A stretch of 64,000 nt of DNA, taken from positions 503,501 to 567,500 of the forward strand of contig NZ_JAOBPO010000001.1 of NCBI RefSeq assembly GCF_025574485.1, written 5' to 3'. Below, piece after piece: positions 1-64,000 of this stretch. Positions within the stretch are counted from its first letter, which is position 1; each line of letters opens with the position of its first letter. The DNA comes from Kordiimonas aquimaris (lineage in GTDB: Bacteria; Pseudomonadota; Alphaproteobacteria; Sphingomonadales; Kordiimonadaceae). The notes under the pieces were generated by a model. It was not told the DNA's origin and did not search any database. It worked only from the letters and a program-made list of their open reading frames with translations. Both the position numbers and the translations under genes were made by a program.

Positions 1-2
1 AA

Positions 3-101
3 ATTAATCAAAAGATTGAAGCAACTTATCAAGCCGCCTCTAGGGTTTGGGAACGGTGTTCTACCTGGAGTTTTATAAAAGGTGCACGGGTCGCTGGATA
101 A
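3..101 (+). CDS. possible 3' end of an upstream gene (partial)
   Basis: An open frame runs from the window edge to a TAA at 99-101, giving about 32 residues that end in WSFIKGARVAG. Nothing identifies the protein. Another frame is also open, to 78, so this is only a plausible C-terminal tail of a gene that starts before the window. No hairpin terminator is visible between it and the P460 gene. Confidence 0.25.
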   Translation: MNQKIEATYQAASRVWERCSTWSFIKGARVAG

Positions 102-154
102 TAAGTTGAAACCGCTAGTTGGAGGGTTTGCAAGTTAAGTTGCGAACAAAAAGT

Positions 155-760
155 ATGAACAAAACTGAAGACATGACAACGTTTCAAAAGCTAGCCTTGA
201 ATGGTTTAATGTTTATCCTCGCTGCAGTTGTTTTTACTGTCACTTTCGGTGACAAAGTGCTGAGTGAAAGCAACAAAAGCTTTGCTGGTGAGGCTGTGTC
301 TGCTGAAGGGCATATACGCGTACCTGAAAACTTCAGGACAGATTATGTTTTAATGGGCTCCTGGTCGGTTGCGGGTGATGCCGACACGGGCGGTGAAATT
401 GGTCTTCACATTGTTTATGCACCAAAAAACGCTGTGACCGCATACCGTGAAACTGGTGCGTTCCCGGACGAAACAGTGATTGTTAAAGAGCTATTTACAG
501 GCGAGACAGAGTTTCTAACAACAGGCGAAGCAACACGTGCAAAAGACCTTGTTGGTTACTTTGTCATGGTGAAGGATGATAAAAACAGGTTTCCGGATAA
601 CCCATTGTGGGGTGAAGGCTGGGGCTGGTCTTTCTTTGAGGGCAAAACTCCCAATAAGACAATATCAACAGACTATAAATCAGATTGTCTAGCGTGCCAT
701 GAGCCAGCACGTGAGACCGATTTTATTTATACAAACGCATACCCTGTTTTAAAGAAATAA
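155..760 (+). CDS. cytochrome P460 family protein
   Basis: This is a periplasmic, membrane-anchored haem protein of the cytochrome P460 family. An N-terminal hydrophobic segment (about residues 13-33 from the ATG at 155) is a signal or anchor. The family's conserved tail is present: FPDNPLWGEGWGW, then a DYKSDCLACHEPA segment whose CLACH is the covalent haem-binding CxxCH. P460 proteins act on hydroxylamine or nitric oxide in some bacteria; activity here is not shown. The start is uncertain. A GGAGGG at 121-126 could serve a TTG at 140, and the frame is open from TTG 119. I prefer the ATG at 155, although it has no good ribosome site. The CDGSH gene follows after 11 bases, so the two are probably co-transcribed. 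Confidence 0.85.
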   Translation: MNKTEDMTTFQKLALNGLMFILAAVVFTVTFGDKVLSESNKSFAGEAVSAEGHIRVPENFRTDYVLMGSWSVAGDADTGGEIGLHIVYAPKNAVTAYRETGAFPDETVIVKELFTGETEFLTTGEATRAKDLVGYFVMVKDDKNRFPDNPLWGEGWGWSFFEGKTPNKTISTDYKSDCLACHEPARETDFIYTNAYPVLKK

Positions 761-771
761 CGAGGTAAGAT

Positions 772-1011
772 ATGCCAGAGCCAGTGATTGCCGACACGAA
801 GCCACTAGCAACAGAGTTAGTTGAAGGTAAAACCTACTTTTTCTGCACATGCGGCAAGTCTAAAACACAACCTTTTTGTGATGGTTCACATAAAGGCAGC
901 GATTTTATGCCTCATAAATTTACTGCTGAGAAAACAGGCACCGCATACCTTTGTATGTGTAAGAAAACCGGGAATGTACCGTTTTGTGATGGTACGCATA
1001 ACAGCATTTAA
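772..1011 (+). CDS. CDGSH iron-sulfur domain protein (two CDGSH motifs)
   Basis: This 79-residue protein consists of two tandem CDGSH-type modules. The first reads CTCGKSKTQPFCDGSH and the second CMCKKTGNVPFCDGTH. Each supplies three Cys and one His, the usual ligands of a redox-active 2Fe-2S cluster in mitoNEET-like proteins. There is no signal peptide, so it should be cytosolic. An AACGAGGTAAGAT leader just upstream gives a good ribosome site for the ATG. It lies 11 bases behind the P460 gene, suggesting one transcript and perhaps a shared redox or nitrosative-stress role (inference). Confidence 0.9.
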   Translation: MPEPVIADTKPLATELVEGKTYFFCTCGKSKTQPFCDGSHKGSDFMPHKFTAEKTGTAYLCMCKKTGNVPFCDGTHNSI

Positions 1012-1203
1012 TCGGGTGTAATTTAAAATAGTAAAGAACACTATCGCATTGCATGTACCTGAGCCTATACGCTTAGTGTGCTCGCCGCCTTTTATGCGGC
1101 AGATGTTTACGGTGCCATTGCAGGTGCTGGTCTCGGCGTGTGTTGCCTTCTCGCAGGCGCGAAAAACATCAGCAGCGTAAGGGCAACATTTATAAGAATT
1201 TGC

Positions 1204-2484
1204 CTACGGCTCCAGAGTGACCTGGTATGTCATGCTGCCAAAATCTATCGTGAAAGACTGTGTGGCCATCAGCATATCTGAGCCTAGTATGGCAATATCC
1301 GCTGCTGCTTCATCCAGCTTTTCATTTGCAATCACGATGTCTTTAAATGTGACAGGCTTGTTTGCAACCTTCAGGGTTAGTTGGGGCAATCTTGTTGCTT
1401 GTGACTGAATGGCCCCGCCAACGCCTGTTATCGTGCGATCGAACGATTCAAGGTTTGCATGTTCACTGCTGTTCAGATGTTCCATAAAGAGCATGGTGAG
1501 TGAGCTTTTAGACGCGCCAGAGTCCAGAAATGCAGGAAATGCTTTGTCGTTGTATGCCACCTGTATTGCCATGCCGCCTTTGTGCCACAAGGTATTACCC
1601 GTTTGTTCCTCTTGTAATGTAACTTGTGTTCCGAGAAGAAGTTCCTGAGCGCTGTTCCTCCAGCCAATGCGTCCAGCCGCCGTAAACACAGGCAAGCCTA
1701 TAATGCCATCGACAAAATAAGCGCCATCAGCAAACGTAAGTTGCTTATCCGGTAGAACAAGAAACAGCACATTCTTAAAACGCATTGTCCCAATGTTTAT
1801 GGTGCTTGCCAAGGCAAGTTTACCAGATACATCTTCAGTAACAGTGCCAACAGACACAGAGCCATCAAGGAATTTCATTTCTGCTTTAAGTGCCTGACTT
1901 TCTGCTATCACAGATATCTCTGCGCCGGTGTCGACAATCATAGGGATGTCGTTACCGGCAATTTCAATATTTGTTCGCTTTTGATTTGCTATGTCTGTTC
2001 GTATCGTAACAACAGTGCCGATTTCACCAACGCGCTGAATGGGCGGTGTGCTGGCGGCTATCTTTGCCAATTCAGTTGCGTCTCTCATCTCCTGTGTTGC
2101 TTCAGTTGGCGCCAGGTCAATCGATGTTTGTAGTGCCAATGCTGCTTTTGCATATTTGGTTTGAGCAAAGTAACTTTGCCCAAGTTGCTGATGTGCAAAA
2201 ATACGCATACTTAGCGGTGCGGTAGGGTGATCTTCGATCCATTGCTCAAGTTTGAATACTCTGTTTTCACCCGACTGTGTTCTGCTGTTAAAGAAGGCCT
2301 GCGAAAGAAGATGTTCAGCCGAATAATCATCAGCACTTTCCAAGAGTTTTTTTAATGTTACGGGGTTTTCATCTAAGCGCGCGGCTTTTAGGTCTGCGTC
2401 AGTGATTTTGGGTTCTTTTGCATAAGCAATTTCACCGCCCCAAAGCCCAAGTAAGATTGAAAGAACGATGGCTTTCATGTGCAT
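1204..2484 (-). CDS. exported retropepsin-like aspartyl protease with two catalytic motifs
   Basis: A 426-residue exported protein. A signal peptide (MHMKAIVLSILLGLWGG, cut near AYA) is followed by a helical, TPR-like N-terminal part (residues 30-145), then two aspartyl-protease half-domains. The first catalytic motif is IVDTGAEISV with Asp185; the second is FLDSGASKSSL with Asp321. Each is followed by an ILG- or IIGL-type flap-end motif (IIGLPVF near 261, AILGSDML near 398). Two D-[ST]-G-A motifs in one chain suggest an internally duplicated retropepsin that forms its active site in a single polypeptide, like pepsin. Substrate unknown. It is a single gene on the minus strand, upstream of which lies tRNA-Leu. 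Confidence 0.8.
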   Translation of the reverse strand: MHMKAIVLSILLGLWGGEIAYAKEPKITDADLKAARLDENPVTLKKLLESADDYSAEHLLSQAFFNSRTQSGENRVFKLEQWIEDHPTAPLSMRIFAHQQLGQSYFAQTKYAKAALALQTSIDLAPTEATQEMRDATELAKIAASTPPIQRVGEIGTVVTIRTDIANQKRTNIEIAGNDIPMIVDTGAEISVIAESQALKAEMKFLDGSVSVGTVTEDVSGKLALASTINIGTMRFKNVLFLVLPDKQLTFADGAYFVDGIIGLPVFTAAGRIGWRNSAQELLLGTQVTLQEEQTGNTLWHKGGMAIQVAYNDKAFPAFLDSGASKSSLTMLFMEHLNSSEHANLESFDRTITGVGGAIQSQATRLPQLTLKVANKPVTFKDIVIANEKLDEAAADIAILGSDMLMATQSFTIDFGSMTYQVTLEP

Positions 2485-2622
2485 TGCTCACTCCCCCTTT
2501 TTGTCACAACCAGCTAACGCTCTGGCGTTGCCTTGCATGCACACAGCGTTCAGTTGATATAAAGATATGGTAATGTGGGTATAAGAAATAAAGGGCACTT
2601 AAACTAAAGTGCAGAGATATGG

Positions 2623-2710
2623 TGGTGCCCTGAAGAAGACTCGAACTTCCACGTCCATAAAGGACACTAGCACCTGAAGCTAGCGCGTCTACCAATTCCG
2701 CCATCAGGGC
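2623..2710 (-). tRNA. tRNA-Leu (anticodon CAG)
   Basis: On the minus strand the sequence folds as a class II tRNA. The acceptor GCCCTGA pairs with TCAGGGC before ACCA, the D arm contains AATTGGTAGACGC, the anticodon stem-loop is CTAGC-TTCAGGT-GCTAG (anticodon CAG), there is a long variable arm (TGTCCTTTATGGACG) and the T loop is TTCGAGT. The CCA is encoded. It closely resembles Escherichia coli leucine CAG tRNAs. The length including CCA is 88 bases. Confidence 0.97.
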
Positions 2711-2794
2711 ACACTAGAATTGGGTATCGGGATTTAGCGCGCCGCCCTTTGCCTGTCAAGCGTCGTAACGATAGTGACCCGTTCGCGTATAAAG

Positions 2795-3616
2795 TTAAAT
2801 AATGCCAGCGCCGATCAAGCCAAATAGGGCCACACCCAACACTACGCGGTACACCACAAAAACAGTCATGTTTGCGCGCGTGAGCCAGCGCATCAGAAAA
2901 TGAATTGCCAGCAAGGCTGACACAAATGACAGCAGCGCGCCAATGGCGGCATCACCTGCCAGTGCAGTGTTTGCTTCCTCAATCGCTTTGATGGTGACGG
3001 CTGTTCCTGATGCCAAAATGGCAGGGATGGACATCAGCATGGAAAAGCGCGCTGCTTCCGTGCGGGAAAAGCCAAGTGCCCGCGCAGCCGTCATAGTCAC
3101 ACCTGATCGGCTGGTACCGGGGATAAGCGCAAGTATTTGTGCAAAGCCCATGATAAGTGCAGGCTTTATGGCGAGGCTGTCCAGTGTTTTGGTAGTCGCG
3201 CCGCGCTTATCGGCCCAATATAGCAGTATGCCAAATATGATCGATGTGCTTGCGATTACCTCTGGTGTGCGCAGGGCATCGTTGGCGTCTGTTGCGACCA
3301 TAAGACCGCCAACAATCACCATTGGAATAGTTGCGATCACCAGACACCAGAACATAGTTGTGTAGTTTGTGCCTTCAATTGCTCGCCGTGCAGGTGCAAT
3401 ACCGACACTGCCAAATGCTGCCAGCGCAATGCCGCGTGTATCTCGCCAAAAATATAATAGCACAGCAGCCAGCGTGCCAACATGCACCGCCACATCCATC
3501 AACAGTCCTTGGTCGGGCCAGCCGGTTAGTACAGGCACAAGAATCAGATGCCCAGAGGAGCTGATAGGTAGAAATTCTGTGATGCCTTGCACGAGTGCCA
3601 GCGCGAGAAGGTGCAT
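2795..3616 (-). CDS. uppP: undecaprenyl-diphosphate phosphatase (UppP/BacA)
   Basis: An integral membrane enzyme that removes a phosphate from undecaprenyl pyrophosphate to recycle the lipid carrier for peptidoglycan; it also confers bacitracin tolerance. Counting from the ATG at 3616 (273 residues), the BacA signatures are QGITEFLPISSSGH (residues 10-23) and PGTSRSG (166-172). These hold the catalytic Glu, Ser, His and Arg. About eight hydrophobic helices fit the family. An in-frame upstream ATG at 3655 would add 13 polar residues; the start at 3616 matches the family better. Divergent from gltD across an AT-rich spacer. Confidence 0.93.
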   Translation of the reverse strand: MHLLALALVQGITEFLPISSSGHLILVPVLTGWPDQGLLMDVAVHVGTLAAVLLYFWRDTRGIALAAFGSVGIAPARRAIEGTNYTTMFWCLVIATIPMVIVGGLMVATDANDALRTPEVIASTSIIFGILLYWADKRGATTKTLDSLAIKPALIMGFAQILALIPGTSRSGVTMTAARALGFSRTEAARFSMLMSIPAILASGTAVTIKAIEEANTALAGDAAIGALLSFVSALLAIHFLMRWLTRANMTVFVVYRVVLGVALFGLIGAGII

Positions 3617-3753
3617 AAACGCCACGGTGTGTCCCCTTGGTTGCGTAAAGTACATGTTTATTATGTGTAGCGGCTGTGCGCACTAACGCCACACATTTTT
3701 GTCGATTCGCATCCACGCATCTTGTATTTCAGGTCATTTTCAATATAGAAAAT

Positions 3754-3773
3754 CCAAAATGGTACAATTTTGG
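3754..3773. repeat. inverted repeat upstream of gltD
   Basis: Perfect 7-bp arms CCAAAAT and ATTTTGG flank the hexamer ggtaca. It lies in the AT-rich spacer between uppP and gltD and is not followed by a T-run, so an operator is more likely than a terminator. The regulator is unknown. Confidence 0.4.
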
Positions 3774-3894
3774 TACTAAAAATATATTGAAATCACCTTC
3801 ATTACTACTATTTCTTCAATATCAATTAAAATATAGGTCATATATATTGACTTATTTAGTATTTTAGGCTGGTTTATTTTATTTTTTGAACATA

Positions 3895-3924
3895 TAATGC
3901 GCATAAATTTGAGTATACGCATTA
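3895..3924. repeat. spaced inverted repeat upstream of gltD
   Basis: Perfect 7-bp arms TAATGCG and CGCATTA are separated by 16 bases. The repeat sits about 100 bases before the gltD start, where an operator for glutamate synthase control would be expected. Function inferred only from position. Confidence 0.35.
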
Positions 3925-4021
3925 ATATTACGTTCAATTGTAAATAAAATAGCATTTAGGGCGGCAGGTTTTCTGTCAACTTGATTGGATTGGACGTTTG
4001 ATACTGATTAAAGGGCAAAAA

Positions 4022-5461
4022 ATGGCCGATGATTTGTTGAAGTTTGTATCTATTGAGCAGGAAATGCCAAGTAAGCGTGTCGCTGCTGATCGCCGGTTGG
4101 ATTTTTCCGAGATATATGCGGAATATGTACCTGATGCCGCTAAGGAACAGTCCAGTCGTTGTAGTCAATGCGGTGTACCTTTCTGTCACATTCATTGTCC
4201 GCTCGGTAACAATATCCCTGACTGGTTGCGCTTAACGGCAGAAGGTCGTCTTGAAGACGCCTACGAGATGGCGGCGTCAACGAACAATATGCCTGAAATC
4301 TGCGGCCGCATCTGCCCGCAAGATCGTCTATGTGAAGGCAACTGCGTGATCGAGAAAGATTTCAGTTCTGTAACAATAGGCAGCGTTGAAAAATACATCG
4401 CTGACACTGCGTGGGATAACGGTTGGATAAAACCTATCAAGCCACGTGCTGAACGCAGTGAGAGTGTCGGCATTATTGGTGCTGGCCCTGCTGGTCTGGC
4501 AGCGGCAGAAGAGCTGCGCACTGCCGGGTTTCAGGTTCATATATATGACCGTTATGACCGTGCTGGTGGCTTGTTGGTTTATGGTATTCCAGGTTTCAAG
4601 CTGGAAAAAGATGTAGTTGGTCGGCGCACTGGTCGCCTTGAGCAATCCGGTATTACATTCCATATGGATTTTGAAGTTGGCCGTGATGCCAGCTTGTCTG
4701 ACCTGCGGGAAAAGCACGACGCCATTCTAATTGCTACAGGCGTGTATCGTTCGCGCGGCCTTAAAATACCAGGTGTAGGCCTTGGCAATGTGCGTGAGGC
4801 GCTGGATTATCTGGTGGCGTCCAACCGAAAAGGTTTTGGCGATAAAGTCCCTGAGTTTGATGACGGTAGCCTAGACGCAAATGGTAAGCATGTGGTTGTT
4901 GTTGGCGGTGGTGATACGGCGATGGACTGTGTGCGCACTGCCGTTCGTCAAGGCGCGAAGTCTGTAAAATGCTTGTATCGCCGGGACAGGGATAACATGC
5001 CCGGCTCTGCGCGTGAGGTGAAAAACGCAGAAGAAGAAGGCGTGGAATTTGTTTGGCTTTCGGGCCCTGAAGCGTTTGATGGTGATAACACTGTCAAAAC
5101 GGTGAGGGCTTACAAAATGAGGCTTGGGGCCGCAGATGTAACCGGGCGACAAGCACCGGAGCCTGTGCCTGACAGTGCGTTTACCCTTGAATGTGATCTG
5201 GCGATTTTAGCACTTGGTTTTGAGCCAGAAAACCTGCCAGCTTTGTTTGGAGCGCCTGAGCTGCGTGTTAGCCGTTGGGGTACTGTAACCGTTGACCACC
5301 AGAGCATGATGACCAACCTTGATGGTGTTTTTGCGGCTGGTGATATCGTACGCGGTGCATCGCTTGTTGTGTGGGCGATACGGGACGGGCGGGATGCTGC
5401 GAATGCGATCATGAAGCGGCTCACTGCAAGCCAAACTAAAAAACAAGAAGTGGCAGCATAA
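4022..5461 (+). CDS. gltD: glutamate synthase [NADPH] small subunit
   Basis: This subunit passes electrons from NADPH through FAD and Fe-S clusters to GltB for glutamate synthesis from glutamine and 2-oxoglutarate. Counting from the ATG at 4022 (479 residues), the N-terminus has two cysteine clusters, C47-C50-C55-C59 and C94-C98-C104-C108. Then come an FAD Rossmann motif GAGPAGLA (153-160) and a second nucleotide motif VVVGGGDTAMD (292-302). The start is set by AAAGGG at 4010-4015, seven bases before the ATG; the frame is also open from a TTG at 3998. gltB starts two bases after the stop, so the pair is one operon in the order gltD-gltB. Confidence 0.95.
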   Translation: MADDLLKFVSIEQEMPSKRVAADRRLDFSEIYAEYVPDAAKEQSSRCSQCGVPFCHIHCPLGNNIPDWLRLTAEGRLEDAYEMAASTNNMPEICGRICPQDRLCEGNCVIEKDFSSVTIGSVEKYIADTAWDNGWIKPIKPRAERSESVGIIGAGPAGLAAAEELRTAGFQVHIYDRYDRAGGLLVYGIPGFKLEKDVVGRRTGRLEQSGITFHMDFEVGRDASLSDLREKHDAILIATGVYRSRGLKIPGVGLGNVREALDYLVASNRKGFGDKVPEFDDGSLDANGKHVVVVGGGDTAMDCVRTAVRQGAKSVKCLYRRDRDNMPGSAREVKNAEEEGVEFVWLSGPEAFDGDNTVKTVRAYKMRLGAADVTGRQAPEPVPDSAFTLECDLAILALGFEPENLPALFGAPELRVSRWGTVTVDHQSMMTNLDGVFAAGDIVRGASLVVWAIRDGRDAANAIMKRLTASQTKKQEVAA

Positions 5462-5463
5462 GT

Positions 5464-8400
5464 ATGAAAGCCGAGGATACTTTGATGAACCGTTTCAACA
5501 ATCATATTCCAGGCCCGCAAGGACTGTATGACCCAAGTGAAGAACGCGATGCATGCGGCGTTGGTCTTGTTGCCGCGATTGATGGCAGGCCAAGTCGCGA
5601 CGTTGTATTGCGCGGCATTGAAGCACTGAAGGCTATATGGCACCGCGGCGCAGTTGATGCTGACGGCAAAACCGGTGACGGCGCGGGGATCAACCTTGAG
5701 ATACCGCAGGAATTTTTTAAGGAGCATGTCAGCGCCACAGGGCACGAGTTGAGCGAAGGCCGGTTAGCCATTGGTATGGCGTTTTTACCGCGTGTTGATT
5801 TGGCGGCACAGGAAACATGCCGCACGATTGTTGAAACTGAAATTCTGAATTTTGGCTATACAATTTATGGCTGGCGACAAGTGCCGGTTGATGTGTCGGT
5901 TATTGGTGAAAAAGCAGAAGCTACACGTCCCGAGATTGAACAGATTATGATCGAAAACTCGAAAGGTGTGGATGAAGACACGTTCGAGCGCGAGCTATAT
6001 ATCATTCGTCGCCGGATTGAACGTGCAGCCATTCAAGCGCAAGTGCCGGGGTTTTATGTGTGCTCACTTTCCTGCCGATCTGTAATATATAAGGGATTGT
6101 TTCTGGCTGAGCAGTTGGCAACATTTTATCCTGATTTGCAGGATGAGAAATTTATCTCGTCTTTTGCGCTTTACCATCAACGGTATTCAACGAACACTTT
6201 TCCGCAGTGGTGGCTGGCACAGCCTTTCCGCATGATTGCCCACAACGGGGAGATCAACACTATTCGCGGCAATACCAACTGGATGAAAAGCCACCAAATC
6301 CGTATGGCGTCTATTGCGTTTGGTGAAAACTCCGAGGACATAAAGCCCGTAATACCGAAGGGTGCCTCTGACTCTGCCGCACTTGACTCTGTATTTGAAG
6401 TGATGGTGCGCGCCGGACGCTCTGCGCCTATGGTGAAGACCCTGCTTGTGCCTGAAGCATGGTCCAACAAACCAACAATGCCAGCGGCTCACCGCGCCAT
6501 GTATGCTTACACCAATTCTGTTATGGAACCATGGGACGGTCCTGCCGCTCTTGCGGCATGCGATGGACGCTGGGTTGTAGCTGGTCTGGACCGAAACGGA
6601 CTGCGACCCATGCGCTATACAGTCACGAATGATGGTTTCCTGCTTGTTGGCTCTGAAACAGGCATGGTTGTTGTCGATGAAGATACAGTGCGAGAAAAAG
6701 GACGGCTTGGACCGGGGCAGATGATTGCTCTCGACCTTAAAGAAGGTCGTTTTTATCATGACCGCGAGATCAAGGATCGCCTGTCGTCCTCGCAGCCGTT
6801 TGAAGAATGGGTAGATGACATCAAATCAATTGATGAACTTCCGGGTTACAAGGGTCCGGAAGGCTCTACTTATAAAAGCGATGAACTGCGTACACGCCAG
6901 GTAATGGCAGGCCTTACGCACGAAGACCTTGAGCTTATTCTGCAGCCACAAGTCATGACCGGTAAAGAGGCGATTGGCTCGATGGGTGATGACACCCCGC
7001 TTGCTGTATTATCGTCCCAGTATCGCAATCTGTCACACTATTTCCGGCAAAACTTTAGTCAGGTAACAAATCCGCCTATCGATAGCTTGCGTGAACACCG
7101 CGTAATGAGCCTGAAAACGCGTTTTGGCAATTTTGCTAACGTGCTTGATGAAGGGCATACACAATCAGGTGCGATTGTGCTCGACAGCCCGGTGATTTCG
7201 AACCGGGAATGGTCCACGCTCATCCAGCATTTTGATGACCAAGCTGAAGTGATTGACTGCACATTTGAGGCTGATGGCGGAAAAAATGCATTGAGGGCTG
7301 CTCTGCAACGTATTCGCCGTAAAGCGGAAGACGCTGTGCGCGAAGGGCGCGGCCACATATTTTTGTCAGACGAAAACATTAGCGAAAAACGAGCGCCAAT
7401 CCCAATGATTCTGGCGACAGGTGGGTTGCATACACATCTGGTAAATCAGGGCTTGCGTACTTTTACCAGCCTTAATGTACGTGCTGCTGAATGTCTGGAC
7501 CCACATTATTTTGCGGTTCTAATTGGTGCAGGTGCAACGACGGTAAATGCATATTTGGCGCAAGATACAATTGCGGAACGTCATACCAAAGGACTGTTTG
7601 GCAACTATGATCTGACCACATGTATTAACCGCGCGATTGAAGCCATCGATCAAGGCTTGTTAAAAATCATGTCCAAGATGGGTATATCCGTTGTGTCTAG
7701 TTACCGCGGCGGTAACAATTTTGAAGCGCTGGGGCTTTCTCGTGCATTAGTTGCTGAATTTTTCCCCGGCATGCCCACTAAAATATCGGGTATTGGCTTA
7801 TCCGGCGTGCAGCAGAAAATTATTGAGCAACATAACCGAGCGTACAATCAAACAAGCCCAAGCCTTCCGATTGGTGGCCTGTATCGTTTCCGCATAGGCG
7901 GAGAGGTGCACAGTCATGATGGTCAGCTTATTCATCTGCTCCAAAGTGCGGTTGGCAGTGACAACTATGCAAAATACCTGAATTATTCACGTGGGCTTGC
8001 AAGCATGCCACCTGTGAATCTGCGTGATTTACTGGATTTCAAGCGACCTGATGAAGCTGTGCCGCTTGATACTGTCGAATCAATAACTGAGCTCCGCAAG
8101 CGGTTCATTACACCGGGCATGTCTCTTGGTGCTTTGTCAAAAGAAGCACATGAAACACTGGCAATTGCGATGAACCGTATCGGCGCCAAATCCGTCTCGG
8201 GTGAGGGCGGTGAAGACAAGCGTCGCTACACACCGTTTGAAAACGGTGATAATGCCAATAGTCCCATCAAACAAATTGCGTCAGGGCGTTTCGGCGTTAC
8301 CGCCGAATATTTGAATGCATGTGATGAACTAGAGATCAAGGTCGCACAAGGTGCAAAACCAGGGGAAGGTGGACAATTGCCGGGCTTTAAGGTCACGGAT

Positions 8401-9999
8401 ATGATTGCCAAGCTTCGCCATTCAACACCGGGCGTTACGCTCATTTCGCCGCCACCGCATCATGATATTTATTCTATCGAGGATTTGGCGCAGCTCATAT
8501 ATGACCTCAAGCAGATAAACCCGCGCGCTAAAGTATGTGTAAAGCTGGTTTCAAGTGCAGGTATTGGCACTATTGCCGCAGGTGTAGCAAAGGCGCATGC
8601 AGATGTTATCCTGATTTCTGGGCATTCTGGGGGAACAGGTGCGAGCCCGCAAACCAGTATCAAATATGCTGGTACACCGTGGGAAATTGGCCTCGCTGAA
8701 GTTAATCAGGTGCTGACGCTTAACAACCTACGACACCGGGTTGTGCTGCGCACAGACGGCGGCATCAAAACCGGCCGTGATGTTGTTATCGCCGCGATGC
8801 TTGGTGCTGAAGAATACGGTGTTGGGACAGCTGCACTCGTTGCTATGGGCTGTATTATGGTGCGACAGTGCCACTCAAACACATGCCCTGTTGGTGTGTG
8901 CACACAAGATGAAGCGCTACGTGCCAAGTTTGATGGTTCACCTGAAAAAGTGGTGAATTTATTTAGCTTTATTGCTGAAGAAACGCGGGAAATCCTATCT
9001 GAGCTCGGTGTTGAAAAACTGGAAGATATCATCGGCCGAACCGACTTGTTGCATCAGGTCAGTAGAGGTGCCGCACACCTGGATGATTTGGATCTAAATC
9101 CATTGCTGGTGCAGGTGGCGGGCCGCAACTATAGATCAGTATGTACCATTGAGGGGCGTAACCCTGTGCCAGATACGCTGGATGCGCAGATGTTAAACGA
9201 TGCGCGCGCTGTTTTTTCTCGCGGCGAAAAAATGCAGCTCACATATTCTGTTCGCAACACACTGCGTGCAATAGGGACACGTTTTTCGAGCGAGATAACG
9301 CATAAATTTGGCATGACTGGGCTTAATCCTAATCACGTGACAGTAAGACTGCGTGGTTCTGCCGGTCAGTCACTCGGTGCGTTTGCTGTTCAAGGCCTCA
9401 AGCTTGAAGTGTCTGGCGATGCTAACGATTATGTAGGCAAAGGATTGTCTGGTGGCACCATTGTGGTCAGGCCGTCTAATCGTGCTTCTTTTAGCTCTCA
9501 CGATAACACCATTATCGGAAACACAGTGTTGTACGGTGCAACATCGGGCAAACTGTTCGCGGCGGGCCAAGCGGGAGAAAGATTTGCAGTGAGAAACTCT
9601 GGTGCAAATGTTGTTGTAGAAGGCTGCGGTGCTAATGGATGCGAGTATATGACAGGTGGTACAGCGGTTATTCTCGGTGCTGTTGGCGATAATTTCGGTG
9701 CTGGTATGACAGGCGGCATGGCTTTTGTCTTTGATGAGGAAAAGAGTTTTGAAAATAGCGTTAACGAAGAAACCGTTCTTTATAATCGTTTGGAGAATGC
9801 GCACTGGGAAACAGTGCTGAAAGTCTTGATTGAAGAACATTATGCTGAAACCGATTCGCGCTGGGCTGGCAGTTTACTTGCTAACTGGGATGCTAAACGC
9901 GGTGACTTTTGGCAGGTGGTACCAAAAGAAATGATTAACCGGCTCGACTTTCCTGTTCAGGAGCCGCTGATTGAAGGTGAAACCGCCTTATCGGCATAG
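5464..9999 (+). CDS. gltB: glutamate synthase large subunit
   Basis: A 1511-residue catalytic subunit of full family length. After a propeptide the mature enzyme should begin at Cys31 (in DACGVGLVAA), the glutaminase nucleophile. The FMN-binding synthase domain carries GEGGED and GAKPGEGGQLPG. The 3Fe-4S ligands lie in CIMVRQCHSNTCPVGVC (Cys1130, 1136, 1141). The C-terminal GXGXG beta-helix domain runs from about residue 1260 to 1450. A second in-frame ATG at 5485 has a better-spaced GAGGA and could be the real start; both precede Cys31. It is translated right behind gltD and forms the ammonia-assimilating GOGAT complex with it. Confidence 0.97.
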   Translation: MKAEDTLMNRFNNHIPGPQGLYDPSEERDACGVGLVAAIDGRPSRDVVLRGIEALKAIWHRGAVDADGKTGDGAGINLEIPQEFFKEHVSATGHELSEGRLAIGMAFLPRVDLAAQETCRTIVETEILNFGYTIYGWRQVPVDVSVIGEKAEATRPEIEQIMIENSKGVDEDTFERELYIIRRRIERAAIQAQVPGFYVCSLSCRSVIYKGLFLAEQLATFYPDLQDEKFISSFALYHQRYSTNTFPQWWLAQPFRMIAHNGEINTIRGNTNWMKSHQIRMASIAFGENSEDIKPVIPKGASDSAALDSVFEVMVRAGRSAPMVKTLLVPEAWSNKPTMPAAHRAMYAYTNSVMEPWDGPAALAACDGRWVVAGLDRNGLRPMRYTVTNDGFLLVGSETGMVVVDEDTVREKGRLGPGQMIALDLKEGRFYHDREIKDRLSSSQPFEEWVDDIKSIDELPGYKGPEGSTYKSDELRTRQVMAGLTHEDLELILQPQVMTGKEAIGSMGDDTPLAVLSSQYRNLSHYFRQNFSQVTNPPIDSLREHRVMSLKTRFGNFANVLDEGHTQSGAIVLDSPVISNREWSTLIQHFDDQAEVIDCTFEADGGKNALRAALQRIRRKAEDAVREGRGHIFLSDENISEKRAPIPMILATGGLHTHLVNQGLRTFTSLNVRAAECLDPHYFAVLIGAGATTVNAYLAQDTIAERHTKGLFGNYDLTTCINRAIEAIDQGLLKIMSKMGISVVSSYRGGNNFEALGLSRALVAEFFPGMPTKISGIGLSGVQQKIIEQHNRAYNQTSPSLPIGGLYRFRIGGEVHSHDGQLIHLLQSAVGSDNYAKYLNYSRGLASMPPVNLRDLLDFKRPDEAVPLDTVESITELRKRFITPGMSLGALSKEAHETLAIAMNRIGAKSVSGEGGEDKRRYTPFENGDNANSPIKQIASGRFGVTAEYLNACDELEIKVAQGAKPGEGGQLPGFKVTDMIAKLRHSTPGVTLISPPPHHDIYSIEDLAQLIYDLKQINPRAKVCVKLVSSAGIGTIAAGVAKAHADVILISGHSGGTGASPQTSIKYAGTPWEIGLAEVNQVLTLNNLRHRVVLRTDGGIKTGRDVVIAAMLGAEEYGVGTAALVAMGCIMVRQCHSNTCPVGVCTQDEALRAKFDGSPEKVVNLFSFIAEETREILSELGVEKLEDIIGRTDLLHQVSRGAAHLDDLDLNPLLVQVAGRNYRSVCTIEGRNPVPDTLDAQMLNDARAVFSRGEKMQLTYSVRNTLRAIGTRFSSEITHKFGMTGLNPNHVTVRLRGSAGQSLGAFAVQGLKLEVSGDANDYVGKGLSGGTIVVRPSNRASFSSHDNTIIGNTVLYGATSGKLFAAGQAGERFAVRNSGANVVVEGCGANGCEYMTGGTAVILGAVGDNFGAGMTGGMAFVFDEEKSFENSVNEETVLYNRLENAHWETVLKVLIEEHYAETDSRWAGSLLANWDAKRGDFWQVVPKEMINRLDFPVQEPLIEGETALSA

Positions 10000-10063
10000 A
10001 AAAATATGTAATCAACGCACATAGATGATTGGCGGTTCTTCCTTCATGGGGTATGAGGAAGGT

Positions 10064-10732
10064 ATGCCTATTTTGTATCACCATTGGCTTAGCCCGGCTG
10101 CGCGTTTCGTTCGTGTGCTTCTTCTCGAGAAGCGCATTGATTTTACGTTGCGTTTGGAAAAAGAATGGGAGCGCCGACCTGCTTTTTTGGCTCTTAACCC
10201 TGCTGGTGAGGTTCCTGTTCTGGTGATGGATGACGGTAATACCTATTCAGGTGTTATGGCGATTGCTGAATATATTGAGGAAATTGTGCCTGAGCCGCCT
10301 TTGCTCATCGGTGATGCTGACGCCCGGTATGAAGCGCGGCGTCTTGTTGGCTGGTTTCACACCAAACTGGGTAGTGAAGTATCGCGGCATGTTGTGTCCG
10401 AGAAATTATTCAAGCGCTTTCTTGGTATCGGTGAGCCTGATTCTGAAGCTATTCGCTGTGCGTCTCATAACCTGAAAACGCACCTGAAATATATTTCCCA
10501 TCTCACTGAACGCCGCCACTATTTGGCAGGTGCACAGTTTACAATGGCTGACGCAGCAGCAGCAGCGCATATATCGGTGATTGATTATTTCGGTGATATT
10601 CACTTTGAGGATTGGCCGCAAGTTAAGGAGTGGTACGTTCGCGTGAAGTCGCGCCGGTCTATTCGTGCCTTGCTGGAGGACCGCATCACTGGTTTGCGGC
10701 CGCCTGCCCATTACCAAGATCTGGATTTTTGA
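10064..10732 (+). CDS. glutathione S-transferase family protein
   Basis: A 222-residue cytosolic protein with a thioredoxin-like GST N-domain (SPAARFVRVLLLEK and the cis-Pro segment GEVPVLVMDDG) and an all-helical C-domain (ADAAAAAHISVIDYF). The start at 10064 has GAGGA seven bases upstream; the frame is open back to 10025 but those codons have no ribosome site. It lies 64 bases after gltB, and its stop nearly touches the queG start. GSTs of this kind often precede queG in alphaproteobacteria. Substrate unknown. Confidence 0.88.
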   Translation: MPILYHHWLSPAARFVRVLLLEKRIDFTLRLEKEWERRPAFLALNPAGEVPVLVMDDGNTYSGVMAIAEYIEEIVPEPPLLIGDADARYEARRLVGWFHTKLGSEVSRHVVSEKLFKRFLGIGEPDSEAIRCASHNLKTHLKYISHLTERRHYLAGAQFTMADAAAAAHISVIDYFGDIHFEDWPQVKEWYVRVKSRRSIRALLEDRITGLRPPAHYQDLDF

Positions 10733-10733
10733 C

Positions 10734-11780
10734 ATGCCTGATCAGCTTGACATTCGTATGCGACTGGAAGTTGCTGCGAAAGAGCTGGGCTTTGACCAAT
10801 TTGGCATTACCAGCGCGGCACTGAGTAGTGATATTGCTGATGGTATGCGACATTTTATTTCCAAAGGTCATCATGGTTCGATGGCGTGGCTGAATGAGCG
10901 ATTGCATCACAGAGAAAACCCACAAAACCTGTGGCCTGAAGCGCAGTCTGTCGTCATGCTTGGCATGAATTACGGCCCCAAAGATGATCCGCGCAAACTA
11001 TTAGGCGCAACAAGTTGTGGCAACATCTCGGTTTATGCGCGCGGTAAGGATTACCATGATTTAGTCAAGAAGCGACTTAAGGCATTGGCGCGCTTTATGG
11101 TTGCTGAATGGGATTGTGAACTAAAGGTGTTTGTCGACACGGCACCGGTACCTGAAAAACCGCTGGCAGCCCGTGCAGGCCTTGGGTGGCAGGGGAAACA
11201 TACCAACATGGTCTCGCGTGAATACGGAAGCTGGCTGTTTCTGGGTGCCATCTATACCGATATGGAATTACCACTAGATGAACCCCATACTGACCAGTGT
11301 GGTAGCTGCCACGCCTGCATAGATGCGTGCCCAACGGATGCATTTCCAGCACCCTATCAGATTGATGCAAGGCGCTGTATTTCTTATCTGACCATCGAAA
11401 ACAAAGGTCCAATACCGCAAGAGTTCCGCAAGGCAATGGGCAACCGCATTTATGGGTGTGATGACTGCCTGGCAGCATGTCCGTGGAACAAGTTTGCTCA
11501 AGCAGCAAGCGAAGCTGCTTTTCATGCGCGCGTGGAACTTGATGCGCCGCCCTTGTCTGATTTACTTGGTTTGGACGATGCGGCTTTCAGGCAGGTTTTT
11601 TCCGGTAGCCCAATTAAACGGATTGGACGCGATCGGTTTATCCGCAATGTTTTAACGGCAGCAGGGAATTCTGATGACCCTAGTTTGCGGTCTTTGGTTG
11701 AAGGTTTGCGCACGGACCCCAACCCTGTTGTGGCTGAGGCAGCTGACTGGGCTGCAGGCGAGTTGAAGGCGCTGCAGTGA
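10734..11780 (+). CDS. queG: epoxyqueuosine reductase
   Basis: The cobalamin-dependent iron-sulfur enzyme that makes the last step of queuosine in tRNA by reducing epoxyqueuosine. The 348-residue protein carries the catalytic-site motif FVDTAPVPEK (Asp135) and two ferredoxin clusters: C189-C192-C195-C199 in CGSCHACIDACP, and a second set around CISYL and CDDCLAACPWN. A HEAT-like C-terminal segment follows. The ATG at 10734 begins one base after the gst stop, so translation is coupled; an upstream in-frame ATG at 10665 lies inside gst. The small gene after it overlaps by four bases. Confidence 0.95.
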   Translation: MPDQLDIRMRLEVAAKELGFDQFGITSAALSSDIADGMRHFISKGHHGSMAWLNERLHHRENPQNLWPEAQSVVMLGMNYGPKDDPRKLLGATSCGNISVYARGKDYHDLVKKRLKALARFMVAEWDCELKVFVDTAPVPEKPLAARAGLGWQGKHTNMVSREYGSWLFLGAIYTDMELPLDEPHTDQCGSCHACIDACPTDAFPAPYQIDARRCISYLTIENKGPIPQEFRKAMGNRIYGCDDCLAACPWNKFAQAASEAAFHARVELDAPPLSDLLGLDDAAFRQVFSGSPIKRIGRDRFIRNVLTAAGNSDDPSLRSLVEGLRTDPNPVVAEAADWAAGELKALQ

Positions 11781-12067
11781 GAAAGGTGTTGATTTTTGTT
11801 GTGTCAGTAACAGTGCTTCTGGGATGGCTGGACTACCGTATGCCAACTACACCGAGTGCTGTAATCGAGGTTACGGTTGTATCTGTTAATGATGCACCCA
11901 AAGGTAATGGTTGGCGGTATATCGCGGTGGCTTTTCCGGATGGTAGCGAGCGTACAATTGAGACGTTGGTGCCCTTTTTCTATCGTTCAGGATATGCAGC
12001 GTATGTTGCTGCTTATGAGCGCATATTGTTCCCTGATTTATATGATTTTATATCACCACCAGATTAA
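11777..12067 (+). CDS. small membrane-anchored protein of unknown function
   Basis: A 96-residue protein with an N-terminal hydrophobic helix (VLIFVVSVTVLLGW, residues 4-17) and a short, mostly beta, presumably periplasmic domain rich in aromatic residues. It starts with GTG in a GTGA overlap with the queG stop, the usual sign of translational coupling. I do not recognise the family. It is convergent with the dehydratase gene, which ends 10 bases away. Confidence 0.6.
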   Translation: MRKVLIFVVSVTVLLGWLDYRMPTTPSAVIEVTVVSVNDAPKGNGWRYIAVAFPDGSERTIETLVPFFYRSGYAAYVAAYERILFPDLYDFISPPD

Positions 12068-12077
12068 TGAAGGCCTG

Positions 12078-13079
12078 TTAAATATCCTTTATCAGATCAA
12101 AAAATGTGCCGGTTCCGATATTGGCACCGCATATAATCAGGCCTACTTTTTTATTCGCGCATTTATCACGCAATGGGCCAATTAAGGCAGCCGTAGTCGC
12201 TGCGCCAGCAGGTTCAACAGCCAGTTTGAGGTCTTCAAACAGTATCTTCATGGCACGGCGCATTTCATCGTCTTCTATCAGTACAATGTCATCAATGAAC
12301 TTGCGGCAAACGGCGTAACTATACGGCGCTGAATACGGCGCAGATAGCGAGTCGGCGATACTTTTAGGGCCACCTTCCAAAATGCCGGTTTTGCCGGTTT
12401 TAAAGGCTATCGCCATTGAGTTGGCGCCTACCGGTTCAACACCGTAAACGGTGCAGTTCGGATTTGCCTGTTTTACAGCGCAAGCAACACCGGACGCTAA
12501 ACCGCCACCACCAATTGGAACGATTACAACATCCAGATCCGGGACTTGCTCCATAAATTCGGCGCCGAGTGTGCCTGTACCGAGAGTAATGTTTTCACCC
12601 TCGAATGGGTGAACGATCGTGCGGCCTTCGCTTTTCGCAACCTCAAGCATCATGTCCAGCACATCTGTTATGCTTTCTACCTGCATAACATCACCACCAA
12701 GGTCTTTTATAGCCTGCAGGCGCATGGGGTTGATTGTTTTGGGAACAATCACTTTTGCGTCTACGCCGTATGTTTTGGCCGCGAGCGCAACCGCAACACC
12801 GTGATTGCCGCCTGTACCGGCAACAATACCGCGCGCTTTGTCTTCTGCGCTCATAAATGAGACTTCAGTAAGTGCACCACGCGCTTTAAAAGAACCGGCT
12901 TTCTGAAACAGTTCAAGCTTGAGAACAGGATGACATTCAGTACCAACCAGCGCATCTTTTGTTGGACTTTCCCACGTTTGGGTAGGCGTAAGGCGCAAGT
13001 GCTGCCTTAATGTTTTTGCGTGAGCATGAAAAGCCGCCAAGTCTGGATATTTTAGGTCATATGTATTGTTTTCAGCCAT
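12078..13079 (-). CDS. PLP-dependent threonine/serine dehydratase-like enzyme
   Basis: A 333-residue fold-type II PLP enzyme. Lys65 in KAGSFKARGA is the expected Schiff-base lysine. GTGGNHG is the asparagine loop that contacts the cofactor, and PIGGGGLASG is the phosphate-binding glycine loop. There is no C-terminal ACT domain, so it resembles catabolic rather than feedback-regulated threonine ammonia-lyases; a serine, hydroxyaspartate or ectoine-pathway substrate is also possible. It is cytosolic and monocistronic. Confidence 0.85.
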   Translation of the reverse strand: MAENNTYDLKYPDLAAFHAHAKTLRQHLRLTPTQTWESPTKDALVGTECHPVLKLELFQKAGSFKARGALTEVSFMSAEDKARGIVAGTGGNHGVAVALAAKTYGVDAKVIVPKTINPMRLQAIKDLGGDVMQVESITDVLDMMLEVAKSEGRTIVHPFEGENITLGTGTLGAEFMEQVPDLDVVIVPIGGGGLASGVACAVKQANPNCTVYGVEPVGANSMAIAFKTGKTGILEGGPKSIADSLSAPYSAPYSYAVCRKFIDDIVLIEDDEMRRAMKILFEDLKLAVEPAGAATTAALIGPLRDKCANKKVGLIICGANIGTGTFFDLIKDI

Positions 13080-13184
13080 AGTATTGCCCCGCTATTTTCG
13101 ATTGCCCATACGGCAAAGCATAAAGCTCACCAAGGAAAACTGGCAAGGCAATAAATATTGGTCGGTAAGTTAGTGAAAGTTCAC

Positions 13185-14468
13185 TTATTGCAAACGGAGG
13201 ATAATTGTATCAGCTAATGTGGCGCCTTCACGAAGCACACCGCCTTTGTCGAATTTTGGCCACTGGCTGGATGCAACAAACATAATGCCGTTTAGAGTGC
13301 TCATACCAAGCGTAGGCTCATCAAAAACCGGTAAGCTTTGTGCCAGTGTTGTGACGCTTGAGACTGTATCACTGTCATTATTCAATTGAATTTCGATCAT
13401 GCGCTGAGGTGATGTACCGTTCTGTATGGCAATGATTTTACCCTCATGTGAAAACAGGCCGTCAATACCTATTAGTGTGGCGTTGTCCGGCACACCATAC
13501 AATGTTGCCGCACCCGTGTTAGCATTGACTTTCCATAAGCCACGGCCATAGTCGGCCATCAAAATTTCTGTGTCGTTAAGTGCAATAATGCCTTGCGGAT
13601 TCATAAACTGCGCCGTTGTGGGTATTGCTTGAAGTGTGTCACCTTCAATGTTGTAAATTTTGCTACCAGCCGCATCAGCGACAAAAACGCTACCTGTATT
13701 GGTTATTGTTATATCCGCAACCTGTTGACCTTCCGAACCACCGGGAAGTGTCCATTTTTTTAGTAGTTTACCTGATAAAGGGTCAATTTTTACAACACCG
13801 GTGTCTTTGTTCTCGCTGTGTTGGGCGGGTGTTTGTGCAATTGAAGCGAACGTAGCGAATAAAGCTTGAGACGTTTTGTCGTAGGCAATACCAAAAAAAC
13901 TGCCAAGATCATCCTTTGTGCCATCAAAAAGAACAGAAATGTTGCCCGTCGTATCAGCTTTCAGCAGCTCGCCTGAAACCACTGTACTGAAGAACATGTT
14001 ACCACTGCCATCTGCCGCGATACCTTCAACCAATTTATGATGGGTTGGTATGCTTACTACTTCAGTTGTGACACCTGTTCGTGCAGCATTTTCTATGAAT
14101 TTTTTATTCAAAGTTTCCCAGTTTTGTGTGGTCAGTTTTTCTTTGAGCTTTTCCTGTATAGCGCCGCCGGGGTTTACGCCGAGTTTTGTGAAACGCAGCG
14201 TTAGCGCGTGAGCCGTGTCTATATCATTGGTTTCAGCGGCTAAAAATATGGCATTGCTCAACAGTGCCGTGTTTGTTGGTCTTTCCTTGAGTGCCTGAAG
14301 CATTGCTTCAAGCGCAGTGTCAAGGTTACCAGCTCTAAAGGCTTTAATGGCTTCGGCGCGCATTTCCTGTGATCGGAGGAAAGCGGCGTCTGTCTCATGA
14401 ACAGTAGTTTGTGCAGCCACAGTAGGCGCGCTGAGGATGAGGGTTATACAAAAAATAAAGTGTTTCAT
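13185..14468 (-). CDS. exported TPR / SMP-30-like beta-propeller protein
   Basis: A 427-residue exported protein. The signal peptide MKHFIFCITLILSAPTVAAQ ends at an A-x-A site. Residues 25-115 form TPR-like helices (EAIKAFRAGNLDTALEAML). The rest has propeller-like blades such as GIAADGSGNMFFS, GSVFVADAAGSKIYNI and PQGIIALNDTEILMADYGRG, as in NHL / SMP-30 gluconolactonase-type propellers. No catalytic assignment is possible. There is no clear ribosome site; an AAACGTTT motif (14475-14482) sits just before the ATG. Monocistronic, minus strand. Confidence 0.7.
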   Translation of the reverse strand: MKHFIFCITLILSAPTVAAQTTVHETDAAFLRSQEMRAEAIKAFRAGNLDTALEAMLQALKERPTNTALLSNAIFLAAETNDIDTAHALTLRFTKLGVNPGGAIQEKLKEKLTTQNWETLNKKFIENAARTGVTTEVVSIPTHHKLVEGIAADGSGNMFFSTVVSGELLKADTTGNISVLFDGTKDDLGSFFGIAYDKTSQALFATFASIAQTPAQHSENKDTGVVKIDPLSGKLLKKWTLPGGSEGQQVADITITNTGSVFVADAAGSKIYNIEGDTLQAIPTTAQFMNPQGIIALNDTEILMADYGRGLWKVNANTGAATLYGVPDNATLIGIDGLFSHEGKIIAIQNGTSPQRMIEIQLNNDSDTVSSVTTLAQSLPVFDEPTLGMSTLNGIMFVASSQWPKFDKGGVLREGATLADTIILRLQ

Positions 14469-14474
14469 AAGACC

Positions 14475-14482
14475 AAACGTTT
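14475..14482. promoter_or_regulatory. AAACGTTT palindrome next to the propeller gene start
   Basis: The palindrome AAACGTTT (in ACCAAACGTTTAAT, 14472-14485) lies seven bases before the start of the minus-strand TPR/propeller gene. Near-copies lie at 27755-27768 and 49433-49444, upstream of other exported-protein genes. CG-centred palindromes of this type are typical of LacI-family operators. Assignment is inferential. Confidence 0.3.
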
Positions 14483-14559
14483 AATCATGAATGGCTCGGT
14501 GCCAATGCATGTGCGATGAGTTGAGACTGTGAACAGCCAAAATGTTACCGAAACCTGAA

Positions 14560-16020
14560 TTACCGTCGCTTTAGGGGTTGATTGCCGCCTGTTTTGCGCA
14601 TTGGTTTGCCTGACTTGTTTGGCCGTGAAGAAGCTCCACCTTTTGTTGGTTTGCCGGTGCGGCTTGACGAAGACTTTCCACGTGTGGGCCTGGCGTCTGG
14701 TCCCTTTGTATCTGTTGTACGTTTGCCTTTGTTCTTGCTTACCTTCTTCGGGCCTGCTTTTTTCGGTTGATCTCCGAACATTGCGGCACGTTTGCCTTTG
14801 GCCTTTTTGGGTTTGGTCGATTTAGCCTTGCGCGCAGCAACGGCTGGGCGTTTCTTTGGGTTTACCGATGCTTTTTTCTTCATGATTAACCGGAACGGGT
14901 GATCATGCATCACATCAATTTCGTAACCGAGCAAATCTTCGATGGCACGTAACAAACGGCCTTCGTTTTTACCGCAAAAAGTAAAAGCTTGTCCGCTTGC
15001 GCCGCCGCGAGCCGTGCGGCCAATGCGGTGGACATAACTTTCAGCTTCAACCGGCACATCAAAGTTAAAGATATGTGTAATGTCTTTTACGTCGATACCA
15101 CGTGCGGCAACATCCGTTGCAACCAGAAAATCAAACTTGTCGCTTCGAAAGCCGTTAATGATCCGCTGCCGGATTTTTTGTGGTTTGTCTCCGTGAATGG
15201 CTTCTGCCATGTAGCCGCATTTGGATAAATATAATCCGATTTCGTCTGCATCGCGCCGCGTGCGTACAAATACGATCGACTTTTCCGGGCTTTCTGTTTC
15301 GATTAAGTGCTGCAGCAGTTCTTTCTTCAAATGCCCGGGAACATGCAGGACAGCATGCGCTAAATTGTCTGCGACGGTTGCTTCGCGAGCAACTTCAACA
15401 AGCGCGGGTTCTTGAAGAAGTGCTCCCATCAAAGACTTAATCGCATCACTTAGTGTTGCGGAAAACATGACTGACTGATGTTCTTTGATCAGCTTTGCAT
15501 TGATTTTACGAACGTCATCCACAAACCCCAAATCCAACATACGGTCAGCTTCGTCCAGAACAAAGTAATCCACATCATCAAGAAATACATTGCCTTGCTT
15601 TAGATGATCCAGCAGGCGGCCAGGTGTTGCCACAAGGATATCTACACCGCGGCGCAGAATGAATGTTTGGGTGCGATACGGCGCGCCGCCGTATATTGTG
15701 CAGACACTTGCTTTCATGCCTGTTGACAGTTCTTTGATGCGATCCGTGGTCTGGATTGCCAGTTCGCGCGTTGGTGCAAGAATAACTGCGCGCGGCATGT
15801 GTGGTTTCGCGCGTTCGGTAAACATGGCTAGTTTTTCCAGAAGTGGGATAACAAACGCTGCTGTTTTTCCACTGCCTGTTTGTGCAACACCGATAAGGTC
15901 GCGACCAGTTAGAAGTGTCGGAATTGTTTCTTCTTGAATGGGTGTTGGTTTTGTAAAGTTTTGGTGCTCTAGCGCACGTTTCATCGGGGCACTTAAGCCG
16001 AGGAGCGAGAAATCAGACAT
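14560..16020 (-). CDS. DEAD-box RNA helicase, RhlE type
   Basis: A 486-residue ATP-dependent RNA helicase. Motifs in order are the Q motif (FTKPTPIQ), I (AQTGSGKT, 46-53), Ia (PTRELA), II (VLDEADRMLDLGF), III (SAT), V (ATDVAARGIDV) and VI (HRIGRTARGG). A Lys/Arg/Gly-rich tail of about 110 residues follows and should bind RNA or ribosomes. The start at 16020 (MSDFSLLGLS) matches RhlE proteins and has GGAA upstream. An in-frame ATG at 16131 would add 37 residues unlike the family. Monocistronic. Confidence 0.93.
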   Translation of the reverse strand: MSDFSLLGLSAPMKRALEHQNFTKPTPIQEETIPTLLTGRDLIGVAQTGSGKTAAFVIPLLEKLAMFTERAKPHMPRAVILAPTRELAIQTTDRIKELSTGMKASVCTIYGGAPYRTQTFILRRGVDILVATPGRLLDHLKQGNVFLDDVDYFVLDEADRMLDLGFVDDVRKINAKLIKEHQSVMFSATLSDAIKSLMGALLQEPALVEVAREATVADNLAHAVLHVPGHLKKELLQHLIETESPEKSIVFVRTRRDADEIGLYLSKCGYMAEAIHGDKPQKIRQRIINGFRSDKFDFLVATDVAARGIDVKDITHIFNFDVPVEAESYVHRIGRTARGGASGQAFTFCGKNEGRLLRAIEDLLGYEIDVMHDHPFRLIMKKKASVNPKKRPAVAARKAKSTKPKKAKGKRAAMFGDQPKKAGPKKVSKNKGKRTTDTKGPDARPTRGKSSSSRTGKPTKGGASSRPNKSGKPMRKTGGNQPLKRR

Positions 16021-16311
16021 ATCAATTCCGTATCGGTTGAGGTGTGACTTGGCACTTTGAGTGACACCCGGGTTGCTTGCCGGACTTTCCGGCGCGTCCC
16101 AAATGTTTCCTAACCGTTCGGATACCTGCATACTATATGCATGCGGATAATTTCATGGTTGCACGACATCGTGCGGAAATTTGGCGTGGCATCTATGGCC
16201 ACATCACGGTGCGTGAATATTAGAAACACCGTTAACGCAGCGGGCCTTTTGCGTGTTTATATGAGTAAAGTCAAGAAATCTGGTGTTGACGTCAGGAGGT
16301 CGGCTTACCTA

Positions 16312-17052
16312 TTAGCGTCCGCTTGCATTGCTAAGAGCGATAGAGCCAGCACCAACGATAGGGCCGTGATAATAACCTTCTTGCAGAAGCAGCGCGAAAT
16401 TATCTGCACCTAATTCAATACCTTTTGAAATATCAAAAGTATAACTGATGGCTTCACCGTTCCAGTCTTCCAGCATATCTGAATCGCGAACTACATTTGT
16501 GTAATGCAAGGTGCGTCCGCGGTTTTCACCTTCGCCAATCTCAACTGTCGCATCACTAAGATACCAGACGGCCCGAACAGTTACTGTCTCGTCAATGTCT
16601 GATCTTGGTAGTGTTACGGTCAGTTTTTTATCATTGATGGTCATAATCGGGCGGATGTCATTGCGGTCCTGATGCAAGGCTAGTTCAATGCCACGCCGTA
16701 CGCGTTCATTGCGAGAGCCAACACTTTGGAACCTGCCGTCAAATACCATTTGCGGCGTAAAGACACCACCGCGACCAAAGCGTTTGTTGTATGCTGCCTG
16801 CCGCATTGAATTGTGTGGGTGAGCGAATGTATCTTCCCAGCCAAGGCGGTCCCAGTAGTCAACAGGCCATGAAAGGGTAAGCATGCCAGGGCGATCACGT
16901 AGTGATTTCAGCACTGCGTCAGCAGGCGGGCAACTTGAGCAGCCTTGACTTGTGAACAATTCAACAACAGTCAGACGGCTATCACCTTGAGCTTGTGCAC
17001 CAAGGGAGCCTGTCACCAAAACAACTATAATACTAAATAACTTTTTCATCAT
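16312..17052 (-). CDS. DUF1223 family exported thioredoxin-fold protein
   Basis: A 246-residue DUF1223 protein with signal peptide (residues 1-22, cut after AQA). The domain begins with VVELFTSQGCSSCPPADAVL, a thioredoxin-like fold with a CxxC pair, and keeps the family's LSWPVDYWDRLGWEDTF segment. The biochemical function is unknown; secretion and the CxxC suggest periplasmic thiol chemistry (inference). DUF1223 genes commonly neighbour acnA in alphaproteobacteria, as here, where acnA lies 193 bases upstream on the same strand. Confidence 0.88.
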   Translation of the reverse strand: MMKKLFSIIVVLVTGSLGAQAQGDSRLTVVELFTSQGCSSCPPADAVLKSLRDRPGMLTLSWPVDYWDRLGWEDTFAHPHNSMRQAAYNKRFGRGGVFTPQMVFDGRFQSVGSRNERVRRGIELALHQDRNDIRPIMTINDKKLTVTLPRSDIDETVTVRAVWYLSDATVEIGEGENRGRTLHYTNVVRDSDMLEDWNGEAISYTFDISKGIELGADNFALLLQEGYYHGPIVGAGSIALSNASGR

Positions 17053-17200
17053 GTTTCAAATTTAGAAAAAACCGTTGTAACTTGCCAATCACCTCTGTGT
17101 GAGCCTGTTGTATCATTCATCAAACAAGAAGTGACATGCTGCATTAATAAGACAAGATTTCAAGTGTTCAGGGACAAAGCGCCTGTGTTTGTTTTTAGTT

Positions 17201-17222
17201 AAAAGGCGGCCACTTGACCGCC
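17201..17222 (-). terminator. rho-independent terminator of acnA
   Basis: Read on the minus strand, GGCGGTCA pairs with TGGCCGCC (one G-T pair) and is followed by TTTT. It starts 24 bases after the acnA stop. Confidence 0.75.
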
Positions 17223-17245
17223 GTTTAACTATTGTTCCGTGAAAA

Positions 17246-19936
17246 CTATGTCGCTGATGATGCAAGGCGGCGCAGCACATAGTGCAGAATGCCGCCATTG
17301 CGGAAATAATCCACTTCGTTTTCAGTGTCGATACGGCAAAGAACAGTAATTTCCTTGGTTGTACCATCAGCGTAAGTCACTTTGACATTTACGTCTTGAC
17401 GCGGTGTGATCGTTCCATCGACACCGGTGATATCAAACATCTCTGTACCTACAAGCCCAAGGCTTTCACGGCTGTCACCCTCCTTGAACTGTAGTGGTAA
17501 CACACCCATGCCAACCAGGTTGGAGCGATGAATACGCTCAAAACTTTCAACCAAAACAGCTTTGACACCTAGCAGAATTGTACCTTTTGCTGCCCAGTCG
17601 CGTGAAGAACCAGTGCCGTACTCTTTGCCGCCAACAACAACGAGTGGAATGCCGGCTTCCTGATACTTCATTGAAGCGTCATAGATACTCATCACTTCAC
17701 CGGATGGTTGATGTGTTGTCCAGCCACCTTCTGTGCCGGGCGCCATCAGATTGCGCAATCGCACATTTGCGAATGTACCGCGCATCATGACTTCATGGTT
17801 GCCACGGCGCGAACCGTATGAATTGAAGTCAGCGCGAGCGACCCCTTTACTTTGCAGGTATTCGCCTGCAGGGCTGTCAGCTTTAATGTTGCCAGCAGGT
17901 GAGATGTGATCTGTTGTGATACTGTCGCCCAACAGCGCAAGTGGGCGTGCGCCCGTGACGTTTTCAGTGTCAGCGATTTCTGTACTCATCCCTTCGAAGT
18001 AAGGAGGGTGTTGTATGTAGGTGCTGTTTGCGCTCCATGCATATGTTTTGCCTTCGGTTACAGGAACGGCCTGCCATTCAGGTGTGCCTTCAAACACATT
18101 TGCATAGCGCTCAATAAACATCTCACGGCTAAGGCTGATATTGATTGCGTCATGAATTTCCTGATTTGATGGCCACAGGTCTTTTAAGAAAATATCGTTG
18201 CCGTTTGTATCCTGACCCAAGGGCTCGCTTGTGATGTCAATTTTCATTGAGCCAGCCAGCGCGTATGCAACAACCAGTGGCGGCGATGCAAGATAAGATG
18301 CTTTAAGGTCTTGGCTTACGCGGCCTTCAAAGTTGCGGTTGCCAGACAAAACACTGGCGCAAACAAGGCCATTGTCATTGATGGTTTTGGAAATTGGCGG
18401 TGCAAGCGGGCCTGAGTTGCCGATACATGTCGTACAGCCATACCCAACCAAGTTAAAACCAAGGGCATCAAGATGCTCTGTAAGGCCAGCGCGGTCCAGA
18501 TAGTCGGTTACTACTTGGCTACCAGGTGCCAGCGAGGTTTTGACCCATGGCTGTGTTTTCAGGCCAAGTTCGTTTGCTTTTTTGGCAATAAGACCTGCGG
18601 CAATCAGAACGCCGGGGTTTGATGTGTTTGTACAGCTTGTAATCGCAGCGATGCCGATGTCACCGTGGGTCAGTGTGTAATTCCCACCTTCGACAGCATA
18701 CTCTTTCAAGTCATCTTTTTTACCGGCATTTTCGAGCACGTCATTAATGAATGCGTTCTTTGCATTGTCCAGGTCAACGCGGTCCTGTGGACGACTTGGG
18801 CCAGCAAGTGCAGCTTTAACCGTTGAAATGTCCAGTTCTAGTGTTTTGGTGTAAACAGGGTCTGGGCTGTTCGGCGCGCGCCACATACCTTGCTCTTTTG
18901 CATAGGATTCAACGAGTGCAACTTCTTGTTCATCGCGACCTGTGAACGAGAGATAATCAAGCGTTTGCTGTGAAATGGGGAAGAAACCGCATGTAGCGCC
19001 GTACTCTGGGGCCATGTTGGCAATGGTTGCCTGATCAGCAAGCGTCAGCTCATCAAGGCCGTTGCCGAAGAATTCAACAAACTTACCTACAACACCTAGT
19101 TCACGCAGCATCTCAACAACGCGCAGTACAAGGTCAGTGGCTGTAATGCCTTCGTTAAGCTTACCGGTTAATTTGAACCCGACAACTTCAGGAATTAGCA
19201 TGGATACAGGCTGACCAAGCATGGCGGCTTCAGCTTCAATGCCCCCAACACCCCAACCAAGAACAGCAAGGCCGTTGATCATTGTGGTATGGCTGTCGGT
19301 GCCAACGCATGTATCTGGTAGTGCTAACGTGCGGCCATTGATTTCTTCAGTCCAAACGGTTTTGGCGATATACTCGAGGTTTACCTGGTGACAGATACCG
19401 GTTCCTGGGGGCACAGCATTGAAATTATTCAGGCTATTTTGGCCCCATTTCAAGAATTCGTAACGTTCAGCGTTACGTTGCATCTCAAGATCAACGTTTT
19501 GTTTGAAGGCAAACTTAGTACCAAACTTGTCGACCATTACTGAATGGTCAATCACGAGGTCACACTGTGCAAGCGGGTTAATGAGCTCAGGGTCACCGCC
19601 CATTTTAGCCATTGCATCACGCATGGCAGCAAGGTCCACAACTGCTGGAACACCGGTGAAATCCTGCATCAATACACGCGCTGGACTATAGGCAATTTCG
19701 TGGCTGCTGCGTTGTTCTTTTTGCCAGTCAGCAAGGGCTTGTACGTCTTCGGTTTTCACTGCAATACCGTCTTCATTACGAAGCAAGTTTTCCAGCAACA
19801 CCTTCAGGGTGTATGGCAGGCGCGACACATCGCCAATTTTTTCTGCCGCCGCTTTAAGGCTAAAATAATCGTAATCTTTAGCGCCAACAGTCATGGTGCG
19901 GCGTGTTTTTAGCGTATCTTGTCCAACAGTTGCCAT
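17246..19936 (-). CDS. acnA: aconitate hydratase A
   Basis: The TCA-cycle aconitase of the IRP1/AcnA family, 896 residues, interconverting citrate and isocitrate in the cytosol. The 4Fe-4S ligands are Cys435 ([11 protein letters not shown]), Cys501 and Cys504 ([12 protein letters not shown]), at the same numbers as in Escherichia coli AcnA. The active-site segments DSHTTMI and [13 protein letters not shown] are present. GGAGG ten bases before the ATG is the ribosome site. It is divergent from acnB across about 210 bases and ends with a hairpin terminator. Confidence 0.97.
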
Positions 19937-20149
19937 GTGGTTAAGGCCTCCATATCAAAGGTTTAAAAATACAAGCACGTGCCGTTGCACGTAAAGGCGC
20001 TATAATAACTGATGTTATCCAAGCCGAACTATCTTGCAAGCAAGAGTTTGTTGAAATAATATGCGCTCCGCCCAGCTTTTTCCTTGTTTGCCAGCTTTCT
20101 ATGCGGCCCAGGTTTCAAGCTTCATCTAACACTTTTCGTCAGGACAGTC

Positions 20150-22936
20150 ATGAGTTTATACACAAATTACTTAAATGAGATCGAAACTCGAAAAACACAG
20201 GGATTGAATCCTAAGCCCATTGAAGATGGAGCTCTTGTAGAAGAGATCATTTCTCAGATCATAGATACAGGTAACGGGCACCGAACCGAGTCACTTAAGT
20301 TTTTCATTTATAATACTTTGCCAGGTACAACCAGCGCAGCTGGTGCAAAGGCCAAATTCCTGAAAGAGATTATCATAGGCGGCGCTGCTGTTGAGGAAAT
20401 CTCGACAGACTTTGCCTTTGAGCTCTTGTCTCATATGAAGGGTGGCCCGTCAGTTGAGGTTCTTCTTGATCTGGCGCTCGGTGATGATGCGTCTATTGCA
20501 GAACAGGCAGCTGGTGTTCTTAAAACACAGGTTTTCCTATATGAAGCAGATACTGACCGGCTTAAAGCTGCTCATGCAGCAGGGAATGCGGTGGCACAAG
20601 ACATTCTGGAAAGTTATGCAAAGGCTGAGTTCTTCACAAAACTTCCTGACATTGAAGAAGAAATAAAGATCGTAACTTACATTACGGCTGAAGGCGATGT
20701 TTCCACTGATTTGCTGTCTCCGGGCAATCAGGCGCATTCCAGGTCTGACCGTGAACTACACGGGAAATGCATGATCTCCGAGGCGGCGCAGGCTGAAATT
20801 CAGGAGCTGCAGAAGCAACATCCTGATGCGCGCGTGATGCTGGTTGCAGAAAAAGGAACAATGGGTGTTGGTTCTTCGCGCATGTCCGGCGTGAACAATG
20901 TTGCCTTGTGGACAGGTAAGCCAGCGAGCCCGTATGTACCTTTCGTAAACATCGCACCAATCGTTGGTGGCACAAATGGTATCTCACCAATCTTCCTTAC
21001 AACAGTTGGTGTGACAGGTGGTATCGGTATCGACCTTAAAAACTGGGTTAAAAAGCTGGATGCTGATGGCAATACGGTTATGGACGAAAACGGTGACCCA
21101 GTGCTGGAGCAAACATACTCGGTAGCGAACGGTACTGTGCTTACCATCAATACAAAAACACAGAGACTTTATAACGCGGCAGGCGATGAGCTCGTTGATA
21201 TCTCGACGGCGCTTACGCCGCAAAAGGTTGAGTTCATCAAGGCAGGCGGATCATACGCGATCGTATTCGGTAAAAAGCTGCAAAACTTTGCGGCAGCAAC
21301 ACTCGGCACTGATATGCCGGCGGTGTATGCAGCTTCAAAAGAAATCTCCCACGAAGGTCAGGGCCTCACGGCTGTAGAGAAAATCTTTAACAGAAACGCC
21401 GTTGGAGTTTCTTCCGAGAGTGCACTGCATGCTGGTTCAGATGTTCGTGTGAAAGTAAACATTGTTGGTTCGCAAGACACAACAGGTTTGATGACCTCGC
21501 AGGAGCTAGAGGCGATGGCTGCTACAGTTATTTCGCCGACAGTTGACGGCGCTTACCAGTCAGGGTGTCACACAGCATCAGTTTGGGATGTAAAAGCGCA
21601 GCAAAACATTCCTAAGCTTATGAGCTTTATGAACAAGTTCGGCCTTATCACGGCGCGTGACCCCAAGGGTAAATATCACGCCATGACGGATGTGATCCAT
21701 AAAGTATTGAATGACATTACGGTTGATGACCGTGCCGTTATTATTGGCGGTGACAGCCATACGAGAATGTCTAAGGGCGTTGCCTTTGGTGCTGACTCTG
21801 GAACTGTGGCGCTTGCCTTGGCAACAGGTGAAGCAACGATGCCTATCCCTGAATCAGTGAAGGTGACGTTTAAGGGAACGCTGAAGGACCACATGGATTT
21901 CCGCGATGTAGTGCACGCCACCCAAGCGCAGATGCTGAAGAAGTTTGGTGACAATGTCTTCCAAGGCCGAATTATTGAAGTGCATATCGGGACACTTCTA
22001 GCAGACCAAGCCTTTACCTTCACGGATTGGACAGCAGAAATGAAGGCAAAAGCCTCAATCTGTATTTCAGAGGATGCGACCTTGATTGAATCGCTTGAGA
22101 TTGCCAAAAGCCGCATTCAGATCATGATTGATAAAGGCATGGAAAATGAAGCGAAAACGCTTCAGGGTCTGATCGATATTGCAGATAAGCGTATTGCCGG
22201 GATTAGATCTGGTGAAACGCCTGCACTTACGCCTGATGATGACGCCAAGTATTTTGCAGAATTTGTGGTGGATCTGGACGAAATAGCCGAGCCTATGATC
22301 GCTGACCCTGATGTGAACAACGCGGATGTATCCAAGCGTTACACGCACGATACCATACGCCCTGTTTCATACTACGGCGGCGATAAGACTGTAGACTTGG
22401 GCTTTGTTGGCTCCTGTATGGTTCACAAGGGCGATATGAAAATCATCGCGCAAATGCTCAAAAATCTGGAGAAGGATGGCGAGGTTAAATTTAATGCACC
22501 GCTTGTGGTTGCGCCGCCAACTTACAACATTGTTGACGAGTTGAAAGCAGAGGGTGACTGGGCTGTATTGCAAAAGTATGCGGGCTTTGAGTTTGATGAT
22601 GATGCGCCAAAGAACAATGCGCGTACTGAGTATGAAAACATTCTGTATCTTGAGCGGCCTGGCTGTAACCTTTGTATGGGTAACCAGGAAAAAGCTGCAA
22701 AAGGCGACACTGTTATGGCGACCTCCACGCGTTTGTTCCAGGGCCGTGTCGTTGAGGATTCTGATGAGAAAAAAGGCGAGTCATTGTTGGCTTCAACACC
22801 TGTTGTAGTGCTTTCAACAATCCTTGGCCGCACGCCTAATATAGATGAATATAAAGCTGCGGTGGACGGCATTAACCTTACCAAGTTTGCGCCGCCGCTT
22901 GGTAAAGCGCCGGTAAACGCAACATTTGCTTCTTAG
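20150..22936 (+). CDS. acnB: bifunctional aconitate hydratase 2 / 2-methylisocitrate dehydratase (long, Bacteroidetes-type AcnB)
   Basis: A 928-residue aconitase of the AcnB family, acting in the TCA cycle and possibly the methylcitrate cycle. The HEAT-like domain is N-terminal, the swivel domain next (GTMGVGSSRMSGVN), then the core with GGDSHTRMSKG. Fe-S ligands are the Cys in VGSCMVHKGD and Cys839/Cys842 in CNLCMGNQ. It is longer than Escherichia coli AcnB (865), with an extra stretch around residues 290-385. Its N-terminus (ESLKFFIYNTLPGTTSAAG, LLSPGNQAHSRSDRELHGK) matches what I know of flavobacterial AcnB, so transfer from Bacteroidetes is likely. The start at 20150 follows AGGA; the frame is open upstream to 20084. 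Confidence 0.95.
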   Translation: MSLYTNYLNEIETRKTQGLNPKPIEDGALVEEIISQIIDTGNGHRTESLKFFIYNTLPGTTSAAGAKAKFLKEIIIGGAAVEEISTDFAFELLSHMKGGPSVEVLLDLALGDDASIAEQAAGVLKTQVFLYEADTDRLKAAHAAGNAVAQDILESYAKAEFFTKLPDIEEEIKIVTYITAEGDVSTDLLSPGNQAHSRSDRELHGKCMISEAAQAEIQELQKQHPDARVMLVAEKGTMGVGSSRMSGVNNVALWTGKPASPYVPFVNIAPIVGGTNGISPIFLTTVGVTGGIGIDLKNWVKKLDADGNTVMDENGDPVLEQTYSVANGTVLTINTKTQRLYNAAGDELVDISTALTPQKVEFIKAGGSYAIVFGKKLQNFAAATLGTDMPAVYAASKEISHEGQGLTAVEKIFNRNAVGVSSESALHAGSDVRVKVNIVGSQDTTGLMTSQELEAMAATVISPTVDGAYQSGCHTASVWDVKAQQNIPKLMSFMNKFGLITARDPKGKYHAMTDVIHKVLNDITVDDRAVIIGGDSHTRMSKGVAFGADSGTVALALATGEATMPIPESVKVTFKGTLKDHMDFRDVVHATQAQMLKKFGDNVFQGRIIEVHIGTLLADQAFTFTDWTAEMKAKASICISEDATLIESLEIAKSRIQIMIDKGMENEAKTLQGLIDIADKRIAGIRSGETPALTPDDDAKYFAEFVVDLDEIAEPMIADPDVNNADVSKRYTHDTIRPVSYYGGDKTVDLGFVGSCMVHKGDMKIIAQMLKNLEKDGEVKFNAPLVVAPPTYNIVDELKAEGDWAVLQKYAGFEFDDDAPKNNARTEYENILYLERPGCNLCMGNQEKAAKGDTVMATSTRLFQGRVVEDSDEKKGESLLASTPVVVLSTILGRTPNIDEYKAAVDGINLTKFAPPLGKAPVNATFAS

Positions 22937-22944
22937 AAGAAAAT

Positions 22945-22962
22945 GAGAGCTTAGCTCTTTTT
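22945..22962 (+). terminator. small hairpin with T-run after acnB
   Basis: GAGAGC pairs with GCTCTT around a TTA loop and is followed by more T. It lies nine bases after the acnB stop, just ahead of the much stronger terminator at 22979. It may be an accessory part of it. Confidence 0.4.
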
Positions 22963-22978
22963 AACTATAAGCTATTGA

Positions 22979-23007
22979 GCGGTGCACATTTGTGCGCCGC
23001 TTTTTTT
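22979..23007 (+). terminator. strong rho-independent terminator of acnB
   Basis: A 9-bp stem, GCGGTGCAC with GTGCGCCGC (one G-T pair), closes a four-base ATTT loop. Seven T follow at 23001-23007. Confidence 0.92.
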
Positions 23008-23265
23008 ACCTGTTTTACCTGTGAACACACTATCGAAAGGCTGCGCGGCGTATACCTGAACACCATGCATTGCCTAAACGGCTTATATGAATTCCCCTTC
23101 CGCGGGTGCAAGAAAAGGCCACAATTGTAACAATCTTACCTCACTTCCTTCATGGTTTTGCCTCAAATCGGAGCGATCTTAACCTAATCGAAAGCGAATC
23201 AGGCGTATACTCGCTTGAAAATAAAACAAACAAATAACGACAGAGAATTGAGGACGGAAAAGACG

Positions 23266-23364
23266 ATGGGTGAATACATAACAATAGAAATAATTATGAC
23301 GCTGGTTTTGCCTATTGTTGCCGCTGCAGGCCTTTTCCATAGCCACAAGCAGATGACGCGCTAA
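23266..23364 (+). CDS. 32-residue single-span membrane peptide
   Basis: A short reading frame opens with ATG at 23266 after a GAGGACGG ribosome site (11 bases from its first G-block to the ATG). It encodes a charged N-terminus (MGEYITIE), one hydrophobic span (IIMTLVLPIVAAAGLF, about residues 9-24) and a basic tail (HSHKQMTR). The shape is that of small inner-membrane proteins that tune larger partners. It stands alone between the acnB terminator and bolA. I do not recognise it; conservation would be needed to prove it is a gene. Confidence 0.55.
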   Translation: MGEYITIEIIMTLVLPIVAAAGLFHSHKQMTR

Positions 23365-23431
23365 TATTTCTTGCTAGTTTCAAGGTATCTTGTGCAATTA
23401 AAACGCTCCCCTAAAAAACAAACATGCATGT

Positions 23432-23710
23432 TCAGGCTATTTCTGAAGGTGTCATACATTTCATGCTGAGTGCATGAATTTGTTCTTTAAGCTCGTCGCG
23501 CAGAGGTGCGTTTACTAATCGTTGCCGCGCCAAACGGCTTTTGCCTTCAAAAGCAGATGAAACGATGTTCAGATGAAAATGGCTTTCGCGGTCCCCGTTT
23601 GGATTTCCCATATGGCCGGCGTGAGATGCCGAGTCGTCAATCACCTCTATATGTGTGGGTTTCAGTGCTGCTTTTAGCTTTTTTTCGATCAGTTTGCTGA
23701 CTTCGCCCAT
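23432..23710 (-). CDS. BolA family protein
   Basis: A 92-residue BolA/IbaG-type protein with the family's VIDDSASHAGHMG segment, the SHFHLNIVSSAFEGKSRLARQRLV core and the LRDELKEQIHALSMKCMTP tail. BolA proteins partner with monothiol glutaredoxins in Fe-S and iron homeostasis; the conserved His residues are metal ligands there. Divergent from cobS, a placement seen in many alphaproteobacteria. Confidence 0.92.
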   Translation of the reverse strand: MGEVSKLIEKKLKAALKPTHIEVIDDSASHAGHMGNPNGDRESHFHLNIVSSAFEGKSRLARQRLVNAPLRDELKEQIHALSMKCMTPSEIA

Positions 23711-23850
23711 TTTTGACTTACTTTCTATTGAAACTTAGGTGAGAAATGCTGTTGTATGCGCCTGAGATAGCACTGGTCAAGTAGGCCTGCGTGTCTATAG
23801 TGCCGGTGTTAGAACGAGTAAAACGAGTTTTTAAGACAAGAGGATTTGTC

Positions 23851-24849
23851 ATGACCGCAAATGCGGCTGAAAAATTGCCGGGTATCGATATGCCTGATCA
23901 AAAAGTATCTGTTCGAGAAATGTTTGGTATCGACGTTGATATGCAGGTGCCTGCATTTGGTGTGCGCACAGAGCATGTGCCGGATATCGATGAAGCTTAT
24001 GTTTTCGATCGTGACACTACGCTTGCGGTGCTGGCAGGCTTTGCCCACAACAGGCGTGTGATGATCCAAGGCTATCACGGCACAGGTAAATCGACGCACA
24101 TCGAGCAAGTTGCCGCACGTTTGAACTGGCCAACGGTGCGTATTAATCTTGATAGCCATATCAGCCGCATCGACCTCGTGGGTAAAGACGCAATCGTCCT
24201 GAAGGACGGCAAGCAGGTAACACAGTTTCAGGAAGGTATCCTGCCGTGGGCTTTGCAGTCACCAACCGCTATTGTGTTTGACGAGTATGACGCTGGTCGG
24301 CCAGATGTGATGTTTGTTATCCAGCGTGTGCTTGAGGTTGAAGGCAAGCTGACGCTTTTGGATCAGAACCGGGTAATTCGACCCCATCCAGCTTTCCGCA
24401 TATTCTCAACGGCGAACACAGTGGGCCTCGGGGATACAACGGGTTTGTATCATGGCACGCAGCAGATCAACCAAGGCCAGATGGACCGCTGGAATATTGT
24501 TGCGACACTGAATTATCTACCGCACGATGTTGAGGCCGAAATTATGCTTGCCAAGCAGCCCGAGTATGCAAATGCAGCAGGGCAAAAGGTTATTAGTGCT
24601 ATGGTGCGTGTGGCTGACTTGACGCGCACGGGCTTTATGGCTGGTGATATTTCTACTGTTATGTCGCCGCGTACGGTGCTGACATGGGCGCAAAATGCTC
24701 AGATTTTTGGTGATGTTGGTTTTAGCTTTAAAGTAAGTTTTCTGAACAAATGTGATGAAGCAGAGCGCCCGATTGTTGCTGAGTATTATCAGCGCTGCTT
24801 TGGTGAAGACCTTAAAGAATCACCTGCCAACTTGGTGGCGCATTCGTAA
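23851..24849 (+). CDS. cobS: cobaltochelatase subunit CobS (AAA+ ATPase)
   Basis: The MoxR-type AAA+ ATPase of the aerobic cobaltochelatase, which inserts cobalt into hydrogenobyrinic acid a,c-diamide together with CobT and CobN. The 332-residue product has Walker A GYHGTGKS (74-81), Walker [10 protein letters not shown] and sensor motif [10 protein letters not shown]. The start at 23851 follows AGAGGA; the frame is open to 23791. cobT follows after 17 bases. The large subunit gene cobN is not in the window. Confidence 0.93.
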
Positions 24850-24866
24850 ACCCAAGGCTTATTGTA

Positions 24867-26723
24867 GTGACAGACAGCCATCAAAAAAGGAAAGAGGCTT
24901 TCGAGCAAGCGCTGGCTGCTGCGACACGTGCTGTGTCGGGCAACCATGACCTGGAAGTTTCTTTTACGGCTGACCGGCCTGTTCTTTCCGGTAACGAGCT
25001 AAGGGTTCAGCACCTGCCGCATAAAGCAACGGCTCATGATGTGGCTGAAGTGCGCGGTATGGCGGATGCTTTAGCATTAAAGCACAAACATCACAGTGTG
25101 AATGTGCACCAAAAATTGGCGCCATCAGGTGCTGTTGCGCGCGATATTTTTGACGCCATTGAAACGGCGCGAGTAGAGGCAATTGGTGCACGGCAAATGG
25201 ATGGTGTAAAAGCCAACCTGTCTGCGCACATTGCGCGGCGCGTGCAGGAAAATGGATTGGCGCGTCCCAGCGATAATGACACAGGCCGGTTGGCTGATGT
25301 TCTCGGGCTATTGGTACGTGAGCGCCTAACCGGTGAGGCACCGCCCGACGTGGCTGCTCTTGCAGTCGAGGGTCAGCGCAAATGGCTTGAGGAATCGGTT
25401 GGGCATTTGCTGGACGGCCTTGAAGATAAAATAGAAGACCAGCGAAGTTTGGCTGTTTTAACCCGCAGTATTATCGAGGAACTTGTGGGTGCTGGCGAAG
25501 GGAATGCTTCGGACAAGGACAATGAGGACCAGCAACCCGATGATGCTGATTCGGATGCGCCGTCGTCGCCTGATGGCGATCCAAGTGAAGATGAAGACGG
25601 TGATGCTGAAGGTGCTGAGGGTAGTGAAGACGGTGACGGTGAAAGCAGTGAAGACGATAGCTCGTCTGAAGCAGCGCTAGACGAGTCTGAAGACATTAAC
25701 GGTGAAACCAGCGAAGGCACACAAGAAGGCAACATACCTTGGCGGCCTAATCGGCCGCTTGATCAAATGCCGGATACAGACTTTTATAAAGTGTTTTCTG
25801 AAGAATTTGATGAAACGATTAAGGCTGAAGAACTGTGTGACACTGAAGAGTTGGAGCGCCTCCGTAAATACCTGGATCAGCAAATGGCGCATTTGTCTGG
25901 CGCGGTGTCAAAGCTTGCTAACCGCCTTCAGCGTCGTTTGCTGGCGCAGCAGCGCCGCCATTGGAAGTTTGACCTTGAAGAAGGAATGCTGGATGCAGGA
26001 CGCCTATCGCGTGTGGTGACCAACCCGCTCAGGCCGCTTTCTTACAAGCTCGAATCTGACACAGAATTTAAGGACACCGTCGTCACACTGTTGCTTGATA
26101 ATTCTGGCTCCATGAGAGGGCGCCCTATTTCTATTGCGGCCATTTCTGCTGATATTCTAGCGCGTACGCTTGAACGGTGTGGTGTTAAAGTGGAAATTCT
26201 GGGGTTTACAACCAAAGCCTGGAAAGGCGGGAAGTCGCGCGAGAAATGGTTGGAAGCTGGTCGACCTGTCAAGCCTGGCCGCCTCAATGATTTGCGGCAC
26301 ATAGTCTATAAAACTGCGGATAGTCCGTGGCGCCGTGCACGTAGAAACCTGGGTCTCATGATGCGTGAGGGATTGCTCAAAGAAAATATCGATGGCGAAG
26401 CTTTGATGTGGGCACACAACCGGCTGATTGCGCGGCCTGATGAGCGCCGTATTTTGATGGTAATATCGGACGGTGCGCCAGTGGATGATAGTACACTTTC
26501 GGTTAATAGCGGCACATATCTGGAGAATCACTTGCGACAGGTTATCCGCTGGATTGAAGACAAGTCGCCTGTGGAATTAATTGCTATCGGGATTGGGCAT
26601 GATGTCACGCGCTATTATCAGCGTGCGGTCACGATCCTTGATGCCGAGCAGCTTGGTGGTGTCATGACAGAGCAACTTGCCTCATTGTTTGAAGAAACAA
26701 TGCCAAGACCAAGGCGTATTTAA
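24867..26723 (+). CDS. cobT: cobaltochelatase subunit CobT
   Basis: A 618-residue partner of CobS. It has an N-terminal helical domain, a very acidic low-complexity linker (about residues 205-295, rich in Asp, Glu and Ser), and a C-terminal von Willebrand A domain whose MIDAS begins [11 protein letters not shown] (about 409-419). The start is GTG with no ATG nearby. It is co-transcribed with cobS (17 bases) and probably with the next gene (33 bases). Some alphaproteobacteria keep a CobST-like pair for purposes other than cobalt insertion, so the role depends on cobN elsewhere. Confidence 0.93.
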
Positions 26724-26756
26724 GTAATTTTAAGCGTTAAAGCAGCGGAGAGTAAA

Positions 26757-27743
26757 ATGGCGAAAAAATGGCTGGTTGCTGGTGCTGCTATCGTGTTGAT
26801 TGCTGTTGTTGCGGCGGCGCAGATTAGTGGCCACCCGCGCCTTTCTGGCGCGGCTATCTCTATAGAGATAATGGCAAAGCCGCTGCTTCTAAATCCTGAA
26901 GATGCGCAGCAAAACAACCTTGGAGAAATGCGTTACGCTGGTGGCTGGGTTTTGTCGTCAACGGCAGAGAGTTTTGGTGGGTTTTCCGGTCTTATGGTGG
27001 ATGCTGAAGCGCAGCGCCTGCTGGCTATCAGCGACAAGGGTGAGTGGTGGCAAGCAGCGTTTGATGCGCGCTCAAACACGCCGCCTTCTGACAGTGTCAT
27101 GCTGCCATATGAAAATGATGCAGACGCTGTTTCCAAAATTGATCTGGATGCTGAAAGCATTGTTTCGTTTGGTTCAGATATTCTTGTCTCATTCGAGCAA
27201 CGCCACCGTCTGGAACAGGTGTCTGTGCCGGGCGAGGAAGCGCGCTTATCGTCTTTTATGCTCGATGTCACTTTTGACGGTGTTAGTAACAACGGTGGTA
27301 TGGAAGCCATAGCGGTATTGGCTAATGGTCAATTACTCGCTTTTGCAGAACGCGGCCTTGATCAGCTAGGCAGGCTGAAGGCTTGGTTATCCAACGGAGC
27401 AGTGACGGAAGCACTTTCATTTAAGCCGCCTGTAAATTTTGCGCCGACAGATGCAGCAACATTGCCTAATGGTGATGTGCTTGTTCTTTTACGGCAATAC
27501 TCGGCTATAGACGGTGTTGCGATTAAGGTTCACCATATTCGTCGTGGCGATATTTTGCCCGGCGCTATTTTGGAAGGTGTTGAGGTTTTACATATTACTC
27601 CCAAACTAAGTGTGGATAACATGGAGGGTCTGGATGTTGTTGCCCTTGATGAAGATACGGTGCGTTTGGTGATGATTTCAGACGATAACTTTAACCCACT
27701 TCAGCGCATATTGTTGATGATGTTTGATTATATTTACCAATAG
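26757..27743 (+). CDS. esterase-like activity of phytase family protein
   Basis: A 328-residue protein with an N-terminal signal or anchor helix (WLVAGAAIVLIAVVAAA). The propeller domain has GGFSGLMVDAEAQRLLAISDKGEWWQA near the start and DNMEGLDVVALDEDTVRLVMISDDNFN near the end, hallmarks of the phytase-like esterase family. Metal-dependent phosphoesterase activity is possible but not shown. It follows cobT by 33 bases, an arrangement common in alphaproteobacteria although the functional link is unclear. Confidence 0.85.
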   Translation: MAKKWLVAGAAIVLIAVVAAAQISGHPRLSGAAISIEIMAKPLLLNPEDAQQNNLGEMRYAGGWVLSSTAESFGGFSGLMVDAEAQRLLAISDKGEWWQAAFDARSNTPPSDSVMLPYENDADAVSKIDLDAESIVSFGSDILVSFEQRHRLEQVSVPGEEARLSSFMLDVTFDGVSNNGGMEAIAVLANGQLLAFAERGLDQLGRLKAWLSNGAVTEALSFKPPVNFAPTDAATLPNGDVLVLLRQYSAIDGVAIKVHHIRRGDILPGAILEGVEVLHITPKLSVDNMEGLDVVALDEDTVRLVMISDDNFNPLQRILLMMFDYIYQ

Positions 27744-27754
27744 AACTATTAATT

Positions 27755-27768
27755 ACCGAACGTTTGGT
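27755..27768. promoter_or_regulatory. imperfect palindrome related to AAACGTTT
   Basis: ACCGAACGTTTGGT lies about 104 bases before the NTF2-like exported gene. Only one position pair breaks the symmetry. It resembles the sites at 14472 and 49433 and is of LacI-family operator type. Function inferred. Confidence 0.3.
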
Positions 27769-27871
27769 CTGTTATTATATTAAGATAAACCTATTTCAAT
27801 AAATATAACTTTAGTTTAAGTAGCGCTATATCAAAAAATGCTACAGTATAACACCTTGGTGGGAGAGAGTT

Positions 27872-28906
27872 ATGCTGGCAAAAAACATATTCAAGTTATT
27901 ACCGATAACGCTTTTATTGAGCACAGCTGTTTCTGCGCAGGACGCATGTTCAACAGATGCGGTCCACGCATTAGCGGATGTTACGGTTTCAGACGGTAAA
28001 ACCTACAGTGTGGAAAGCCTGTTTCGCTCCAGGCATCAGGCTGCATCTGTATTTATCCAAGAGAACGGCTCAACCAATGTGGTTGAAGGGCCATTTTCAT
28101 GGGTAGCGACCAAAGACCAAGCTGAGCTTGGCGGAAATTTCTTGCGAGATTATGCACTTGGCCATCAGTTCCATGCGTTTCTTTTGCACTTCAATGACAT
28201 TGTGAGTGACATTGAAGTTATTGAAGACACAGCGTTTAATGATAAGTCCTATCAAGCAGCTCGCGGCGTTTTGGATACAGGCGGTTATGTTTCCTTGATG
28301 AATCCCAATGCACAACAGCCTGCAGGTCTTCGGTTTGAACTGGGGGAATATTTGATCGATATCACCTTGTCTGATTGGCGCGAACAAGACGGAGTACAGG
28401 TTCCTTTTACCCTGCGTATTGATGATCAGCAGCGTATTTTCAATTATCGATACCAGTTTGTTGACACTAGCCAAAAGCCTTTGATGTGGTTTTATGACAA
28501 TGTAACAGCACCCGATATTGATGCCATCGGTATATATCGTCTTCATCGTAAGCAGTTGATTGCACATTGTCTGGCTGATGCTGACATGTTGGCTTCAACG
28601 CTTGCGCCCAACGTTGTGATGGCCAATGGAGGGCAGGTTGTTAACACATCGCCTGATCAAACACGGGATGTGTTTGAAAACAATGTTTTTAAACGCCGAC
28701 AATATGCAACATACATTGATACAAAATACCCAGCCATAGAAGTTGCGGCATCAGGTGATCTTGGTTGGGCAGTCGTGCAGCTACACACAGAAGGCCGTCA
28801 TCCTGATACAGGTGAACCTTTTAACGAACATTGGGCGTGGACAATGCTTGCCAAAAAAATTGATAATCAATGGTTAATGGTTGGAAACACGTCTAATCGT
28901 CAATAA
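27872..28906 (+). CDS. exported protein with C-terminal NTF2/SnoaL-like domain
   Basis: A 344-residue exported protein with signal peptide (residues 1-22, cut after VSA). The first two thirds are beta-rich and unrecognised (ARGVLDTGGYVSLMNPN, YLIDITLSDWREQDG). The last 120 residues look like an NTF2-like ketosteroid-isomerase fold (GDLGWAVVQLHTEGRHPDTG, HWAWTMLAKKIDNQWLMVG). Such domains bind small ligands. GGTGGGAGAGAG before the ATG is the ribosome site. Not obviously in an operon. Confidence 0.6.
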   Translation: MLAKNIFKLLPITLLLSTAVSAQDACSTDAVHALADVTVSDGKTYSVESLFRSRHQAASVFIQENGSTNVVEGPFSWVATKDQAELGGNFLRDYALGHQFHAFLLHFNDIVSDIEVIEDTAFNDKSYQAARGVLDTGGYVSLMNPNAQQPAGLRFELGEYLIDITLSDWREQDGVQVPFTLRIDDQQRIFNYRYQFVDTSQKPLMWFYDNVTAPDIDAIGIYRLHRKQLIAHCLADADMLASTLAPNVVMANGGQVVNTSPDQTRDVFENNVFKRRQYATYIDTKYPAIEVAASGDLGWAVVQLHTEGRHPDTGEPFNEHWAWTMLAKKIDNQWLMVGNTSNRQ

Positions 28907-28928
28907 AAACATAGGTGTACGCAACAAG

Positions 28929-28956
28929 AAAACGCCACATCAACTAAGATGCGGCG
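28929..28956 (-). terminator. rho-independent terminator of rpmB
   Basis: On the minus strand CGCCGCATC pairs with GATGTGGCG (one G-T pair) around TTAGTT, followed by TTTT and C. It lies 37 bases after the rpmB stop. Confidence 0.8.
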
Positions 28957-28993
28957 CTTGAATTCTTGCAGCTATATGTAGCTAAGTGGCTGC

Positions 28994-29284
28994 TTACTTT
29001 GCAGCAGCTTGTTTTTTCTTGATCTCTTTTTTCAGCTTCAATGCAGCAGAAGAAAGATTTACATCACGCGCTTTCAGAAGAAAGTTATCAAGACCATCGT
29101 TGTGCTCAACGGAACGCAGCGCATGAGTTGAGATGCGCAGGCTAACGGAGCGGCCAAGTGTTTCTGACATCAATGTTGATTTAGTCAGATTTGGTAGAAA
29201 ACGACGGCGGGTTTTGTTGTTTGCGTGCGAGACATTGTTGCCTGACATCACGCGTTTACCAGTAAGTTCGCATACACGAGCCAT
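28994..29284 (-). CDS. rpmB: 50S ribosomal protein L28
   Basis: A 96-residue L28 protein with the family opening [20 protein letters not shown], the RRRFLPNL motif and a basic C-terminus ([14 protein letters not shown]). The ATG has AAGGATAAG upstream. It is monocistronic with its own terminator, as usual in alphaproteobacteria, where rpmG is often elsewhere. Confidence 0.97.
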
Positions 29285-29476
29285 GATCTTATCCTTGTTT
29301 TTCTATCGGTGATCACTGCAATTATAGTGTCCCGAGAATCTTTTGATCGTTATGTGCTCAAGGCATTATTGCCTTCAACACCGCGCGTCTCTATGCGATT
29401 CGGCGCGACTGGTCAAGTTAATATGTGCCATGGTCGCTTGCGATCATAGTGGTACACAGACGGTCTTTCTTTAGCT

Positions 29477-31204
29477 TTAGAGCTTTGGCCGGTGAGCCTT
29501 GAAGCCAATCTGGCGTTCAAGCAAACTTCCAACTGCGATTAATTGATCCTCACGGAACATGTTGCCCCACAAAGTAAACCCATGTGGAACAGCTCTGGTT
29601 GGGCGTTCTGCTTCAACGGGCGAGCCATCGTTAAGCGGTGTTGTGACGCGTTGTTCCAAGCCGGCAGGAATAATCAAACAGGGGTTGCCCGTGTAATTCG
29701 TATTCAGCAGCATACTGCCGCGGTAATGCGGGCACAGTACTACATCCACTTGCTTAAACAGATCTGCATACACTTGCATGACCTGTCGGCGGAAACGGTC
29801 TACCTGCATGACCTCAACAGCAGACAGAAGGTGTGCTGCCCTGAAAGTATTTGGCCATGCGCGTGGCTCTTGCCATTTCATCAGGTCATCGCGGTCAGAT
29901 AGCGTTAGTTCTTCAAAAGCCGCCGCTGCTTCCACTTCCAGTATGGAGATCAAAGACCCGTACGGCAGCTCGGGTATGGATATCTCTTTGGTCTTGAAGC
30001 CCAGTTCTTTAGCGTAGGTGAAGGCCTGCTTCTCACTTGTTGTTACATCGCTTCCTTCAAACCATGCCGGGTCATACCCAAGGACAATATCCTGTGCCAC
30101 TGCGGAAGCTGCATCATATTCAAAGCCCCAATCTATAGAGCTTGGGTCGCCGTCATCTGCGCCGTTAATGGCAGCCAAGACCAGCGCCGTATCATCAACA
30201 TGGCGGCAAATAGGACCAAACTTATCAAGTGACCAGCAAAGCGCCATTGCACCTGTGCGCGGTACGCGGCCAAACGTGGGGCGCAGACCTGTGGTTCCGC
30301 AGCGGTTTGACGGTGAAACGATAGACCCTAGAGTTTCTGTACCAATGGAAAAACTGACAAGGGCCGCCGCCGTAGATGACGCAGACCCAGCGCTGGAGCC
30401 ACTGGAGCCTTCGTCTGTGTTCCAAGGGTTGCGTGTTGTGCCACCAAACCATCGATCACCGTATGCCAAAGCACCAAGTGATGTTTTCCCGATCAAAACC
30501 GCGCCAGCATCGCGTAGACGTTTTACGATAACAGCGTCTTCACTTGGTACGCGGCCTTTGTATGGTTCTGCCCCCCAAGTAGACGGCACGCCTGCCGCAT
30601 CTGCCAAGTCTTTCATGCCGTATGGAATGCCGTGAAGTGGTCCGCGATCACGTCCAGCACGCAGCTCGCTGTCGGCACTATACGCTTCAGCGCGTGCGCT
30701 ATCTTCCATCAATGTAATAAAGCACTCGAGTTTGGGACCATGTTTCCGGATACGTGTTAGGTAAATATCAAGTAAGCGGCTCGCAGTTAACTGCCCTGAA
30801 CGTAACCAGTGGCCTTGCTCGCTGATGGAGGCAAAAGCAACATCCTCGTCTGATGGTAGCGCTCTGGGCTGTTCGCCGTTTAAGCGTACAGTGTTTGATT
30901 GTGTTTTATAGTTTTCGCCTGCTAACCGAGGATCAAACACCATCGCAGGCGCATCGTCATTATTGATTGTCGTGCCAGCTCGGCGCAGACGAGTGCGGTC
31001 CATCATGCCTTCAATGCGATCGTAAACCATGGCACGTTCCGTGTCCGTGAAGTTAACACCGGCCAGTTTTTCGGCAATGCTTAACTCACTGGCAGAATTG
31101 ATAGTATTGCTTGATTGCTGCGCTGCGGCACCAATTGTTATGGCAGCTGTACTAGCGGCACCGGTTGCTTTTAAAAAGTGCCGTCTGTCAATTTTCTTTT
31201 CCAT
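29477..31204 (-). CDS. Tat-exported amidase (amidase signature family)
   Basis: A 575-residue amidase-signature enzyme. The N-terminus DRRHFLKATGAAS is a twin-arginine signal, so the folded enzyme is exported. The catalytic Ser-cisSer-Lys parts are visible: Lys in HGIPYGMKDLADAAG, the Gly/Ser-rich EGSSGSSAGSAS, and the nucleophile segment SIGTETLGSIVSPS. Family members hydrolyse amides such as small peptides, amino-acid amides or aryl amides; the substrate here is unknown. The C-terminus has an unremarkable PHGFTLWGNMF end. Monocistronic. Confidence 0.92.
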   Translation of the reverse strand: MEKKIDRRHFLKATGAASTAAITIGAAAQQSSNTINSASELSIAEKLAGVNFTDTERAMVYDRIEGMMDRTRLRRAGTTINNDDAPAMVFDPRLAGENYKTQSNTVRLNGEQPRALPSDEDVAFASISEQGHWLRSGQLTASRLLDIYLTRIRKHGPKLECFITLMEDSARAEAYSADSELRAGRDRGPLHGIPYGMKDLADAAGVPSTWGAEPYKGRVPSEDAVIVKRLRDAGAVLIGKTSLGALAYGDRWFGGTTRNPWNTDEGSSGSSAGSASSTAAALVSFSIGTETLGSIVSPSNRCGTTGLRPTFGRVPRTGAMALCWSLDKFGPICRHVDDTALVLAAINGADDGDPSSIDWGFEYDAASAVAQDIVLGYDPAWFEGSDVTTSEKQAFTYAKELGFKTKEISIPELPYGSLISILEVEAAAAFEELTLSDRDDLMKWQEPRAWPNTFRAAHLLSAVEVMQVDRFRRQVMQVYADLFKQVDVVLCPHYRGSMLLNTNYTGNPCLIIPAGLEQRVTTPLNDGSPVEAERPTRAVPHGFTLWGNMFREDQLIAVGSLLERQIGFKAHRPKL

Positions 31205-31446
31205 AACGAAATTCTTCCTGATGCTATCTCGAATTACCCAAACGCTGCTGGTAGCCTATGACGAAGGAGTGGGGCGGCGCAATAAGTCCGCATCGGTTTT
31301 CAATCACAAATTAGTGCAGGATACATAAACCAATGGTCATTGACGCATATTATGCGATTGTATCATTTGTCGTTGCGGTTTATTTAAGTAAAGCATCCGT
31401 GTTGGCGTTTTCATACGCTGTTTGATTAGTTTGGGCACTTAATAAA

Positions 31447-34374
31447 ATGACCGGTATCATCAAGGCTGTTCTCGGTCCCACTAACACTGGCAAGACCCAT
31501 TATGCTGTAGACCGGATGATTGGTTATGCTTCTGGCATGATGGGGTTTCCGCTCAGGCTCTTGGCGCGCGAGGTATATGATAAAGTCGTTGCGATTAAAG
31601 GGAAAAATCAAGTTGCACTGATCACCGGAGAAGAGCGCATTGTACCTGAAGGCGCGCGGTATTTCATGTGTACGGCAGAAGCAATGCCACGCATTGCCAA
31701 TACTGACTTTGTCGCTATTGACGAAATACAAATGGCTGCAGACCCTCAGCGGGGTCATATCTTTACAGAGCACTTGCTTCATTCGCGTGGGCGCCATGAA
31801 ACGCTTTTGCTAGGCGCAGAGACCATGGCGCCACTCATCCGGCGATTGATTCCAGAAGCAGAGATTATACGACGTGAGCGTTTTTCACTGTTAACACATA
31901 CGCAGCCAGTTAAGCTTTCGCGGTTGCCGCGGCGTAGTGTTGTCGTTGGTTTCTCGGCCAACAATGTTTATGCAATGGCTGAGCTAATGCGCCGTCAAAA
32001 AGGCGGTGCGGCCATTGTGATGGGCGCTTTAAGTCCGCGAACCCGTAATGCACAGGTTGAGCTTTATCAGTCAGGAGAAGTTGATCATCTGGTTGCAACA
32101 GATGCTATCGGTATGGGCCTGAATATGGATATTACGCATGTCGCTTTTTCAGGCCTTGGTAAGTTTGATGGTCGGCGCTTTCGTGATTTGAGGGCGTCTG
32201 AGGCTGCACAAATTGCAGGGCGTGCTGGGCGCTACAAGCGTGATGGTACTTTCTCGACAGTTGGCGGCGAGAGCGAGGCGATGGACCCGATGATGGTTGC
32301 GCAAATCGAAGATCATCAATTTGAGCCAGTCAAAGCCATATATTGGAGGAATCACCGACTTGATTTTACATCGATTCCCCGTCTTTTACGTTCTTTGGAG
32401 GCACCAACCACTACAGAAGGCCTGCACCGCGCTCGCGAAGCGATTGATATGCAGGCCTTAAAGTCTTTAAGTGCTGATGAAGCTGTTGAGGCGCTGACCA
32501 CAAACAAGGAGGCTGTCGAAAGGCTTTGGAATGTTTGCCAAATTCCGGATTTCCGCAAACTGTCACCTGAAGATCATTTTGGTGTTTTGAAGCGGATTTA
32601 TATAGATTTGATGGGACCATCAGGTTCAATTCCGCATGATTGGATTGCCCGCCAAGTTAAGCGCCTTGACAACGTCCACGGCGATATAGATACCTTGGCC
32701 GGTCGAATCGCCAGTATTCGTGTGTGGACCTATGTGTCTCATCGGAAAAACTGGCTCGATGATGCTGCCCATTGGGCACATGTTACGCGCAGTGTTGAAG
32801 ACCGATTATCGGATGCACTGCATGAAAAATTAACCCAGCGTTTTGTTGATAGGCGTACCGCCGTCCTCATGCGCTCGCTCAGGCAAAGGGGTGCGCTTAG
32901 CGTGAGCATTGATAATGATACAAATCAGGTTTCTGTCGAAGGACATGAGATCGGCGAATTAAATGGTTTTTCTTTCCGTGTAGAGCCTGGGGCAGCACGC
33001 GATGACGCCAAAATGCTGAAAGCGGCTGCGGAAACTGCGCTGCAATCAGAATTAACGCGGAAGGCAAAATTGTTTGCCAACGTGGGCTGGAAAGCTGTCA
33101 CTTTTGACTTTGCTGACGGGTTGGCTTCTCCCAAATTATTATGGGAAGGTGCGCCGATTGCAACTGTGTATGGTACAGGCGCGTTTATGGCACCGCGGGT
33201 TAAGCTATTGTCGACAACGCTGTTGAACGATGAAATGGCTGAACTTGTACGCATGAAAGCACAAGATTGGCTTGATCAGCGTATTGCTGAAAAGCTGGAG
33301 CCGCTTGTTAAATTAGCACAAGAGTTAAACGGCGAAATCGAACCACCTGAAGGCGCTGAGCCTCTATCTGGCCTTGTGCGCGGTGTTGCTTTCCGGTTAA
33401 TGGAAAACTTTGGCGTGCTGGCACGCAAGGACGTAGACAGCGAATTACGCCAGATTGATCAGGATGCGCGGCGTGGCTTACGCCGATTTGGTATTCGCAT
33501 TGGTGCAACCAGCTTATACATGCCTCTTGTACTGAAGCCGCACGCCAATGAGATGCGCCTGATGATGTGGGCCATGGCCGGTGATCGTACAGCGCTGCCA
33601 AGTATTCCAACACCTGGAATGGTATGGGTTGATACAGAAGAAGCTGCGCCTGCTGAGTTTTATCAGATGTCTGGTTTTCAGGTTGTTGGCAAAAAAGCTG
33701 TTCGCATGGATATGCTTGAACGGCTGGCTGATGCGGTGCGACCACTTGGTAGTGAGCGCAACTGGTTTGAAGTAACGCCTGAAATTATGGGTCTTGTTGG
33801 TCTTTCCGGTGAAGCATTTGCGGATACGATGCGCGGCATTGGGTACAAAAACGAATTACGTGAAATTGATCCTGTATCAGCAACTGAAGCACCTGCGGAA
33901 TCTTCCACAAGTGATCCGCTTTCAAGTGATGAAAAGGCGGCGAGCGCTGAAGAAGAAACAATTGCCGCTTCTGAACCTGAAGGCAGTAAAGCTGTTGCGG
34001 ATGATAAAGCCGGTACTGCAGAAATAATAGAAAAGCCTGACACTGAAGCGGTGGACAAGGTCGAATCTGCCGAATCGGATGAGCCAGCAAAGGTAGAGCG
34101 GTACTTTTTCATGTGGGCACCAGCCCGTCTCGCCCGACAACAGCGCGCAAGGCCAGAGCAGTCACGCTCTAAAGCTGGAAAGCAAGGCGAAGCAAAACCT
34201 GGCGGTAAACCGGCAAACCGAAATACGCGCAATCAGAAACCTCGTGGTAAAGGGCGCTCGCAAGGGCCGCGTGTTCATAGTGCACGGCCACCCAAGCGTG
34301 AACAGAAAATGGACCCTGATTCGCCGTTTGCAGCACTTGCAGGCCTTAAGGATGCACTTTCCAGTAAAAAATAA
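31447..34374 (+). CDS. SUV3-like DExH RNA helicase
   Basis: A 975-residue helicase of the mitochondrial SUV3 type found in alphaproteobacteria. Walker A is GPTNTGKT (10-17), the DExH box is DEIQ (92-95), and motif VI is QIAGRAGRYKRDG. The middle (from about residue 300) is helical. The last 130 residues are low-complexity, first acidic (EEETIAASEPEGSK) and then very basic (KAGKQGEAKPGGK). The probable role is RNA turnover. The S4 gene starts 17 bases later, and fdxA, carD and rpoH follow, a run conserved in the class. Confidence 0.92.
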   Translation: MTGIIKAVLGPTNTGKTHYAVDRMIGYASGMMGFPLRLLAREVYDKVVAIKGKNQVALITGEERIVPEGARYFMCTAEAMPRIANTDFVAIDEIQMAADPQRGHIFTEHLLHSRGRHETLLLGAETMAPLIRRLIPEAEIIRRERFSLLTHTQPVKLSRLPRRSVVVGFSANNVYAMAELMRRQKGGAAIVMGALSPRTRNAQVELYQSGEVDHLVATDAIGMGLNMDITHVAFSGLGKFDGRRFRDLRASEAAQIAGRAGRYKRDGTFSTVGGESEAMDPMMVAQIEDHQFEPVKAIYWRNHRLDFTSIPRLLRSLEAPTTTEGLHRAREAIDMQALKSLSADEAVEALTTNKEAVERLWNVCQIPDFRKLSPEDHFGVLKRIYIDLMGPSGSIPHDWIARQVKRLDNVHGDIDTLAGRIASIRVWTYVSHRKNWLDDAAHWAHVTRSVEDRLSDALHEKLTQRFVDRRTAVLMRSLRQRGALSVSIDNDTNQVSVEGHEIGELNGFSFRVEPGAARDDAKMLKAAAETALQSELTRKAKLFANVGWKAVTFDFADGLASPKLLWEGAPIATVYGTGAFMAPRVKLLSTTLLNDEMAELVRMKAQDWLDQRIAEKLEPLVKLAQELNGEIEPPEGAEPLSGLVRGVAFRLMENFGVLARKDVDSELRQIDQDARRGLRRFGIRIGATSLYMPLVLKPHANEMRLMMWAMAGDRTALPSIPTPGMVWVDTEEAAPAEFYQMSGFQVVGKKAVRMDMLERLADAVRPLGSERNWFEVTPEIMGLVGLSGEAFADTMRGIGYKNELREIDPVSATEAPAESSTSDPLSSDEKAASAEEETIAASEPEGSKAVADDKAGTAEIIEKPDTEAVDKVESAESDEPAKVERYFFMWAPARLARQQRARPEQSRSKAGKQGEAKPGGKPANRNTRNQKPRGKGRSQGPRVHSARPPKREQKMDPDSPFAALAGLKDALSSKK

Positions 34375-34391
34375 ATGCATAGCTGAATGTA

Positions 34392-34778
34392 ATGACCGGC
34401 AGCGGCAAACTTCGTCTTGATAAATGGTTATGGTATGCGCGATTTTTCAAATCGCGCGCCATTGCCAGCGATCTTTGCCGCGCGCATAAAGTCCGTATCA
34501 ATGGTGTTCATTGTAAAAAGGCAAGCGCCACTATTATAGTTGGTGATGTGCTGACTTTTCCACAAGCCAATGCAATTAAAGTTATTGAGATCGTTGCGCT
34601 TGGTACGCGCCGCGGGCCGGCTACAGAAGCAGCGCTACTATACAAAGACCTGTCTCCGGTAGAGTCTGCGACTCGTAATGAAGAAAAACCCCTTGAAAAC
34701 CCAAGCCGTGAAAAAGGCATGGGGCGACCGACAAAATCGGATCGTCGTGCACTGGACCGCTTGCGCGATCACGAATGA
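34392..34778 (+). CDS. S4-domain RNA-binding protein (Hsp15-like)
   Basis: A 128-residue protein with an N-terminal S4 domain (LRLDKWLWYARFFKSRAIASDL, split here as LRLDKWLWYARF and KSRAIASDL), followed by VRINGVHCKKASATIIVGD and a basic tail. Hsp15-type proteins bind stalled 50S subunits; that role is inferred from the fold. It is 17 bases downstream of the helicase gene, so the two probably share a transcript. Confidence 0.9.
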   Translation: MTGSGKLRLDKWLWYARFFKSRAIASDLCRAHKVRINGVHCKKASATIIVGDVLTFPQANAIKVIEIVALGTRRGPATEAALLYKDLSPVESATRNEEKPLENPSREKGMGRPTKSDRRALDRLRDHE

Positions 34779-34787
34779 TTTAACTGA

Positions 34788-34830
34788 TTATGCGAAAAGG
34801 CGTTGCCGAGCCGCACGCTTTTCGGCATAA
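34788..34830 (+). terminator. long imperfect hairpin between the S4 gene and fdxA
   Basis: Arms TTATGCGAAAAGGCGT and ACGCTTTTCGGCATAA pair along most of their length, with two single-base bulges, around TGCCGAGCCGC. No T-run follows, so it may be a factor-dependent terminator, a processing site or a leader structure for fdxA rather than a classic terminator. Confidence 0.45.
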
Positions 34831-34897
34831 ACTTCATAACAAAGGGCCATAATCCAGTGTTAAGTCGCTGGAACGTCAGGAAACAAAGGAGACACCG

Positions 34898-35233
34898 ATG
34901 ACATACATCGTCACGGAAGCATGTATCAAATGTAAATATATGGACTGCGTAGAAGTTTGTCCGGTGGATTGCTTCTACGAAGGTGAAAACATGTTGGTGA
35001 TTAATCCCAACGAGTGTATCGACTGCGGCGTTTGTGAACCAGAATGCCCAGCAGAAGCTATTTTACCAGACACAGAAGATGGCCTTGAGGCTATGTTAGA
35101 GCTGAATAGCAAGTATTCTGAAGAATGGCCTAACATTACGGCAAAAGGTGACGCACCTGCTGATGCTGATGACTGGCAAGGCAAAGAAGGCAAGATGGAG
35201 CACTTTTCCGCGAAGCCTGGCGCTGGCGACTAG
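34898..35233 (+). CDS. fdxA: 7Fe ferredoxin FdxA
   Basis: A 111-residue seven-iron ferredoxin. Its cluster motifs [18 protein letters not shown] and [12 protein letters not shown] provide ligands for one 3Fe-4S and one 4Fe-4S cluster. The strong ribosome site AAAGGAGA sets the ATG. It is an electron carrier in the cytosol, partner unknown. It is followed by a strong terminator, so it is separate from carD. Confidence 0.96.
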
Positions 35234-35266
35234 CCGGAAATTAAAGCCGTTAAGTTGTCTAGTTTT

Positions 35267-35292
35267 TAAAAGCCGGCTTTGCCGGCTTTTTT
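35267..35292 (+). terminator. rho-independent terminator of fdxA
   Basis: AAAAGCCGGC, a TTT loop, then GCCGGCTTTTTT. The G+C stem of six pairs extends through A-T pairs into the T-run. Confidence 0.92.
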
Positions 35293-35750
35293 AATTTACG
35301 GTGAGCAAATATATGCAGTGTGATCGGCTAGACATGCTCGGGATATATAGCGGTTTTACCCTGCGTTTTCTTAGGGGCTACAAAACAGATGTATTTTATG
35401 TTACAATAGTGTCAATTGCTGCTGATGCTGGGTATTCAGGCTGAAGCCATGTGGTTCGAGATCATATTGAATATCTCGACACTATGGTCTTAATCTTTAT
35501 AGAAGGTTAACAGTGCCCAAAAGCAAATAGGCCTTATGCCTGAGTGTGTTTGTCTGCAGCATGTTTATTAGTAAAGGCTGGGTGCGCCGATTCGATTTTA
35601 AGTAAATAAGTAGTCAAAATAATTAGCATTGTCGCTGAAATAGGCGATGGAATGTGTACTTTGTTATGTTCTGTATTTGTGTCAGGCAAAGTCTAGTTTT
35701 GAATTTCGTGATCGAACCGTGTGTATTGAGTAAAAAGGATATATTGAGCA
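35293..35750. other. 458-bp gene-free region upstream of carD
   Basis: No credible coding frame. It holds an inverted repeat TCGAGAT / ATCTCGA at 35456-35479 with a ten-base loop, and presumably the carD promoter and a leader. A non-coding RNA is possible but I see no terminator inside it. Confidence 0.5.
35456..35479. repeat. inverted repeat upstream of carD
   Basis: Perfect 7-bp arms TCGAGAT and ATCTCGA around catattgaat, about 270 bases before the carD start. No T-run. Operator or RNA hairpin; undecided. Confidence 0.4.
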
Positions 35751-36251
35751 ATGGCAAAATCTAAAAATCAGCTTTATTCAGTGGGTGATTATGTTGTTTA
35801 CCCGAAACACGGCGTAGGCCGTATAACCGAAATGGAAAAGCAAGAAGTCGCCGGAATGACGCTGGAGCTTTATGTCATTAGGTTTGAAAAAGAACGTATG
35901 ACGTTGCGTGTACCAATTAATAAGGCAGAAGCAAGCGGCATGCGACGCCTGTCTTCTGATGCAACTCTTCAGGAAGCATTCACAACACTTAAAGGCCGTG
36001 CGCGCATCAAGCGCACAATGTGGAGTCGTCGAGCTCAAGAATATGAAGCAAAGATAAATTCTGGTGATCTGGTTTCTATTGCGGAAGTTGTGCGCGATTT
36101 GCACCGTGGTGACGATCAACCTGAGCAATCATACAGTGAGCGCCAGATATACGAATCAGCTCTTGGCAGGCTCGCACGTGAATTGGCGGCAGTGGAAGAA
36201 ATTGATGAAGCTGCAGCAATGGTAAAATTGGAGAGTGAATTAGCAGCATAA
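35751..36251 (+). CDS. carD: CarD-family transcriptional regulator
   Basis: A 166-residue CarD/CdnL protein. The N-terminal RNA-polymerase-interaction domain is Tudor-like (YSVGDYVVYPKHGVGRITEME, given here as YSVGDYVVYPKHGVGRI), followed by an all-helical DNA-contacting domain (ARIKRTMWSRRAQEYEAKI). It stabilises open complexes at housekeeping promoters, often rRNA. Preceded by a long leader region and followed by a strong terminator. rpoH comes next, the usual alphaproteobacterial order. Confidence 0.94.
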   Translation: MAKSKNQLYSVGDYVVYPKHGVGRITEMEKQEVAGMTLELYVIRFEKERMTLRVPINKAEASGMRRLSSDATLQEAFTTLKGRARIKRTMWSRRAQEYEAKINSGDLVSIAEVVRDLHRGDDQPEQSYSERQIYESALGRLARELAAVEEIDEAAAMVKLESELAA

Positions 36252-36291
36252 GCTGATCTGATCACTTAAATTTTATACTATATTTTTTAGG

Positions 36292-36326
36292 AGAACCCGC
36301 CAATTTCTGGCGGGTTTTCTTGTTTT
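36292..36326 (+). terminator. rho-independent terminator of carD
   Basis: AACCCGCCA pairs with TGGCGGGTT around ATTTC, followed by TTCTTGTTTTT. The stem has nine pairs. It lies 40 bases after the carD stop. Confidence 0.9.
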
Positions 36327-36431
36327 TGGGGCCAATGAAACATCTTTGAAAAAAAAGCCTGTTAATTTGCTCTAAAATAGTGATAATGCACATCATTAAT
36401 CAGATGCATTAATTTCGTTTCGGAGAGGGAA

Positions 36432-37313
36432 GTGGCAATTAGCAACTGGGCAACAGGCGATGATAGGCGTGTTATTAGGCATGCAATGAAAGCACCAATG
36501 CTAGACCGTGATGAGGAACTTGACCTCGCGGTTGCTTGGCAAGAAGAGCGCGATGAGCGTGCGCTTAAAAAGCTGACTGAAGCCCACCTCAGGCTTGCAG
36601 TTGCTGCAGCGAGTCGTTACCGCCACTACGGTCTTCCTGTTTCTGACCTTATCCAAGAAGGAACGGTCGGCTTAATGGAAGCAGCCTACCGTTTCGAATC
36701 ATCACGAGATGTACGATTTTCAACATATGCATCATGGTGGGTACGTGCTGCCGTGCAGGATTATGTTCTAAGGAACTGGTCGATTGTGCGTACGGGCACA
36801 ACGTCAGCCCACAAGGCATTGTTTTTCAATTTAAAGCGCCTCAAAGCTAAAATGGGCGTTGATGCAGATCGACCTCTCACATTTCAGGCGCGTAATCAAA
36901 TCGCAGATGAAATGGGTGTTAAGTTACGTGACGTTGAGGCGATGGAAGGCCGCTTATCGGGCGTAGATCGCTCGCTTAATGCGCCGGTCGCTGACGAGTC
37001 TGCTCAGGAATGGCAGGACTTGCTCGTAGCTGATACACCTCAGCCTGACACACTTTATATCGCAGAACATGACCACAATAAGAAGACCGTTTTGCTGCAT
37101 GATGCGATGAATGATTTAACTGATCGCGAGAGCTTCATTATTCGTGAGCGCCAACTCAAGGAAGAAGGCGTTACGCTTGCTGTACTTGGTTCGCAGCTTG
37201 GAATCTCCAAGGAACGTGTGCGCCAGCTAGAGGCGCAGGCTCTTGGTAAATTGCGCGATGCACTAGTTCGCCGTGTTGGTGACCCTATTGCAGCCGGGCT
37301 TGCTAACGGTTAG
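36432..37313 (+). CDS. rpoH: RNA polymerase sigma-32 factor
   Basis: A 293-residue heat-shock-type sigma factor. Region 2 reads DLIQEGTVGLMEAAYRFE and RFSTYASWWVRAAVQDY. The RpoH box, which binds core polymerase, is KALFFNLKRLK (128-138). Region 4 ends with an HTH (LGSQLGISKERVRQLEAQAL). The start is GTG at 36432 behind GAGAGGGA. Monocistronic after the carD terminator; the next gene converges with a seven-base gap. Alphaproteobacteria often have two RpoH paralogues and I cannot tell which this is. Confidence 0.93.
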   Translation: MAISNWATGDDRRVIRHAMKAPMLDRDEELDLAVAWQEERDERALKKLTEAHLRLAVAAASRYRHYGLPVSDLIQEGTVGLMEAAYRFESSRDVRFSTYASWWVRAAVQDYVLRNWSIVRTGTTSAHKALFFNLKRLKAKMGVDADRPLTFQARNQIADEMGVKLRDVEAMEGRLSGVDRSLNAPVADESAQEWQDLLVADTPQPDTLYIAEHDHNKKTVLLHDAMNDLTDRESFIIRERQLKEEGVTLAVLGSQLGISKERVRQLEAQALGKLRDALVRRVGDPIAAGLANG

Positions 37314-37320
37314 ACCAGCA

Positions 37321-38109
37321 CTATTCCAGTATTTGTATTTGTCCGGGGCTTTCCAGCATAATGTGCGGTCCACTTTTCCATGTGACCCACCCGCGCACTT
37401 CAACATTCCTGCCTTCAAAGGACAAAAGGTCTATTTGGTTTTTTTTAAAAGCTTTGTTTACTTTGGGTGTTATCTCCACTGTGAAATCTGTGCGCCAATT
37501 TTCACCGAAATTAAGAAATATCGTTTTTCTCACATTTTTAGCAGATAATATTTTGCCACTGATAATTTGAAACCAGCCAGTGCGTATGGTGCCATCCGCT
37601 GTTGTGATTGTTTGTTCGCTTTGTGCCCATATACCTTTCTCTTCTTTGCGCGCTTTTTGCTCTGCCGCATAGAGAAGCATCATGCCAGTGGTATGCGTGC
37701 GCCTTGGGTATACATAGGCACCTCCAGCCGCGATCATGCTGTGTTGCAACCATTGACCATTTGGTAGTTTAATATGCGCGATCATGGCACCGGTATAATC
37801 TGACCTTTCTCCTTCACAGAACATCTCCAGTGTTTTGGAAGCCGTTTGGATATCCAATAATTTACGAGATTGGTGTGCATGTGGCCAACTTTGGTATGGC
37901 GCATCTTCTGGCCATAGTTCAGGCGCCTTTATGCCAGCAAGTTTGATTGTTTTACCGTCTACAGTGATTATGGTTTCACCGTCTTTGGCTTGTGAAGCAC
38001 TTATCTTGCCACAAAATTTTAAACCTGACGGAACGGCACTGTTGTCAGCCAAAGCTGAGTAGGACAGAAGAAAGATCGTTGCAATTATATTTGATGCCCA
38101 TTTAGTCAT
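37321..38109 (-). CDS. exported SNase-like protein with degenerate active site
   Basis: A 262-residue exported protein (signal peptide 1-21, cut after ALA) with a staphylococcal-nuclease-like OB fold: KDGETIITVDGKTIKLAGIK and APEL. Aligned by eye with the classic enzyme, the catalytic Arg35 becomes Lys56, Asp40 becomes Lys61, Asp21 becomes Glu45 and Arg87 becomes Ala108; only Glu43 is kept (Glu64). Activity is therefore doubtful, and it may be a binding domain. The C-terminal 90 residues are a separate beta-rich part (NVEVRGWVTWKSGPHIML). Convergent with rpoH. Confidence 0.75.
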   Translation of the reverse strand: MTKWASNIIATIFLLSYSALADNSAVPSGLKFCGKISASQAKDGETIITVDGKTIKLAGIKAPELWPEDAPYQSWPHAHQSRKLLDIQTASKTLEMFCEGERSDYTGAMIAHIKLPNGQWLQHSMIAAGGAYVYPRRTHTTGMMLLYAAEQKARKEEKGIWAQSEQTITTADGTIRTGWFQIISGKILSAKNVRKTIFLNFGENWRTDFTVEITPKVNKAFKKNQIDLLSFEGRNVEVRGWVTWKSGPHIMLESPGQIQILE

Positions 38110-38168
38110 AGCAATAGTGTCGCTATTATTGAGGCAATGGCAAGACTGTATGGAGAAGCGAGAGCTCG

Positions 38169-39704
38169 CTATGTAACGTCCTTGTTGGGAAATTCAAGCG
38201 ACACACTAGTACCATAACCAGGGGCTGAGCGAATGGTTAGCTTCCCACCAATCAGCTTCATAAAGCGCTCTACAATAGGTAAACCTAACCCTGTGCCAGT
38301 GCCAGCTTTGATATTATTCGGGGTAATTTGGCCAAAAGGTTCAAGTGCTACGTGAATTTCTTCTTGTGTCATACCAGGTCCATTATCTGAAACCGTTATT
38401 ACAAAATACTTACCTTTTTGCTCGGATAAAACCGAAACCTGACCACCTTTTGGGGTAAACTTGATAGCATTTGATAAAACATTAATCAGGGTTTGACGCA
38501 TGATGCGTGCATCGCTCTCTATCGTAACTGATGCTATGTCAGATACTATCCGAATAGATTTTTCATCGGCGGGAACGGCAACAATGTTGAGGCATTGCTC
38601 TATAATGTCTTGAGCGTCAACCGGCTCAACATGCAGTTCAAACCTGTCAGCCTCTAATTTAGATATGTCCAGAATGTCGTTAACAATGGAGAGGAGGTGT
38701 TCGCCGCTGTTACGTATTATCTTCATATATTCCTTGTTCTTTGTGCCTTCAAGTTTGCCGTATAACTCCATCCCGACAATTTCAGCAAATCCGATAATTG
38801 TATTAAGTGGTGTTCGCACTTCGTGACTCATCGAGGCCAGAAATGACATTTTTGCATTGTTCGCATGTTCAAGATCTTTAATCAGGGTGCGGGCTTGATA
38901 CATGAAATAAGCAGCTGTCAGCATGACAATGACAAGTAGTATACTTGCAGGCACAGCGAGGTCACGCAAGAGGTCGTTACCAGGCAAACGTTGACGCCAC
39001 ATAATAGAACCTACAACGTCACCATTTATATCCATAATCCTTAATGCTGATCGTTTGTTCTCAAGTTCTGCGGGTGAAAATTGTAGACTAGACACACCGG
39101 TGGCGTTTGCTAGTTCAGCATATTCTTCGCGCCCCATGTGTTGATAAAGAACGAGAACAGGACGCCGGTTAGCGCTTAAGGGTGGATCATAAACCTTATA
39201 ACCTGAAGGCTGCACCATACTTATGCCTAACGCTATCAAGTTATCATTGTATTTGAGAAAACCCTGCGCTGTGGCCCCTATGTTCCCATTCACAAAGTCC
39301 ATATTGTTTATGGCTTCTTGTAAACCTGCGTCTAGCCAGTTTGGTAAAGCGCGCAAATCATCATCGGATCCAGAATGGTAGACAACGGAACTGTCAGGAT
39401 GAATGACAATGGTGCCATCTACATAGTTTCTGGAAGAAGATACATCACCAAAGATGCGGTGCATCCAGTTTGTATTTTGTTCAAGAACGACGTTATCAAC
39501 TGCATCATCCCACCATGAGTTATCTTCGGCCAAAACAGTAAGATTATGGCTTATCTTACCAGTTGCGGTTTTGATAATGGTGCGCTGCGTGGTTTCTGCG
39601 GCTTGGTCATATTGGTTAGCAAAAAAACCAGCAACAGCAATTAAGGCGAACAAGCTTATCACGACAACTAGGATAACCGGCCATATAAGTCTGATAAGCT
39701 GCAT
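38169..39704 (-). CDS. CHASE4 sensor histidine kinase
   Basis: A 511-residue membrane kinase. TM1 is about residues 7-28, and a periplasmic CHASE4 domain (with the DNSWWDDAVD signature, 61-70) spans roughly 45-240. TM2 is about 249-268. The HisKA box is SMSHEVRTPLN with His294. The HATPase_c domain has NVLSNAIKFTPKGG, DNGPGM and GTGTGLGLPIV. There is no receiver domain, and no response regulator gene is adjacent, so it is an orphan kinase; its ligand is unknown. Confidence 0.92.
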   Translation of the reverse strand: MQLIRLIWPVILVVVISLFALIAVAGFFANQYDQAAETTQRTIIKTATGKISHNLTVLAEDNSWWDDAVDNVVLEQNTNWMHRIFGDVSSSRNYVDGTIVIHPDSSVVYHSGSDDDLRALPNWLDAGLQEAINNMDFVNGNIGATAQGFLKYNDNLIALGISMVQPSGYKVYDPPLSANRRPVLVLYQHMGREEYAELANATGVSSLQFSPAELENKRSALRIMDINGDVVGSIMWRQRLPGNDLLRDLAVPASILLVIVMLTAAYFMYQARTLIKDLEHANNAKMSFLASMSHEVRTPLNTIIGFAEIVGMELYGKLEGTKNKEYMKIIRNSGEHLLSIVNDILDISKLEADRFELHVEPVDAQDIIEQCLNIVAVPADEKSIRIVSDIASVTIESDARIMRQTLINVLSNAIKFTPKGGQVSVLSEQKGKYFVITVSDNGPGMTQEEIHVALEPFGQITPNNIKAGTGTGLGLPIVERFMKLIGGKLTIRSAPGYGTSVSLEFPNKDVT

Positions 39705-40142
39705 AAAAGAAGGCTCCTCAGGTTGAGTAAGTTTCTAATTATAACGTTGAGGTGTGCACCAAACCTTAAGGTATTCAATCTCTACATGATAGTTACAACG
39801 TTTTTAAATGACATAATTCGCACAATAATTGTCCAAAGTAGCGCAATAATTGAATATTAGGCCAGTTGGGTGATCACCGTACAATTGAATGGGATTTAGT
39901 TGATGCGTTTCAATTGTTCGAGATTCGGACTCTGAGGTAACTTCCCTGACTTTTGCGACTCTGTAGCGTCGTAGCTTCTCTATGCGTTGGTTTTTTTATG
40001 CACCACCGCGTGTCACGTTTTATTGAGGGTCAAGGCATTGAGAAATTACTGCCTCAACCTATATTCATTGTCTGCTAGAGGGCTGCTCCGTTGTTTGTAT
40101 GCAAGCATTGCGGTTTTAATTTTAATATAAAGGGTCATTTCC
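39705..40142. other. 438-bp divergent intergenic region with repeats and GANTC cluster
   Basis: No credible gene. Between the kinase (minus) and yghU (plus) it holds two similar words, CGCACAATAATTG and GCGCAATAATTG, near 39819-39852. It also has an inverted repeat ACAATTGAA / TTCAATTGT (39881-39917) and three GANTC methylation sites within 40 bases (39922, 39928, 39957). AAAGGG before the yghU ATG is its ribosome site. Confidence 0.5.
39881..39917. repeat. spaced inverted repeat upstream of yghU
   Basis: Perfect 9-bp arms ACAATTGAA (39881-39889) and TTCAATTGT (39909-39917) are separated by 19 bases. Operator-like; regulator unknown. Confidence 0.4.
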
Positions 40143-41027
40143 ATGAGTGAAAACAATGAGTATACGCCGCCAAAAGTCTGGAAGTGGGATGCAGAAAATG
40201 GCGGCGCTTTTGCCAAGATCAATCGCCCTATAGCTGGCGCTACGCACGATAAAGAGTTACCCGTTGGCAAGCACCCTATGCAGCTTTACTCGTTGGCAAC
40301 GCCGAATGGGGTGAAAGTAACGGTTATGCTCGAGGAGCTTTTGGCACTCGGTCATACAGGTGCTGAATATGATGCATACCTGGTTAATATCGGTGAAGGC
40401 GATCAGTTTGGTAGTGGTTTTGTGGATGCTAATCCCAACTCAAAAATACCGGCTCTTGTGGACCACAGCACAGACAAGCCAACACGTGTTTTTGAGTCTG
40501 GCGCGATCCTTTTATACCTTGCCGAAAAATTTGATGCGTTCCTACCTAAAGAACCAGCTGCGCGAACGGAATGCTTGTCATGGCTGTTTTGGCAAATGGG
40601 TAGTGCCCCTTATCTAGGTGGTGGTTTTGGGCATTTCTATAGCTATGCGCCGGTAAAAATAGAATACTGTATTGACCGTTTTGCGATGGAAGTTAAGCGA
40701 CAATTGGATGTGCTGAATCGCCATCTGGCTGACAAGAAATATATGTGCGGTGATGAATACACAATTGCTGATATGGCAATATGGCCTTGGTACGGTGCAG
40801 TAGTATCAAACACAGTTTATGAAGCTGCGGAATTCCTGAGCACACATGAATACACACATGTGATTCGTTGGACCAAAGATATCTCGGAGCGTGCAGCCGT
40901 AAAGCGTGGTCGTATGGTTAACCGTGCTTGGGGCGATCCAAGCAGCCAGCTTCGTGAGCGTCATGATGCTGATGACTTTGAAACAAAGACTCAAGATAAA
41001 CTAGAGCCTGATAACAACGATAAATAA
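40143..41027 (+). CDS. yghU: glutathione S-transferase family, YghU-type disulfide-bond oxidoreductase
   Basis: A 294-residue YghU protein. The long N-terminal extension (YTPPKVWKWDAENGGAFAKIN, here YTPPKVWKWDAENGG then AFAKINRPIAG) and the GST core are typical: LYSLATPNGVKVTVMLEE, then NSKIPALVDH and FESGAILLYLAEK. YghU enzymes reduce disulfides such as 2-hydroxyethyl disulfide and bind two glutathiones. The C-terminal 30 residues are highly charged. Monocistronic, upstream of tRNA-Arg. Confidence 0.93.
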   Translation: MSENNEYTPPKVWKWDAENGGAFAKINRPIAGATHDKELPVGKHPMQLYSLATPNGVKVTVMLEELLALGHTGAEYDAYLVNIGEGDQFGSGFVDANPNSKIPALVDHSTDKPTRVFESGAILLYLAEKFDAFLPKEPAARTECLSWLFWQMGSAPYLGGGFGHFYSYAPVKIEYCIDRFAMEVKRQLDVLNRHLADKKYMCGDEYTIADMAIWPWYGAVVSNTVYEAAEFLSTHEYTHVIRWTKDISERAAVKRGRMVNRAWGDPSSQLRERHDADDFETKTQDKLEPDNNDK

Positions 41028-41089
41028 CAAACAGTCACGTCGCGCTTGAGGCTTGACAGTAAGAAGCTTATCGCTCAGAAAACGCCAGT

Positions 41090-41166
41090 GGTCCCGTAGC
41101 TCAGTTGGATAGAGCACCAGATTCCTAATCTGGGGGCCGGTGGTTCGAATCCACCCGGGATCACCA
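41090..41166 (+). tRNA. tRNA-Arg (anticodon CCT)
   Basis: The acceptor GGTCCCG pairs with CGGGATC (one G-T), followed by discriminator A and encoded CCA. The D arm contains AGTTGGATAGAGC, the anticodon stem-loop is CCAGA-TTCCTAA-TCTGG (anticodon CCT, reading AGG), and the T loop is TTCGAAT. The length is 77 bases with CCA. Confidence 0.97.
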
Positions 41167-41167
41167 A

Positions 41168-41199
41168 AAAGCCAGCCTATAATGGGTTGGCTTTTATTT
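41168..41199 (+). terminator. rho-independent terminator of tRNA-Arg
   Basis: AAAGCCAGCC pairs with GGTTGGCTTT (one G-T) around a short TATAATG loop and is followed by TATTT, directly after the tRNA CCA. Confidence 0.85.
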
Positions 41200-41352
41200 C
41201 ATTATGATAATAAATCTAGGCGTGAATTGTTTTAAAATAAGCAGTAACTAAACCTTTTTCATAGCTATTATATGGCTTATTAGTATACGTGTTAATAACA
41301 CATTAACTGTTTTCGTATTTACTTGAACTGCATTGAATTGGGGTTCGAGCAA

Positions 41353-41892
41353 ATGAAAAAAACAAATGTTATTCCGTTAGATGAGCGTATTCATTTTGAA
41401 AAAGATGAAATCATCGTCTCTAAAACTGATCTTAAAGGCAACATAGTTTACGCAAATGACGTGTTCTGCCGTGTAGCTGAAATGCCTACAAATGCCGTTA
41501 TTGGCAAACCGCATAATATTATCCGGCATCCTGATATGCCGCGGGCGGTCTTCAAATTACTTTGGCAGCGCCTGCAATCGCGAAAAGAAATTTTCGCATA
41601 TGTTAAAAACATGTCAGCAACAGGTAAGTATTACTGGGTTATCGCGCATGTTAGTCCGTCTTATGATCAGGATGGACAGGTTGTTGGTTACCATTCTAAC
41701 CGCAGGGCACCCAGCGCCAAAGGCATCGCTGACATTGTGCCACTGTATAAGGATTTGATACGCATTGAACGTGCTCATGCTGACCGTAAAGCGTCGCTTG
41801 ATGAGAGCATGGCTTTTTTACAGGCAACGTACAGAGATATTGGCCAGAGCTATGATGAGTATATCTGGAACACAGGATCAAGCCATGTTTAA
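41353..41892 (+). CDS. Aer-like PAS-domain protein (stand-alone sensor half)
   Basis: A 179-residue cytosolic PAS protein of the Aer type: [18 protein letters not shown], then [18 protein letters not shown] and [16 protein letters not shown]. These are the FAD-binding PAS hallmarks of redox/aerotaxis receptors. A helical tail ([18 protein letters not shown]) follows. In most bacteria this domain is fused to a signalling module; here the reading frame ends and the chemoreceptor begins in another frame, overlapping by eight bases. The start at 41353 is preferred; the frame is also open from TTG 41323. The pair likely forms a two-protein receptor. Confidence 0.82.
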
Positions 41893-43120
41893 TCTCAGCA
41901 AAAAAAATGATGCTTCTTTACGTGTGACAGAACTGGAAAATGCGCTTGCCATAGAGCAAGAGAAAAACGCGCATTACACTCGCGCATTCGCAGCAATTAA
42001 TAGTGTTGCGCTAGCGATTAAGGCGGGTGACCTGGAAGCACGAATCGTTGACTGGGACCAGTATGCGGATCAATCCAGTACGCTGTCCAATGTGAACCAC
42101 ATGCTTGACTTAACAGATGCTTTCATTCGTGAAGCAACAGCGTCATTGGACGCGGCATCTGAAGGTGAGTTTTACCGAAAATTTCTGGTTGAAGGTATGG
42201 CGGGCACCTTTGGTCGCGGTGCAGAGGTTATCAACCGGGCAACGGGGCGTATGGAACAGATGGTTGCTGAACAAGTAGAACAGCGAACCAAGGTTTCTGG
42301 CAAGTTTGAGCAGTCAGTGATGGAGGTTATTGCTACACTGACAACGGCTGTCGAGCAGGTGAAGACAACGGCAATGTCTTTAATGACCGATGCATCTGAA
42401 AACCAAAGCCTCGCAGCCACTGTTGCTGCAGCTGCAGAGCAGGCAACGAGCAATGTACAAACCGTTGCATCTGCAGCTGAAGAGCTTTCGGCTTCAGTTG
42501 AAGAAATTTCGCGGCAGGTCAACACGTCTGCTGCAAAATCGACGGAAGCGTCAGGAAAAGCAAACGATGCTTCTACTACTATTGAAGCTTTGAAGAATGC
42601 CAGTGATACGATTGGCCGTGTTGTTAGCCTTATTAATGATATTGCCGAACAAACGAATCTGCTCGCGCTTAATGCAACAATTGAGGCAGCTCGTGCGGGT
42701 GATGCCGGCCGCGGATTTGCTGTTGTTGCTTCCGAAGTGAAATCTCTTGCACAGCAAACAGCTAATGCAACCGGTGAAATAGGTTCTCAGGTTAGTTCGA
42801 TTCAAAATAATACCGGGACAACGGTTGAAGTTGTTTCAGGCATTGGCACAACAATCGCTGAACTGAATGAAATAGCGGCAGCCATTGCTGCAGCAACAGA
42901 AGAGCAATCGGCGGCAACATCGGAAATTAGTCGTAACATACAGCAAGCGTCAGAAGGTACACAGCAGGTAGCTGGCAATATAAAGAGTGTTCATGTGACG
43001 GCAGATAAAACAATGAACAGCGCCAAAGAATTGGATGGTGCGGCAACAGAACTCGCGCGCACCGTTATGATGCTAAAAGAGCAGTCCGAATCTTTCCTGG
43101 AGGAAATCCGCGATATTTAG
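41885..43120 (+). CDS. soluble methyl-accepting chemotaxis protein
   Basis: A 412-residue chemoreceptor without transmembrane spans. After a coiled-coil/HAMP-like N-terminus ([20 protein letters not shown]) comes the signalling hairpin with the invariant tip [20 protein letters not shown] and [15 protein letters not shown]. It should bind CheA/CheW in the cytosol. Its ATG lies in an ATGTTTAA overlap with the PAS gene stop, and an internal AGGA seven bases upstream supports separate initiation. It lacks its own sensor domain, which suggests that the PAS protein is its input. Confidence 0.92.
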
Positions 43121-43150
43121 TAGCGCTTACGGAGCCGAAAACATTGGATA

Positions 43151-43178
43151 TAGTCAGCCCATCAAGTAAGGCTGACTA
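43151..43178. terminator. hairpin between convergent genes (likely bidirectional terminator)
   Basis: TAGTCAGCC pairs with GGCTGACTA over nine bases around a ten-base loop. It sits between the chemoreceptor stop and the convergent DUF4440 gene. The flanking T content is weak on both strands. Confidence 0.55.
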
Positions 43179-43212
43179 ATGTTTCTTGATAACAGCTGAT
43201 CACAGACGCGGT

Positions 43213-43686
43213 TTATTGTCCGGCAGGTACATTACTGTTGACCATGTCGATCGCCATCAACCACTCACCAGATTTTTGCTTTTCCCATACGACAACATAG
43301 TTGCCTGTTTGGCTGAATTTTTCGGCGTTATCTGGGTTAAATTCCATTTCCCATGTACCAATCTCACTGACGGTGCCGCGGTTTTGATCAAGCGAGTTGG
43401 TTACAAGCGATATCTGTACAGACGGTCCGCTAAAAATAGCTGACATCAATCTGGCGATTTCCATTTGTCCGCGTACGGGGCTGGCGTTGTTGCCTATAAA
43501 TACACCATCAGTGGTATATAATTTTGCTAACGCAGCAGAGTCTTGACTATTAAATGCACTCATAAATTTGTCATTTTGCAACTGAATATGAGCAGCAAGG
43601 TTTGCGTCATCTGCTTGAGCGGAAGTTGTGGTGATCAGTGCTACGAGCGGAATAAAGATTTTCCATACTTTAAAGATATGTGTCAT
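43213..43686 (-). CDS. exported DUF4440 / NTF2-like protein
   Basis: A 157-residue exported protein (signal peptide 1-25, cut after AQA) with a SnoaL/DUF4440 fold: FMSAFNSQDSAALAKLYTTDGVFI, seen as FMSAFNSQDSAALAKLY plus TTDGVFIGN, and NYVVVWEKQKSGEWLMAIDM. Such proteins are small ligand-binding or isomerase-like folds with no assigned reaction here. Monocistronic and divergent from yjdM. Confidence 0.8.
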   Translation of the reverse strand: MTHIFKVWKIFIPLVALITTTSAQADDANLAAHIQLQNDKFMSAFNSQDSAALAKLYTTDGVFIGNNASPVRGQMEIARLMSAIFSGPSVQISLVTNSLDQNRGTVSEIGTWEMEFNPDNAEKFSQTGNYVVVWEKQKSGEWLMAIDMVNSNVPAGQ

Positions 43687-43873
43687 CGGTGCCTCCTAAG
43701 TGAAGTTAGGGCCGCGTTAAAATCATGGATATAGTCTTGATGAGCTTAGTCTAGTTGAGTTGAAATAGCGATATGTTGAGAGAATATGCATTCCTTATGA
43801 AGGCTTCGCGATAGCCTTATTGTGATTGTTGCAAACATCTTCTATACCGCTGAAAAATGTTTAAGGAAGCCTT

Positions 43874-44215
43874 ATGAACGAATTGCCAGCCTGCCCGAAA
43901 TGTAGCTCTATCTATACCTATGAAGACCGGGGTATGTTGGTGTGTCCGGAATGTGCACATGAGTGGATGTTAGGTGCCGAGAACGCGAACGAAAATGACA
44001 GCAGTTCTTTTAAAGATGTAAATGGTAATGCCTTAAATGACGGTGATACGGTCACAGTCATTAAAGACTTGAAGGTGAAAGGTTCATCGCTCGTTGTTAA
44101 AGTGGGCACCAAGGTCAAGAATATTCGACTTGTGGACGGTGATCATGACATTGATTGCAAAATAGACGGGATTGGTGCGATGAAACTTAAATCTGGATTT
44201 GTTAAGAAAATATAG
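43874..44215 (+). CDS. yjdM: zinc-ribbon protein YjdM (PhnA family)
   Basis: A 113-residue protein with an N-terminal zinc ribbon (CPKCSSIY and VCPECAHEW) and the C-terminal SH3-like PhnA domain ([25 protein letters not shown], here [20 protein letters not shown]). Despite the old phnA name it is not phosphonoacetate hydrolase. The physiological function is unknown. AAGGAAG before the ATG is the ribosome site. Convergent with the DUF885 gene. Confidence 0.93.
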
Positions 44216-44247
44216 CACCCACACTATCGCACGGGCGCTATGGCAGC

Positions 44248-45984
44248 TTAACTTTTTTCAGCGTTTATCCACTCACCAACAATTTCTTCAAGCACGGCAA
44301 TAGGTAATGAACCTTGGCCAACAACTGTATCGTGAAAACGGCGTATATCGAACTTATCGCCAAGTTCGTGCTCGGCTTTGTCGCGTAACGCTTGGATGCG
44401 AAGTTCACCAATTTTGTATGACAGTGCTTGTGCAGGCCATGTGATGTAGCGATCAATTTGATTGATAGAATCAGGTTCACTAAGTGCTGTATTCTCCAGC
44501 AAATAGTTTATCGCTTTTTGTCGTGACCAGCCAAATGCGTGCATGCCTGTGTCCACGACCAAGCGGCATGCGCGCCACATTTCGTATGTTAAGCGGCCGA
44601 AATCACTGTAGGGATCTTCGTAAAAACCGGCGTCAACACCAAGGCTTTCTGCATACAGTCCCCACCCTTCGCCGTAGGCAGAGTGATACAGTGTCTTTCG
44701 AAACTCTGGCATATCCAGTTCTTGCGCAATGGCGCCCTGAAAATGATGGCCCGGCACTGCTTCGTGATATGTCAGCGCTTCAAGGTTATACAGTGGTTCG
44801 CTTAGGTAATTATTAGCCCCAATATAATATGTGCCGGATGTCTTGCCGTCGCCAGCGGGTGCTACATAATACGCACCGCCGCCCGGGCTTGCTTTAATGC
44901 TATATGTACCGCGTGGCAGAACCGTAAACCATTTTGGCAGTTCACCTTCCATACGCTGTGCAATAAAGGCTGCTTTTTCTAGCAGGTCGCGCGGGCTGGA
45001 TGCATATGATTTCGGGTTGTTGCGCAAACTGTCCAAAAACTCTTTAAAACTGCCGATAAAGCCGACTTTCTCAATGATTTTATCCATTTCAGCACGAATG
45101 CGCGCGACCTCGGATAAGCCTAAATCGTGGATTTCCTGTGCAGACATGCCGGTCGTGGTGTGGAAATTGATCAGATATTTATAATAGTCTGAACCACCGT
45201 TTAAAGCTGTTATCCCCACTTCATTGCGGCAGCTTGGCATGTATTCTTCTGTGAAGAAGGCGTAGAATTTCCGGTATTCGGGAATGACAACATCACGAAT
45301 TAAAATAGATATCTTCTCTTTATACTCTGCTTGCTTGTCGGCAGGTATAGCAGAGGGAAAATTGGCAATTGGTGCGTAAAATTCGCTTTGTGTAATGTCA
45401 TCAAATATTGAGCGGCTTATAGTGGTTTCATAACTTTCAAAGCTTTTACAATAATGTGTCCACCCTTTGCTAATAGCTTCACGCAGCGATGCTGTGAAAT
45501 CACTGCTATAGCGAGGAAAGTCTGCAAGGCTAACGATATATTTGTCATAATCATGTGTGCTGAGGAATGACATTTTTGCAGGTGCTTCTGCAAAGTATGT
45601 ATGAAAACCGGCATATATATTCAGTGGGAATAAATGATCAGGCTGCCTGTAGCTCTCGCGCTCTGCCAGGCGTTCGTATTTAAAGAGCTTGTAGTTAATT
45701 TTGCCAGTGGCAGAAAGCGTTTCCGGATCAATCACCTCAAGGCGTTTGATAACTGTTTCATTGAATTTTTCGCGGCGTAAGCGGCCTGCGGCGCTGAAGT
45801 CAGGTAAAGGGCCATCCATACGGAACACATCTGGATCGCGCCTGAAAAACACTTGTTCGCTCAGCACGTTTTCCCAATGATCTTTCAAGAGGGTATCAAA
45901 CGGTGAAGGCGTATCCGCGAAGGTTCCGCGGCCAGCAAACGCACACAGCAAAACTGTGGCCGATATCAGGTGTTTTATTTTCAT
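44248..45984 (-). CDS. exported DUF885 family putative metallopeptidase
   Basis: A 578-residue DUF885 protein with signal peptide (1-23, cut after TFA). The family's zinc-binding-type motif HEAVPGHHFQ lies at residues 407-416, followed by AYGEGWGLYAESLG, which supplies the downstream Glu seen in gluzincins. Most members are secreted or periplasmic carboxypeptidase-like enzymes; the substrate is unknown. It starts a run of exported hydrolases that fills the last 20 kb. The BNR-protein gene upstream on the same strand has its own terminator. Confidence 0.9.
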   Translation of the reverse strand: MKIKHLISATVLLCAFAGRGTFADTPSPFDTLLKDHWENVLSEQVFFRRDPDVFRMDGPLPDFSAAGRLRREKFNETVIKRLEVIDPETLSATGKINYKLFKYERLAERESYRQPDHLFPLNIYAGFHTYFAEAPAKMSFLSTHDYDKYIVSLADFPRYSSDFTASLREAISKGWTHYCKSFESYETTISRSIFDDITQSEFYAPIANFPSAIPADKQAEYKEKISILIRDVVIPEYRKFYAFFTEEYMPSCRNEVGITALNGGSDYYKYLINFHTTTGMSAQEIHDLGLSEVARIRAEMDKIIEKVGFIGSFKEFLDSLRNNPKSYASSPRDLLEKAAFIAQRMEGELPKWFTVLPRGTYSIKASPGGGAYYVAPAGDGKTSGTYYIGANNYLSEPLYNLEALTYHEAVPGHHFQGAIAQELDMPEFRKTLYHSAYGEGWGLYAESLGVDAGFYEDPYSDFGRLTYEMWRACRLVVDTGMHAFGWSRQKAINYLLENTALSEPDSINQIDRYITWPAQALSYKIGELRIQALRDKAEHELGDKFDIRRFHDTVVGQGSLPIAVLEEIVGEWINAEKS

Positions 45985-46043
45985 GTAGGGGAGTATCGAC
46001 AGGCATCAGGTCTGTGTCAACGATGTGGGTTTATTTTACATAA

Positions 46044-46071
46044 GGAAACGGCGTGCCATATGGCACGCCGC
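46044..46071 (-). terminator. terminator of the BNR-propeller gene (22-bp palindrome)
   Basis: CGGCGTGCCAT and ATGGCACGCCG form an uninterrupted 22-bp palindrome (46049-46070). On the minus strand it is followed by TTTCC. It lies 26 bases after the stop of the minus-strand BNR gene. Confidence 0.75.
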
Positions 46072-46096
46072 TGATTGTTTTGATTGTCTGCGTTCC

Positions 46097-49000
46097 TTAA
46101 GTTGCTGGTATTGCAGCTCCTGCAACCCAAGGAGCTCCCGCTTCAATCAGTCGTGCTTCAAACGCTGGCAAAGTTGTGCCCAAGAGCGTGTTAAGGCGCG
46201 TGCGCACTGCTTCAAAGTCAGCTTCAGCATAGCCAAGCACATCACGGTGCGTTTTGGTTGGGCCATATGTCGAGCTACCTGTACCGGTCAGCACTTTGCC
46301 AAGGCGGCTTTGGATCGTTTGCGGTGTTGCGCCAAAGCCTGCATTTTGCGTCCTGTTGCCGCTTAATGCTTCGTCAATTGCATACACTTCCGTACGAATT
46401 GCTTGCCATTCGTCGTCAAGACTGCTTGGTGCAGTACGAGAGCGGGTAATTGCTGTTTTCAAGTTACCAAGGCGAGTATCTAGGCCGCGCAATGAAGAAA
46501 TTGCGGCACTAACGCTGCGTTGAAGCTTTGAGGTACGTTCCCAGAAGGCAACTGCATCCGCCGGGTCTGCGCCTTTGAGTGCACCGCTCGAAAGTGGTTT
46601 CACTTCAAAGTTATCAGGGCCAGCCATAACTGTAGTTACACCGCGCACACGCTTGGAAAGCGTTACAGAATACGTACCCGGTGCAGCAAGGAAGCCTTGT
46701 GGTTCATTGCCACCAGAAACAGCTTGCTGTGATGGGTAACGTAAATCCCACGCGGCTCTGTGGAAGCCTTTTTTAGTGCTGCCCTCAATGCGGCGAACCA
46801 CATTACCGTCTGTGTCACGAACCGTGAGCCAAACTTCAGGTGCTGTTTCACGACGTTCTGACTCGACAACATCAAACCCCGGGAATGGTGTATCCTTCCC
46901 GTCTTTAATCAATGGCTTTTCGCGGTCCTGACGTTCCTGACGCGCTGTTTTCAGATCATCTTTCAGGTAATATGTGAAGTTGGCACCAAACGGCGGGTTA
47001 GGTGCGCGGTATAAGTTGTGACCTTGTGATGCACCTTCGCTAAACCCAAGTGGGTGACGTTCCACGTACCACCAGGCTGTCCGGCCACCAAACAACAGTG
47101 CTTCGTTATTGAGTGTATCTTCATCCATGTTCCTGAGAGCCGAATAGTCATCAAGGATGAAAATACCGCGCCCAAAGCTACCAGCAACCAGATCATTTTC
47201 ACGGCGCTGGATCACAACATCGCGGTAAGAAATGGTTGGTGATCCGCCTGTAAGCTCAATCCATTTTTCGCCGGCATCAGGTGTGAAAAACACACCAAAT
47301 TCTGTTGCAAGGAAGAACAGGTTACGGTCCACATGATCCTGAACAATGCGCCATACCAGGTGTTTTTCAGGCAGGTCGCTGGTCATGGATTTCCATGTGC
47401 GGCCGCGGTTGGTACTTTTGAGCAAATATGGTTTGTAGTCGCCGTATTTGTGGTTGTCGAGTGCGACGTAAACAGTATCTGCATCAAAAAGATCAGCGCG
47501 GATGTCGTTTACAAACGCGGTGTCCGGTACGCCCGGCATGTCACCTACTTCAACTTTGCGCCAAGTTGCGCCGCCGTCTGCCGTGATTTGTACAAGGCCG
47601 TCATCGGTTCCTACATACAGGATATTTTCATCAAGTGGCGACTCGCCTACGGACGTAATGCTGTTGTAGTTGGACATAGCGAGCAGGTCCCAGCCTGCTT
47701 CCCATGACCATTGACGCCCCATAACAGGCAGCTTCATCCGGTCTTGGTTGCGTGTTAGGTCTGGTGAGATAGCTGTCCAGCTATCGCCGCGGTCGTCAGA
47801 ACGCCACAGGCGCTGCGATGCATGGTAGATACGTTTAGGGTCGTGACGGCTAACGTATATAGGCGCATCCCAGTTAAACCGCTCTGCAGGCTCCCCCGGT
47901 TTTGGCTGAGGCTGAATATGCACAACCTCACCGTTAGTGCGGTCAGCTCTTACCAAGTTACCTTGTTGCCAGTGCGAATAAATAATGTCCGGGTTACCGG
48001 GTTCTGTTGCTGGTTGGTGACCATCAGCAAATAGCGTGATGAACCAATCTGAGTTTTGAATCCCGTGCCTGTTATTTGTCCGTGAAGGTGCGCCTTGCGT
48101 GGAGTTATCCTGCGTACCACCGTAAATGTAATAAAACGGCGCAGCGTCATCGACGGCTACTTTATAGAACTGTGTAATCGGCAGATTTGAAATATAACGC
48201 CAGCTAGCTTCGCCGTCGTGGCTTTCATATATACCACCATCGGAACCAACCATTATATAATCAGGGTCAGTGGGGTGAAATGCAATCGCATGATCGTCCA
48301 CATGCTTGTATTCTTGCTTAAGAACACGCCATGTAGCCCCGCCGTCGTCCGACACTTGTGTGCGGTTGTTTGCAAGGTAAATCTGGTCAAACTTATGTGG
48401 GTTAGCGAACAGTTCCTGATAATAATGTGGTCCTGTACCACCTGATATCATATCAGACATTTTGGTCCAGCTAGCACCGCGATCGCTACTACGCCACACA
48501 CCGCCCGTGCGTTGATCAAGTTCGATTGCCGCATATAAAACATCAGGGTTTTGCGGTGAAATTGCCATACCGGTTTTACCGAGGTTTCCTTTAGGCAGGC
48601 CAGTTGTCAGTTTGGTCCATGTTTCACCGCCATCATCTGACATGTGAAGGCCGCTTTCAGGGCCAGCACCAACATAGGCTGCAACTGTGCGCTGGCGCTG
48701 CCATGTTGCTGCGTATAAGCGGTCAGGGTTGCGCGGATCGATAATCATATCGGTCACGCCTGTCCATTCATCAGCAGACAGTTTGTTTTCCCACGTTTTA
48801 CCGCCATCGGTAGACTTGAACACGCCGCGCTCGCCGCCGCTTGACCACAATGGTCCTTGAGACGCTACCCAGATTGTGTTTGGGTCTTCAGGGTGCACGA
48901 TAATTTCAGAGATATGTTCGGACTTTGATAGGCCCATGTTTGTCCATGTTTTACCGCCATCCGGTGAACGATAAACACCATCACCGAAACTGATGTGGCG

Positions 49001-49351
49001 ACCGCCGTCGTTCTCACCTGTACCTACCCATATGACATTTTTGTTCGATGGGTCGATAGTAACAGTGCCGATGGAATATACGCTTTCGCCGTCGAACAGA
49101 GGCGTCCATGTTGTTCCTGCATTTTCTGTTTTCCAGACGCCACCGGACGCAACACCAACATACCATGTGGCCGGATCTGTCTGGTCAATCTCGATGTCGG
49201 CAATGCGGCCAGACATGAAAGAGGGTCCAATATTTCTAAGCGCCATACCTTTGAAGGTGTCGCTTGTCATTAAATCTTTGTCGTCCGAGGACTGCGCATA
49301 TGTAGCCTGCGACACCATAAGTGCTGCGCCCAAAATGGCCGTGAATTTCAT
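46097..49351 (-). CDS. exported sortilin-like BNR beta-propeller protein
   Basis: A 1084-residue exported protein from the ATG at 49351 (AAAGGAAG upstream; signal peptide ends at TYAQ). An in-frame ATG at 49423 would precede the signal peptide and is less likely. Two large propellers are built from BNR/Asp-box repeats such as DGGKTW, DDGGETW, SDRGASW, DDGGATW, SDDRGDSW, DGGATW and TNRGRTW. A C-terminal beta and helical part begins near residue 720. Relatives are VPS10/sortilin-type or glycosyl-hydrolase-annotated proteins, often near peptidases; catalytic function is unproven. Divergent from the M14 gene. Confidence 0.88.
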   Translation of the reverse strand: MKFTAILGAALMVSQATYAQSSDDKDLMTSDTFKGMALRNIGPSFMSGRIADIEIDQTDPATWYVGVASGGVWKTENAGTTWTPLFDGESVYSIGTVTIDPSNKNVIWVGTGENDGGRHISFGDGVYRSPDGGKTWTNMGLSKSEHISEIIVHPEDPNTIWVASQGPLWSSGGERGVFKSTDGGKTWENKLSADEWTGVTDMIIDPRNPDRLYAATWQRQRTVAAYVGAGPESGLHMSDDGGETWTKLTTGLPKGNLGKTGMAISPQNPDVLYAAIELDQRTGGVWRSSDRGASWTKMSDMISGGTGPHYYQELFANPHKFDQIYLANNRTQVSDDGGATWRVLKQEYKHVDDHAIAFHPTDPDYIMVGSDGGIYESHDGEASWRYISNLPITQFYKVAVDDAAPFYYIYGGTQDNSTQGAPSRTNNRHGIQNSDWFITLFADGHQPATEPGNPDIIYSHWQQGNLVRADRTNGEVVHIQPQPKPGEPAERFNWDAPIYVSRHDPKRIYHASQRLWRSDDRGDSWTAISPDLTRNQDRMKLPVMGRQWSWEAGWDLLAMSNYNSITSVGESPLDENILYVGTDDGLVQITADGGATWRKVEVGDMPGVPDTAFVNDIRADLFDADTVYVALDNHKYGDYKPYLLKSTNRGRTWKSMTSDLPEKHLVWRIVQDHVDRNLFFLATEFGVFFTPDAGEKWIELTGGSPTISYRDVVIQRRENDLVAGSFGRGIFILDDYSALRNMDEDTLNNEALLFGGRTAWWYVERHPLGFSEGASQGHNLYRAPNPPFGANFTYYLKDDLKTARQERQDREKPLIKDGKDTPFPGFDVVESERRETAPEVWLTVRDTDGNVVRRIEGSTKKGFHRAAWDLRYPSQQAVSGGNEPQGFLAAPGTYSVTLSKRVRGVTTVMAGPDNFEVKPLSSGALKGADPADAVAFWERTSKLQRSVSAAISSLRGLDTRLGNLKTAITRSRTAPSSLDDEWQAIRTEVYAIDEALSGNRTQNAGFGATPQTIQSRLGKVLTGTGSSTYGPTKTHRDVLGYAEADFEAVRTRLNTLLGTTLPAFEARLIEAGAPWVAGAAIPAT

Positions 49352-49422
49352 CGTTCGCTTCCTTTGTCTAAACGTCAAATTATCAGGGGTTTTGGTCACA
49401 TGATCATCTATACTTGCCATCA

Positions 49423-49458
49423 AAACGTTCAGCCAAACGTTTCATTAAACGATAGAAA
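49423..49458. repeat. three direct AAACG repeats with 12-bp spacing
   Basis: AAACGTTCAGCC, AAACGTTTCATT and AAACGATAGAAA follow one another exactly, so AAACG recurs at 49423, 49435 and 49447. The array lies in the divergent promoter region, 72 bases before the BNR start. It contains the palindrome AAACGTTT at 49435-49442. A tandem operator is plausible. Confidence 0.45.
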
Positions 49459-49644
49459 ATAAAGATTATTGTACGCTCCCCCATATCAAGCCTGATTAGC
49501 TTTGCACAATCACTGTTTGCTGACAACAATTCTTGGAAAATGAAGGCTATAATATGAGCGAAGGCATACTATGGTTTAGATTCAAGCTTTTCACGGGCCT
49601 GCCTTTCCTCTACGTTTGATGAAATCAAAAGAGGGAGGGGTCTT

Positions 49645-52461
49645 ATGAGTTATAAAATGAAACTGCGTATGCTGGCAGGTGCATCTTTACTGGTCAGTAG
49701 TTTATCGATGCAAATGGTATTTGCCGATGAGAGCACGATGCCAGCATCTGTTGGTGGATTACCGGTTGATAAAGTATCAAGCGAGGCAATTCGCGCGGCA
49801 ACCACTGAAGAACGGTTTATGAATGATTGGGTGTCTGTTATCCCTGATCATCCCACTATACCCAGTCCGCGGGATTTCTTGGGTCATATTGCAGGTGCAC
49901 CTGGCGAGATGACTAATGTCGCCGAAATTCACGCCTATATGCGCGCCATCGCTGATGCAACAGACCGCGCCGAGATTGTTAGCCTTGGTCAGACGGCTGA
50001 AGGTCGCGAGATGATCGCGATCATTATTGCTGACCCTGAAACGCTTACTAACCTTGATGATTATAAAGCACGGCTGAATGCGCTCGCTGATCCGCGGGGT
50101 ATGAGCGATGCAGATGCTGAAGCAACTATCGATGCCGCGAAACCAATATATTGGATTACGGCTGGTTTGCACTCTACGGAATACGGCCCACCTGAAACGG
50201 CGCTTGAAATTGCATACCGGGTGGCGGCAGAAGACCGCGAATTGTTTAAAGATATTCGCAGCAACGTCATTACGATGATTACGCCTGTATTTGAGGTGGA
50301 TGGTCGCAACCGTTCAACAGAATGGTTTCTCAAGCATAATAAAGGCCGCACAGACTATTATGACCGGCCACCGAGTGGTCCGCCTTTCTGGGGTAAATAT
50401 ACATTCCATGACAATAACCGGGATGGTATTGGTTTGACGCAGCCCATGACCAAAAACTTCTTGCGCGGGTTCAATGAATACAAGCCAACCTTGTCGCTCG
50501 ATCTGCATGAAAGTGTGCCGTATTTGTATGTGGCAACAGGTACTGGCCCGTATAACCCGGGCGTTAGTGCAACAACAGTTACGGAGTGGGCATCTATTGC
50601 CAACTATGAAGTTAACCGCCTGACAACAATGGGCATGCCCGGTGTGTGGACATGGGGGTTCTACACAGGTTGGTGGCCCGGATATATGCTTTGGGTGACC
50701 AACAATCGTAACTCAAACGGTCGTTTCTATGAGACGTTTGGTAATGGTGGTTCAGAGACAATGCTGCGCGATCTCGGCGACAGTCGGTTTGCCGGGGATA
50801 AAACTACAGATAAAACATGGTATCGCCCAAGCCCGCCGTCCGAAGAAACACTTTGGTCCATGCGCAACAATGTGAACTTTATGTCGAGCGGTGTATACGC
50901 ATCTCTTGAGTATGCATCTAAAAATGCGCAGCAACTGGTTGCCGGTTTTTATAGTAAATCGAAAGCATCAATTGCTGAAGGTGCTTCGGGTGATGTGAAG
51001 GCTATCCTTATTCCCAACGATCAACGTGATAGCGGCGCAGCGCGTGAACTTATCGACCTTGTTATGGAACAGGGCATAGAGGTTAGTATCGCGGGTGCTG
51101 ACGGTGAGTTTGGTGATGTTGAAATTGAGCGAGGTGATGCCTTGATCAAGCTCAACCAGCCTTACGGGCCGTTTGCTAAAGCCTTATTTGAAGAGCAGGA
51201 ATTTCCTGAAGATGTTGATGTGCCACCATACGACGATGTTGCATGGACGCTGGGTTTAATGCGCGGTGTTGATGTCGAGTTTGTGGAAGACGTTGATGTG
51301 CTGGAATTGAAGTCAAGTAAAGCAGATAGCGGTGCCGCGTTTTATGAAGCGGAAGACTTGCCTGGACGCTCCAGATATTATGCTGTAGCACACAGAGGTC
51401 AAGAAGGCCTCGGTGAGCTCCGCTTTGCTTTAGCAAGTGCGACAATGCATGCCGCGAAGGCTGAAGTGAAGTCAGGCAGAAATATCTTCCCTGCGGGCAG
51501 TATCTTTATTGATGCTTCAACCGTTGATAAGGATGCGCTGGAACGTGTCGTGGAAAACACACTTCTTGATGTTGTTGGTTTGAACAGCTTGCCAAAAGGC
51601 GAAATGATTGAGCTGGATGTGCCGCGCATCGGTTTATTGCATAGCTGGATTTCAACACAGGATCCAGGTTGGGTCCGTTACACATTTGATCAATCACAGG
51701 TGCCGTACAGCATCATTGAAAAAGCTGAACTTAAAGCAGGCAATTTGCTGGCCAAATATGATGTGATTGTTGCACCAAGCTTTGGTAGACGCGGTAGCTT
51801 AAAGGCGCTTGTGAACGGTGTGGATAAAAAATGGTCACCGCTAGCATATGAAACAACACCTGAAACGCCAAGCCATGGCCGTATTGTTAGCTCACCGGAT
51901 GTTACTGGCGGGTTTGGCTTTGACGGTATGGCTGCGCTTCAATCGTTTATCAGTGAAGGAGGGACTTTCATTGGCCTTGCTTCAGGCGGTAGTTTGGTTG
52001 CCGAAAGCGGGATCACATCTGATGTAAGCATGAACCGCCCGCGTGTTAATACGCCGGGTTCGTTTGTACGTCTGCAAATCAACGATACTACGTCACCGCT
52101 TACATTCGGGTACGACGAAATTTCGTATGCATTCCGTGGTAACACACCGTTTTATAGTGTCGGTAAAGATGACCGCGACCTCATGGTGGCACAGTTTGGT
52201 AGCAAGAAAGCTAGTGTGCGTCCGTGGAAGCGTGGGGAATCTGACGGTGATAAGAAGAAGAGCAAAAGTGGCCCGCTTATTCTTTCCGGTGGAGTATTAA
52301 GCGGCAAGAAACAGCTTAACGGTGCACCGGCCATTATCGAAACGACTGTCGGTGAAGGTCAGGCTATTCTGTTTGGCTGGAACCCTTTGCACCGGCACCT
52401 TAATCACCATGACCATGCATTTGTTTATAATGCGTTGATGTTCTGGAATGATTTGAAATAA
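49645..52461 (+). CDS. exported M14-family zinc carboxypeptidase
   Basis: A 938-residue exported metallopeptidase (signal peptide 1-27, cut after FA). The zinc site is HSTE (His176, Glu179) plus His288 in SLDLHES, the HxxE...H pattern of M14. The catalytic domain covers about residues 85-430. The remainder is a large C-terminal region with a class I glutamine-amidotransferase-like feel near 715-800 (SFISEGGTFIGLASGG) and FGWNPLHRHLNHHDHAF at the end. The ribosome site is GGGAGGGG. It ends with a strong terminator and probably digests peptides in the periplasm. Confidence 0.92.
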   Translation: MSYKMKLRMLAGASLLVSSLSMQMVFADESTMPASVGGLPVDKVSSEAIRAATTEERFMNDWVSVIPDHPTIPSPRDFLGHIAGAPGEMTNVAEIHAYMRAIADATDRAEIVSLGQTAEGREMIAIIIADPETLTNLDDYKARLNALADPRGMSDADAEATIDAAKPIYWITAGLHSTEYGPPETALEIAYRVAAEDRELFKDIRSNVITMITPVFEVDGRNRSTEWFLKHNKGRTDYYDRPPSGPPFWGKYTFHDNNRDGIGLTQPMTKNFLRGFNEYKPTLSLDLHESVPYLYVATGTGPYNPGVSATTVTEWASIANYEVNRLTTMGMPGVWTWGFYTGWWPGYMLWVTNNRNSNGRFYETFGNGGSETMLRDLGDSRFAGDKTTDKTWYRPSPPSEETLWSMRNNVNFMSSGVYASLEYASKNAQQLVAGFYSKSKASIAEGASGDVKAILIPNDQRDSGAARELIDLVMEQGIEVSIAGADGEFGDVEIERGDALIKLNQPYGPFAKALFEEQEFPEDVDVPPYDDVAWTLGLMRGVDVEFVEDVDVLELKSSKADSGAAFYEAEDLPGRSRYYAVAHRGQEGLGELRFALASATMHAAKAEVKSGRNIFPAGSIFIDASTVDKDALERVVENTLLDVVGLNSLPKGEMIELDVPRIGLLHSWISTQDPGWVRYTFDQSQVPYSIIEKAELKAGNLLAKYDVIVAPSFGRRGSLKALVNGVDKKWSPLAYETTPETPSHGRIVSSPDVTGGFGFDGMAALQSFISEGGTFIGLASGGSLVAESGITSDVSMNRPRVNTPGSFVRLQINDTTSPLTFGYDEISYAFRGNTPFYSVGKDDRDLMVAQFGSKKASVRPWKRGESDGDKKKSKSGPLILSGGVLSGKKQLNGAPAIIETTVGEGQAILFGWNPLHRHLNHHDHAFVYNALMFWNDLK

Positions 52462-52466
52462 TGCTG

Positions 52467-52494
52467 AAAAGGGTCGCTGCGGCGACCCTTTTTT
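52467..52494 (+). terminator. rho-independent terminator of the M14 gene
   Basis: AAAAGGGTCGC, loop TGCG, then GCGACCCTTTTTT. Seven G+C-rich pairs extend into A-T pairs; it starts five bases after the stop. Confidence 0.93.
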
Positions 52495-52582
52495 CTGCGT
52501 GTGATTTTTAATCAACGATGCTTGCCAGTTGCTTCTGTCACCCTAGTTCACATCTTAATTAATTACGTAAGGGGAGCACGGA

Positions 52583-53263
52583 ATGGAATATGATGACGTT
52601 ATCATGGGGCGGCGCAGTACGCGTGGTTTCTTGAAAAAGCCAGTACCTAAAGACGTCATCAAAGAGGTGATTGGCCTCGCCATGAGAGCACCATCTTCCT
52701 TTAATACTCAGCCTTGGAACATGACGGTAGTAACCGGCGATGCGCTTGATGAAATCCGCAAGGGTAATGTAGAGCGGAATGTTGGCGGCGTGCCTCATTC
52801 ACGCGAAATACGTGTTCGTCATTCATATGACGACGGCGATCATCGCACACGGCAGATTGAAGTTGCCAAACAATTGTTCGGCGTGATGGGTATTGAACGG
52901 CACGACAAAGAAGGTCGGCATGACTGGGTGTTGCGCGGCTTTCGCCAATTTGATGCGCCTGTTTCGATCGTTATTACTTATGATCGTTCGGTTCACGGAG
53001 ATGATGTGGCGCCGTTTGATTGCGGTGGTCTGTCAAATGCCATTGTTAATGCAGCATGGTCACGCGGCCTTGGTTGTGTGATCAATAGTCAGGGTATTAT
53101 GCAAACGCCTGTCGTACGTGAGCATGCGAAAGTTGATGAAGATCAGGTCATTATGATCTGTATCGCCATGGGATATCCAGACGAAAGTTTTCCTGCAAAT
53201 GCAGTTGTAACAAACCGTAAGTCAATTGAAGATGCTGTTACATTTGTTGGTTTTGACGATTAA
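52583..53263 (+). CDS. nitroreductase family protein
   Basis: A 226-residue FMN-dependent nitroreductase. The N-terminal flavin motif is RRSTRGFLKKPV, followed by AMRAPSSFNTQPWNM, both typical. The C-terminal segment SRGLGCVINSQGIM contacts the cofactor in the dimer. It is cytosolic, with AGGGGAG as ribosome site. The substrate (nitro compound, quinone or flavin) cannot be told. It lies between terminators and the multidomain lipoprotein gene, 113 bases upstream of the latter. Confidence 0.92.
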   Translation: MEYDDVIMGRRSTRGFLKKPVPKDVIKEVIGLAMRAPSSFNTQPWNMTVVTGDALDEIRKGNVERNVGGVPHSREIRVRHSYDDGDHRTRQIEVAKQLFGVMGIERHDKEGRHDWVLRGFRQFDAPVSIVITYDRSVHGDDVAPFDCGGLSNAIVNAAWSRGLGCVINSQGIMQTPVVREHAKVDEDQVIMICIAMGYPDESFPANAVVTNRKSIEDAVTFVGFDD

Positions 53264-53376
53264 GAATTTTTGCGCTTACGCTTAATTGAGAGCATCTTTT
53301 TGATAATATTGTCACTTGCGTGTACACAAGATGAAAACTAGGGTTTGCTATATATAAAGTTTAAAGGAAATAGGTC

Positions 53377-55422
53377 ATGCGGTTATTGGCGGTAATGTTG
53401 GCGGCGACACTGGCCGCGTGTAGTAGTGAAACGAACACGGATCAGCAAACAAGCGCAGATGCACAATCTTCAATTGAGGATAGTGCGGCTCAACAGGTTG
53501 CCTATGATACCTCGAGCATTAACCCTAATGACTATGTCGATAATTTTACGTTGCTGGACCATAAAGGTCGCTCGCATGAGCTGTATTATTATAGTGATGC
53601 GCCAGCGATTGTTCTCATGATTCAGGGAAATGGTTGCCCGATCGTGCGCAATGCATGGTCAGATTATCAAGCTGTGCGCGACCAGTTTTTGGGCCAGGGT
53701 GTTCAGTTTTATATGTTGAATGCAAATCGTCAGGATAGCCGCGCCAAGCTTAACGGCGAAGCAGAAGACTTTGGCTATGATATGCCGATCTTGAAAGATG
53801 AAACACAGCTTGTTGCCGAAGCGCTCGGTGTTAAGCGAACAGCTGAGGTGTTGGTTATCTCGCCAGATGATTGGAGCATCGTTTACCGCGGGCCTGTTAA
53901 TGACCGTATTGGATACGGTCAACAGCGCAGTACTGCCGGAGAGAATTATCTTGCAGATGCATTATCAGCAACGCTTGCCGGTGAGGCAGTTGAGAAACGT
54001 ATTCGTGCCTCAAAAGGCTGTATCGTTAACCTGCCGGAGGCGGCGAAGCGTGCTGAGCATGCACAGATTAGTTATAGTGAAACGATCGCCCCGATGCTTG
54101 CTGAAAACTGCGCAAGCTGTCATGAAGAAGGTGGTATTGGCCCCTGGGCTATGACGGACTATAGCATGATCGAAGGTTTTGCGCCGATGATCCGAGAGGT
54201 TGTTCGCACAAAACGGATGCCGCCGTGGTCCGCAGACCCTCATATTGGTAAATTCTCTAATGGTCGTGGTTTAACCACTGAAGAAAAACGAACACTAGTG
54301 CACTGGATCGAGGCTGGAGCGCCACGCGGTGAAGGCTCTGATCCGCTTGCGGAGCGACAAACTGCGGCAACAGAATGGCCGCTTGGCGAGCCGGATCTGA
54401 TTATTGAAGCACCAGGTTTCGATGTGCCGCGTTCAGGTGTTGTGGATTACCAGTTTCCGACAGTTCTAAACCCGCTTGATAAAGATGTTTGGGTGCGTGC
54501 AGTTACTGTTGTTCCGGGCGACAAAACAGTTGTGCATCATGCGCTTGTGGGGTCATCCGAAGAGGTTACCAAGCCTGGTGAGGGTAACTATGACGATGTT
54601 TTTGATAACTATCTGATTGGCTTTGTACCAGGTGCGGAGAGTTATATTTATCCGGAAGGTACGGGTGTTGAAGTGAAGGCTGGCGGCGAGTTTCGCTTCC
54701 AGATGCACTATACGCCTTCTGGCCGAGAAACAACGGATCGAACAAAGTTAGGTTTGTATTTCTACAAAGATGCGCCGGATTATAAGCTGCGCCAACAAGT
54801 TGCACTTAATCCACGCCTTGGTATTCCAGCGAATGAGGCGTCGCATTATGAGCAAGCATATTTTGAGTTTGATAACCCTGCAACTATCTACATGCTTTTC
54901 CCGCATGCACACTTTAGGGGTACAGCCTCACAATTTGATGTGGAATATCCTGATGGCAGGTCTGAAACCATATTGTCTGTGCCGAAGTATGATTTTAACT
55001 GGCAGCATACATATAGCCTTGAAGAGCCGCTCGAAGTGCCTGCCGGAGCGCGCCTGATTCACCGTACAGCTTATGATAATACTGGCAGAAACCTAGCCAA
55101 CCCTGATCCTGATAGAGTTGTGCCGTGGGGCCTGCAGTCAAGTGATGAAATGCTTTATGGTAGCTTTATGTTCCGCTGGACAGAAGAGACGGCTGATAAT
55201 CCTGTTCATGATCCGTTGCAGTTTGGCGTGCGGCAGTTCTATGGGTTTGCAGACAAAGATATGGACGGTAAGCTGGCTCGGTCCGAGATGAGCGGTGGCC
55301 TTGCAAAGTCTTGGGATGCCGGGCGATTAAAGAATGTTGACAGAGACGGTGACGGCGCACTTTCTTTCGCTGAATTTTACGGTATGCGCCGCGCTCAGAT
55401 GCAACGCCAACAATCGCGTTAA
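53377..55422 (+). CDS. lipoprotein: redoxin + cytochrome c + PHM/DBM-like copper monooxygenase + EF-hands
   Basis: A 681-residue lipoprotein (lipobox LAAC, Cys15). Residues 45-200 form a thioredoxin/peroxiredoxin-like domain with a single Cys87 (GNGCPIV). Residues 235-320 are a cytochrome c-like domain with haem motif CASCH (245-249) and a downstream RMPPW. Residues 335-605 match the dicopper monooxygenase fold of peptidylglycine and dopamine hydroxylases, with all expected ligands in order: His387-His388, His444 (FQMHYT), His510 and His512 (FPHAHFRG), and Met592 (DEMLYGSF). Two EF-hands follow (DKDMDGKLARSE 627-638, DRDGDGALSFAE 655-666). The substrate is unknown; the haem may feed electrons to copper (inference). 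The cyclase gene follows after 27 bases. Confidence 0.88.
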   Translation: MRLLAVMLAATLAACSSETNTDQQTSADAQSSIEDSAAQQVAYDTSSINPNDYVDNFTLLDHKGRSHELYYYSDAPAIVLMIQGNGCPIVRNAWSDYQAVRDQFLGQGVQFYMLNANRQDSRAKLNGEAEDFGYDMPILKDETQLVAEALGVKRTAEVLVISPDDWSIVYRGPVNDRIGYGQQRSTAGENYLADALSATLAGEAVEKRIRASKGCIVNLPEAAKRAEHAQISYSETIAPMLAENCASCHEEGGIGPWAMTDYSMIEGFAPMIREVVRTKRMPPWSADPHIGKFSNGRGLTTEEKRTLVHWIEAGAPRGEGSDPLAERQTAATEWPLGEPDLIIEAPGFDVPRSGVVDYQFPTVLNPLDKDVWVRAVTVVPGDKTVVHHALVGSSEEVTKPGEGNYDDVFDNYLIGFVPGAESYIYPEGTGVEVKAGGEFRFQMHYTPSGRETTDRTKLGLYFYKDAPDYKLRQQVALNPRLGIPANEASHYEQAYFEFDNPATIYMLFPHAHFRGTASQFDVEYPDGRSETILSVPKYDFNWQHTYSLEEPLEVPAGARLIHRTAYDNTGRNLANPDPDRVVPWGLQSSDEMLYGSFMFRWTEETADNPVHDPLQFGVRQFYGFADKDMDGKLARSEMSGGLAKSWDAGRLKNVDRDGDGALSFAEFYGMRRAQMQRQQSR

Positions 55423-55449
55423 AGCAAACAACATATAGGAGTGCCGACC

Positions 55450-56370
55450 ATGAAATTACCAAACAGATACTGGTTAATGGGAGCGGCGCTCTTTGGTGGC
55501 ATCAGCGTCAATGTCGCTCAAGCGCAAACCGATTACGGCGAAGGCGACACGATAGGTGCTGCGAATAACCTGAGCGCTGAAGGTGTGCAGGCAGCATCAA
55601 AACTTGTAAAAACAGGAAAGACTTATTCTTTGGGCATTGTTACCGGCCCTGATACACCTGCGTGGGGAACCCGCTGGTATAAAATGGGTATTTTTGATTT
55701 AGGCCCATATGGCAACAATAAGCTGACAGGGCACGATGATCTTTTGATGACATACCTTGGGATTGGGTCACAAATTGATGGCCTTGGTCATATTGGCGTT
55801 GATGGTGTTTTTTATGGTGGTCACACGTCAGCAGATATAAAAACACAAGCAGGCTTAACCAAGCTTGGTACAGAGAATATCCCGCCTATTGTCACGCGCG
55901 GTGTACTACTTGATATGGCAAAACACTTTGGCCAATCTGTTCTCAAAGAGGGCACAGTTTTTAATAATAAAGAGATTAAAGCAGCAGCTGAAGCGCAAGG
56001 TATTGTAATTAAGCGCGGCGATGTTGTGTTGTTTCATACAGGCTGGCTCAGTATCATGGAAGATGACCCTGAGCGCTTCAAAACTGTAGGTCCAGGTTTG
56101 GGTGTTGAAGGTGCGCAGTATTTGGCTGACCTTGGTGTTGTTGCTGTTGGTGCAGACTCGCCGAGCGTGGAAGTTGTTCCTGCCGAAAATGGTTCAATGG
56201 CATTTCCGGTTCATGCTGTCCTTATTCCGAAAAACGGTGTTTATATTTTGGAGAACATGAACACCGGGCCGCTTGCAGCGGATGATGCTCACGAGTTTAT
56301 GTTTGTGCTGGGACAGCCCAAGTTTGAAGGGTCCGTGCAAGCGGTGATTAACCCAATTGCAATCCGTTAA
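55450..56370 (+). CDS. exported cyclase-family (kynurenine formamidase-like) hydrolase
   Basis: A 306-residue protein of the cyclase / KynB-like metal hydrolase family with signal peptide (1-25, cut after AQA). The family's metal motif region reads IGSQIDGLGHIGVDG, a variant of HxGTHxDxPxH with Gln replacing the usual His in GTHxD. RGVLLDMAK, RGDVVLFHTGW and VGADSPSVE follow as in the family. The start at 55450 is set by AGGAG nine bases upstream. It is 27 bases behind the copper-monooxygenase lipoprotein, so the two probably share a transcript and perhaps a pathway. Confidence 0.88.
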   Translation: MKLPNRYWLMGAALFGGISVNVAQAQTDYGEGDTIGAANNLSAEGVQAASKLVKTGKTYSLGIVTGPDTPAWGTRWYKMGIFDLGPYGNNKLTGHDDLLMTYLGIGSQIDGLGHIGVDGVFYGGHTSADIKTQAGLTKLGTENIPPIVTRGVLLDMAKHFGQSVLKEGTVFNNKEIKAAAEAQGIVIKRGDVVLFHTGWLSIMEDDPERFKTVGPGLGVEGAQYLADLGVVAVGADSPSVEVVPAENGSMAFPVHAVLIPKNGVYILENMNTGPLAADDAHEFMFVLGQPKFEGSVQAVINPIAIR

Positions 56371-56404
56371 TGTAGGGCCATTTCCTACGGCTAGAAGATA
56401 ACTG

Positions 56405-56431
56405 GAGCACAACTCTTTGCAGTGTGTGCTC
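56405..56431. terminator. hairpin between convergent cyclase and M20 genes
   Basis: GAGCACA pairs with TGTGCTC around a 13-base loop, midway between the two convergent stops. No strong T-run on either side; a weak bidirectional terminator is the best guess. Confidence 0.4.
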
Positions 56432-56454
56432 ACAGTATCTGTTTGATTAACCAG

Positions 56455-58077
56455 TTACTTTTTGGGTTCTAACTGAGGATAGTTTACGCCAAGCTGTTCA
56501 AGATATGTGTCGTACTTGGATGGATCATAGTAGAACGGCTTAAGTCTGTCTTTGAACTGTGCCATGATGGCTTGATTTTTCTCAATGGCGGGCTTGTCTT
56601 CCGGTCCAATAAACGGCTTGTACTCAATATCTTTTGACTGTTCTTCGCGGAAGTAAGTCCAGGCATCTTCAAGCAACTGTGGCTGTGTGATCAAGTCCAT
56701 CATGGTTGCTGCTAATACCTTCGCTCCAGCGGCTGCACCTTTGTGTGCAATCGGCGTTGCCATGGCCATTGCTGAGGACCAGTGATGGCCAATTGTGCCA
56801 TTAATGTTGGAGGGGTAGCGAAGTGTTACTGTCGGTACGTTCCATGATACATCACCAATATCATCTGAACCACCGCTGATTGGTTTTTCCGGCGGGCCTT
56901 GTAATTCTTCCAGTTCGGTTGGCATGCCTTCTTCTTCAAGGTTTTCTGCTTCCATCAGCTTTTGTACAGCACGCGCATATATCTGGTCGTCTTCGGACCA
57001 TTCAGGAAGGCCGATAGCTTGAATGTTGCTGTACATGCGCTCAGCGATAACTTTGTTAAAGTGTCGTGGCCACGCGGAGCCAATAATGCGGCGCTTCACT
57101 GTGGTGCCTGTCATCATTGCAGCGCCTTCTGCAATCTGTTGCAAAGACGCAAAATTGTCTTGAATATGCTTTGCGGTAATTTCACGAATGAAATACCAAA
57201 CACTTGCTTTGGAAGGCACGACGTTGGGTTGGTCGCCACCATCAACCACCACATAGTGTGATCGCTGTAATGGCCGCAGATGTTCACGTTTAAAGTTCCA
57301 TGCGATGTTCATTAATTCGACAGCATCAAGAGCGCTTTTACCGCGCCACGGGTCGCCTGCTGCGTGCGCGGCTATACCATCAAACTGATACTCGACAGAC
57401 ACAAGGCCCGTGCCGCGGTCACCGCCCCATGATGTAGAAAGATTGCGACCCACATGTGTGAACATAACGGCGTCCACATCCTTAAAGCGACCATCACGAG
57501 CATAGTATGCTTTGGCCGCGACAAGTTCTTCAGCAATGCCGGGCCAGATCATGATTGTGCCAGGCAGGTTTTCACGTTCCATGATTTCTTTAACAGCGAG
57601 CGCGGCGGCAACGGTAACGGCGTGCCCTGAATTGTGTCCTTCGCCGTGTCCCGGTGCTCCTTCTACCATAGGCTGACGGTAGGCAACGCCAGGCATTTGT
57701 GAAGATTTTGGAATGCCATCAACGTCGGAGCCCAGCGCGATAACAGGTTTGCCACTACCCCATTTAGCCCACCAACCTGATGGCAGACCTGAAATATCCT
57801 GTTCAACGCTGAAGCCTTCTTTTTCTAGAAGGTTGGTCATGTATTTTTGCGTCTCAAACTCCTGAAAACCAAGTTCGGAGAACGAAAACAGGCTATCGAT
57901 AATTTCTTGAATTTGTTTTTTATGGTTATCAATATTCGCTGCGGCTTGTGCCGACAACCCGGACAATACAGGCGCTGGTTCTTCCGGTTTTTCTTGCGCA
58001 GCAACAAACGGTGCTGATGCGCACATTAAAGCAAATGCTGTCGCACGGTATAAACTGGTAGATTTAACTTTCTTCAT
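56455..58077 (-). CDS. exported M20-family amidohydrolase
   Basis: A 540-residue M20 (AbgB/aminobenzoyl-glutamate-type) amidohydrolase with signal peptide (about 1-26, cut after VAA). The metal-binding segments are ALGSDVDGIP and GHGEGHNSGHAVTVAAALA; GGSDDIGDVSWNVPTV is the C-terminal metal region. Family members remove amino acids from N-acyl amides or dipeptides. The start at 58077 has GGGGAGGG nine bases upstream; the frame is open to 58092. Its leader contains a set of interleaved inverted repeats that overlap the ribosome site (see 58083-58160). Divergent from the TPR gene. Confidence 0.9.
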   Translation of the reverse strand: MKKVKSTSLYRATAFALMCASAPFVAAQEKPEEPAPVLSGLSAQAAANIDNHKKQIQEIIDSLFSFSELGFQEFETQKYMTNLLEKEGFSVEQDISGLPSGWWAKWGSGKPVIALGSDVDGIPKSSQMPGVAYRQPMVEGAPGHGEGHNSGHAVTVAAALAVKEIMERENLPGTIMIWPGIAEELVAAKAYYARDGRFKDVDAVMFTHVGRNLSTSWGGDRGTGLVSVEYQFDGIAAHAAGDPWRGKSALDAVELMNIAWNFKREHLRPLQRSHYVVVDGGDQPNVVPSKASVWYFIREITAKHIQDNFASLQQIAEGAAMMTGTTVKRRIIGSAWPRHFNKVIAERMYSNIQAIGLPEWSEDDQIYARAVQKLMEAENLEEEGMPTELEELQGPPEKPISGGSDDIGDVSWNVPTVTLRYPSNINGTIGHHWSSAMAMATPIAHKGAAAGAKVLAATMMDLITQPQLLEDAWTYFREEQSKDIEYKPFIGPEDKPAIEKNQAIMAQFKDRLKPFYYDPSKYDTYLEQLGVNYPQLEPKK

Positions 58078-58082
58078 GATGA

Positions 58083-58160
58083 CCCTCCCCAAGGTTTTGG
58101 CAAATCTACTTCAAGTTTTGGTATTGGGGAACCCAATAATAAAACCTTGGGCAGTAGATT
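58083..58160 (-). promoter_or_regulatory. possible pseudoknot leader over the M20 ribosome site
   Basis: In the minus-strand transcript the order is AATCTACT (58160-58153), CCCAAGGTTTT (58151-58141), a hairpin TATTGGG-ttc-CCCAATA (58138-58122), AGTAGATT (58110-58103), AAAACCTTGGG (58098-58088), then the ribosome site GGGGAGGG (58090-58083). The first and fourth segments pair perfectly (8 bp), the second and fifth pair perfectly (11 bp), and the pairs interleave. They can form a pseudoknot or two exclusive folds, and the last arm shares bases with the ribosome site. It resembles a translational switch; it matches no riboswitch class I can name. A DNA operator is the alternative. Confidence 0.5.
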
Positions 58161-58232
58161 ATAAAACAGAAGAGGTCTTGGTTATCGGGTTATGTAATGT
58201 TATTTTGTTACTAAGTTGGATAGGAAGATAAT

Positions 58233-59198
58233 ATGCTGTCGCTGATATTAGGGCTTTTGATTGTTTCGACACCGCTTGATTGTTCGCAGAGTCACGCGGC
58301 AAAAAGCATTATTCAAAAAACATATTATAGTGGGCAATTGGCACAAGCGATTGATCAGGCAGAGAGTATTCTTGCGTGCAAAAATACTAATGTTGATCAA
58401 AAAGTTGAGCTGCATTTGCAGCTGGCGGCAATTAATGATCGCATCGGACTGCACCAGAATACACGGCCTGTTGCTGCTAGTCTGGATCATATCAATAAAG
58501 CCGCTTTATTAAGCAGCATGGCAAATGAGCATTCTCAAGCAGCTGTTTTACTTGCGCGGGCAAAATACTTTTACCGCGCCGAGATGGTAGAACGAAAATT
58601 TCCGCAAGCGGAGAGGTATGGTGAGCAGGCCCTTGCAGTATATACAGCGCTTGATAATGTATATGGTCAAGCCGATGCTACCCATGCATTAGGGCTTGTA
58701 TTTTTTCAACGCCGTGAGCTTGAGAAAGCACGTATCTATTTTGATCGCTCCCTTGAATTAGAAAACCGAAGTGGTAATGCACGAGCTGTTATGCTTGCGG
58801 ATTATGGGCGGCATGTAGGTTTTATTCATTTGATTTCTGAGCAAGTGGGTGCAGCAGTTCCCTTTTTCGAGCAGTCCTTAATGCACCGTAGAACAGGTGG
58901 TTTAACTGACGCGGCTATGTTCGCAGCTATAACACTTGCATCAGCGTATGCGGATCAGGGAAATATACCGAGTGCAAAAGAAACAGTTGCGTTTGCTCTA
59001 GATGTGGCAGAGGAAATTAACTCACCAAACGGGTTAGTACGCGTTCTCTTTGTAGAAGCTAAGATTTCCGAAGTGGAAGGAAATAAGGAAGCCGCAATGA
59101 AGGCTTATGGTCGTGCGCGGAAAACGGCTATGTCTATTGACCTTGCGGGCTCGGTGGCTCGCGCCGAAGAGGCAATTAAACGCTTGAGTGACAATTAA
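58233..59198 (+). CDS. TPR-repeat protein with signal-like N-terminus
   Basis: A 321-residue all-helical protein with about six tetratricopeptide-like repeats (ADATHALGLVFFQRRELEKA, then ARIYFDRSLELENRSGNARA and AAMKAYGRARKTA). The N-terminus MLSLILGLLIVSTPLDC is hydrophobic and could be a signal peptide with a lipobox-like Cys, although the residues before it do not fit a good lipobox. AGGAAG precedes the ATG. It resembles sensor or scaffold TPR proteins; partner unknown. Divergent from the M20 gene and convergent with the hydrolase. Confidence 0.75.
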   Translation: MLSLILGLLIVSTPLDCSQSHAAKSIIQKTYYSGQLAQAIDQAESILACKNTNVDQKVELHLQLAAINDRIGLHQNTRPVAASLDHINKAALLSSMANEHSQAAVLLARAKYFYRAEMVERKFPQAERYGEQALAVYTALDNVYGQADATHALGLVFFQRRELEKARIYFDRSLELENRSGNARAVMLADYGRHVGFIHLISEQVGAAVPFFEQSLMHRRTGGLTDAAMFAAITLASAYADQGNIPSAKETVAFALDVAEEINSPNGLVRVLFVEAKISEVEGNKEAAMKAYGRARKTAMSIDLAGSVARAEEAIKRLSDN

Positions 59199-59202
59199 TA
59201 GC

Positions 59203-60099
59203 TTACTTGCAATGCGCGCCCATCCAGCTTGAAACATGTTTCATTAACCCAATGCGGTGGCTTGAAAATGAATGCCCGGCATCAAATGTCACATGCTCGA
59301 AATGTGCAGCCTTGGCTTTTTGAGCAGCCTCTGCAATAGGAACCTGTGTTTCCATTGGCAAGACGGTGTCTTGCAGTCCTGAAATTAAGAGTAAAGGCCT
59401 ACTTTTATAGGCGCCCATGCGCGGTACAAAATCAAAGCGCGCTTTATCTGCTAGAATTTGGCGGACTAGGTCAGCATATGAATAATTTTTAAGGCCAGGT
59501 ACAAAAGTGTCTGGTAATGCATCCAAATCGGTTATCTGCGCTGCGCGCGGGTAAGAGTTTGCTGGTGCTAGAGCAACAGTACATTGTATCTGCGGGTTCT
59601 CGATGCTGGCAACAAGTGCTGTGAAACCACCAAGGCTGTGACCAATCAGGCTAATACGGTTTGGATCAATGCGGTTTTTGCCAGCACGCCCTTCGTCTTC
59701 CAAATATTTCACTGCCGCTGCTGCATCCTCAATCAGATGAGTGGCGCTATATTCTCCTTCGCTACCCCATGCGCCACGGTAATGAAAATATAATGTATTG
59801 AAGCCTGCGCGCCGCATGGTTTGTGCAAGGTCCAGATTTTTTTCATTGCCGGGAAAACCGTGCAGGAAGACAATAGTGGGATGCGGCCCTGCACCGTTTG
59901 CCACATACAGGTGTCCGTTCATCATATAGCCATCGCTCTCAATTTGCAGTTCAACAACATGCGGTGGATTTTCTGGATCAACGACAGGGTCTTGTGTCAC
60001 GGGGTCATAATCTGCCGCGTGTGCGCTTAATGAGAAAACAATAAATAAGAATGCGATAGAAACTGAAAGTTGATGCACGATAAATCCCCTGCGGTGCAT
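59203..60099 (-). CDS. exported alpha/beta hydrolase
   Basis: A 298-residue alpha/beta hydrolase with signal peptide (about 1-28, cut after AHA). The oxyanion strand is PTIVFLHGFPGNEKNLD, the nucleophile elbow GHSLGGF, the acid ISGLQDTVLPM and the catalytic His DAGHSFSSHR. Substrate unknown; the dienelactone/acyl-peptidase side of the family is likely. I take the ATG at 60099; the frame is open to 60123 and overlaps the divergent penicillin-acylase frame there. It ends four bases from the TPR stop. Confidence 0.88.
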   Translation of the reverse strand: MHRRGFIVHQLSVSIAFLFIVFSLSAHAADYDPVTQDPVVDPENPPHVVELQIESDGYMMNGHLYVANGAGPHPTIVFLHGFPGNEKNLDLAQTMRRAGFNTLYFHYRGAWGSEGEYSATHLIEDAAAAVKYLEDEGRAGKNRIDPNRISLIGHSLGGFTALVASIENPQIQCTVALAPANSYPRAAQITDLDALPDTFVPGLKNYSYADLVRQILADKARFDFVPRMGAYKSRPLLLISGLQDTVLPMETQVPIAEAAQKAKAAHFEHVTFDAGHSFSSHRIGLMKHVSSWMGAHCK

Positions 60100-60238
60100 G
60101 ATTGCTTTCTTGCACACTAACACGGCTTTTTGGCAATCGTCACGTATGTATCATGCATGCACAGGTTCTTCGTTTGATAATACACTCAGAAAGGTTAGTG
60201 TAGCGAGTGGGAATAGCCTTTGTGGTGGGGAGCTTGGG

Positions 60239-62425
60239 ATGAAGTGTTTTGCTAAAGTTTTATTCGGCCTGACAGCAATGGCTTTGCTTGCCGCATGCAG
60301 CGCCGAACAAACTGTGTCGGATGATCCGGCAAAAAACGTAACGATTTACCGTGATACATACGGTGTACCTCATATTTATGGCAGGACAGACGGTGACGCT
60401 GCGTTTGGTATGGCATACGCACAAGCTGAGGATAATTTTGCTCAGCTAGAGCTTAATTTTATTCTGGCATCGGGGCGTTCGGCTGAAGTGTTTGGTGAAG
60501 AAGCGGTGTTATCTGATTGGATCGCACGCTCACTAGAGATAGAGAGATTGTCACGCCGGGATTATGAAACGGCGATACCTTCCACGAAAGCATTATTGGA
60601 TGGTTACGCTGCGGGTCTTAATTATTTTTTGGCACAAAACCCTGATGTGAAGCCGCGGCTTTTCACAAAGTTTGAACCTTGGTATCCGCTCGCTCTTATT
60701 CGCCGTATGTATTATATGGGTGGTTTTCTGGGGCGCCTTGATTTCACAAACGAAGAGCGCCGCGCTGCTTTTGAAGCCATTAACGGGTCAGCGTTGACTA
60801 CTGTTCAAACTCAAATACCACAAACTGATACAGAACTTGCTAATGCTTTTGGTTCAAATTCCTGGGCGGCGAATGGCCCCAAGATTGAGGGCACAGGTTC
60901 TTATCTATTCATCAATCCTCACTTGCCGTCTTTTGGTATGGGGCAGGTTTATGAAGCGCATGTTATTTCCGATGAAGGTTGGAATTTCACGGGCTATAGC
61001 AGGTTTGGTTTTCCGCTCCCTTATGTTGGGTTTGGTGAAAATCTGGGGTGGGCCAGTACGGATAATAACGGTGACCAGGAAGACGCGTGGATTGAGCATT
61101 TTGGCGAAAGTGAAAATCCGCTTGCCTATCGCTATGATGGCGATTTCCGGATAGCCAGCGAGTGGAGCGATGAAATTAAGGTGCGGGATGCTGCACCGGT
61201 ACCTGTAAAGTTTCGTAAAACACACCACGGCCCTGTGCTTGCTATGCGGGACGGTCAATTGTTATCAGCACGATTTGCAACATTTGATGAACCGGGCTGG
61301 CTGGATCAGTGGCACGCTATGTCACGTGCGCAAAACTTTGATGAATTTAAAGCCGCGGTGACACCACTTAAAATGCAATTTGGCAACTATATGTACGCGG
61401 ATCGGGACGGCCATATTTACTATGTTTATAATGGCGCCTTTCCTAAAAAAGATGCGTCATTTGATTGGAACAATCCTGTCGATGGCAGCAACCCTGCGAC
61501 CGAATGGCAGGGGTATCATTCGCTTGAGGAAATACCACAAGTGTTAGACGCCGTGTCGCATTTTGTGCAAAACACAAACACCACCCCGTTTATGACCAGC
61601 ATGAGTGCAAGCGACCCTAGAGAGGAAGGTTTTCCGCCCTATATGGTGCGTGAAAGCGACAACGCACGCAGCCGCAATGCACGGCGTATCTTGCAGGGTA
61701 TTGAGCGGTTTGATTTTGCAACATGGGAGCGAGAAAGCTTCGACACGACCATGATGTCGTGGCAGCCTCACAAACTTGTCCTGCTTGGTGCTTACGAGGC
61801 CGTTAACTTCACTGACCATGCGCGCGGCGAAGCATTGGCGCCAATCATTGATGTTTTGGTCGGCTGGGACGGTGTAGCTCGCATGGATGAAAATGCACCC
61901 ACACTCTATGTGGACTGGTACGAGGAGTGTCGTAAGCGAGGATTATTATCCGAGCAACAACCAGAAGAAATAATTACCGCACTGGAGACAGTGGTTGCCC
62001 GATTGCAGTCTGACTGGGGTGATTGGCGTGTGTCATGGGGTGATATTAATCGTGCTCAAAGACCAGCTGTTGACAGCAAGGGTGTACCGCAGTTTTGTGA
62101 TGATTGCGAAAGCCTTGCAACACCAGGTGTGCCGCATTGGTCCGGCGGCAGTCTTATTAGCGGTAATACGCGTTTACCTGACCTGAAGAAGCGTTACAAA
62201 CGTGGTGGTAATTCCTACACGGCAATTATTGATTTTCCGCGTGATCGCAGTAAGAGAATTGTTTCACGGTCCGTGCATGTATTCGGCGCAAGTGTTGATG
62301 CAAATTCACAGCACCACATGGATCAGGCCGCTCTTCTCGCGCAGAAGCAATATAAACCAGCATGGCTATACCTGGATGATGTGAAAAAGCATGCAGTGCG
62401 TGCGTACCATCCAGGTGAAGAATAA
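60239..62425 (+). CDS. penicillin acylase family lipoprotein
   Basis: A 728-residue Ntn-hydrolase of the penicillin / acyl-homoserine-lactone acylase family. It begins with a lipobox (LAAC, Cys20), so it should be membrane-tethered in the periplasm. Self-cleavage is expected before Ser206 in FGSNSWAANG, which becomes the N-terminal nucleophile of the beta chain. The alpha chain covers about 25-190. The HHG at KFRKTHHGPVLA is usual. It cleaves amide-linked acyl groups such as penicillins, homoserine lactones or N-acyl amino acids; specificity cannot be read. The start at 60239 follows GGGGAG; the frame is open to 60098. Confidence 0.92.
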   Translation: MKCFAKVLFGLTAMALLAACSAEQTVSDDPAKNVTIYRDTYGVPHIYGRTDGDAAFGMAYAQAEDNFAQLELNFILASGRSAEVFGEEAVLSDWIARSLEIERLSRRDYETAIPSTKALLDGYAAGLNYFLAQNPDVKPRLFTKFEPWYPLALIRRMYYMGGFLGRLDFTNEERRAAFEAINGSALTTVQTQIPQTDTELANAFGSNSWAANGPKIEGTGSYLFINPHLPSFGMGQVYEAHVISDEGWNFTGYSRFGFPLPYVGFGENLGWASTDNNGDQEDAWIEHFGESENPLAYRYDGDFRIASEWSDEIKVRDAAPVPVKFRKTHHGPVLAMRDGQLLSARFATFDEPGWLDQWHAMSRAQNFDEFKAAVTPLKMQFGNYMYADRDGHIYYVYNGAFPKKDASFDWNNPVDGSNPATEWQGYHSLEEIPQVLDAVSHFVQNTNTTPFMTSMSASDPREEGFPPYMVRESDNARSRNARRILQGIERFDFATWERESFDTTMMSWQPHKLVLLGAYEAVNFTDHARGEALAPIIDVLVGWDGVARMDENAPTLYVDWYEECRKRGLLSEQQPEEIITALETVVARLQSDWGDWRVSWGDINRAQRPAVDSKGVPQFCDDCESLATPGVPHWSGGSLISGNTRLPDLKKRYKRGGNSYTAIIDFPRDRSKRIVSRSVHVFGASVDANSQHHMDQAALLAQKQYKPAWLYLDDVKKHAVRAYHPGEE

Positions 62426-62497
62426 GTGCCTAACAAATGTATTCTGGAGAGTGTTTGTATGTTGGGAATTTCGGCATAATTTATGAGGCATAAGGTA

Positions 62498-62519
62498 GCC
62501 AACGATATACACCGTTGGC
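62498..62519. repeat. inverted repeat before the SDR gene
   Basis: GCCAACG and CGTTGGC flank atatacac, 21 bases before the SDR start and just ahead of its AAGGA ribosome site. It may be an operator or a leader hairpin. Confidence 0.45.
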
Positions 62520-62539
62520 CTAGATAAGGATAAGCAGCA

Positions 62540-63337
62540 ATGAATGTATCATTTGACTATAACGGTAAAAATGTCCTGATTTTTGGTGGCACGAGTGGCA
62601 TTAATTTGGGTATCGCGGAAGCATATGCGGCGTGCGGCGCCATTGTTGGTGTTGTTGGCCGGAACGCTGAAAAAGCCGAAGTTGCGCGGGAGGCCATCGC
62701 TGCACACGGCGGTAAGGCATTTTGTTATACGGCTGATGTGCGCGACTTTGAGGCTGTAACAGAAGTGTATAAAGCTTTTGTCCGTGATGCTGATAAAATT
62801 GACATTCTTGTGTCTGGCGCTGCCGGTAATTTTCCTGCACCGGCCTTGGGCATGAGCCCGAACGGATTTAAGTCTGTTGTTGAAATTGATCTGCTTGGCA
62901 CTTTCCATGTTCTGCGTGCAGGATTTGAATATCTAAATGTACCCGGCGCCAGTGTAATGAATATTTCAGCGCCTCAAGCCATGATTGCTATGCCATTGCA
63001 GTCGCATGTGTGTGCAGCTAAAGCAGGTGTTGATATGATCACGCGTACACTTGCAATAGAGTGGGGTCCAATGGGTGTTCGTGTTAACTCTGTTATCCCG
63101 GGGCCAATTGATGGCACAGAAGGTATGGCCCGTCTCGCTCCAACCCAGAAGATGCGCGATGCCGTTGAGAAAGCAGTGCCTCTGCAACGTATGGGCCTGC
63201 CATCAGATGTGGCCGATGTGTGTCTGTTCCTTGGCTCTGACGCTGCGCGGTATGTAACCGGTGTTATTCTGCCTGCGGATGGCGGCGCTGTTGCAGCGGG
63301 GTCGGCTGGCATGGGTATGTCTTCTATGGGGCATTAA
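62540..63337 (+). CDS. SDR-family oxidoreductase, 2,4-dienoyl-CoA reductase-like
   Basis: A 265-residue short-chain dehydrogenase. The Rossmann loop is GGTSGINLGIA. The segments SGAAGNFPAPALGMSPNGFKSV (given as SGAAGNFPAPA and SPNGFKSV) and PGPIDGTEGMARL are those of NADPH-dependent 2,4-dienoyl-CoA reductases. The Lys of YxxxK is kept (Lys161), but the Tyr position is Val157, as the Tyr is also missing in that subfamily. The likely role is reduction of dienoyl-CoA in the beta-oxidation of unsaturated fatty acids. Monocistronic, with a hairpin 27 bases after its stop. Confidence 0.85.
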   Translation: MNVSFDYNGKNVLIFGGTSGINLGIAEAYAACGAIVGVVGRNAEKAEVAREAIAAHGGKAFCYTADVRDFEAVTEVYKAFVRDADKIDILVSGAAGNFPAPALGMSPNGFKSVVEIDLLGTFHVLRAGFEYLNVPGASVMNISAPQAMIAMPLQSHVCAAKAGVDMITRTLAIEWGPMGVRVNSVIPGPIDGTEGMARLAPTQKMRDAVEKAVPLQRMGLPSDVADVCLFLGSDAARYVTGVILPADGGAVAAGSAGMGMSSMGH

Positions 63338-63363
63338 GTTTCATGCTTTCGGTACCTTTTAGC

Positions 63364-63404
63364 GTGTCCTGACAAAAGTATTCCATTTTTCGGGACACAT
63401 TTTT
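63364..63404 (+). terminator. probable terminator of the SDR gene
   Basis: GTGTCCTG pairs with CGGGACAC (one G-T pair) around a 19-base loop, followed by ATTTTT at 63399-63404. The loop is long for a terminator. Confidence 0.55.
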
Positions 63405-63500
63405 ACAGGATCAGGGCGACCTTTCTGTTGTAGATTGTCTTTATGTGCATAGGCTTGAAAACCTTATTGAAACACATGATGTTCATGGAGCATGGTTCAC

Positions 63501-64000
63501 GTGACGGATAAGGAACGTTCCCTTGAAAACTGCGATGATGCTTCTGCATTAAACGACGAAGGTGTGCCGCTGAAAAAGTCGGAGACCATCGAAATCAGGT
63601 TGCCACATAAAGACAAGCAGGCCTTTGTTCTGGCATGTAAGGCAGAGGGTAAGACAGTAAGTGCAGTCTTGCGGGGCGCCATTAATCTGCATCTTCAACA
63701 TGGACATTTTGTGTTTCCACAATCCAGCAATGCCAATAGGCGTGCTGATATGAAAGGAAGCCTAAAAATGATACTGACAGGATTTTTCGCAGGCGGGTTA
63801 ACTGTTGCAGCCGCCTTTACAGTTTTTGATGAAGCAGAAAGAGATTATGGGCCCTTCGTGAGTGCCTATTTTGCAAAGATTGATCAGGATGGTAACGGAG
63901 AAATTTCGTTGCCCGAATACATTGGTAATGTGGGTAAGGCATCCAGCGCTAGTCAGATATTACCGCAAGCAAGCGTTGGCAATTATTATTTACATAACGC
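63501..64000 (+). CDS. RHH-like / membrane / EF-hand protein, cut by the window end
   Basis: An open frame of at least 166 codons with no stop before the window end. Residues 26-66 look like a ribbon-helix-helix fold (ETIEIRLPHKDKQAF, then ACKAEGKTVSAVLRGAINLHL, of which the last reads SAVLRGAINLHL), as in antitoxin-type repressors. Residues about 90-107 are hydrophobic (MILTGFFAGGLTVAAAFTVF). Residues 127-138 form an EF-hand loop, DQDGNGEISLPE. The start is GTG at 63501 with GGAG ten bases before it; an in-frame ATG at 63492 is too close to that GGAG. I do not recognise the combination. Confidence 0.65.
   Translation, partial: MTDKERSLENCDDASALNDEGVPLKKSETIEIRLPHKDKQAFVLACKAEGKTVSAVLRGAINLHLQHGHFVFPQSSNANRRADMKGSLKMILTGFFAGGLTVAAAFTVFDEAERDYGPFVSAYFAKIDQDGNGEISLPEYIGNVGKASSASQILPQASVGNYYLHN

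Follow-up and report, generated by a model that had tools for sequence, protein, structure and literature searches.

How is a copper site of the peptidylglycine hydroxylase (PHM) type supplied with electrons in a bacterium, and which of the domains attached to it does it need? PHM and dopamine hydroxylase (DBH) are textbook animal enzymes that are fed by ascorbate and make amidated peptides and noradrenaline. The question is raised by one open reading frame in a 64,000-nucleotide stretch of the Kordiimonas aquimaris genome (contig NZ_JAOBPO010000001.1, positions 503,501 to 567,500), hereafter the window. Its features, all on the plus strand, are as follows.

53377..55422, +, ORF of 681 residues with a lipoprotein signal, redoxin domain, haem c, PHM-type dicopper domain and two EF-hand loops (ORF reading)
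53377..53421, +, signal sequence with lipobox LAAC and putative lipidation of Cys15 (sequence)
53530..54033, +, thioredoxin-like (redoxin) domain, residues 52–219 (Pfam AhpC-TSA, 3.2e-12; PDB 2ywi, 3u5r and 2cvb by sequence and fold)
53635..53637, +, Cys87 in GCPIV (sequence, family alignment)
54019..54021, +, Cys215 in KGCIV, the second conserved redoxin cysteine (family and homologue alignments)
54058..54336, +, cytochrome c domain, residues 228–320 (Pfam Cytochrome_CBB3, 7.7e-4, below cut-off)
54109..54123, +, haem attachment motif CASCH, residues 245–249 (CxxCH in 90/90 distinct genes)
54217..54219, +, Met281 in RMPPW, probable axial haem ligand (90/90 distinct genes)
54364..55194, +, PHM/DBH-type dicopper monooxygenase domain, residues 330–606 (fold search, profiles, model)
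54535..54540, +, His387-His388, CuH ligands (aligned with HH of rat PHM)
54706..54708, +, His444, third CuH ligand (aligned with the QxHY His of rat PHM)
54904..54912, +, His510-Ala-His512, CuM ligands (aligned with HTH of rat PHM)
55150..55152, +, Met592, CuM ligand (aligned with the Met of DEMC in rat PHM)
55252..55287, +, EF-hand loop 1, residues 626–637 (pattern match)
55339..55374, +, EF-hand loop 2, residues 655–666 (pattern match; Pfam EF-hand_1, 8.1e-5, below cut-off)

The initial annotation had placed this frame and its coordinates correctly, and the residues that it named are all in position (C15, C87, CASCH 245–249, HH 387–388, H444, HAH 510–512 and M592). The ATG is preceded by AAAGGA, a ribosome-binding-like sequence, and similar N-termini occur in nine of the ten alphaproteobacterial relatives L001–L010, the start of L008 being unsure. 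The gene is present in a single copy in the 3.8 Mb host genome. Pfam models above their cut-offs on the 681-residue protein are AhpC-TSA (3.2e-12) and Redoxin (2.1e-6), and Cu2_monoox_C, Cytochrome_CBB3 and EF-hand_1 score below theirs. The haem motif together with the six-ligand copper pattern, at the spacing of the window protein, did not occur in any of 20,000 shuffles of the same protein. AlphaFold2 modeling of the whole protein with 35 sequences gave a pLDDT of 79.5 and a pTM of 0.66.

Two profiles were used to place the copper domain, A3 covering the haem-PHM part and A2 the PHM domain alone. Profile A3 matched rat PHM at E = 2.8e-12 and DBH at 2.5e-9, and paired the family motifs HH, QxHY, HxH and EM with His107/108, His172, His242/244 and Met314 of PHM, the copper ligands named in PMC6123673. 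Profile A2 matched human DBH only (8.1e-6), with the HH, H and HxH ligands aligned. The haem-PHM part modeled with 90 alignment rows reached a pLDDT of 90.6 and a pTM of 0.87, which suggests one well-defined unit. Foldseek searches with the whole-protein model were led by rat PHM and human DBH (3mll, E = 5.2e-16), and those with the haem-PHM model by 3mll (5.3e-15) and 4zel (2.2e-14); these top matches identify the predicted fold of this part as that of PHM/DBH. TM-scores normalized to PHM are moderate, 0.53–0.67 over the PHM rows with rmsd values of 3.8–8.7 Å, and refer to predicted models. The Cu2_monoox_C score of the window protein is 19.6 bits against a cut-off of 23, and Cu2_monooxygen did not match; among the 90 rows of A3, 64 matched the former model and five the latter at E = 0.01. 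The sub-threshold scores are read as a limit of the Pfam models and not of the fold. Five residues, W542, Q543, N568, N572 and E591, are near-invariant and may mark the family's own active-site surroundings. The PHM/DBH-type domain that the initial annotation had recognized from its ligand order is thus borne out, the six ligands lying in order and the sequence profile agreeing with the predicted fold. Neither of the two findings that it had named as refuting was encountered, since relatives retain the ligands and the predicted fold, compared as a whole, is the PHM one. The protein is a member of the PHM/DBH superfamily by predicted fold and six ligands, and binding of two coppers and hydroxylation with O2 are predicted.

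A genome-contig scan returned 34 relatives, and alignments of 35, 63 and 92 rows were made in succession. The 63-row alignment excluded the duplicates L083 and L084 and used L030 trimmed to its last 620 residues. The 92-row alignment excluded the duplicate places L083, L084, L120, L135, L142 and L147, as well as L017 (near-identical to L016), L025 (contig end), L143 (run of N), L146, L148 and L152. It includes the identical pairs L052/L154 and L088/L153 and so represents 90 distinct genes. Spacings and residue counts were taken over 91 rows, and A3 has 90 rows with the L088/L153 pair, or 89 distinct genes. Haem and copper motifs are present in the excluded L148, both L152 ORFs and the L146 ORF at 1459; the L146 ORF at 2702 has the copper motifs and is cut before the haem, the L146 ORF at 2 has CxxCH and is cut before the copper motifs, and L143 lacks only the Met region, where its N run lies.

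The cytochrome domain has the two features of a c-type cytochrome, a CxxCH motif (CASCH) and an axial methionine (M281). Met281, in an MPPW motif, is a conserved haem methionine that had been missing from the list in the initial annotation. CxxCH and the haem methionine were found in 35/35 rows, 63/63 rows and 90/90 distinct genes of the successive alignments, and homologues also keep the copper ligands, the full set of six being complete in 89 of the 90. Cytochrome_CBB3 matches 75/90 rows of A3 at E = 0.01. The distance from the haem His to Met281 is 32–38 residues over the 91 rows and that from Met281 to H387 is 101–120, with the window protein at the median of both (32 and 106). This near-constant haem-copper spacing indicates that the two domains travel as one unit. 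The host genome encodes CcmE (E = 7.8e-32), which alone was taken as the haem-maturation marker and makes covalent haem attachment in the periplasm plausible.

The association of haem and copper also held when the PHM domain alone was the query. This search gave 43 ORFs from Acidobacteriota, Gemmatimonadota and G295 loci, a mainly acidobacterial set with some duplicates and no planctomycete, and CxxCH was detected upstream in 41 of them by script. The other two are the L151 ORF at 2995, which has CATCH on reading, and the L146 ORF at 2702, which is cut by the end of the locus. Thirty gemmatimonad ORFs found in the same way include 27 with CxxCH and two with CX4CH (L174 and L175, by eye); L177 has complete copper ligands and no haem motif upstream. 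A paralogue in L151 (8858–10234) keeps the haem motif and H444 and has lost the other five copper ligands. These two cases show that the haem and copper parts can separate. The acidobacterial locus L151 (G337:C225, 984–10234) carries five consecutive haem-PHM ORFs, the last being the degenerate copy. L152 (G338:C7, 302–5481) has a pair of gemmatimonad haem-PHM genes interleaved with two ORFs of ~350 residues; a Pfam scan of the first of these ORFs returned no match.

The redoxin domain had been described as having a single cysteine. This is wrong: Cys215 is conserved together with Cys87 in 44 of 45 redoxin-bearing distinct genes, and its counterpart in the structures 2ywi, 3u5r (SMc02350) and 2cvb is the cysteine of a C-terminal GC; all three homologues have both cysteines. 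The homologues share the CP motif and the C-terminal GC with the window redoxin; they stand alone, unlike the fused domain here, and their entry titles name no function. The exception is the second copy in the alphaproteobacterial genome G295 (L155), which has neither redoxin cysteine and a complete set of haem and copper ligands. Peroxiredoxins carry the motif PxxxTxxC at the peroxidatic cysteine, and assignment to that class was rejected because the motif, read by eye, is absent around Cys87 (VLMIQGNGC87). The redoxin also occurs on its own in many bacteria (Pseudomonadota genome scan), and the 14 records from a plasmid search all match the redoxin part only. Four features in other loci bear on its role.

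L155, 6142-8553, −, redoxin domain without both cysteines, haem and copper ligands complete
L127, 500-1129, separate redoxin ORF (CP and GC motifs), immediately upstream of the haem-PHM ORF (acidobacterial)
L129, 419-1120, separate redoxin ORF with the same motifs and position (acidobacterial)
L132, 2796-3479, separate redoxin ORF with the same motifs and position (acidobacterial)

Half of the distinct genes (45 of 90) carry a fused redoxin, and the other 45 do not. The detection script flagged 47 rows, and L028 and L030, whose family matches start at profile positions 181 and 178 and which the redoxin profile missed, were discounted. With these two false flags set aside, 36/37 acidobacterial and 5/5 gemmatimonad aligned genes have no fused redoxin; L160 is the one redoxin-fused ORF among 30 further gemmatimonad ORFs. 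Forty of the 43 ORFs in the mainly acidobacterial set are without a fused redoxin, and within the available locus DNA a separate one was found in only three of those loci, L127, L129 and L132. In L119, the haem-PHM ORF comes immediately after a separate redoxin ORF, from which a stop divides it. The occurrence of the redoxin as a fused or neighboring module argues for a functional link to haem-PHM, and the redoxin-free members and L155 indicate that the redoxin is not necessary in every member. The initial annotation had suggested that the redoxin could be part of the oxygenase; the link to the haem-PHM unit survives (fusion in half of the genes, upstream ORFs in three acidobacterial loci), and the notion of a needed part does not, given the 45 genes without it and the loss of both cysteines in L155. 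So the haem-copper unit is the conserved core of a large bacterial family, with the redoxin as a recurrent, non-universal partner.

The 34 relatives come from Alphaproteobacteria, Planctomycetota, Acidobacteriota and Gemmatimonadota plus a few others, among them one actinobacterial and one cyanobacterial MAG. A full-length gene was found in 9/40 sampled close-relative genomes, the host included; counting partial matches raises this to 14/40, and in the five additional genomes only the redoxin part matches. Among the matches listed for 299 Pseudomonadota genomes, the copper domain is reached in G000, G295 (twice) and G133. Matches occur in 33/99 Planctomycetota genomes at 1e-30 (G431 to the redoxin part only), in 15/80 Acidobacteriota genomes with up to 29 per genome, some of which are two pieces of one gene, and in 19/61 Gemmatimonadota genomes with up to 15 per genome. 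In a midpoint-rooted tree of the 63 rows, the alphaproteobacterial proteins and L052 form one clade (support 100/99), and its sisters are L108 and L111 from the planctomycete phylum, in a 14-row clade also supported at 100/99. Gene transfer between the alphaproteobacterial and planctomycete phyla, in one direction or the other, is likely from this topology.

The gene neighborhood was examined for the substrate. The next ORF, a putative cyclase (PF04199) on the same strand, lies 18 nt past the stop (27 nt if its ATG is taken as the start). When nine window genes were compared with the 34 contig loci, several of which are short, neighbors matched only in L001, L002 and L004. The region 46097–62425 of the window is a run of predicted secreted or hydrolytic genes around the haem-PHM lipoprotein gene; it includes BNR/sortilin-like, M14 carboxypeptidase, M20-type amidohydrolase and putative cyclase genes and, by eye only, alpha/beta hydrolase and penicillin-acylase-like genes. 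Pfam matches of selected alphaproteobacterial neighbors include S9 peptidase, Lon, a LysR regulator, FAD oxidoreductase, 2-hydroxyacid dehydrogenase and PP-loop, among others. Operon logic was rejected as a guide to the substrate, the neighbors having no common theme and being conserved in close relatives only.

A gene for an MMPL/RND-type transporter lies directly downstream on the same strand in ten planctomycete-group loci (L011, L012, L015, L016–L018, L022 and L100–L102, with near-identical pairs L016/L017 and L101/L102). The MMPL similarity begins at most 139 nt past the stop, and the ten loci do not form one supported clade in the 63-row tree. The pairing was found in 0/20 other planctomycete-type loci, of which L013 ends 84 bases past the gene and L105 ends with it; in L014, near the ten loci in the tree, a MoeA gene follows instead. 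The host genome has no clear orthologue of the planctomycete MMPL protein, six matches there having 23–25% identity, two of them in one frame. The pairing suggests a hydrophobic or exported substrate in that planctomycete group only.

The reading that we prefer, with a probability of about 0.6, is that the window gene encodes a dicopper monooxygenase of the PHM/DBH type, tethered by a lipid and facing the periplasm, that would receive its electrons via the covalently fused cytochrome c. Retention of the fused c haem in 90/90 distinct genes fits cytochrome-fed electrons. The haem would be reduced in one-electron steps, by the respiratory chain or by a donor in the periplasm, and would pass the electrons to CuH and then to CuM, where O2 would be bound and the substrate hydroxylated, the haem standing in for the ascorbate used by the animal enzymes. 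The Cys87/Cys215 pair perhaps keeps copper or a thiol reduced, or handles peroxide from uncoupled turnover. The term self-contained, which the initial annotation had suggested for this oxygenase, is too strong because the haem would be a relay for electrons and not their source.

The first alternative concerns the electron source: rat PHM draws single electrons from ascorbate (PMC6123673). The bacterial domain might likewise run on ascorbate or another small reductant, with the haem as a redox or oxygen sensor or a structural cap; a Met-ligated haem suits electron transfer, yet the sequence leaves the direction of flow unfixed. A spare haem should, however, be lost often, and it is found in every distinct gene at near-constant spacing, so this arrangement is unlikely. 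The substrate could also be that of the animal enzyme. A strict peptidylglycine alpha-hydroxylase acting on glycine-extended peptides would share the fold and copper ligands seen here, and M14 and M20-type genes in the window and S9 peptidase genes near the L003 and L005 genes would suit it, but these peptidase-type neighbors are conserved in close relatives only. The PHM residues that we take to bind the substrate carboxylate, Arg240, Asn316 and Tyr318, align with F508, Y594 and S596, and the latter two positions are not conserved in the family (Asn in 4/91 rows, Tyr in 26/91). A partner PAL lyase was sought in the host genome as an NHL-repeat match at E = 0.01 and none was found. Peptide amidation was set aside on these two grounds, the replaced carboxylate residues and the missing NHL match; the substrate is probably not a peptidyl-glycine, and strict peptidylglycine hydroxylase activity is very unlikely.

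If instead the redoxin did the work, whether by reducing peroxides or disulfides or by carrying copper as a chaperone, and the remaining domains served to bind metals, then conservation of Cys87 and Cys215 in 44/45 genes, the separate upstream ORFs in L127, L129 and L132, and the occurrence of the redoxin alone in many bacteria would all be expected. The lack of a fused redoxin in 45/90 distinct genes and in 40/43 mainly acidobacterial ORFs, the intact haem and copper ligands of L155 after loss of both cysteines, and the position of Cys87 outside the peroxiredoxin motif PxxxTxxC (by eye) speak against such a thiol-redox protein, which we consider highly improbable. Least credible is a non-catalytic copper-binding or copper-storage lipoprotein: the degenerate L151 paralogue shows that the fold can persist without its ligands, but the ligand set, including the HxH/Met site, is complete in 89/90 distinct genes across phyla. 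Extending the cytochrome-fed monooxygenase to all relatives gives a more tentative picture, held at somewhat below even odds. It would be a large bacterial family of dicopper monooxygenases that need no ascorbate, the PHM-type site being wired to the respiratory chain by a cytochrome c within the same protein. Some Acidobacteriota and Gemmatimonadota would have expanded it to twelve or more copies, many members would work with a redoxin that has two cysteines, and in one planctomycete group the pairing with an MMPL/RND-type exporter would point to a hydrophobic or exported substrate.

The C-terminal region is variable. The two EF-hands proposed for the window protein are present, and loops 626–637 and 655–666 both follow the 12-residue DxDxDG pattern ending in E. 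The strict pattern occurs twice in the window protein and L001–L003, once in L004–L010, and once or twice in most planctomycete members tested, with none in L013, L023 and L105. Several acidobacterial members have TPR-like C-terminal repeats in place of EF-hands (by eye). The probable role of the EF-hands is to bind Ca2+, which would stabilize the protein or help to attach it.

Rat PHM (PDB 1opm, 1phm and 3mll) has the same fold with two copper sites and the six ligands in order. The window protein differs in being bacterial, in its N-terminal haem c and redoxin, its EF-hands and its putative lipid anchor, in having no cysteine within residues 330–606, and in not conserving the substrate-carboxylate residues. 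Human DBH (4zel) shares the fold (E = 2.2e-14) and the HH, H and HxH ligands; its chain is not known to carry a haem or a redoxin. The cytochrome c-PHM proteins of Planctomycetota, Acidobacteriota and Gemmatimonadota have the same haem-PHM core and ligands, although, unlike the window protein, nearly all of the acidobacterial and gemmatimonad ones (36/37 and 5/5) are without a fused redoxin. PHM and DBH are well known. Among the open-licence papers listed in literature searches, in several cases a small part of those matched, no description of a bacterial cytochrome c-PHM fusion was recognized by title or abstract opening; most subscription papers lie outside that body of work. The account of PAM evolution by Attenborough et al. 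(2012) may mention bacterial PHM-like genes.

If the proposal is true, this bacterial family would represent another way to power PHM/DBH chemistry, via a fused haem. The fusion would make electron entry and the crossing between the distant coppers testable by spectroscopy, with the haem as a built-in optical reporter, and the copies that lack only the redoxin cysteines or only the copper ligands would serve as natural controls.
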